Origin: a virus
IMG/VR virus record: IMGVR_UViG_3300034198_021433
Location: 1 to 27,206 of that record
Reading direction: 5' to 3' (one strand)
Length of the DNA stretch: 27,206 nt
Positions 1 through 27,206 of the stretch are shown piece by piece. Positions within the stretch are counted from its first letter, which is position 1. Every line of letters begins with the position of its first letter. Position numbers and translations under genes: made by a program. The notes under the pieces were generated by a model. That model was not told the origin of the DNA. It saw only the letters and a program-made list of their open reading frames with translations, and searched no databases.

Positions 1-429
1 CTTCTTACGAGCATAAACATTTGTTACTGCTTCGGTTAATTGTGCTTGGGGAATTGCTTTTTCTAAAGCGATATCAAGGAAGTTGCTTACTTGATCAACT
101 AACTTGTTTGAAAAATCATCTGCTTTCTCATTAAGAGCTTTTTTGTAATAATTAGAAATTAATTCTAATTTACCTGCATGATCTTCAGTAATGGCATCTA
201 CAACTTTTTCTAATTTTTCAGTATGATCAGAATCAATAGCTTCTAAAAGTTTTTCTAATTTAGCAGCATGGTCTTCGTCAATTTTTGATGTAGCACTTTC
301 TACTTCAAGTTTAACGACTGCTTTTGATTTTTCATTAACAGCGGTTTCAAATGCTTCTGCAATTGCTGTTGCTGTTTCTTCTGAAATAACACTCTTGTCG
401 AGTTTTTCTAAGATTGTTTTGATGTTCAT
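1..429 (-). CDS. gp22: Prohead core scaffolding protein, gp22-like (C-terminal part missing)
   Basis: Partial gene: the ATG is at 427-429 and the frame runs off the left edge after 143 codons. The protein is highly charged and probably helical, with a repeated unit of the form DHxxKLEKLxxAI seen three times (around residues 52-90), as expected of a coiled internal scaffold. In T4, gp22 forms the bulk of the prohead core and is degraded by gp21 during maturation. The call rests on this composition and on position: it directly follows the gp21 protease gene on the same strand, as in T4. The major capsid gene would be expected next, beyond position 1. A GTAAATA sequence lies about 30 bases upstream, inside the end of the preceding gene. 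Confidence 0.75.
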   Translation of the reverse strand, partial: MNIKTILEKLDKSVISEETATAIAEAFETAVNEKSKAVVKLEVESATSKIDEDHAAKLEKLLEAIDSDHTEKLEKVVDAITEDHAGKLELISNYYKKALNEKADDFSNKLVDQVSNFLDIALEKAIPQAQLTEAVTNVYARKK

Positions 430-452
430 AAAACTTGTATAATAACTTATCC

Positions 453-758
453 TTATTTACTTCCCTTTTTGGAATTATTTTTACCTTTCTTCTTGGCAAT
501 CATTTCCATGAAACGTTTTTTGTTTTCTTCTTTGGAAAGTTTACCCTTTTTGGCGGGTTTGTCTTTTTTATCGGATTTACCTTTTTTAAAAGGATTTTCT
601 TTTTTACCGGAAGATTTTTCTTCAACTTCTTTTGAAGTCTTTTTAATTTTTTCTGTTACTTTTGCTTCGACAATAGCTTTAATGTCTTTATCTGCTTCTG
701 AATAATTTTTTTCAAAAATGTTTGTTAAAAATTTTGAAATGAGTTTACGAATTTCCAT
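453..758 (-). CDS. Lysine-rich small protein, possible prohead core component
   Basis: A 101-residue protein with a helical N-terminal half (residues 1-45) and a C-terminal half made largely of Lys, Glu, Ser and Gly (residues 46-101, many KK and KKGK runs). It sits between gp21 and gp22. In T4, small internal core proteins (gp67, gp68) are encoded close to this position and are cut by gp21, so a core or DNA-neutralising internal protein is likely. I cannot match it by sequence to either T4 protein. The ATG is preceded at a 6-base distance by the octamer GATAAATA and there is no Shine-Dalgarno sequence. Confidence 0.6.
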   Translation of the reverse strand: MEIRKLISKFLTNIFEKNYSEADKDIKAIVEAKVTEKIKKTSKEVEEKSSGKKENPFKKGKSDKKDKPAKKGKLSKEENKKRFMEMIAKKKGKNNSKKGSK

Positions 759-764
759 ATGATA

Positions 765-772
765 TATTTATC
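765..772 (-). promoter_or_regulatory. T4-like late promoter octamer GATAAATA
   Basis: Reading the minus strand, GATAAATA is followed by TATCAT and then the ATG of the Lys-rich protein gene. The T4 late consensus is TATAAATA with transcription starting about six bases past the octamer, so the message would begin at or next to the start codon. Confidence 0.6.
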
Positions 773-787
773 TTTGATTATATACAA

Positions 788-1456
788 TTACAATGTTTTA
801 AGTGAATTGATAAATTCAATCATACATTCACGAAGGTATTGATCTTTATTTTGTTTAGGTAAAGATGAAATTTGTTTTTCAAGTTTTTCGTATAATGGTT
901 CAAATTCACCATTACTAGCCAATACCCATTGTTTGGATTCTAATATACCATTAACAAATGCTGTGGGTACTGATGGGTCTGCAACAACGTCAATTGCTAC
1001 GATTCTAAAATCAGAAACATGACCAACGCCATTTTTTTCATCGACTCTTCCCAATGCGCGAGAAGATACTCCAAGCTTAACTCCATCCATCATCAAAGAA
1101 CGAACAACTTGACCCATTGGTGTTGAAAGTACTTTTGATTTACCGTAAAAGAGGTTACCGTCTTGTTTTAATTCGGTAACCATGTGACACGCCCTCTCAA
1201 GATTAACATCTGGTGTGGTAGGGTGATTTAATTCACCAGTAGCTCTATTATTTTTTATAATTTCATTGGAATAACGAGTTACCTCTTCAACCATTTGATT
1301 TAATGGGTATATTCTATTATTTCTGTTTGCTGTGTCTGCCATTAAAAATGGTCCTTGAATATACATGTTAGAAGGAGCGTTTCTGTTTTTTTCTTCTACT
1401 AGATATTTTAATTCGTAATTGGGAGATTCAACCAATAAATTATAAGCTTTGCTCAT
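788..1456 (-). CDS. gp21: Prohead maturation protease gp21
   Basis: A 222-residue serine protease of the T4 gp21 (herpesvirus assemblin-like) family. It is built into the prohead core and cuts the scaffold and capsid proteins during head maturation. Visible landmarks: GPFLMAD near residue 36, the catalytic His in GELNHP (His78), the nucleophile region GVSSR (Ser131/132), and the conserved DVVADPSVPTAFVNG stretch (residues 156-170). The length is close to that of T4 gp21 (212). It lies in a head-gene run between gp4 and the core proteins. The start is the ATG at 1454-1456, preceded 6 bases upstream by AGTAAATA; 15 bases here (TAAATATATCATATG) are identical to those before the next gene downstream. 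Confidence 0.92.
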   Translation of the reverse strand: MSKAYNLLVESPNYELKYLVEEKNRNAPSNMYIQGPFLMADTANRNNRIYPLNQMVEEVTRYSNEIIKNNRATGELNHPTTPDVNLERACHMVTELKQDGNLFYGKSKVLSTPMGQVVRSLMMDGVKLGVSSRALGRVDEKNGVGHVSDFRIVAIDVVADPSVPTAFVNGILESKQWVLASNGEFEPLYEKLEKQISSLPKQNKDQYLRECMIEFINSLKTL

Positions 1457-1462
1457 ATGATA

Positions 1463-1470
1463 TATTTACT
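1463..1470 (-). promoter_or_regulatory. T4-like late promoter octamer AGTAAATA
   Basis: On the minus strand AGTAAATA is followed by six bases (TATCAT) and the gp21 ATG. Spacing and flank are the same as at 765-772. No Shine-Dalgarno sequence fits between octamer and start. Confidence 0.55.
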
Positions 1471-1484
1471 TATCAATTATTTAC

Positions 1485-1946
1485 TCAATTTAAATGTTTT
1501 TCATTCAAAATAATAAATAAATAATTTTTTGCCTTACACCAATTCTTTGCAGCATCCCATTTTGCTTGGTTAACTGCCCACTGATATTTCTCATATAACA
1601 TTGTCTTTTGTTTCTTCTTTGCGGTTATTGTTGGTGGTCTAGTTTGTTTTTCAGGTTTTACTTCGATCAATAATTTTTTAATAGTACCGTCTTTAGATTT
1701 AAGTGCGGCAACAAGATCAACAAAATATCTATGTATTTTTCCATCAGCGGGAGATTGATATGGTATTACTATTGATTCTGATCCCCAAGTAAGAACATTT
1801 GGGTTATTATCCAAATAACGAAAAGATTTTAATTCTAAGCCACTTCTATATATTATAGGTAAAGAACCTTTATATTTATTTGGATTTTTAGGATTAAAAA
1901 TTCCTTGTTTATAATTTGAATTTTTTTTTCCTAATGTTTTAATCAT
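1485..1946 (-). CDS. gp4: Head completion protein gp4
   Basis: A 153-residue protein matching the T4 gp4 (gp50/gp4) head completion family throughout: YKQGIFNPKNPNKYKG near residue 12, the IIYRSGLELK core (residues 31-40), a WGSESIVIPY stretch, HRYFVD (72-77), LLIEVKPEKQTRPP (91-104) and the C-terminal FIILNEKHL. The family has a PD-(D/E)xK-nuclease-like core (E in RSGLELK, D in YFVDL, E-x-K in IEVKP are all present) and acts after DNA packaging to ready filled heads for tail joining. T4 gp4 has 150 residues. Its ATG overlaps the last base of the upstream gp13-like gene, so the two are translationally close. Confidence 0.93.
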   Translation of the reverse strand: MIKTLGKKNSNYKQGIFNPKNPNKYKGSLPIIYRSGLELKSFRYLDNNPNVLTWGSESIVIPYQSPADGKIHRYFVDLVAALKSKDGTIKKLLIEVKPEKQTRPPTITAKKKQKTMLYEKYQWAVNQAKWDAAKNWCKAKNYLFIILNEKHLN

Positions 1947-2830
1947 TACCCTATAAAGAAGTTTGTTGGTGCTCTATCGATAAGGTCTGTTGTAATTTCT
2001 TTTTCTAATTCGTCTTTTTCTTTTTCACCTTGTCTTAATACATCAGTAGCATTAACAGTTTGACCACCAAATAAATTTGTTCCAGAATATTTTCCACGAA
2101 CATGACCTACAGCAATTTTTGTTAATGCCAAAACGTATCTATATACCCATAATTGTTGTACAAGGTATTTTAATGGTTTTTGTATTTTGCATCCAATAAG
2201 ACCATAATACCTATTATTTTGATAAGGTTCTGGAAATATTTTTAAAACTTGATCGTATGGATTAAATCTTAAATAAGGCATCATACCAAGAACTTTTTCT
2301 CTTGTATCAATCCATTCCTTAAGGGTTTGCCATGTAACAAGATCATAACCTACATTACCTAACAAATGACCAAAATATGCTTGTTGAGCAATTGTATTCT
2401 CAATTGTAAAAAGAGTATTCACTCCATTGTTGCTTCCTTGCTCAAATGAATACACATCAATGACTCTTCTATAATCTCCCATATCATAATCATAACCAGC
2501 ACTCAAAGAAACTCCACTTGTTGTTGCAACACTGGTTTCTTGGTTATACATGTTTGGTGTTGTATTGAATAATTTACCAATAGGTAATCCAACACCTCTA
2601 ATATACAAATCTGATCTAAAAATTAAAAACTCTTCATCTTCACCCGCAAATTTTGTAAAATATTCAATTGCAATATCTATAAATTCATAAATTTGTTCAC
2701 TACTGACTTCAATTTGAATTAGGGGTTCTCCCAAAGTTCTGCGAACTCTCTGTGCAAGATAATCATAAGTTTTTACCTTGGAGTTGAATGTAGTGCTGCC
2801 GTGAAATGCGTTTGGTAATACAGATTCCAT
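1946..2830 (-). CDS. gp13: Neck protein, gp13-like
   Basis: A 294-residue protein with the layout of T4 gp13 (309 residues), a neck protein that closes the portal after packaging and receives the tail. The N-terminal stretch LGEPLIQIEVSSEQIYEFIDIAIEYF (residues 33-58) corresponds to the gp13 pattern of an RRLG(A/E)P-I-x-VE-L/V start followed by a QIY helix. A middle region has YFGHLLGNVGYDL and ETREKV-type helices, and the C-terminal part has a long helix with GGQTVNATDVLRQGEKEKDELEKE, also as in gp13. The gene ends over the start of gp4. It is the first minus-strand head gene to the left of the plus-strand glycosyltransferase/sulfotransferase island. The match is from memory of the family and is moderate. 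Confidence 0.68.
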   Translation of the reverse strand: MESVLPNAFHGSTTFNSKVKTYDYLAQRVRRTLGEPLIQIEVSSEQIYEFIDIAIEYFTKFAGEDEEFLIFRSDLYIRGVGLPIGKLFNTTPNMYNQETSVATTSGVSLSAGYDYDMGDYRRVIDVYSFEQGSNNGVNTLFTIENTIAQQAYFGHLLGNVGYDLVTWQTLKEWIDTREKVLGMMPYLRFNPYDQVLKIFPEPYQNNRYYGLIGCKIQKPLKYLVQQLWVYRYVLALTKIAVGHVRGKYSGTNLFGGQTVNATDVLRQGEKEKDELEKEITTDLIDRAPTNFFIG

Positions 2831-2882
2831 TATATTAGTTATATAATTACTTACTTGATCTATTGAATTATTCTTATTTTAA

Positions 2883-2890
2883 TATAAATT
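2883..2890 (+). promoter_or_regulatory. T4-like late promoter octamer TATAAATT
   Basis: TATAAATT is followed by GTATTT and then ATG of the glycosyltransferase gene, the same 6-base distance as at the minus-strand head genes. It is the only element seen that could drive this plus-strand pair; a weak TTGAAT lies 14 bases upstream (2863-2868). Confidence 0.5.
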
Positions 2891-2896
2891 GTATTT

Positions 2897-3829
2897 ATGA
2901 ACGAATATGTTATTTTTCATATTGATGGTGGTATTGGAAAAAATATTGCAGCAACCGCTGTTATTAAATCCATCAAAGCTGCTTATCCTGAACGTAAATT
3001 AATCGTAATATCTGCATACCCTGAAACTTTTATTCATAATCCTAATATCTTTAGAGTTTATAAGTTTGGAAACATTTCTTATTTTTATGATGATTATATC
3101 AAAGATAAAAATTCAATTGTTTTAAGAATGGAACCTTATCATTCCGAAGATCTCTTATATCGCAGAAAACCTTTGGCTGAAATTTGGTGTGATGTTTTAA
3201 AAATTCCTTGCATTGATGTAAAACCAGAAATTTTCTTAACAGAAAGAGAATTAATATTTGCAAATAACAATTTAAAGAAAAATGGTCCTATTTTGTTAAT
3301 TCAATCTTCCGGTGGGGCAAGTAATCAAAATCATCCATATTCTTGGTCCAGAGATTTACCTCCAGCTTTTGCACAAGAAGTTGTTAATTCATTAAAAGAT
3401 AAATTTAACAAAATTCTTCATATTAGAAGAGATAATCAACCTGCTTTAGAAAATACAATAAAAATTACTGATAATTTTAGAAATCTTTTTTGTTATATTG
3501 CATTATCCGATAAAATTATAGGAATTGATTCTTTTGTTCAACATGCAGCAGCAGCTTTTAAGAAAAAAGCAACAGTTGGATGGATATCCAATTCACCTAT
3601 TGTATTTGGACATAAAATTCATGATAATATTGTTGCTAATGGAGCAGAATCTTTCCGTCATAGAATCGATTCTTATTTAGAATCTGATGATTGGACAGGT
3701 GGACGCTTTTATGAGTGTCCTTATGATAATATCAATAATCTTTTTAACAAAGATCAATTTATAGAATCAGTTTTGGGTTCTAAAACTGAATTGACTTTTG
3801 AAATGGATCATAGTAAAGTAGAATTCTAA
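2897..3829 (+). CDS. GT9 (heptosyltransferase-fold) glycosyltransferase-like protein
   Basis: A 310-residue protein with the two Rossmann-like halves of the GT-B, ADP-heptose transferase (GT9) type. The N-terminal half has a glycine-rich loop after the first strand (DGGIGKNIAATAVIKSIK, residues 10-27) and then KLIVISAYPE. The C-terminal half starts at PILLIQSSGG (131-140) and ends in the typical nucleotide-sugar site IGIDSFVQHAAAAF (208-221) followed by VGW. Such enzymes move a sugar from a nucleotide donor onto a glycan; acceptor and donor cannot be told here. It is followed one base later by a sulfotransferase gene, and the pair stands on the plus strand inside the minus-strand head genes, which suggests an acquired accessory module. 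Confidence 0.75.
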   Translation: MNEYVIFHIDGGIGKNIAATAVIKSIKAAYPERKLIVISAYPETFIHNPNIFRVYKFGNISYFYDDYIKDKNSIVLRMEPYHSEDLLYRRKPLAEIWCDVLKIPCIDVKPEIFLTERELIFANNNLKKNGPILLIQSSGGASNQNHPYSWSRDLPPAFAQEVVNSLKDKFNKILHIRRDNQPALENTIKITDNFRNLFCYIALSDKIIGIDSFVQHAAAAFKKKATVGWISNSPIVFGHKIHDNIVANGAESFRHRIDSYLESDDWTGGRFYECPYDNINNLFNKDQFIESVLGSKTELTFEMDHSKVEF

Positions 3830-3830
3830 T

Positions 3831-4649
3831 ATGATATTTTTTAATTCTTCAATGCCAAGAAGCATGTCTACATTGCTTCAGTGTATTTTAAACCAAAATC
3901 CAGAAATTGCGGCAACTCCTACTGATCCGGTGCTTGAATATTTGTATGGTGCAAGAATGAACTATACAAGTACCCCAGAAGTTAAAGCTATTGGTCAGGA
4001 ATTGGCTTTAAAAACATGGAGAGGATTTTGTAAGGGTGGTTTAGAAGGATATGCTAGTGTTTATTCAGATAAACCTAATATTTGTATTAAAACTAGAGGT
4101 GGTACAATTCATTATCGTTGGTTTGAGTCGTTTATGCCATATAAACCAAAAATGATTTGTATGGTAAGAAATCTCAAAAGTGTTTTTTCTTCTATGGAAA
4201 AAATTTACAGAAAAAATCAAGAACAGCATCAAGAAATTCAAAATCATTCAAAAATGTCAGGAACAACAACTGCAAAAAGAATTGATATGTGGGTTGCTAG
4301 TCCTCCGGTTGGTATGGCACTAGAGCGTTTGAATCAAACTTTCCTTGAAGGTATCAATAAAGAGATTCTTTACATTAGAGCAGAAGATTTAACAAGCTAT
4401 CCTGAAAGAGAAATGAATAAAATTTATCAATATCTTGAATTAGAACCTTTTAGGCATGATTTTGATAATATTGAGCAAAGCATAAAGGAAGATGATAGTG
4501 TTTATGGGTTAACAAAAGATCTTCACACTATTAAAAATAAAATTCAACCATTAAAACCTGATTATAATGAGATTTTGGGTAAACAACCTTGTGAATGGAT
4601 TGATAACAATTTTGCTTGGTATCAAAAATTGTTTGGATATACCAAATAA
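3831..4649 (+). CDS. PAPS-dependent sulfotransferase
   Basis: A 272-residue protein with both PAPS-binding signatures of sulfotransferases: the 5'-phosphosulfate loop SMPRSMSTLLQ (residues 7-17) right after the first strand, and the 3'-phosphate motif MVRNLKSVFSSMEKIYRK (111-128, with Arg113 and the following Ser residues). A later region (YIRAEDLTSYPEREMNKIYQYLELEPF) resembles the family's C-terminal part. It would transfer sulfate from PAPS to a hydroxyl of a sugar, lipid or protein. It starts one base after the upstream glycosyltransferase gene, so the two are probably co-expressed and may build a sulfated glycan on the cell surface or virion. It ends six bases from the convergent fibre gene; no terminator hairpin is visible. 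Confidence 0.88.
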   Translation: MIFFNSSMPRSMSTLLQCILNQNPEIAATPTDPVLEYLYGARMNYTSTPEVKAIGQELALKTWRGFCKGGLEGYASVYSDKPNICIKTRGGTIHYRWFESFMPYKPKMICMVRNLKSVFSSMEKIYRKNQEQHQEIQNHSKMSGTTTAKRIDMWVASPPVGMALERLNQTFLEGINKEILYIRAEDLTSYPEREMNKIYQYLELEPFRHDFDNIEQSIKEDDSVYGLTKDLHTIKNKIQPLKPDYNEILGKQPCEWIDNNFAWYQKLFGYTK

Positions 4650-4655
4650 AAACTA

Positions 4656-6461
4656 TTACCCTCTTACAATAACTCTATATTGATCTACTGGTGGAATAAA
4701 ATCAAAAGATATAGTAATAGAATCGACTGTTGTATTTGATACTAATGGATATACCACATTATAAGTGGTATTATCATAAATCTGAGTAATGATATCTCTA
4801 GATCCATAATTATGATAATAAACAAATGTTGAATTTACTCCATCACCAATTGATGTTACTTGTTTAAAGGACGAACTGTTCCATATATCGCTATTTCCAC
4901 CATCAGCATATATTACACTATTTGAAGAGATGGATCCATTTACTGTTAATTCTACATTTGGAGTATTTGTATTAATACCAATATATCCAGTAGTACCATC
5001 CAATGGATTTACTGGTGTATTTCCAATATAAAGAACATCACTATTTTGATTAGATACAAATTCGGCAATTGGATAATTCCCATTTTGAAATACATATAAT
5101 GCTGGTCCAATTCCATAATTTTCAAGACGTAAGCTTGATGTTGTTATACTGTCCGTGTTTATGTTTGTAAGACCACTCAATGCTGATATAGATCCATAAA
5201 CAAATAAATTCTTTTGTATATCTACATTACCAGTAATATTAAGATCTGATGTTATATTACGTAATACCGAAAGATTTTCTACAAAAGTTGTATCATTTAT
5301 ACCATCAACTTGAATGTTTGATCCTAATATAAAACTATTTGATCCTTTAAGTGTATTACAATAACCACCAATTATTGTAGAATATTCATTACCTTGATTC
5401 GATTGAATAATATTGCAACAACCATTAATAATACTACTATAATTTGCAGAACTTGAATTACATAAACCGTTAACGTTATTATAATTTCCTATTATGCTAT
5501 TAAATTGTCCATTAATAGTTGTGTTATAATAACCAGAAGATGTATTAGCATAACCACCAACAATTACTCCAGTACTTCCTGTTATAGAATTACATCCACC
5601 AGCACCAATATAGTTTCCATATGATGGAAATTGTGGGTTTACTGCACCATTAGTAGTATTACAATATCCACCAACAATAACATTAAAACATGAATTTGTG
5701 CTGTTACAATACCCACCATTAATTATAGTAAAATTACCACAAGATGTATTACAAAACCCACCAACTATAGAAGCACAATATCCAGAAATAGTATTAAAAT
5801 TACCACCAGCAATAACAGAACCATCAGAAGATTCACAAATATAATTATAATTTCCACCATTAATATTTGCTGCATTAGAATCAATGGTATTATTACCTCC
5901 ACCAATAATATTGGAAGCATTTCCATTAATTATGTTTTGAGTTCCACCCGTTATAAAACCACTTGAATTGTTTATTTGATTTAAAAAACCACCACCAATA
6001 AAACTATAAGAAGATAAAATTACATTTCCAGTACCTCCAGCAATTGTAGAATATGAATTATAAACAAGATTATTTGCACCACCCAAAACAGAAGAATAAG
6101 AAGAAAAAGAATTATTACTATCACCAATTATTATATTTGTAGTACCACTAATACCACCCATAACCGATAATTTTCGATTAGGTTCATTTGTACCTATACC
6201 AATTTTATCATTGAAATAAACTAATGTATTATTAGAATTTGAAAATTTTCTTGAATCTATGTATGTAGAAGCATTTGCTATAATTGGAAAATAATAAGGT
6301 GTTTCTGAAATAGCATAAGTGTTTATGTTTGGTATACCTAAACTTGGTTCAGCGGATTTTATATTAATAAAATTGTTTTGATACGCCAAACAATTAGTAT
6401 TTTCGTTTAAAGGATTTAAATAAAAATTACCGCCTAATGATACTGGTTCTTGAGATGCCAT
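4656..6461 (-). CDS. Tail-fibre-like protein with YadA-type beta-roll repeats and cysteines
   Basis: A 601-residue structural protein. Residues about 84-105 (KIGIGTNEPNRKLSVMGG) and 493-512 (YIGINTNTPNVELTVNGS) are the trimeric-fibre motif often seen in phage fibres. Between about 125 and 380 lie some sixteen repeats of 14-17 residues with a GG (or NG) and hydrophobic steps (patterns like IIGGGNNTI, IVGGFCNTS, IIGGYCNT), resembling the left-handed beta-roll head of YadA adhesins. Twelve cysteines occur within residues 209-368, mostly in the repeated G-Y/F-C-N position. The C-terminal domain (535-601) is beta-rich. It lies beside the portal gene, so it could be a head fibre or tail fibre used in host binding; which one cannot be told. 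A TATAAGTA octamer lies 9 bases before the ATG. Confidence 0.78.
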   Translation of the reverse strand: MASQEPVSLGGNFYLNPLNENTNCLAYQNNFINIKSAEPSLGIPNINTYAISETPYYFPIIANASTYIDSRKFSNSNNTLVYFNDKIGIGTNEPNRKLSVMGGISGTTNIIIGDSNNSFSSYSSVLGGANNLVYNSYSTIAGGTGNVILSSYSFIGGGFLNQINNSSGFITGGTQNIINGNASNIIGGGNNTIDSNAANINGGNYNYICESSDGSVIAGGNFNTISGYCASIVGGFCNTSCGNFTIINGGYCNSTNSCFNVIVGGYCNTTNGAVNPQFPSYGNYIGAGGCNSITGSTGVIVGGYANTSSGYYNTTINGQFNSIIGNYNNVNGLCNSSSANYSSIINGCCNIIQSNQGNEYSTIIGGYCNTLKGSNSFILGSNIQVDGINDTTFVENLSVLRNITSDLNITGNVDIQKNLFVYGSISALSGLTNINTDSITTSSLRLENYGIGPALYVFQNGNYPIAEFVSNQNSDVLYIGNTPVNPLDGTTGYIGINTNTPNVELTVNGSISSNSVIYADGGNSDIWNSSSFKQVTSIGDGVNSTFVYYHNYGSRDIITQIYDNTTYNVVYPLVSNTTVDSITISFDFIPPVDQYRVIVRG

Positions 6462-6470
6462 TTTACAAAA

Positions 6471-6478
6471 TACTTATA
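6471..6478 (-). promoter_or_regulatory. Late-promoter-like octamer TATAAGTA
   Basis: On the minus strand TATAAGTA lies nine bases before the ATG of the fibre-like gene, in the gap between it and the portal gene. It differs from the T4 late consensus at one base (G for A). TAAGTA variants are also seen before gp15 and the holin. Confidence 0.45.
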
Positions 6479-6507
6479 TAATTTAACTCATTAAATGTTA
6501 AATAAAT

Positions 6508-8391
6508 TTAAGCTGGTGGTGCTGTTGATGTTTCTGCTTCTGATGCACCTGCTGCTGGTGTTGCTGCTGCCGTGCCTTCTGCTCCTGCTGCTGGTGTTGC
6601 TCCTGCTGCTGGTGTTGGTTCTCCACCTGTACCAAATTCAGGTATGGCAGATGCTCCTCCAAGACCTCCAACAGATCCTGCACCAGAAGATTCAGCGGCT
6701 GTTGCTGCTGCTTGTTCTGCGGCTTGTACATGTTCTCTCCAATTTGGTCCGGTTTGTGATATCTGTGCTAATTCCCAATTAAGCGCAGCATCTTTGCGTA
6801 ACCATTCCATGTTTTCGCTAATTCTTGCATCATTATATTCAAGATAATGACGTTGTGCAAAAGTCTTGGATATAGATTCACTTTGAGAAATATCACTAAA
6901 CAACTTAAGTTTAAGCTCAAGTTCTTGGTTTTTTCTAATTGCAAAGAAATTAGAAGGTGGATTAAACTCTAGATGAAAATAAGATTCATGAAGTTTATAT
7001 TCATTCCACCATTTTCTAAGTTTTAAATGTGTAATGAATGAATTTTTAAATCCTTCCGCAAAATTAGATTGTAATCTAACTATAAATTTAGCAAATCGTA
7101 ATTCTTCTCTTAAAATTTCACTACCATCTTTATATCCATCTTCTGGATTTAATCTTGTAAGAGGTACTTTTAATGATTTGTAAAGTTTATTAACAAAATA
7201 CATCAAATCTTTGAGTTCTCCAAGATTTTGTCCACCTTGAAGCATTTCTACATCCGACCCAACTTCACCATTTCTTCTTGCAAACCAATAAGAATCCAAC
7301 ATTGATTGTGGATTATATATATTTGCTCCACCGGATGGATTACTTGATGAACCATCATATGTTTTTTTGTTCCAATATGATTGCATCAATTGTTTTAAGT
7401 AAGCTTCTGCTTTTGATGGTGGCATATTACCAACATCTATTTTAAATTTAAGACGTTCTGGGGCGCGTACCATTCTATAGATTACAATAGAATCTTCAAT
7501 TAAAGATAATTGCTTATAAGCTCTTCTACAATTTTCAATGAAAGGAATTCTTATAGAACAATCTTCGTTCCACATTCCAGAATGAATATATGTAATTTGA
7601 TTTCCTTGAAATGTGATTATTTGTTGTTGTAATGCATTTGCTGGTGATGGTTGTGTATTTTGCTGCATCAATGGTTTTGCAGCATTATTATTTTGTAAAC
7701 TAATTGGTTTTTGAAAAATAAAATTTTGAATTACATTATTTTGAATATTATCATAAATTGGATTAATTAATTCAGAAGGGATTGAAAGAGCACCAATAAC
7801 ACCCAAATCTCTATTTTCTTCATGAATAATATTTTCCCAAAAAAGTTCACCTTCGGTTAAAAGTTTTCTACAATATCCCCAACCTTTTGTTTCTAATTCG
7901 TAAACATTAATAAATTTATAAAATTCTTTTTCAATTTCTGTTCTTTGACTTGCATCTAATTTTCCAAATTGAGAAAATTTTAATTTAATAACTTTATTGT
8001 TTTCATCTTTATTAATAAAATCATCACAAATTTCATCCAAACAATCAGAAACTTCTGCATATGAACCCATTCTACGGTATTCTGCCAATCTTCTAACTTT
8101 ATCACTATCAACTTGAGCGTAAATGTATTTGTGATATTGTTGATTTGACCCAAAAGAATTAGCTCCGTATTGATCGGATATTTGATCACGCATGAATGGT
8201 CCGGTAATGACCGATTGTTGCATCAATTTTAATTGTCTCGTTTTAGACAATCTATCAAACAAATCATATTTTGGATTGTTTACGTCTGCTTCAACTACAT
8301 CTTGAACATAAGGTAGTTTTGATAAAATAGATGATATAAAACTTTTACCACTATCGGGTTGTCTTGTTGTTGTTGGTAAAATGTCTGCCAT
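6508..8391 (-). CDS. gp20: Portal vertex protein gp20
   Basis: A 627-residue portal protein of the T4 gp20 family (T4: 524). The dodecameric portal starts head assembly, is the DNA packaging channel and joins the neck. Family landmarks: RLAEYRRMGSYAEVSDCLDEICDDF (about residues 90-114), a YRMVRAPERLKFKIDVGNMPPSKAEAYL core (about 306-333), then NKKTYDGSS, SMLDSYWFARRNGEVGSDVEMLQGGQNLGEL, and KSLKVPLTRLNPEDGYKDGSEILREELRFAKFI. After about residue 555 there is an Ala/Gly/Pro/Thr-rich tail of about 70 residues (repeats such as TPAAGA), which T4 gp20 lacks and which looks unstructured. ACTAAATA lies eight bases before the start. Confidence 0.96.
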   Translation of the reverse strand: MADILPTTTRQPDSGKSFISSILSKLPYVQDVVEADVNNPKYDLFDRLSKTRQLKLMQQSVITGPFMRDQISDQYGANSFGSNQQYHKYIYAQVDSDKVRRLAEYRRMGSYAEVSDCLDEICDDFINKDENNKVIKLKFSQFGKLDASQRTEIEKEFYKFINVYELETKGWGYCRKLLTEGELFWENIIHEENRDLGVIGALSIPSELINPIYDNIQNNVIQNFIFQKPISLQNNNAAKPLMQQNTQPSPANALQQQIITFQGNQITYIHSGMWNEDCSIRIPFIENCRRAYKQLSLIEDSIVIYRMVRAPERLKFKIDVGNMPPSKAEAYLKQLMQSYWNKKTYDGSSSNPSGGANIYNPQSMLDSYWFARRNGEVGSDVEMLQGGQNLGELKDLMYFVNKLYKSLKVPLTRLNPEDGYKDGSEILREELRFAKFIVRLQSNFAEGFKNSFITHLKLRKWWNEYKLHESYFHLEFNPPSNFFAIRKNQELELKLKLFSDISQSESISKTFAQRHYLEYNDARISENMEWLRKDAALNWELAQISQTGPNWREHVQAAEQAAATAAESSGAGSVGGLGGASAIPEFGTGGEPTPAAGATPAAGAEGTAAATPAAGASEAETSTAPPA

Positions 8392-8399
8392 ATCTGTTA

Positions 8400-8407
8400 T
8401 ATTTAGT
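8400..8407 (-). promoter_or_regulatory. Late-promoter-like octamer ACTAAATA
   Basis: On the minus strand ACTAAATA is followed by eight bases and the portal ATG. No Shine-Dalgarno sequence is present in that interval. A second AATAAATA lies a few bases further upstream. Confidence 0.45.
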
Positions 8408-8437
8408 TAATTTTATATTTATTCAATCATTGTTATA

Positions 8438-9913
8438 TTATGCAGGTGTTCTTGTTATAAAGTAATGGTCAGATGCTGTTGGGTTTGGTGTTTTTGTAAT
8501 TGATGGTGTTGGTGTATTTGATGCTGTATTGCTTATTGTTGGTGTATTTGAAGGTGTTGGTGTGTTTGTTGGTGTTTCACTTATTGTAGGTGTATTTGTA
8601 GGAGTTTCGCTTATTGTAGGTGTGTTTGTAGGAGTTGATGTATTTGTTGGTGTGTTTGTTGGTGTTTCTGTATTTGTTGGTGTATTTGATGGTGTTTTTG
8701 TGTTTGTTGGTGTGTTTGTTGGTGTTTCTGTATTTGTTGGTGTATTTGTCGGTGTTTCTGTTGGGGTTGGTGTTGGTGTTTTTGTAGATGTTTGTGATGG
8801 TGTTTGTGATGGTGTTGCTGATGGCGATTTTGTAGGTTTTGGGGTAAGTGAAGCTGTTCTTGTTTGAGATGGTGTTTTCGTATTTGTGGGTGTTGGAGTT
8901 TGTGTTCTTGATTCTGTGCGTGTTTGAGTATTTGTTGGTGTTCCTGTTCTTGTTTGGGATGGTGTTTGTGTTGGTGTTGGTGTTTGAGTTGGTGTTGCGG
9001 TTTCTGTGGGTGTTTGAGTATTTGTTGGTGTTCCTGTTATTGTTTGGGATGGTGTTTGTGTTTGAGATGTTGTTTGAGATGGAGTTGGAGTTTGAGTTGG
9101 GGTTGAAGTTGGGGTTGAAGTTTGAGTTCTGGTTTGACTTGGCGTTGAAGTTGGGGTTGGTGTGGCGGTTTGAGAATCCGTTTGAGATGGTGTTTGTGTT
9201 GGTGTAATTGTATTTGTTGATGTATGGCTTGGTAATGGTGTTCTAGAAGTTTTGGTTGGTGTTCTTGTTGTTGTTGGTGTATTTGTGGGTGAATTTGTAA
9301 TTGGTGGTGTTTGTGTTGGTGTAACTGTTGGTGTGTTTGTTGGTGTATTTGAAGGTGTTGGTGTGTTTGTTGGTGTTTCGTTTATTGTAGGTGTGTTTGT
9401 AGGTGTTTCTGATGGTGTTATAGATGACGTTATTGTGTTTGTAGGTGTATTTGATGGTGTTCTTGTGTTTGAAGGTGTATTTGATGGTGTTCTTGTTACT
9501 TGATAAAGAACTTCAATACCAGAAGAAACAAAAGGAGAATTTGTTAATTTTCCATAACCTGCTTCATTTTCTACAATAATATCAAAAAAACCAGTTGTTT
9601 TTGGTATTTCTGCAAAATTAAAAAATATATAATTTTCATTATAAGAAAATGATGGCAATAAAACTCCATAAAATGAAGGGTTATCTGCTGATAAATTTTT
9701 AACTGATGAAAATGGATTATAAAAAGTTATATTATCAAACATTAATGGGTTTGATGAACTTACATAAACATTTAATAATTTAAAAAAAGGTCCACCTTTG
9801 ATTACAAAATCTAAATTTAAATATGAAGACAAAATAAAATTATTAATATATAAAAAATCATAATTAAAAAATTTTAATATTGGTTTTGCTGAAATTGTAA
9901 AACTATCGGTCAT
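8438..9913 (-). CDS. Thr/Pro-repeat (TPTNTP) structural or adhesin-like protein
   Basis: A 491-residue protein in two parts. Residues 1-140 are a beta-rich domain; the stretch [22 protein letters not shown] (103-124) resembles an Ig/IPT-like strand pair. Residues 141 to about 478 are almost wholly Thr, Pro, Ser, Asn and Gln in degenerate T-P-T/S-x-T-P units of about four to six residues, ending in [10 protein letters not shown]. Such mucin-like stalks are extended and are frequent O-glycosylation targets in other systems. The gene lies between gp15 and the portal, so a virion surface or neck appendage protein is likely. The frame is continuous through the repeats, so selection keeps it open. 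A plus-strand open frame opposite (Val/Gly-rich) is a by-product of the repeat. No close function is recognised. Confidence 0.75.
8455..9495. repeat. Degenerate short tandem repeat encoding TPTNTP units
   Basis: About 1 kb made of imperfect 12-18 base units; on the plus strand they read like GTGTTTGTTGGTGTT with variations. The plus strand is almost without C and the minus strand almost without G, a strong strand skew. Such arrays expand and contract by slippage or recombination, so the stalk length probably varies among relatives. Confidence 0.85.
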
Positions 9914-9919
9914 AATATA

Positions 9920-10645
9920 TTATGCATTAAATACAGAACTATAATCTAATATCAAAGAATCTTGATTTGAAAAATTTGTATCACTGTAATCAGATTTGAT
10001 TGTGTAAATCTTTTTAATAACTTCATTAGAGTTTTTAAACATCCAACCTTTTATTGTGAAGCTAGTATCTGCAACGATTCTAAAAGGTTGTGTTGGTCCT
10101 AAATCTTGAGGATATTGTATATTCACGTTACCACCCCACAAAACTTCAGATCTTATTTCATATGGATAAAATTCATTAACACCATTTTTAGGTACTTTCC
10201 AAGATATTATAATATATGGATCACAATATGGTATAAAGTTATTTAATATTTGATCCATATCATTTTGATATTTTGTTACAATTGTCATATTAACACCAAC
10301 GTTAATAGGAACTGGTTGTAATATTTTTTTAGCAAGAACACCATCCGTTTCTGTTTTAAGATTTATATTAAACCCTTCATTTTTATTAAAAACTCTGGCT
10401 GGATCTCTTGATATTCCAGAAATGTTAACAGCAATAATAGGAACCGTTAAACCTCCCGGTGCGGGTGTTTGTAAACTATTAAACACTCTTTGTTTTGGAG
10501 AATAAACATACAATACTTTAAATCCACTTGTTGGTGGAACTACAGTATTCTCATGGTCAAATCTTTTAATAACAACATCATTGAAGGCTCCAATGAATTG
10601 TTCTAAAAGAGTTTGTACCTCAAACCCAAAGGTATAATTTTTCAT
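9920..10645 (-). CDS. gp15: Tail terminator / sheath stabiliser, gp15-like
   Basis: A 241-residue protein of the T4 gp15 family (T4: 272), which caps the tail tube and sheath and joins tail to neck. Landmarks: LLEQFIGAFNDVVIKRFDH (residues 13-31), a YVYSPKQRVFNSL stretch, VPIIAVNISGISRDPARVFNK (about 68-88), VPINVGVNMTIVTKYQNDMDQIL (about 112-134) and YPYEIRSEVLWGGNVNIQYPQDL followed by DTSFTIKGWMF. This version is common in phages of the wider marine T4-like group. It stands six bases before the repeat-protein gene and begins the virion part of this minus block. AATAAGTA lies seven bases before the ATG. Confidence 0.85.
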   Translation of the reverse strand: MKNYTFGFEVQTLLEQFIGAFNDVVIKRFDHENTVVPPTSGFKVLYVYSPKQRVFNSLQTPAPGGLTVPIIAVNISGISRDPARVFNKNEGFNINLKTETDGVLAKKILQPVPINVGVNMTIVTKYQNDMDQILNNFIPYCDPYIIISWKVPKNGVNEFYPYEIRSEVLWGGNVNIQYPQDLGPTQPFRIVADTSFTIKGWMFKNSNEVIKKIYTIKSDYSDTNFSNQDSLILDYSSVFNA

Positions 10646-10652
10646 CCATCTT

Positions 10653-10660
10653 TACTTATT
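10653..10660 (-). promoter_or_regulatory. Late-promoter-like octamer AATAAGTA
   Basis: On the minus strand AATAAGTA is followed by seven bases (AAGATGG) and the gp15 ATG. It is one of several TAAGTA variants at virion or lysis genes in this window. Confidence 0.4.
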
Positions 10661-10676
10661 ATTAAAAATGGATTTA

Positions 10677-10943
10677 TTAATCATTATTTAAAACATTAGT
10701 ATCTTGTGGCATTAAAGATTTTATTAATTCAAAATCTATTTTTTTCCTAACACAATTACAAATATTATATGCTAATGTTGTCTGTTCTCTTCCAAGGTAA
10801 CCTCTACCATAGCATTTTCTACAATTTTCTGGGGGTTTTTTTGTTAATGGTATTTGTCCCAAATTTAAAAGTTTAATATCTTTTTCTAAAACTTCATAAT
10901 AAGTTCCAGAAAAAACACTATATATCAATTTTGTCGTTTCCAT
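10677..10943 (-). CDS. Small zinc-binding protein with a CxxCxGxG motif
   Basis: About 88 residues from the ATG at 10941-10943; a GTG at 10947-10949 would add two residues. It carries CRKCYGRGYLGR (Cys41 and Cys44) and CNC (Cys62 and Cys64), a compact four-cysteine zinc site whose first half resembles the CxxCxGxG units of DnaJ. There is no J domain. It overlaps the end of the upstream gene by about 26 bases and lies before gp15, so it is co-expressed with tail genes. The role is unknown; a folding or assembly factor is only a guess. Confidence 0.65.
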   Translation of the reverse strand: METTKLIYSVFSGTYYEVLEKDIKLLNLGQIPLTKKPPENCRKCYGRGYLGREQTTLAYNICNCVRKKIDFELIKSLMPQDTNVLNND

Positions 10944-11292
10944 TTGCACTTATCAATAATATACTATCCCAAAACTTATTTCCACTTATTTTTTTAGGAT
11001 AAATGATTAAATTTGTTTCTATTTCAGGTGCATGTTTTGCCAAAGTTTTAATTCTATAATCAAAATAAACTAAATTATCTTCTTCATGCATTTCAATGTC
11101 ATAAGGTATTGGTATTTCTATTTTTTCTTTTGTTTTTTTCTCAGTATCCATTACAAAAGTAAGATAAAAATTACGTTGATAAAAAAGTATTAATTTACCT
11201 TCTTTATATCTTTTATTTTTAACATCAATTGTAATATCTTTTTGCAAAAAAAATTTACAAGCTTTTTCTGTTTCTGTTCCGTAAATAGTCAT
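10918..11292 (-). CDS. Unknown 124-residue protein
   Basis: The frame is open and tightly packed: its start lies one base after the stop of the upstream gene and its end overlaps the downstream zinc protein gene. The sequence alternates hydrophobic and charged residues (KLILFYQRNFYLTFVMDT, then IEIPIPYDIEMHEEDNLVYFDYRIKTL), suggesting a small all-beta or alpha/beta fold. No signal peptide, membrane segment or known motif is seen. It belongs to the run of small genes between gp31-like and gp15. Confidence 0.6.
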   Translation of the reverse strand: MTIYGTETEKACKFFLQKDITIDVKNKRYKEGKLILFYQRNFYLTFVMDTEKKTKEKIEIPIPYDIEMHEEDNLVYFDYRIKTLAKHAPEIETNLIIYPKKISGNKFWDSILLISANGNDKIDI

Positions 11293-11293
11293 T

Positions 11294-11731
11294 TTATGAA
11301 TCCATAAACGCTCTTGGGTTCATTCTTCTTAATTTGGCATTAAAAAATAAAGCAAATTCTTCTAAACCTTTTCTTGAAGCAACATACATAGGTAAAGAAT
11401 TTTGATTTCTTTTTTGTATAACAACTGCTGATTTAACATCTATGTTTCTCCAATCTTGCATAAAAAGATCCCACACAGTAACCAATCCTTTTGATGCAGC
11501 ATTATATGGTGGTTGTTGTTTTGCAGGTTTATAATTTAATGTTTTTTTACCAAAAGGAGAATTTAAAAGTACTTGACATGTTGTACAAATCATTCTTCTT
11601 GTTTTAGTTGTAACTGAAGGATCTTTTGGTTTTCGTCTTCTGACAAAAACAACTTCAGCAACATAATAATTTAAGAAACTTCTTAAATCTGAAGGGTTCA
11701 TTTGCCCTTCAAAACCTTCTGTTTGTGGCAT
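11294..11731 (-). CDS. SH3-like beta-barrel (WYL_2/DUF2693-type) protein
   Basis: A 145-residue protein. The middle part has TRRMICTTCQVLLNSPFG (about residues 44-61) and, after a spacer, GLVTVWDLFMQDWRNIDVKSAVVI (about 82-105). The VTVWD...WRNI pattern is typical of the small Sm/SH3-like proteins (WYL_2, formerly DUF2693) found in many T4-like phages, which have no assigned role. The two cysteines (CTTC) may bind a metal. The C-terminal part (residues 112-145) is basic. ATTAAATA lies seven bases before the ATG. The family call is from memory of the motif and moderate. Confidence 0.6.
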   Translation of the reverse strand: MPQTEGFEGQMNPSDLRSFLNYYVAEVVFVRRRKPKDPSVTTKTRRMICTTCQVLLNSPFGKKTLNYKPAKQQPPYNAASKGLVTVWDLFMQDWRNIDVKSAVVIQKRNQNSLPMYVASRKGLEEFALFFNAKLRRMNPRAFMDS

Positions 11732-11738
11732 GAATTAA

Positions 11739-11746
11739 TATTTAAT
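11739..11746 (-). promoter_or_regulatory. Late-promoter-like octamer ATTAAATA
   Basis: On the minus strand ATTAAATA lies seven bases before the ATG of the SH3-like protein, in the 18-base gap after the co-chaperonin gene. Confidence 0.35.
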
Positions 11747-11749
11747 GTT

Positions 11750-12133
11750 TTATGAATCTTTAAATTCACATACACCAAATATTCTTGATTCGTTCAAGAA
11801 AACAACGTGCTTTAAACCATTAAGGTTTGATACTTGTATGCCTTTATCGTTAGGAAAAACTACAACATCACCTTCTTTAACAGTTTTGCAATCAGGTCCA
11901 GACAAAATAACCTTTGCTAACCTCCATGTAAAATTAACGGCATTAATTGGAACCCAAATACTACCTCTTTTTACCTCAGAACCATCTTCATTTACATCAA
12001 TGTATTGACACATTAAAATATCATCAAGAACTTTTGTTAAATTCCAACCATCAAGCATAAAATCCGATCCTAAATAGTTGTCTAATTGAACTTTACCGCC
12101 AATGCGGTCTTCTTGTGGTGGTCTGGGTATCAT
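11750..12133 (-). CDS. gp31: GroES-like co-chaperonin, gp31-like
   Basis: A 127-residue protein with the GroES fold pattern. After a divergent N-terminus, residues 59-80 (SIWVPINAVNFTWRLAKVILSG) fit the strand after the mobile loop, with the hydrophobic IWV in place of the GroEL-binding IVL tripeptide. EGDVVVFPNDKGIQVSNLNG (87-106) fits the conserved GDxVxFxxxxGxxV segment, and HVVFLNESRIFGV (109-121) fits the final strand where GroES has a E-S-D-I-L-A-V pattern. In T4, gp31 replaces GroES in the host chaperonin and is needed to fold the major capsid protein. The gene lies upstream of the virion genes. TGTAAATA lies seven bases before the ATG. Confidence 0.78.
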   Translation of the reverse strand: MIPRPPQEDRIGGKVQLDNYLGSDFMLDGWNLTKVLDDILMCQYIDVNEDGSEVKRGSIWVPINAVNFTWRLAKVILSGPDCKTVKEGDVVVFPNDKGIQVSNLNGLKHVVFLNESRIFGVCEFKDS

Positions 12134-12139
12134 ATAACT

Positions 12140-12511
12140 TTATTTACATGTGCTATTCAATTGTTCAAGTGTATCTTTAAATAAATTTATTTCTCTTTGA
12201 GAACATTCCAATAAACCAGCCATGTTTATGTCTTCTTGTAATTCTTTTTCTTTAACATTTTTCTTAATATAAGAAATTTTGGATGTATATTTTGGTAAAA
12301 TGATTCTATAAAAACCTTTAATGTTAAAATCATTACCGTTTGAACACCATCTATTAGTAGTAAGATTTAAAATTTTTGCAAAAAGTGGATTTGCCATAGA
12401 AATCCATCTATTAATAAGAAAAACAGGAGGTTTATAGTCTTTTGGTTCATTATTTCCGTTTTTAAAAACGTAATTAATAAAATCAAACAAACGATTGTCT
12501 TTATATTTCAT
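12140..12511 (-). CDS. gp62: Clamp-loader small subunit, gp62-like
   Basis: A 123-residue protein. LFDFINYVFKNG (about residues 8-19), the central PPVFLINRWISM (28-39), a helix with LNLTTNRW and the later YIKK fit the small clamp-loader subunits of T4-like phages related to gp62, whose common pattern is FDFIN..., Y-P-P-F-x-V/I-N-R-x-L/I-S, an N-x-x-N helix, then a basic KKxxxWxKK-like end. With gp44 the subunit would load the sliding clamp gp45 on DNA. It is shorter than T4 gp62 (187) but similar to the short versions in marine T4-like phages. Its start overlaps the end of the upstream glycosyltransferase gene (ATGA type). gp44 and gp45 are not in the window. Recognition is from memory and moderate. 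Confidence 0.6.
   Translation of the reverse strand: MKYKDNRLFDFINYVFKNGNNEPKDYKPPVFLINRWISMANPLFAKILNLTTNRWCSNGNDFNIKGFYRIILPKYTSKISYIKKNVKEKELQEDINMAGLLECSQREINLFKDTLEQLNSTCK
12141..12148 (-). promoter_or_regulatory. Late-promoter-like octamer TGTAAATA
   Basis: On the minus strand TGTAAATA lies seven bases before the co-chaperonin ATG and overlaps the last codons and stop (TGT AAA TAA) of the clamp-loader-like gene. Confidence 0.35.
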
Positions 12512-13191
12512 TTAACGTAAAATTTTTTAAATTTTTCGGCACTTTGATACCATTCTGGTGTATTCATGCTATCACCCAGACCAAAATGTGTTACTTTAAT
12601 TGGAGCAACACCCATTTTAAGCTTATTTTCGTTAGCCCTCAAGCAAAAAGTAATATCATAATGATGAAACTTAAATCTTTCATCAAATTCTGTCTTTGTT
12701 TCTAATAATCTTGATACATTTACAGCAAGAAATAATCCATCTAATACCAATGCTCTAGAGTTTGTGGACCCAAAACAAGTAGTCCAAGAAACTTTGTCTT
12801 TAGAATGAGCAACTTCACCAACATAATCCTGTCTATCGGACATTAAATGCCATGCAGGAGGTCTTGAAAGATCACATTTTTTACTTCCAGCTAATCCTAC
12901 TATATCAAATTTTTCAAAAGCAATGTCTAATTTTTCTTCCCAAAATAAATCATCAATTATTACATCATCATGAACAAATATTAATTTTTCATTTTTATGT
13001 TTTTCTTCATTAATCAATTGATTATAAACTTTCGGTAAACCTTTTTTATTTTCAAAAATAACAGTATAATTAATACCTTTAACCGTATTCATTTTATCAA
13101 TAAAAAAACCAATTTGGCTTTTTTCTCTAAATTCATTCTCCGATTTAGATGTTGGAATGACAAAATGGTAATTATTTAATGAATTAGACAT
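12508..13191 (-). CDS. GT-A glycosyltransferase (family 2-like)
   Basis: A 227-residue protein of the glycosyltransferase family 2-like type. It starts with HFVIPTSKSE, has a nucleotide-sugar site EKLIFVHDDVIID with the acidic HDD (residues 74-76) in the place of the DxD motif, then DIVGLAGS (96-103), a DGLFLAV acceptor-side stretch (151-157), FHHYDITFCLR (175-185) and VTHFGLGD (200-207). These are the landmarks of the small family-2-type proteins often seen in T4-like marine phages. Substrate unknown. Its stop overlaps the start of the gp62-like gene. The start region faces the divergent plus-strand gene at 13221. A possible sigma-70 promoter lies at 13215-13243. Confidence 0.8.
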   Translation of the reverse strand: MSNSLNNYHFVIPTSKSENEFREKSQIGFFIDKMNTVKGINYTVIFENKKGLPKVYNQLINEEKHKNEKLIFVHDDVIIDDLFWEEKLDIAFEKFDIVGLAGSKKCDLSRPPAWHLMSDRQDYVGEVAHSKDKVSWTTCFGSTNSRALVLDGLFLAVNVSRLLETKTEFDERFKFHHYDITFCLRANENKLKMGVAPIKVTHFGLGDSMNTPEWYQSAEKFKKFYVK

Positions 13192-13199
13192 AGCGTGGA

Positions 13200-13206
13200 G
13201 TAAATA
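13200..13206 (+). promoter_or_regulatory. Possible late promoter GTAAATA before the 13221 gene
   Basis: GAGTAAATA lies 14 bases before the ATG at 13221, which would give a leader of about eight bases. It is in the 29-base gap shared by two divergent genes. Confidence 0.4.
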
Positions 13207-13214
13207 TACTAGAT

Positions 13215-13243
13215 ATATTAATGAAACCTAAAAAGAAAATCAA
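13215..13243 (-). promoter_or_regulatory. Possible sigma-70 promoter before the minus-strand glycosyltransferase
   Basis: On the minus strand TTGATT (13243-13238), a 17-base gap and TAATAT (13220-13215) lie upstream of the ATG at 13191, within the first codons of the divergent plus-strand gene. The match is fair but AT-rich sequence makes chance hits likely. Confidence 0.35.
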
Positions 13244-13865
13244 GCTTAAAAAAAATATGAATAAGAATATTGTACCACAATCACCATCCAACGTACAAAA
13301 AGAAGTTAGTCGTATTTTAACACAAAACATGACACGAATGGAATTGAGTGAAGCTCATATACCATTTGCTTCAAGGTTTTTAAAGTCTTTACTCAAAGAA
13401 CAAGAAGAAGCTGGTACACCCGCTTCTGTTTCTGTTCCCGAAATTGATCCTGTTGCCACAGAAACCAATTCAAAAAATCCTTCAGAGTTCACACCAGAAG
13501 GTGATAAAAAAGCTTTTGATAAATCATTGGAACCAACAACGGATCCTAATGACTTTGAAACTCAAGGCGTTGACCCTCAAATGACATCTGATACCATTAA
13601 TAGTATTAAAGATTGGTCATCAAAACTTGGTGAATTTGCTGAATTTTTAAATGATCCTTCAACGGAATCTCTTCATAAAATACTTGCTGATGGTGATAGA
13701 GCAGGAAGTCTTCTTCGTGGTGTTACACGTAAAGCTTCTGATTCAATTACACGTATTGCTGGTGAAGTTGAAAAATTAAAAGAAATTCTTAACACTTACA
13801 TTATCACAGCACCTAAAAAGCTCCGTGATACGGAACAGCAAACCGCTGGATGGACTCAGTATTAA
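13221..13865 (+). CDS. Unknown 214-residue protein, possibly virion
   Basis: The N-terminus is very basic (MKPKKKIKLKKNMNKN), followed by helix, then an acidic, Pro/Thr-rich linker (about residues 62-120) and a helical C-terminal half with FAEFLNDPSTESLHKIL, a basic RGVTRKASDSITRIAGEVEKLKEIL helix and a short tail ending in GWTQY. No enzyme motif, signal peptide or membrane segment is seen. It is a lone plus-strand gene between minus-strand blocks. Its stop and that of the primase share the palindrome TTAA at 13862-13865. The helical, charged build suits a structural or DNA-associated protein, but this is inference. Confidence 0.7.
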   Translation: MKPKKKIKLKKNMNKNIVPQSPSNVQKEVSRILTQNMTRMELSEAHIPFASRFLKSLLKEQEEAGTPASVSVPEIDPVATETNSKNPSEFTPEGDKKAFDKSLEPTTDPNDFETQGVDPQMTSDTINSIKDWSSKLGEFAEFLNDPSTESLHKILADGDRAGSLLRGVTRKASDSITRIAGEVEKLKEILNTYIITAPKKLRDTEQQTAGWTQY

Positions 13866-14824
13866 TATAAACTGTCAAGTATTACTTGATAGTTGATTTC
13901 ATCTAAATTTTTGGATTTAGCCATATCATTAAAATCTTTATATGGCATATCATTTGTCCATTTAAAAACTTTTTTACCATCTGATATAAACTCTCTGGTT
14001 TTTTCATCTGCTGTTTTATCAAATTTGGGATTATCTAAAACCCAAATTCTTTCATGAAAAGGAAATGCTCCAATATCACTTTCCTGTGCCTTGGTTAAAC
14101 TAAGTCCTGCTGCACTAACTCCATTTTTAACAAACATTGCATCAATTGGTCCTTCAAATATAAAGACATACGGTAAATTAAAATCAACCCGATCTATTCC
14201 AAATAAAGTTTTTTCGTATCCTCTCTTTCCCAAATACTTTGGAATAGAATCATCTAAACATCTAGTTTGATAAAAATTTATTTTTTTATTTAAATCATAA
14301 AACGGAATACATATTCTATTTTTATGAATTACATCAGTAAGACTAATAAAAAGATTTGGAGATTTGTTTACAGCAACATCCAATCTTCTGTTTTTTATAT
14401 AATTTAAAGCCTTTTTAAAAATAGGATTACTTAAATAATATTTTTGCTGAACTTCATCAAACATATTAATTGAATCATAAGGTAAATCTGGTAATTCTTT
14501 ACTTTTAGTAAATGATGTATTTGTAATTTTCTTTTCTATATCAAAAGAAAAACTGTTAGTGGAAATTTCATGATCCAATTCATCTTTGGTCATATTACAA
14601 ACTTTTGTAATCCAAGAATAAGCAGACCATGTTTGTGAGCAATTAAAACAATGAAATGTATTAGACTCTGGATAAAAAAATAATCTCTTCTTTTTCCCTA
14701 AACTTTTACCTTCTTTACAAATCGGACAACCTGCATTGTATGTTCCATCATGTTTTCTAAAAACAGGATCATAAGAATATGCGTAAAATTTATTTAGAAC
14801 AAAAGTTTCTGGCAATCTACTCAT
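13862..14824 (-). CDS. gp61: DNA primase, gp61-like
   Basis: A 320-residue primase close in length to T4 gp61 (342). The N-terminal zinc ribbon has CPIC (Cys33, Cys36) and CFNC (Cys59, Cys62). The Toprim catalytic core has the acidic motif EGPIDAM (residues 224-230) and a second acidic motif WVLDNPKFD (261-269). It would make the short RNA primers for lagging-strand synthesis with the replicative helicase gp41 (not in this window). A sigma-70-like promoter at 14831-14859 ends six bases before its ATG. The gene is convergent with the 13221 gene and shares TTAA with it as stop. Confidence 0.93.
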   Translation of the reverse strand: MSRLPETFVLNKFYAYSYDPVFRKHDGTYNAGCPICKEGKSLGKKKRLFFYPESNTFHCFNCSQTWSAYSWITKVCNMTKDELDHEISTNSFSFDIEKKITNTSFTKSKELPDLPYDSINMFDEVQQKYYLSNPIFKKALNYIKNRRLDVAVNKSPNLFISLTDVIHKNRICIPFYDLNKKINFYQTRCLDDSIPKYLGKRGYEKTLFGIDRVDFNLPYVFIFEGPIDAMFVKNGVSAAGLSLTKAQESDIGAFPFHERIWVLDNPKFDKTADEKTREFISDGKKVFKWTNDMPYKDFNDMAKSKNLDEINYQVILDSLY

Positions 14825-14830
14825 ACCAGA

Positions 14831-14859
14831 ATAATACTATCTATCCTTTCAAAAATCAA
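14831..14859 (-). promoter_or_regulatory. Sigma-70-like promoter of the primase gene
   Basis: On the minus strand TTGATT (14859-14854), a 17-base gap and TATTAT (14836-14831) are followed by only six bases (TCTGGT) and the ATG at 14824. Transcription would therefore start about at the start codon. The promoter lies within the end of the upstream gene. Confidence 0.5.
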
Positions 14860-15299
14860 GCAATATCTGCTACTGATTCAGGTGCGGAATTTTCAATTTC
14901 TGGTGAAATTGAATCAAATTCAGCATCAGGCACATCTTCTTTTTCTTCTTCTACTTCCGCTTCAGGGTCATGATTTTCAAATGGTGAATCTACACGATCA
15001 TTTAAAAAAGAATATAACAGTTTGGCATATCCATCTGCAATTTGTCCTTTACCTTTACCTTTCATTGCACTTTTAATGTCATCAATAAAAGTTCTTGGTG
15101 TATATACTGCATCAGGACGAAACTCATCAAGTAATGCAGTAAAATGACCTTTGTCATGAACATAATGATGATGTTTAGTTCCAATCTCATCAATGTGTTT
15201 TTTGGCTTTTTCTATATTGATTTTAAATTTCTTTTTATCGTCAGATTTTCTTCCTTCAATAATAAGACTTTCACAAAAAGCATCAAAATTCTTTAACAT
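14856..15299 (-). CDS. Unknown 147-residue protein with acidic C-terminus
   Basis: An N-terminal helical part with a KKKFKINIEKAKKHIDEI helix and the His-rich GTKHHHYVHDKGHF (about residues 41-54), then VYTPRTFIDDIKSAMKGKGKGQIADGYAKLLYSFLND (65-101). The last 45 residues are acidic (Glu/Asp-rich) and probably disordered. No known family is recognised. It ends close to the primase start and its last bases hold the primase promoter. The start ATG (15297-15299) has GATAAATA five bases upstream and also AAAGGA, which ends the previous gene. Confidence 0.65.
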   Translation of the reverse strand: MLKNFDAFCESLIIEGRKSDDKKKFKINIEKAKKHIDEIGTKHHHYVHDKGHFTALLDEFRPDAVYTPRTFIDDIKSAMKGKGKGQIADGYAKLLYSFLNDRVDSPFENHDPEAEVEEEKEDVPDAEFDSISPEIENSAPESVADIA

Positions 15300-15304
15300 G
15301 AATA

Positions 15305-15312
15305 TATTTATC
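15305..15312 (-). promoter_or_regulatory. Late-promoter-like octamer GATAAATA
   Basis: On the minus strand GATAAATA lies five bases before the ATG at 15299 and contains the stop codon of the upstream gene. AAAGGA directly before it could also act as a distant ribosome-binding site. Confidence 0.4.
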
Positions 15313-15991
15313 CTTTAAACATGTTAGATTCTATATTTTTTAAATCATTTTCGGTGGCAGGTATGATATTATCAAGTAAACTTTCACCTTCACCATACCC
15401 TCTACCATCCTCTTTAACATAAAATTCGGTTAATTTGATTCTTTCTTCTGGACTACCAAAGATTTCAATGACTGCTGGTGTATCATCTTTAGGAAAAATT
15501 CTCCCATCTCCTCTATGATAAGACTCTTGAAAGACTTTGAAAATATTATCAATCTCTTCTCTATAGGTTGGATCAACATTCCTTGTTCCATTATCTTCAA
15601 TTTCAATTTTTGCTGCTTTGGTCAATGGTATAAAGAACAAAACATCATACATTTTTAATGTCTCTCTTACCAAAATTCTTTGTTGATCCAAAAATTTTTC
15701 CGAAAGTTTATCATTTAAGCACAACCATGTTGAATATGCCAATACATCAAGAACACAACGATCCAAAATAACATGATCGTTTTTAGAATATTGAATTGTT
15801 TGATCGATCAGACAATCCATAATTAATTTTTGACTATCCTCAGTTCCTTGTTTGCTGTGAGGTAAATTTTTTTCTTTTATTAAATCTCTGTATGATTTAT
15901 CAGGTGTTTTATACATTGTCCACTTCTTTAAGAAGTCATTAATGTATGTAGTTTTTCCTGTATTTTGAGTACCTATTACGGCAATTTTCAT
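15308..15991 (-). CDS. P-loop nucleotide kinase-like ATPase (NadR/AAA_28 type)
   Basis: A 227-residue P-loop protein. The Walker A loop is GTQNTGKTT (residues 7-15) directly after the first strand (MKIAVI). A Walker-B-like strand with HVILDRCVLDVLAYS (73-87) carries the DR pair seen in nucleoside and nucleotide kinases and in NadR-like (AAA_28) proteins, and a further LFFIPL strand follows. It could phosphorylate a nucleoside or nucleotide for phage DNA synthesis or act on a nicotinamide compound. Substrate is not decided by what is visible. It stands with primase and small unknown genes. CCTAAATA lies eight bases before its ATG. Confidence 0.72.
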   Translation of the reverse strand: MKIAVIGTQNTGKTTYINDFLKKWTMYKTPDKSYRDLIKEKNLPHSKQGTEDSQKLIMDCLIDQTIQYSKNDHVILDRCVLDVLAYSTWLCLNDKLSEKFLDQQRILVRETLKMYDVLFFIPLTKAAKIEIEDNGTRNVDPTYREEIDNIFKVFQESYHRGDGRIFPKDDTPAVIEIFGSPEERIKLTEFYVKEDGRGYGEGESLLDNIIPATENDLKNIESNMFKG

Positions 15992-15998
15992 AATAAAT

Positions 15999-16292
15999 TT
16001 ATTTAGGTTCTAATTCAGCAAAATCTTTTTTTAATTCTGGAAAATATTCTAATATTTCTTTGCTAAATTCATCATTTAAAACAATCTTTTCATCATCATA
16101 GATATAAACATTCTCTAAAACAATTTCAGGGAACATTGATCTAATTTTTTTAGCAAGTTCAATGCTGATTAATGAATTTTCTTTATACCAAGATGCACAA
16201 ACATCAACCGAAGACGAAAACAATAATGATTCTAAAATATTTTTTAATTCGTCTTCAGAAAGAGATTGAAGGTTATATGTTTTATTTGTCAT
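15999..16292 (-). CDS. Unknown acidic 97-residue protein
   Basis: Counted from the ATG at 16290-16292; a TTG at 16311-16313 would add seven residues but gives no better context. The protein is mainly helical and acidic, with LSEDELKNILESLLFSS near the N-terminus, one SIELAKKIRSMFPEIVLENVYIYDDEKIV segment, and FPELKKDFAELEPK at the end. No known motif is visible. It lies 41 bases after the upstream small gene and runs to the kinase-like gene. Confidence 0.55.
   Translation of the reverse strand: MTNKTYNLQSLSEDELKNILESLLFSSSVDVCASWYKENSLISIELAKKIRSMFPEIVLENVYIYDDEKIVLNDEFSKEILEYFPELKKDFAELEPK
16000..16007 (-). promoter_or_regulatory. Late-promoter-like octamer CCTAAATA
   Basis: On the minus strand CCTAAATA lies eight bases before the kinase-like ATG and overlaps the last codons and stop (CCT AAA TAA) of the preceding gene. 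Confidence 0.3.
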
Positions 16293-16333
16293 GTTTATTA
16301 TATTAACAGACAAATATTAAAAAATCAAATTTT

Positions 16334-16711
16334 TTATTCTGATGTATCCGAACTATCAATAGGCATATCCGATTTATTAAAAATATTTAATAAAGATTCT
16401 ACTGTTTCTTGTGAATTTTCACTTGTAATTTTTGATGGTAGTAAACTAATTTCTTTGACCGATTCTGAAGATAAAGCTTTTCCTTTTTGATAAAAATTTA
16501 CAATAGTTTCAATTAATTCTTCAATTTTATCATTACTAACATCATTAATTTCAGATTGTGTATTAGGGTCTAATGTAGCTTGTGGTTGTTCAATTGATTG
16601 ACCGGGAGGTACAGCAGCATTAGGGTCAGCGTTAGGTGCAGGTTGAGGTACTTCACCTTGTTCTTTAAGAAAAGTTTCTACCTTTTCACATAATGCTATA
16701 AATTTACTCAT
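16334..16711 (-). CDS. Unknown 125-residue protein with Pro/Ala/Gln linker
   Basis: A short N-terminal helix (KFIALCEKVETFLKEQ, residues 3-18), a Pro/Ala/Asn/Gln-rich linker (19-50), then a helical region (IEELIETIVNFYQKGKAL, and ETVESLLNIFNKSD) and an acidic end. The build, helix, linker, helix, resembles other phage internal or assembly proteins, but no family is recognised. GGTAAATA lies five bases before the ATG. It is divergent from the bilin operon across 59 bases. Confidence 0.6.
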   Translation of the reverse strand: MSKFIALCEKVETFLKEQGEVPQPAPNADPNAAVPPGQSIEQPQATLDPNTQSEINDVSNDKIEELIETIVNFYQKGKALSSESVKEISLLPSKITSENSQETVESLLNIFNKSDMPIDSSDTSE

Positions 16712-16716
16712 ATTAT

Positions 16717-16724
16717 TATTTACC
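16717..16724 (-). promoter_or_regulatory. Late-promoter-like octamer GGTAAATA
   Basis: On the minus strand GGTAAATA lies five bases before the ATG at 16711. It is not inside another gene, so unlike some of the other octamers it is not constrained by a stop codon. Confidence 0.45.
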
Positions 16725-16736
16725 CAAAAAACACAT

Positions 16737-16764
16737 TTGACATTAATAAAAATTATGTTAATCT
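16737..16764 (+). promoter_or_regulatory. Sigma-70 promoter of the heme oxygenase/bilin reductase pair
   Basis: TTGACA (16737-16742, full -35 consensus), a 16-base gap, and TAATCT (16759-16764) preceded by TG one base upstream, an extended -10. Six bases then separate the -10 box from the ATG at 16771, so the message should begin at or next to the start codon. There is no Shine-Dalgarno sequence. This indicates early expression by unmodified host RNA polymerase. Confidence 0.6.
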
Positions 16765-16770
16765 TATTAT

Positions 16771-17310
16771 ATGACTTTTCAAGAAAAACTTAAACAACAA
16801 ACAAAAGAACTTCATGATTCATCAGAAAATCATCCATTTCATGTATCTTTAGTAAAAGGTGAGCTTTCTGATCAAAAATACTTTATATATTTGCATAATC
16901 TTTTTTCTATTTTCATGTATCTTGAAAAAAGATTAAATTTAACCGGAGAACTTGTCAGAACATCGTTAATGCATAATGATATTATGCAATATACCAAAGA
17001 TGGTTGTACTCTTTCAATTGACGATTTCCATTATTTTGAATGGATGAATGAATTGGGTCAAAAATCTGATAAAATGCTTCTTGCTGTTGTTTATGTCGAA
17101 TGGTTAAAAGATGTTTATGGTGGTCAAATGCTTTCAAAGCACATTAAATACAATTCAGCATTAAAGTATAACAATACAAAAGACACAATCATGAAAATTA
17201 GATCATTGCTTGTTGTCTCTCCAGAAGATGAAGATCAATTTATCTTTGAGGTTAATAAAGTTTACGAGAATCATAATAAAATTCTTGATAAGATCATGGA
17301 AAATGATTAA
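16771..17310 (+). CDS. ho1: Heme oxygenase (biliverdin-forming)
   Basis: A 179-residue protein of the HO-1 family, which opens heme to biliverdin IX-alpha, iron and CO using reduced ferredoxin. The N-terminal helix LKQQTKELHDSSENHPF carries the proximal heme ligand His15 in the family context. The distal helix reads WLKDVYGGQML (residues 111-121). Compared with the usual LGDLSGGQ it keeps the Asp (Asp114) and the Gly-Gly pair (117-118), but has Lys113 in place of the first Gly. The protein is short (cyanobacterial HO1 is about 240), chiefly at the C-terminus, where membrane or extra helices lie in other members. It overlaps the bilin reductase gene by 8 bases, so the two are translationally coupled and should act in sequence. 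Confidence 0.9.
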   Translation: MTFQEKLKQQTKELHDSSENHPFHVSLVKGELSDQKYFIYLHNLFSIFMYLEKRLNLTGELVRTSLMHNDIMQYTKDGCTLSIDDFHYFEWMNELGQKSDKMLLAVVYVEWLKDVYGGQMLSKHIKYNSALKYNNTKDTIMKIRSLLVVSPEDEDQFIFEVNKVYENHNKILDKIMEND

Positions 17311-17968
17311 AGAACTATACAAAAATCATAAAAAAATTGTTGAAGGACTCTATCAAAGGATAGAATATAAAAGTGAAATAGAAAACGAAAATATTATATG
17401 GGATAACGATATCTATATTAACCCTTCTATTCGTTATGGACATTTAGAACACTTTAAAAGTATCAATGATAAAATAGAAGTCCTTCATTGTACATTTTTC
17501 CCATCATATTTTAAAAATATTCCTATATATGGGTTTGATGTTATTGCTCTTAACAATAATGTTACTGGTTTATTTTGTGATTTTACGGATTGTCCTTATG
17601 TCATTTTACATTTAGATGATAAATTAAAAAATTTAAAAAAGAAATATGTTGAAAATGAAAGAAAATTACCAGAATGGGCAAATTTCTTTTCTTCAAACTT
17701 TATCTGTATATCTCCAAAGGGATTAAATGAAGAAGAATTAGTAAATGATTTTACTGATTTGTTTGCATTCTATGTTGACTATGTTGAAAAAAACAATTTT
17801 AGCGGAGACTATCTGTATCCCGAACAAGTTAAAAACTCAATAGCTATTCAAAACAATTATTCTTTCAATCAAAGAAAAAACGACAAAACATCAAAAGCAT
17901 TATCTGCTTATATTGGCGCAACAAAAGCCAGACATTTTATTGATACAATATTATTTCCTGTCTATTAA
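17303..17968 (+). CDS. pcyX: Ferredoxin-dependent bilin reductase (PcyA/PcyX/PebS family)
   Basis: A 221-residue FDBR, which reduces biliverdin with electrons from ferredoxin. The start is the ATG at 17303, inside the end of the heme oxygenase gene; an open frame from 17210 is longer but overlaps that gene by 100 bases. Aligning by eye to cyanobacterial PcyA, the catalytic set is present: Glu49 (HLE, PcyA Glu76), His62 (LHC, His88), Asp79 (YGFD, Asp105) and Asp194 (KNDKT, Asp220). LPEWANFFSS (122-131) is the family signature LPEWG. Because His88 and Glu76 are kept, it is of PcyA type rather than typical PebS, which fits the phage clade named PcyX, reported to make phycoerythrobilin. FDBR membership is clear; the subclass is inferred. 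The stop shares TTAA (17965-17968) with the endolysin. Confidence 0.9.
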   Translation: MIKELYKNHKKIVEGLYQRIEYKSEIENENIIWDNDIYINPSIRYGHLEHFKSINDKIEVLHCTFFPSYFKNIPIYGFDVIALNNNVTGLFCDFTDCPYVILHLDDKLKNLKKKYVENERKLPEWANFFSSNFICISPKGLNEEELVNDFTDLFAFYVDYVEKNNFSGDYLYPEQVKNSIAIQNNYSFNQRKNDKTSKALSAYIGATKARHFIDTILFPVY

Positions 17969-18438
17969 AGATTAGCTGCTTGAAAATGCATCCAATCAAA
18001 GTTTCTGGCTCTACCTAAACTTGTCCAACCTTCACCTTCTACAATTTTCCAAAAAGGTTCATATTCTTTTTTAGCAAAAACTGCTCTATCTCTTCCCCAT
18101 TTGAGAAGGTTACGATCTGGATCTAAATCTACAGCAGCACCCCAAGAATGGATTGACCATGCAGAACCACCACGCATCTTACGAACGTTCACACATCCAC
18201 CAAAACTATTAAGTTTTAGTTTTTGAATGTCTTTTAAGCTGTATGTTTTAAGTGTTTGTTCAAAAATTGTGTGCAAAGATTCAGCACATTTTTCGTTGCA
18301 TGAAATTTTCTTAACTTTTACTCCCTCATCCCATGCAAGATACATTTCATAAGGAAGTTGTATTTGAGTCATGTTTTCACCGACAGGACCATAGAATGCG
18401 GTCATTGAGGTGAAGTTTTGCTTAGGCCAATTATTCAT
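17965..18438 (-). CDS. Endolysin, M15-type peptidase
   Basis: A 157-residue zinc peptidase of the VanY / L-alanyl-D-glutamate peptidase type (M15), which cuts peptide cross-links in murein at the end of infection. The metal-binding pattern is complete: SIHSWGAAVDLDPDRN (residues 95-110, His97 and Asp104) and DWMHFQ (148-153, His151). There is no signal peptide, so it needs the holin to reach the wall. It overlaps the end of the holin gene, and its stop lies in TTAA shared with the convergent bilin reductase gene. Confidence 0.93.
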   Translation of the reverse strand: MNNWPKQNFTSMTAFYGPVGENMTQIQLPYEMYLAWDEGVKVKKISCNEKCAESLHTIFEQTLKTYSLKDIQKLKLNSFGGCVNVRKMRGGSAWSIHSWGAAVDLDPDRNLLKWGRDRAVFAKKEYEPFWKIVEGEGWTSLGRARNFDWMHFQAANL

Positions 18439-18901
18439 GTGGTTGTACCTCCACCCACTTTAAAGGAGCATATGATGGGTCATCTTTATATTTTTCAGCA
18501 TATACTTGTATGATAGTTTCTTGTACTTCTTCTTTTGCATATTTAATTTCATTTTTTAAATCCACATTAGATGATGTATTGTATTTAAAATCAATAGCTG
18601 CTTGTAATCCAAGATATGCAGAAATGATGATTGCAAATATCTTTATTGTTTCAACAAATATCGTTACAAATGGTGTTGTAATAGTAGGTACTGTTGCGGT
18701 TAAAAATAAAATAAAAACACTGACGCTATAGAAAGCAATTAACATCAAAATAGAAGTAAATACTACAAAAAACTTTTTACTTCTTAAGAAGTTAATAGAC
18801 TTCATATCGTCTATATATTCTGGTGGTGTGTTTGGTGGTACTTTATCGTGCGATAACATTGCTGCTACAGACTGTCCTATGATTGTTAATTTGTCCCACA
18901 T
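18431..18901 (-). CDS. Holin candidate, two membrane segments
   Basis: A 156-residue protein with two hydrophobic segments (about residues 44-69 and 78-102) divided by a short turn, a polar N-terminus and a charged, soluble C-terminus (105-156, KYAKEEVQETIIQVYAEKYKDD). Position directly upstream of the endolysin and the two-helix hairpin support a holin. The protein is longer than most class II holins. Its 5' region is unusual: a Shine-Dalgarno sequence AAGGAG (18919-18914) 12 bases before the ATG, next to a hairpin at 18920-18935. Its end overlaps the endolysin start. Confidence 0.75.
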   Translation of the reverse strand: MWDKLTIIGQSVAAMLSHDKVPPNTPPEYIDDMKSINFLRSKKFFVVFTSILMLIAFYSVSVFILFLTATVPTITTPFVTIFVETIKIFAIIISAYLGLQAAIDFKYNTSSNVDLKNEIKYAKEEVQETIIQVYAEKYKDDPSYAPLKWVEVQPHE

Positions 18902-18913
18902 CGTGTTTAAATG

Positions 18914-18935
18914 CTCCTTCTGATATACTTATCAG
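18914..18935 (-). promoter_or_regulatory. Holin leader: octamer, hairpin and Shine-Dalgarno
   Basis: On the minus strand: GATAAGTA (18933-18926, late-octamer variant) inside the perfect inverted repeat CTGATA-AGTA-TATCAG (18935-18920), followed at once by the SD sequence GAAGGAG (18920-18914). The hairpin loop is AGTA. It also contains the stop of the upstream gene (TGA, 18934-18932). Stem and SD touch, so folding may limit ribosome access to the holin start. Confidence 0.5.
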
Positions 18936-19471
18936 AAAAACATCCAAACAGCACCAAAAGCCAATACAGCACCAGCAATAGGTAATGCAAAAGCATATGC
19001 AGCATATACTGGTGGAACTAATCTCATACAATACATTCCAAGCATGGCTCCAAATAAACCAGCCACGATTGCAGCTATGTTTTTAAGACGATGATATCTC
19101 TTGATTGTCTTGGTATACTTGTCCATCCATTGAAATGCTTGATCTTGTTGCTCAATTCCCCATGCTTTCAAAGCATCTGCGTTCTTTTGAACTTGTTGTG
19201 TATTCAATTCTGTTTCTTTAATTTTTGCTGTGGCAGCGTTTAATTTAGTTTTTAAATCATTATTTAATGATTTTGTGGAATTAAGTTCATTGTTAAGTTC
19301 TTTGATAACAGATTTTGCTTCTTGTAAAGAACTATTTGTTGTTGATGGTGACGAAATAGTTTTTGTGACAATAACAGGTGTTGGAGTTGGTTTTGGTTTA
19401 GAATTCCAATATCCAGCAAAACTAGATGATGTAAGAATTAATAGAGTAATTAAAATTGTTAAATTTTTCAT
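18932..19471 (-). CDS. Lysis-associated membrane protein, spanin-like
   Basis: A 179-residue exported protein. Residues 1-19 form a signal peptide (MKNLTILITLLILTSSSFA, cleavage after SFA), then a Pro/Thr-rich linker (26-45), a long coiled coil (about 48-105), a charged amphipathic stretch, and two hydrophobic segments at the end (131-149 and 155-178). It overlaps the lipoprotein gene by 4 bases (ATGA) and directly precedes the holin. The layout fits an inner-membrane spanin partner, but the order is inverted compared with the usual Rz type, where the membrane segment is at the N-terminus and the coil follows; here the membrane part is C-terminal. It could instead be a second holin or a membrane anchor. 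Function not proven. Confidence 0.6.
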   Translation of the reverse strand: MKNLTILITLLILTSSSFAGYWNSKPKPTPTPVIVTKTISSPSTTNSSLQEAKSVIKELNNELNSTKSLNNDLKTKLNAATAKIKETELNTQQVQKNADALKAWGIEQQDQAFQWMDKYTKTIKRYHRLKNIAAIVAGLFGAMLGMYCMRLVPPVYAAYAFALPIAGAVLAFGAVWMFF

Positions 19472-19791
19472 TTGATTGGTTTAATAATATTTTTATTGTT
19501 TAAGTTTGATTGTTCTTTTTCAATTTGATTTAAAAGATTATCTAAACGTTGAGCTAAAGATAAAGCTTTATCTATACTAATTGAAATTTTTTCATTATCT
19601 TGTCCTGCTAAATTTAATTCTGTTTTTGTATCATTTAATGAAGCTATAATTTGACCAGTAGATACTGAAGGAGGCGTTTCTTTCTTCTTTTCAATTGCAG
19701 CACAACCAACAATAAAGAAGAAACATAATATTAAAAAATAATTCATACTATTATTTATCAAAAAATTAATAAATTTAAGATTTAATTTCAT
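19468..19791 (-). CDS. Outer-membrane lipoprotein, o-spanin candidate
   Basis: A lipoprotein of 107 residues from the ATG at 19789-19791, which overlaps the upstream stop (ATGA). A second ATG at 19746 gives 92 residues and a shorter, more typical signal peptide (MNYFLILCFFFIVGC); a TTG at 19797 is also possible. The lipobox is IVGC, with the cysteine as lipidated N-terminus followed by AAIEKKKE, a Pro/Ser linker, and a helical region (ISIDKALSLAQRLDNLLNQIEKEQSNL). Together with the next gene (signal peptide, coiled coil and membrane segments) it probably forms the spanin pair that joins inner and outer membranes at lysis, which implies a Gram-negative host. Confidence 0.65.
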   Translation of the reverse strand: MKLNLKFINFLINNSMNYFLILCFFFIVGCAAIEKKKETPPSVSTGQIIASLNDTKTELNLAGQDNEKISISIDKALSLAQRLDNLLNQIEKEQSNLNNKNIIKPIK

Positions 19792-20570
19792 TTCCAAATA
19801 TTATTTTTGTTATTATAGATATCATAAAAACTATCAAATCCGGTTTTTATGATGCTATAAGTTCCATCTTCATCTATTTCAAGAACTTCAGATAAACCAC
19901 AATCAATACAAATATTAACACCATCATTATCTTCTAAAATATCAATATCATTAATTGGTGTGTGTCCATATATCTGTTTGATTCCATTTATTGGATCTGC
20001 TTCTTGATTATGATCAAACCAAGTAATACCACCTACAGGTATATGTCCTCCTCTACAATATCCTGCACCACCGATTAAATCTGATTTTTCTCTATTATAG
20101 AATTTTATGTTAAGATTTTCTATTGATTCTAATATTGTTTCATTTGTTATTCCTTTAATTGGGTGTTCAAATAACTGTCTAGCTATACCAGCATGAGTAA
20201 AATGAAAACCATTTTCAAAATGATGTAATTTTAATTTCTTCCAATCTTCATTTTTTAATATGGTTTTAATAACAGTATCTTTTTTCTTTTCATATCCAGA
20301 ACAAGCATACATCTTAAGCATACGATCCATATTGTATTCACAAAAAGGTGTATAGTTCAAATCATGGTTTCCATATAAATGTATACGATTTGGTTTGTTT
20401 AAAGATTCTTTTAACCAAAAACTAGTTTTACATGCAATTGATGGATTGTCATTAAAGTCATCAAAGTAGTCACCCACAAATATGATTTTATGTGTATTTT
20501 CATACTTAGAAGCTATATCTTCTGCTGCATCGATGTGATGGTGTATATCACCTATTGCGAGTATTTTCAT
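19788..20570 (-). CDS. Calcineurin-like metallophosphoesterase (PPP type)
   Basis: A 260-residue phosphoesterase with the full set of metal-site motifs: GDIHHH (residues 7-12), GDYFDD (33-38), GNHD (67-70), HAG (126-128), CRGG (172-175), and GHTP (202-205). This order, with GDxxDD, GNHD and GHT, is that of the PPP protein phosphatases and of Ap4A hydrolase-like enzymes, and it is found in many phages (such as lambda phosphatase). Substrate unknown: phosphoprotein, dinucleotide or nucleic acid. Its stop and the start of the lipoprotein gene overlap (ATGA). Upstream lies the longest gap in the window with a tandem repeat; a TATAAT box on the minus strand (20596-20591) could be its -10 element. 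Confidence 0.9.
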   Translation of the reverse strand: MKILAIGDIHHHIDAAEDIASKYENTHKIIFVGDYFDDFNDNPSIACKTSFWLKESLNKPNRIHLYGNHDLNYTPFCEYNMDRMLKMYACSGYEKKKDTVIKTILKNEDWKKLKLHHFENGFHFTHAGIARQLFEHPIKGITNETILESIENLNIKFYNREKSDLIGGAGYCRGGHIPVGGITWFDHNQEADPINGIKQIYGHTPINDIDILEDNDGVNICIDCGLSEVLEIDEDGTYSIIKTGFDSFYDIYNNKNNIWK

Positions 20571-20590
20571 GTATTATAAGCTATTATTGT

Positions 20591-20596
20591 ATTATA
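20591..20596 (-). promoter_or_regulatory. Possible -10 box before the phosphoesterase gene
   Basis: TATAAT on the minus strand (context ACTTTATAATAC), about 20 bases before the ATG at 20570. A second TATAAT ends two bases from the ATG. No -35 match is visible at the usual spacing, where the tandem repeats lie. Confidence 0.35.
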
Positions 20597-20600
20597 AAGT

Positions 20601-20680
20601 ATTATGTATTAAAATCTATTAAAATATATTATGTATTAAAATCTATTAAAATATATTATGTATTAAAATCTATTAAAATG
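20601..20680. repeat. Three tandem 27-base repeats in the longest intergenic gap
   Basis: Copies at 20601-20627, 20628-20654 (identical) and 20655-20680 (26 bases, differing at the end). Each unit, plus strand, begins ATTATGTATTAAAATC and contains TATTAAAAT twice. Partial related copies (GTATTATAA) precede it at 20571 and 20589. The array lies upstream of the phosphoesterase gene and downstream of the 20737 gene. It could be a promoter or operator cluster, or an origin-like iteron set. No gene is seen in 20571-20736. Confidence 0.85.
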
Positions 20681-20736
20681 TTTGTTTAAAGAATCCACAT
20701 TTGTATTGTACAAAAAAAAAGTAAGAAGTCAAGTGG

Positions 20737-21219
20737 TTATTTTAATTTTTTTGTCATTTTTAATAAAAAAGTTTCATCTTCTCCTGTAGGCATAAGACAA
20801 GGTATACCACTAAATTGTCCTTTTATGTTTTGAAAAAGATTTAAGTCTTCTGGTATTTCTTTAAAATTAAATAATTTGTTTTTTAAAACGCTTTTAGACA
20901 CTTTTATAAAACGATTAGGATTTTTAAAAAAGTTTGACCATAAATTTAATTGAGTTTTAGGTTTAAAATAACAAAAAACTTTTGAATTTATTTTATCGTT
21001 TTTATATTCCATATTTGATATGGTTTCTGATATATAAGATTCAATAAACGCTTTGATAGTTATTGTTTTTTCAGAAACAAAATTTTCATTTACCATTTTC
21101 CATTCAAAACAGTAATCAACATAATCTGCTGCCAGTTCTTCGATATAATCGAATACATCAAAAATAAAAATGTTTTCTTTTAAGTAGTATATAAAATACT
21201 GTTTATGCTTTCTTTTCAC
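20737..21219 (-). CDS. Unknown 160-residue protein
   Basis: The protein is basic and aromatic-rich: YFIYYLKENIFIFDVFDYIEELAADYVDYCFEW near the N-terminus, then a stretch ITIKAFIESYISETISN, and a C-terminal basic region RFIKVSKSVLKNKLFNFKEIP. It looks like a small alpha/beta protein. No known motif, signal peptide or membrane helix is recognised. Its start lies 17 bases inside the end of the upstream zinc-ribbon gene, so the two are translated together. Confidence 0.6.
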   Translation of the reverse strand: MKRKHKQYFIYYLKENIFIFDVFDYIEELAADYVDYCFEWKMVNENFVSEKTITIKAFIESYISETISNMEYKNDKINSKVFCYFKPKTQLNLWSNFFKNPNRFIKVSKSVLKNKLFNFKEIPEDLNLFQNIKGQFSGIPCLMPTGEDETFLLKMTKKLK

Positions 21220-21745
21220 TAGCAGACATTATAGCATCCACCAAAACTTCTTCAACAATTTCTTGTGGAAGGGAAAGATTAGCATGTTTTAATGTTTCTG
21301 ATAGTTCTTGATATTGATGTATAAGTCTTTCCTTTAACTCATAAACTTTAATATTATCGGTTTTTGATAAATTTGAATAAGTTGTTTTTGATTGAAGGCT
21401 TAAAGCTTCAAGTAATGGTTGACCAGCACTGCTTATTATACCACACAGACGCTTGTAAAACCTACTCAGAGGCGTTAACGGTATATTTGGGTCATCCTTG
21501 CTGATGTTTTCGTAAAGATAGCTTAAAACGGCTGATTTGTCGGTTTGTTCTTTGACACTTACAAGATATTCTGGACCTCTTACATGAGTTTTACCAAAAG
21601 GGTTCCATAAACAACCACCACCTAATACCTTTGAACCGCAATATATGCATTTTTGAGGTGCATCAAAATGAACATGTGTATTTGAAGGCGAAAATAGGCA
21701 AGGTCTGCCATAAGTGGTGGAATTACAATAAATACAATGACTCAT
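21203..21745 (-). CDS. Protein with two tandem zinc ribbons
   Basis: A 180-residue protein whose first 55 residues hold a duplicated zinc module: HCIYCN with Cys4, Cys7, Cys16 and His24/His26, then KCIYCGS with Cys33, Cys36, Cys45 and His54. Each is C-x2-C-x8-C-x(7-8)-H and shares the words CIYC, GxxCL and THV. The rest (60-180) is helical, with KVYELKERLIHQYQELSETL and LPQEIVEEVLVDAIMSASEK. Small phage proteins with this CIYC module are known to me from similar phages, but without a defined function; DNA, RNA or protein binding is likely. It is flanked by the GIY-YIG gene and the 20737 gene, with overlapping or near-touching ends. Confidence 0.72.
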   Translation of the reverse strand: MSHCIYCNSTTYGRPCLFSPSNTHVHFDAPQKCIYCGSKVLGGGCLWNPFGKTHVRGPEYLVSVKEQTDKSAVLSYLYENISKDDPNIPLTPLSRFYKRLCGIISSAGQPLLEALSLQSKTTYSNLSKTDNIKVYELKERLIHQYQELSETLKHANLSLPQEIVEEVLVDAIMSASEKKA

Positions 21746-21747
21746 AC

Positions 21748-22188
21748 TTATATAATTACCTTTTTGTCTTTAAATTTCTCCATTTCTGCTTTGGGTGCTT
21801 TACCAATTCTACAATTGATTATACCATTATGGTATTCATCTTTAAAAAGAACCTCTTTATCTATTTGTTCTTTGATTTCATAATAAGCCAAAGCCCATTT
21901 AGAATCACAAGTTCTCAATATCTTAAAAATAAATTTATCTTTACCGTATATTTTGATCTCTTCATTAAGATCATTTGAAGAACTTGTATATAATTTCCAA
22001 TCAGATTCTCTATAATCTATACGATTTCTGATTTTACCCTTTAATGGTTTTCTTTTAATACGGGATTGACATTGTTTTTTACCAATATACTTTTTATTAG
22101 TAGCGGTATTGGTTATTTCATAAATAAAACCAAAAGTTTCTTCTGTTATAACAACAGATTCATTTAAAATCCAATGTCCAGTGTCCAT
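21748..22188 (-). CDS. GIY-YIG family nuclease
   Basis: A 146-residue protein with the GIY-YIG core: GFIYEITN (residues 20-27) and KKYIGKKQC (32-40), then a basic KRKPLKGKIRNR stretch, ESDWKLYTSSS (61-71), and YYEIKEQ with Glu104 in the place of the metal-binding glutamate. This version (YIGKK, with LKGK and SDWxxYxxSS) is widespread in T4-like marine phages as a freestanding gene. It might be a homing endonuclease or take part in host DNA degradation or repair. Its ATG overlaps the stop of the upstream gene (TAATG). Confidence 0.8.
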   Translation of the reverse strand: MDTGHWILNESVVITEETFGFIYEITNTATNKKYIGKKQCQSRIKRKPLKGKIRNRIDYRESDWKLYTSSSNDLNEEIKIYGKDKFIFKILRTCDSKWALAYYEIKEQIDKEVLFKDEYHNGIINCRIGKAPKAEMEKFKDKKVII

Positions 22189-22451
22189 TAAAATGTTTTA
22201 GATGGAAGGTTTCTTTTAACCATAGGGAAAAAAGGTTTTTTTAATTTGTTTTTTGATTTTTTTCTTCTTCCTTTTTTTGGAGGTTCTGTACCACCAGCAA
22301 CAGCCATAGTATCTCTTACAGAAGCACCATTAAGAGCGTCTAATGATGTAGCATTTGGTCCTAATGCACCACCACCCGTAGAATTACTTGCTGCTACCAT
22401 AGCAACCTGTTCTAATATATTGATAACTTTTTGTTGAAATTGTTTAAACAT
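22188..22451 (-). CDS. Unknown 87-residue protein with basic C-terminus
   Basis: An N-terminal helix (FKQFQQKVINILEQVAMVAASN), a Gly/Ala/Asn-rich middle part (GGGALGPNATSLDALNGASV), and a strongly basic tail (KKGRRKKSKNKLKKPFFPMVKR). The composition suggests an internal or nucleic-acid-associated protein. Its ATG is divergent from uvsY across 27 bases; TAATAAGTA lies 12 bases before the start. It overlaps the GIY-YIG gene by one base. No family is recognised. Confidence 0.55.
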   Translation of the reverse strand: MFKQFQQKVINILEQVAMVAASNSTGGGALGPNATSLDALNGASVRDTMAVAGGTEPPKKGRRKKSKNKLKKPFFPMVKRNLPSKTF

Positions 22452-22461
22452 AATGTATAAT
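22434..22461 (+). promoter_or_regulatory. Sigma-70 promoter of the uvsY-uvsW-gp55-gp47 block
   Basis: TTGAAA (22434-22439), a 16-base gap and a full TATAAT (22456-22461). Transcription would start near 22468, about ten bases before the uvsY ATG at 22479. The leader (ending TTAATTATT) has no Shine-Dalgarno sequence. As late sigma gp55 lies in this block, an early or middle promoter is expected. Confidence 0.6.
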
Positions 22462-22478
22462 GCTACTTATTAATTATT

Positions 22479-22880
22479 ATGGAATTGTTTGAAAAATATT
22501 TAGAAGAGATTAAAGAAGATGTAAGGTTTGACCAAATTAACATTTTGGAAAAACAATTAATGCTTCCCGCAGTCAAACATAAATGGGTATCTTATTTAAT
22601 TAAAAACAAAATAGCCAAAAACAATTTAGAAAAAAAAAGAAAAGAAGTTAAAGAATTAACTTTAAAAAAACTTACAGATGAAAATTTAATACCAACTGGT
22701 ATTCCCGCAGCAGCATTAAAATCTAAAGTTGATTCATCAGAATCAATTAAAAAAATAGATGAAGAAATTAAAGATTTAGGTTTAATTATTGAATATCTTG
22801 AAAAAGTAGAAAAAATATTCAGTTCTATTACTTATGATATGGGGAATGCTACCAAATTAATGGTTCTAGAAACAACATGA
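22479..22880 (+). CDS. uvsY: Recombination mediator UvsY
   Basis: A 133-residue protein similar in length to T4 UvsY (137). The N-terminal pattern LEEIKEDVRFDQINILEKQLMLPAVKHKWVSYLIKNK fits the UvsY opening (LxELxxDxxxDxxxLxxxxxxxPxLxxKWL). A charged middle helix follows, and the C-terminal helix KKIDEEIKDLGLIIEYLEKVEKIFSS fits the family end. UvsY loads the UvsX recombinase onto gp32-covered single-stranded DNA. It overlaps uvsW by ATGA at 22877-22880, and the uvsW/uvsY pair is next to each other in T4 as well. The promoter is at 22434-22461. Confidence 0.78.
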   Translation: MELFEKYLEEIKEDVRFDQINILEKQLMLPAVKHKWVSYLIKNKIAKNNLEKKRKEVKELTLKKLTDENLIPTGIPAAALKSKVDSSESIKKIDEEIKDLGLIIEYLEKVEKIFSSITYDMGNATKLMVLETT

Positions 22881-24295
22881 TAGAATTAAAATTAATTAAT
22901 AACAAGCAAGCTCAGATATTTGCCGATTTAAACACAATCGAATTAATAAGAAATAGTTTTTCTATTACTAACCCTGCATATGGCAGAGGAAACAAATTTG
23001 CACCCGCAAGAATATATGCAATAACGCCTTCTGGTAGATTTGATGTTGGTTTAACCGATAACATAGCGGCTTATTTTGATGCCAACCAAAAAACATATAA
23101 AATTGATAAATCTTTGTTTAAAAAAACAAATGTAGGTTTTTCTGATCCCACAATTAAGGAGTATAGTCTGTCCTATAGGGACCATCAAGACAAATCCATC
23201 AAAGCAGCTATTAAAAAAGGTAGAGGAGTTATAGTAATTCCAACTGCTGGTGGTAAAACTTTGATTATGTCTAGCATAATTGAAAGTATGCGTTTGAATA
23301 TGAATAAACCTGATGCATTAGCATTGGTAATTGTTCCCTCTTTACAACTTGTTACACAAACCGCACAAGATTTTAGTGAATATGGTATGCAAAAGGTAAC
23401 AAAATGGTCTGGTAACAATAAACCAGACGATGATGCAACAACAATTGTAGCAGGTGCTCAAATTTTATTAAGTGATAAAACAGATTTGTCTATTTTAAGT
23501 AAGGTTGACATTCTTCTTGTAGATGAAACTCATGGTTTAAGGAAGGGTAATGAAATTAACAAAATTTTTAATTTAATTAACACTGATCATATTTTTGGAT
23601 TTACAGGAACAATGCCTCCATCACCAATCGATCAATGGAACATCATTGGAAAAATTGGACCTATTGTTTATGAAGAAAAAACCAAAGAATTAGAAATTAA
23701 AAAATACATATCTAGTTTTAAAATAACAATTCTTAACATTAAACATCAAAATATTCCAAATTTCTTTAAAAATACAACACAACCAGCAGAAGCATATAAT
23801 AATGAGATTGATTATTTGATGAATAATTCAAAAAGGAATGTAGTTATATCTAAATTAGCTTCAAAATTATCAAATAACACTATTATTATGGTAGATAGAA
23901 TTGACCATGGTTTAAATATCGAATCAACATTGAGAACGATGTGTAAAGATTCACGCCCAATATATTTTATTAGAGGTTCTACTGAAATTGAAGAAAGAGA
24001 AAACATAAGAAAGTTGATGGAAGAAAGAAATGACATCATTGCTGTTGCGGTTTCTAAAATTTTTAGTACAGGAATTAACATTCCAAATTTACATAACATA
24101 ATTTTTGCCTCTGCGGGTAAAGCTAAAATTAAAATAATGCAATCAATTGGAAGAGCATTAAGACTACATCCAACAAAAACAACAGCTAACATATTCGATA
24201 TTGCAGATAATACAAAATATTCAAAAAACCATTTAAAAGAAAGGATTAAACTTTATGAAACAGAAAAATACAAGTACGAAGAAAAAAACATATAA
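22877..24295 (+). CDS. uvsW: UvsW-like SF2 DNA helicase
   Basis: A 472-residue superfamily 2 helicase. Motifs: I, PTAGGKT (residues 122-128); II, DETH (216-219); III, FTGTMPP (242-248); V, FSTGINIPNL (396-405); VI, QSIGRALR (422-429). A Q-tip-like HQDKSIKAAI stretch comes before motif I. T4 UvsW unwinds branched recombination intermediates, D-loops and R-loops and helps end origin-dependent replication. T4 UvsW has 587 residues; the version here is shorter, chiefly at the N-terminus, but the first 100 residues still look like a small UvsW N-domain. Its end overlaps the gp55 start by 41 bases. Confidence 0.93.
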   Translation: MIELKLINNKQAQIFADLNTIELIRNSFSITNPAYGRGNKFAPARIYAITPSGRFDVGLTDNIAAYFDANQKTYKIDKSLFKKTNVGFSDPTIKEYSLSYRDHQDKSIKAAIKKGRGVIVIPTAGGKTLIMSSIIESMRLNMNKPDALALVIVPSLQLVTQTAQDFSEYGMQKVTKWSGNNKPDDDATTIVAGAQILLSDKTDLSILSKVDILLVDETHGLRKGNEINKIFNLINTDHIFGFTGTMPPSPIDQWNIIGKIGPIVYEEKTKELEIKKYISSFKITILNIKHQNIPNFFKNTTQPAEAYNNEIDYLMNNSKRNVVISKLASKLSNNTIIMVDRIDHGLNIESTLRTMCKDSRPIYFIRGSTEIEERENIRKLMEERNDIIAVAVSKIFSTGINIPNLHNIIFASAGKAKIKIMQSIGRALRLHPTKTTANIFDIADNTKYSKNHLKERIKLYETEKYKYEEKNI

Positions 24296-24965
24296 CACAA
24301 GATCAAAAATGTTATACAAGAAAAGAAAAAAACTTCTTGATAACAGTATAGAACCTGTATTTCACGATGAAGAAGACGATCTATATGATGAAAGATTTTC
24401 TGATGGTTATTCTGATGATGAAAATGATGAGATAATAGAAGAAGATGTTGAAGAAATAGATGATGAAGTCGAAGATGAAGTAGAAGAAGTTGTAGAAGAA
24501 AAAATCATAGAAGAAAAACCTAAAAAAAGAGGAAGAAAAGTTTCGGATAAAGCCAAATATTATGTAGATCCAAAAGAATTTGATGAAGAAATTATGAAGT
24601 ATTACAAATCAGCTAATATGTCTGATAATTTAGCTATGATGATAAGCAAGATATCTAACAAGTTAAGTTATGCTCCTAATTTTATCAACTATTCTTACAG
24701 GGAAGAGATGGTTGGTGATGGTATTATAAGAATGATGAAAGCTCTTATTGCAAAAAAATATAATAGAGATAAAGGAACTAATCCATTCTCATATTTTACA
24801 AGAATAGCTTTTAATGCATTTAGAAATAGAATTAAAAAAGAAAAACATATTCATGAAACTCATGAAAAGTATCAAATGGAATTTATGTTAATGTCCGAAT
24901 CATTTAATCACTTGTCAAAGAACAACAATATCAATATAATGAAAGAAAGAGATAGGAAAAATTAA
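24255..24965 (+). CDS. gp55: Late transcription sigma factor gp55
   Basis: A 236-residue sigma factor, longer than T4 gp55 (185). The conserved part, residues 101-196, begins KYYVDPKEFDEEIMKYY, continues ISNKLSYAPNFINYSYREEMVGDGIIRMMKAL and ends NPFSYFTRIAFNAFRNRIKKEK, and fits a sigma region 2-like core that recognises the TATAAATA octamer. The first 100 residues are an extra section: a basic start and an acidic run (38-88, mostly Asp and Glu) followed by a basic KKRGRK. The start at 24255 is chosen because AAAGGA ends nine bases before it; an ATG at 24309 lacks this. It lies within the end of uvsW. Late octamers upstream of head genes support its role. Confidence 0.9.
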   Translation: MKQKNTSTKKKTYNTRSKMLYKKRKKLLDNSIEPVFHDEEDDLYDERFSDGYSDDENDEIIEEDVEEIDDEVEDEVEEVVEEKIIEEKPKKRGRKVSDKAKYYVDPKEFDEEIMKYYKSANMSDNLAMMISKISNKLSYAPNFINYSYREEMVGDGIIRMMKALIAKKYNRDKGTNPFSYFTRIAFNAFRNRIKKEKHIHETHEKYQMEFMLMSESFNHLSKNNNINIMKERDRKN

Positions 24966-25990
24966 TGAAAATAAGAAATAAAACCATAGGTTGTTTTTCA
25001 GATATACATCTTGGAATAGCTCAAGACAGCAAAGAATGGCATAATATAGCTTTAGACTTTGCTAAATGGGCTTCTAAACTCTATAAAGACAGAGATATTG
25101 AAGATATTATAATTCCGGGCGATATATTTCATAACAGAAGTCATATTTCCGTTGAAACTTTGTCTATAGCTAAACAATTTTTTGATTACTTTAAAGATTT
25201 TAACATTTATATATCTGCTGGTAATCATGATTGTTTTAAAAAAGACAAAAGTGATATTAATTCTATATCTATTTTAGATGGATGGAATAATATCAAAATT
25301 ATAGACAAAGAACCTATAACAATTGAAACAAATTATTCTAAAAACATTACTCTTGTTCCTTGGGGTGTGTCATTAGATGATATTTCTAAATCTGATATTA
25401 TATTTGGTCATTTTGAAATTGATTCATTTTACATGAACTCTTACAAGCTATGTGAACATGGTTTTTCTTATAAAGATTTGTTTAAAATTGCACCAACAAT
25501 TATTTCTGGTCATTTTCATAAAAAAGATCATAGAAAATATGAAAAAGGTCAAATTGTATATTTGGGAAGTCCCTATCAACATAATTTTGGTGATGTTAAA
25601 GACGAAAGAGGTATTTATATTTTTAATATAGAGACAGAAGACTTTGAATTTATTGAAAATACAATATCACCAAAACATTATAAGATATCAATAGACGAAA
25701 ATTTTGATGAAGACATCATTAAAAATAATTTTATTAGTTTAATTGTTGATAATCAAGCAGATGAAAATCAAATTATTGAGTTTAAAGGTAAATTGTTAAA
25801 TTTAAATCCAAAAAATATTAGAATCGACTACAATGAAAATGATTCAAAGATAGAAGTTTTTGATGAAAACAAAGAATTGGGTACTTCTGATCTTATAAAA
25901 AGCATCGAAGAGTATATTGAGACTTTAAACCCAGAAAATAAAAAAGAAGTTGTAGAATATATAAAAGAGATGTATAATTCTTTAATATGA
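24965..25990 (+). CDS. gp47: Recombination endonuclease subunit gp47 (Mre11/SbcD-like)
   Basis: A 341-residue metallophosphoesterase nuclease, about the length of T4 gp47 (339). Motifs in order: SDIHLG (residues 12-17), PGDIFHNR (51-58), AGNHD (85-89), GHFEID (about 156-161) and SGHFHKKDH, then YLGSPYQHNFGD. It acts with the SMC-like ATPase gp46 in DNA end processing for recombination-dependent replication. The ATG overlaps the gp55 stop (TAATG at 24963-24967), with AGGA just upstream. gp46, its usual partner and often a neighbour, is not directly downstream here; two glycosyltransferase-like genes are found instead. Confidence 0.93.
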   Translation: MKIRNKTIGCFSDIHLGIAQDSKEWHNIALDFAKWASKLYKDRDIEDIIIPGDIFHNRSHISVETLSIAKQFFDYFKDFNIYISAGNHDCFKKDKSDINSISILDGWNNIKIIDKEPITIETNYSKNITLVPWGVSLDDISKSDIIFGHFEIDSFYMNSYKLCEHGFSYKDLFKIAPTIISGHFHKKDHRKYEKGQIVYLGSPYQHNFGDVKDERGIYIFNIETEDFEFIENTISPKHYKISIDENFDEDIIKNNFISLIVDNQADENQIIEFKGKLLNLNPKNIRIDYNENDSKIEVFDENKELGTSDLIKSIEEYIETLNPENKKEVVEYIKEMYNSLI

Positions 25991-26739
25991 AAGACGTAGG
26001 TATAGCTATTATTGATGTTTATGGACAAGATGACTTGAATGCTTGTTATGATTCAATTCCCGAAGGCACAGAAAACGTAATTGTCGTTTCTAATACAAGA
26101 AACAAATTACCGGATTGTGTAACAAAAACATACACCGGATCAATTCCCTTTGCAACATTAAGGAATTGGGCAGTTAATCATTTTAGAATCAAAGGATTAA
26201 AACATTATTTTTTAATAAATTCAAATCAAATCATTAAAGATTCTAAAATTTTTGAAAATACTATTAAGATGGCAAATGTTTTTGGTATTTGGGCGTTTTT
26301 TGGTCCATCTAAATCAAAAATAAAAATTGAAGATGATGAGAATAACATTACATTGAATTTATCAGAAGATATTAATAGTGATTTTATGTATTTGTTTAAT
26401 GGAATTATTTCAAATGTTGGTTTTTTTGATGAAAGATATTTTAATACAAAAAATCTTGATGTTCTTGATTATATTTTAAGAATGAGAGAGAAGAAGGTAT
26501 TCCCACCAACAGGATTTATTCCAATTGTTGATGGTGTTGATCAAACAAAAGGATTAATTCAAAAACCAAACTATCAAGAATTATCAAAAGACGCAGATCA
26601 TACTGTTAATATGTCTTATGCTTATTTTTTAACGACTCACAAATACATACCATCAGAAAATGACCCTAAACCAGCATCTAATGATGAACTAATGACTTCT
26701 TTAGAAGAATTACAAAAAAATTATTCAAAAAAATTATGA
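25987..26739 (+). CDS. GT-A-like protein with altered metal-binding motif
   Basis: A 250-residue protein with the build of family 2-like glycosyltransferases: an N-terminal strand DVGIAIIDVYGQDD, VIVVSN (residues 31-36), then YFLINSNQIIKD (74-85), where a normal enzyme would have an acidic DxD-type triplet and this one has Ser-Asn-Gln, followed by FNGIISNVGFFDERYF and DVLDYILRMREK, typical of the acceptor end. The loss of the acidic residues suggests a divergent or catalytically inactive enzyme. It overlaps gp47 by ATGA and the next, apparently intact glycosyltransferase gene also by ATGA, so the two could form a partner pair. Confidence 0.7.
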   Translation: MKDVGIAIIDVYGQDDLNACYDSIPEGTENVIVVSNTRNKLPDCVTKTYTGSIPFATLRNWAVNHFRIKGLKHYFLINSNQIIKDSKIFENTIKMANVFGIWAFFGPSKSKIKIEDDENNITLNLSEDINSDFMYLFNGIISNVGFFDERYFNTKNLDVLDYILRMREKKVFPPTGFIPIVDGVDQTKGLIQKPNYQELSKDADHTVNMSYAYFLTTHKYIPSENDPKPASNDELMTSLEELQKNYSKKL

Positions 26740-27206
26740 AAAAGGAAATAATAGGTGTGGGTATTACCACATGCAATAGACCAGATTACTTTAATCAGTG
26801 CATAGAGAGCATCGATTTAGACAAGATTGATCATATTGTCATTGTTAATGATGGAAAACCATTTGATTATACACCAAAATCCAATAAAATCATTTTTATC
26901 CAGAATGAAAAAAATTTAGGTGTAGGAAAATCTAAAAATAAAATATTTAAAAGACTTTTAACATTAAAATGTGATCATATTTTTACTCTTGAAGATGATT
27001 GTATCATTACAAATAATAATGTTTTTGATTTTTATATAAATGCTTCTAAAAAAACAGGACTGAAACATTTTAATTTTGGTCCGGGTAGTCCTTGGAATCG
27101 TGTGCAAAAAGATCAAAGTGTAATTGGAGATCTTTCAAAAAGACATTTAGCATCTCAAGATGGTGATGCAAATCCTAAAATGATTGTAAATTATAAAAAA
27201 GATGAA
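26736..27206 (+). CDS. Family 2 glycosyltransferase (3' end beyond the window)
   Basis: Partial: 157 codons are seen before the right edge. The N-terminal part is typical of GT2: IIGVGITTCNRPDYFNQCIESI (residues 5-26), IVIVNDG (34-40) where the UDP/GDP-sugar Asp lies, NEKNLGVGKSKNKIF (57-71), and the acidic metal-binding segment FTLEDDCIITN (83-93, Glu86-Asp87-Asp88). The ATG overlaps the stop of the preceding GT-like gene. Donor and acceptor are unknown; DNA base, glycan or protein are possible. Confidence 0.85.
   Translation, partial: MKKEIIGVGITTCNRPDYFNQCIESIDLDKIDHIVIVNDGKPFDYTPKSNKIIFIQNEKNLGVGKSKNKIFKRLLTLKCDHIFTLEDDCIITNNNVFDFYINASKKTGLKHFNFGPGSPWNRVQKDQSVIGDLSKRHLASQDGDANPKMIVNYKKDE

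Follow-up and report, generated by a model that had tools for sequence, protein, structure and literature searches.

The DNA analysed here, referred to as the window, is a complete IMG/VR record of 27,206 bases and covers part of the genome of a T4-like phage that has not been cultured. The phage origin claimed in a preliminary description of this DNA is borne out by T4-type structural and replication genes, which encode the portal protein gp20, the head maturation protease gp21, a gp4-like head closure protein, a gp13-like adaptor, a tail sheath stabiliser, a DNA primase, UvsW, the late sigma factor gp55, and an SbcD-like gp47. Since the portal and capsid proteins are at best about 30% identical to those of phage isolates, the lineage is considered uncultured. 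Two neighbouring genes of the window encode a heme oxygenase (HO) and a ferredoxin-dependent bilin reductase (FDBR), and the locus contains the following features:

16737-16742, plus strand: TTGACA, a -35-like element 28 nt upstream of the HO start codon, candidate sigma-70-type promoter
16771-17310, plus strand: heme oxygenase of the HO-1 type, 179 aa, ATG start, assigned by Pfam, PDB and AlphaFold/Foldseek
17303-17310, plus strand: 8-base overlap of the HO and FDBR frames, ATGATTAA
17303-17968, plus strand: FDBR, 221 aa, ATG at 17303, assigned by Pfam, PDB and trees

The coordinates of both genes and every residue named in the preliminary description were found at the same numbers, and the overlap that it reported is exact to the base. 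It had also called the genes fused; the overlap stands, but HO and FDBR are two separate proteins. Their frames also overlap in the related loci L003, L006 and L020, an arrangement that is consistent with co-transcription and coupled translation. The dN/dS ratio is approximately 0.16 for HO and for FDBR when the window is compared with L003, and approximately 0.12-0.14 when L006 is compared with L020 (about 0.12-0.17 for the two pairs of loci together). Because synonymous changes far outnumber non-synonymous ones, both genes are under purifying selection and have been retained as working proteins.

Three related contigs, G003 (37 kb), G004 (170 kb) and G010 (226 kb), have in the same order nearly all the genes of that part of the window which each of them overlaps. 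The HO-FDBR pair occupies the same slot in all three, opposite in orientation to its neighbours, and a further contig, G002 (72.5 kb), begins with the pair. Identity of the pair to that of the window is 82/74% in G003 and G002, 57/54% in G004, and 55/55% in G010, while G011, a more distant contig, has 35/45%. A Pfam scan of about 70 G004 and 56 G010 proteins revealed nucleotide-metabolism, DNA-modification and structural genes, with no clear host marker among the families listed (25 of 35 in the last set).

Other genes of the window also have unusual features. Beside the portal gene, positions 8438-9913 (minus strand) encode a 491-aa protein composed mostly of Thr/Pro-rich repeats of the TPTNTPT type, which resembles a fast-evolving virion protein; the local GC skew is strong there, at 0.45-0.54. 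A 601-aa protein encoded at 4656-6461 (minus strand) contains many GGxxNxI repeats resembling beta-roll adhesin heads, and matches to PHROG families of head decoration or virion proteins are confined to its C-terminal part. Glycosyltransferase-like and sulfotransferase-like genes are inserted at 2897-4649 (plus strand), counter to the structural genes, and this position is kept in G004 and G010 with 71-84% identity.

The TTGACA element is kept approximately 28-32 nt upstream of the HO ATG in four genomes, and the same hexamer is enriched upstream of the genes of this lineage (16 copies versus 2.2 expected in G004, and 21 versus 4.8 in G010), mostly at 28-35 nt from start codons; a generic promoter scan by itself gave no signal above chance. 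Shine-Dalgarno-like sites occur at about the shuffled level in G002, G004, G010 and the window, unlike in two pelagiphages and two cyanophages. The placement and enrichment of TTGACA, together with the near-chance level of Shine-Dalgarno-like sites, suggest that expression is early, driven by sigma-70 and nearly leaderless, and that the host differs from those of the bilin phages known so far. The pair would be transcribed early from its own promoter, counter to the surrounding genes. A Bacteroidota host is not suggested, as TAnnTTTG sites are too few in the lineage.

That the locus encodes an HO together with a bilin reductase, as first proposed, is well supported, since both proteins score above their Pfam cut-offs, far beyond chance, and have HO-1 and PcyA, respectively, as solved relatives. 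The HO matches PF01126 with 55.4 bits (cut-off 23), and its best solved relative in a PDB sequence search is HO-1 (8.5e-08), with HO-2 and HmuO also matched. AlphaFold models of HO and FDBR were built on alignments of the window and locus proteins; the HO model has a mean pLDDT of 93.8 and is predicted to adopt the HO fold, with a Foldseek TM of 0.83 to HO-1 and a range of 0.79-0.84 over HO-1 and HmuO. Residues His15, Asp114 and Gly117-Gly118 correspond to human His25, Asp140 and Gly143-144, which form the proximal His and distal helix positions, and they are intact in every full-length HO of the window branch, the phage group to which the window FDBR belongs. The enzyme is predicted from its sequence to convert heme into biliverdin IXalpha, iron and CO; its short length (179 aa) and the Lys113 and Tyr116 that replace Gly139 and Ser142 of HO-1 count against the pathway proposed below. 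Elsewhere, two HOs located beside PcyX-type reductases (L078:5291-5872 and L081:5304-5873) have lost the Gly-Gly motif, and a different residue is aligned to the proximal His in them, which possibly makes them inactive, and in two others with divergent FDBRs as neighbours (L023:5433-5945 and L210:7301-7828) Ile or Met replaces the catalytic Asp140.

The FDBR matches PF05996 with 84.5 bits (cut-off 31), and its best solved relative in the PDB search is PcyA (2.9e-18), ahead of the solved PcyX (1.3e-14). Its AlphaFold model (mean pLDDT 93.3) is predicted to have the FDBR fold: Foldseek ranks PcyA first (TM 0.83, E 1.5e-14), while PcyX 5owg is matched with an E of 1.1e-06. Family membership, as claimed at the outset, is therefore supported by both the Pfam match and the modelled fold. 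Residues Glu49, His62, Asp79 and Asp194 align to PcyA Glu76, His88, Asp105 and Asp220, and an LPEW motif is found at residues 122-125. In PcyA, Glu76, His88 and Asp105 are catalytic, and Glu76 is PcyA-specific, needed for reduction of the 18-vinyl group and missing in PcyX (PMC10151467). On the other hand, Asp55 is specific to PcyX, and an enzyme without it, from the freshwater phage CB_2, makes phycocyanobilin (PCB) (PMC11480375). In a 72-sequence alignment, all PcyX-clade rows have Asp in the Glu76 column (residue 55 of the Mosig pelagiphage enzyme) and Pro in the Asp220 column, while the window has Glu and Asp. The PcyA catalytic trio is thus complete in the window as Glu49/His62/Asp79, and the PcyX-specific Asp55 is absent, its column being occupied by Glu49.

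The FDBR was placed in two maximum-likelihood trees, the second one built after adding loci; neither contains CB_2 or pre-PcyA rows. The window belongs to a phage branch of 5 rows in the first tree (support 100/99) and 16 rows in the second (100/98), and it is excluded from the PcyX clade in both (100/99 and 99/94, respectively). Within the PcyA tree, it stands as a branch of its own on the AX side (the AX group comprises PcyX and proteobacterial PcyA), with PebA/PebB-lineage rows forming a 100/100 outgroup. AU tests rejected a grouping of the window clade with the PcyA of cyanobacteria and cyanophages (p 0.020), but neither PcyX (p 0.39) nor alphaproteobacterial PcyA (p 0.40) was rejected as its sister group. 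Several candidate identities are hence discarded: PcyX, by the residues (no Asp55, no Pro at the Asp220 column) and the tree; a cyanophage PcyA origin, by the AU test; PebS, by His62 in the His88 column, where Peb rows have Asn, and by the outgroup position of the Peb rows; and pre-PcyA, which is defined by missing Glu76 and His88 (PMC10151467), by the presence of both counterparts. No CB_2 FDBR was present among the phage matches to the window FDBR, an IMG/VR scan with alphaproteobacterial PcyA patterns gave no matches, and a DNA-similarity search with a PebA/PebB region for a PebS reference gave no match.

The preliminary description had labelled the reductase PcyX-like, although its own residue list pointed to PcyA. 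With Glu in place of Asp55 and a position outside the well-supported PcyX clade, in trees of the kind that it had proposed, that label is unsupported. The phycoerythrobilin product that it implied is likewise disfavoured: the PcyA-type Glu is present, the PcyX Asp55 is absent, and PCB is expected instead, because the CB_2 enzyme without Asp55 makes PCB.

Some related loci were seen alongside. A 318-kb phage contig, G013, carries a PcyX-type HO-FDBR pair and, at 110815-112011, a strong ALA synthase match (567 bits); its gene set is the published three-gene set, and ALA synthase was found in this contig only. A 335-kb contig from a Neomarinimicrobiota MAG (L141) and a contig from a Halobacteroidaceae MAG (L137) carry a PcyX-type FDBR and an HO, which in L141 are separated by genes for IMPDH, HSP20 and a carbon-nitrogen hydrolase; these bacterial bins possibly contain misbinned large phage contigs. 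In L064, L066, L072, L093 and L203-L209, which are cyanophage-like contigs, two bilin reductases lie in tandem, and a PebA/PebB-lineage frame, probably PebS-like, overlaps the start of the PcyA frame.

Taken as a whole, the best explanation, and one that we consider probable, is that HO and FDBR are encoded by a single small operon in an uncultured T4-like phage. HO would open host heme to biliverdin IXalpha, freeing iron and CO, and the FDBR, with its complete PcyA-type site, would then carry out a four-electron reduction of biliverdin, most likely to the blue pigment PCB and not to the pink phycoerythrobilin, with electrons that would have to come from a ferredoxin of the host. Apart from the HO features mentioned above, other points count against this explanation: no ferredoxin partner was found in the lineage contigs, the AU tests reject neither PcyX nor alphaproteobacterial PcyA as sister of the window clade, the trees are without CB_2, and sequence is an unreliable guide to FDBR regiospecificity (PMC13193486). 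An enzyme that functions as PcyX and makes phycoerythrobilin despite Glu49 is quite improbable, given that Glu and Asp stand where PcyX has Asp55 and Pro and that the window clade is separate and well supported, even though the two-gene HO and FDBR cassettes of marine phages are usually of the PcyX type (PMC11480375) and the AU test does not reject a sister relation to PcyX.

The product of the PcyA-type pair may also differ among close relatives. The window branch comprises about 20 loci in IMG/VR, retrieved by a scan built on the branch, and HO adjoins FDBR at every one of them where the flank is present. At the Glu76 column (window residue 49), L194, L198, L200 and others have Glu, L189, L195, L196, L201/L202 and L208 have Gln, and L210-L212 have Ser; at least four Glu/Gln changes are needed on the tree. 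No such Glu/Gln variation was seen among the cyanobacterial, cyanophage and alphaproteobacterial PcyA rows sampled. Within the branch, then, the residue thought to set the bilin product varies, whereas the HO catalytic residues do not, and the pigment is probably not fixed. It is possible, if somewhat doubtful, that this phage-only, HO-paired branch has swapped Glu and Gln repeatedly and that the bilin made differs between sister phages, being PCB where the residue is Glu and, where it is Gln, a product reduced in the A ring only, such as phytochromobilin. If true, either phages retune the pigment made in their hosts, or it does not matter which pigment is made and heme breakdown is the purpose of the pair. 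The switching makes a specific product test possible, as the natural Glu and Gln variants, with their shared background and sister sequences, provide ready pairs for testing the product-deciding residue.

Phage bilin genes are usually explained by light harvesting in cyanobacteria. The preliminary description had reported no photosystem gene in the window; this is confirmed, and none was found in the relatives either, as searches for Photo_RC, PHY, GAF, Fer2 ([2Fe-2S] ferredoxin) and ALA synthase found none in the lineage contigs, including those of 170 and 226 kb; as all of these are fragments, the absence falls short of proof. Among the possible roles, heme catabolism with disposal of biliverdin ranks highest, ahead of chromophore supply, and light harvesting ranks lowest. 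Heme breakdown is preferred because no photosynthesis or photoreceptor genes accompany the pair and the product-setting residue is inconstant: iron would be freed, or heme and toxic biliverdin removed, and the exact bilin would matter little. This reading, which we judge to fall slightly short of an even chance, agrees with a lineage without light-related genes, in which the HO catalytic residues are fixed in full-length HOs while the 18-vinyl residue of the FDBR varies, and iron supply has already been proposed for such cassettes (PMC11480375). It is weakened by the fact that HO alone suffices for iron release and that a full FDBR spends ferredoxin electrons.

A less probable, rather unlikely role is the supply of a bilin chromophore to a host photoreceptor, be it a phytochrome, a cyanobacteriochrome or a bilin-binding globin, thus tuning host light signalling during infection. 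The HO and PcyA of phage CB_2 assemble a functional phytochrome in E. coli, and the Bradyrhizobium alphaproteobacterial pcyA island adjoins a bacteriophytochrome gene (PMC11480375); nevertheless, PHY and GAF domains are absent from all lineage contigs, so the receptor would have to be that of the host, and the Glu/Gln switching argues against a fixed pigment. Light harvesting, in which the phycobilisomes of a cyanobacterial host would be kept supplied (a role suggested for ho1-pebS and pcyA of cyanophages), is very improbable for a lineage in which no photosystem (psbA/psbD-type), phytochrome, GAF, ferredoxin or ALA-synthase gene was found: cyanophages are among the closest named relatives of the structural proteins of this phage and bilin genes are common in them, but those proteins share no more than about 30% identity with any isolate, the FDBR falls outside the cyanophage PcyA clade, and the translation-start signals differ from those of two cyanophages and two pelagiphages. 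An HO and PcyA-type pair is kept in the same place and under selection by a T4-like lineage that shows no sign of a photosynthetic host, and with it the role of bilins in infections of non-phototrophs becomes testable.

Different known systems share some of these features. Cyanophage PebS is, like the window enzyme, a phage FDBR acting downstream of HO, but it belongs to the PebA/PebB lineage, has no His in the His88 column and can be aligned to the window FDBR by fold only. Cyanophage PcyA (P-SSM4, ACG-2014j and others) has the PcyA-type site of Glu76, His88 and Asp105, but it is about 30% identical, falls in a separate clade (union p 0.020) and, unlike the window, has no HO in the flanks of its loci. 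The alphaproteobacterial PcyA of Falsiroseomonas/Roseomonas (L099-L105) shares both the PcyA-type site and the AX group, again with about 30% identity; its genes are located on the host chromosome, and they are rare, as 385 genomes sampled from the class gave 2 that exceed the cut-off. The PcyX cassette of marine phages and of pelagiphage Mosig EXVC030M (Mosig_00053/54) resembles the window in layout, as the HO gene immediately precedes and overlaps that of an AX-group FDBR in a T4-like phage, while identity is about 28% for FDBR and 26% for HO, Asp55 stands for Glu and Pro for Asp220, and the characterised PcyX product is PEB. By its published description, CB_2 is like the window in that its vHemO and vPcyA combine a phage HO with an FDBR without the PcyX Asp55, for which the PCB product has been shown and a phytochrome built (PMC11480375). 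CB_2 differs in its genome of 527 kb, its assignment to Methylocystis and its ALA synthase gene (valaS) (PMC7674155, PMC11480375), for which the window lineage contigs have no counterpart. No description of the window branch was found in PMC11480375, PMC10151467, PMC13193486 or PMC13198022, supplementary files aside. Phage cassettes of HO and FDBR are already known, as PcyX and as the PcyA of CB_2; the novelty lies in a distinct T4-like lineage that carries a PcyA-type pair without ALA synthase and whose FDBRs form a separate branch of the AX group with repeated Glu/Gln switching at position 76.
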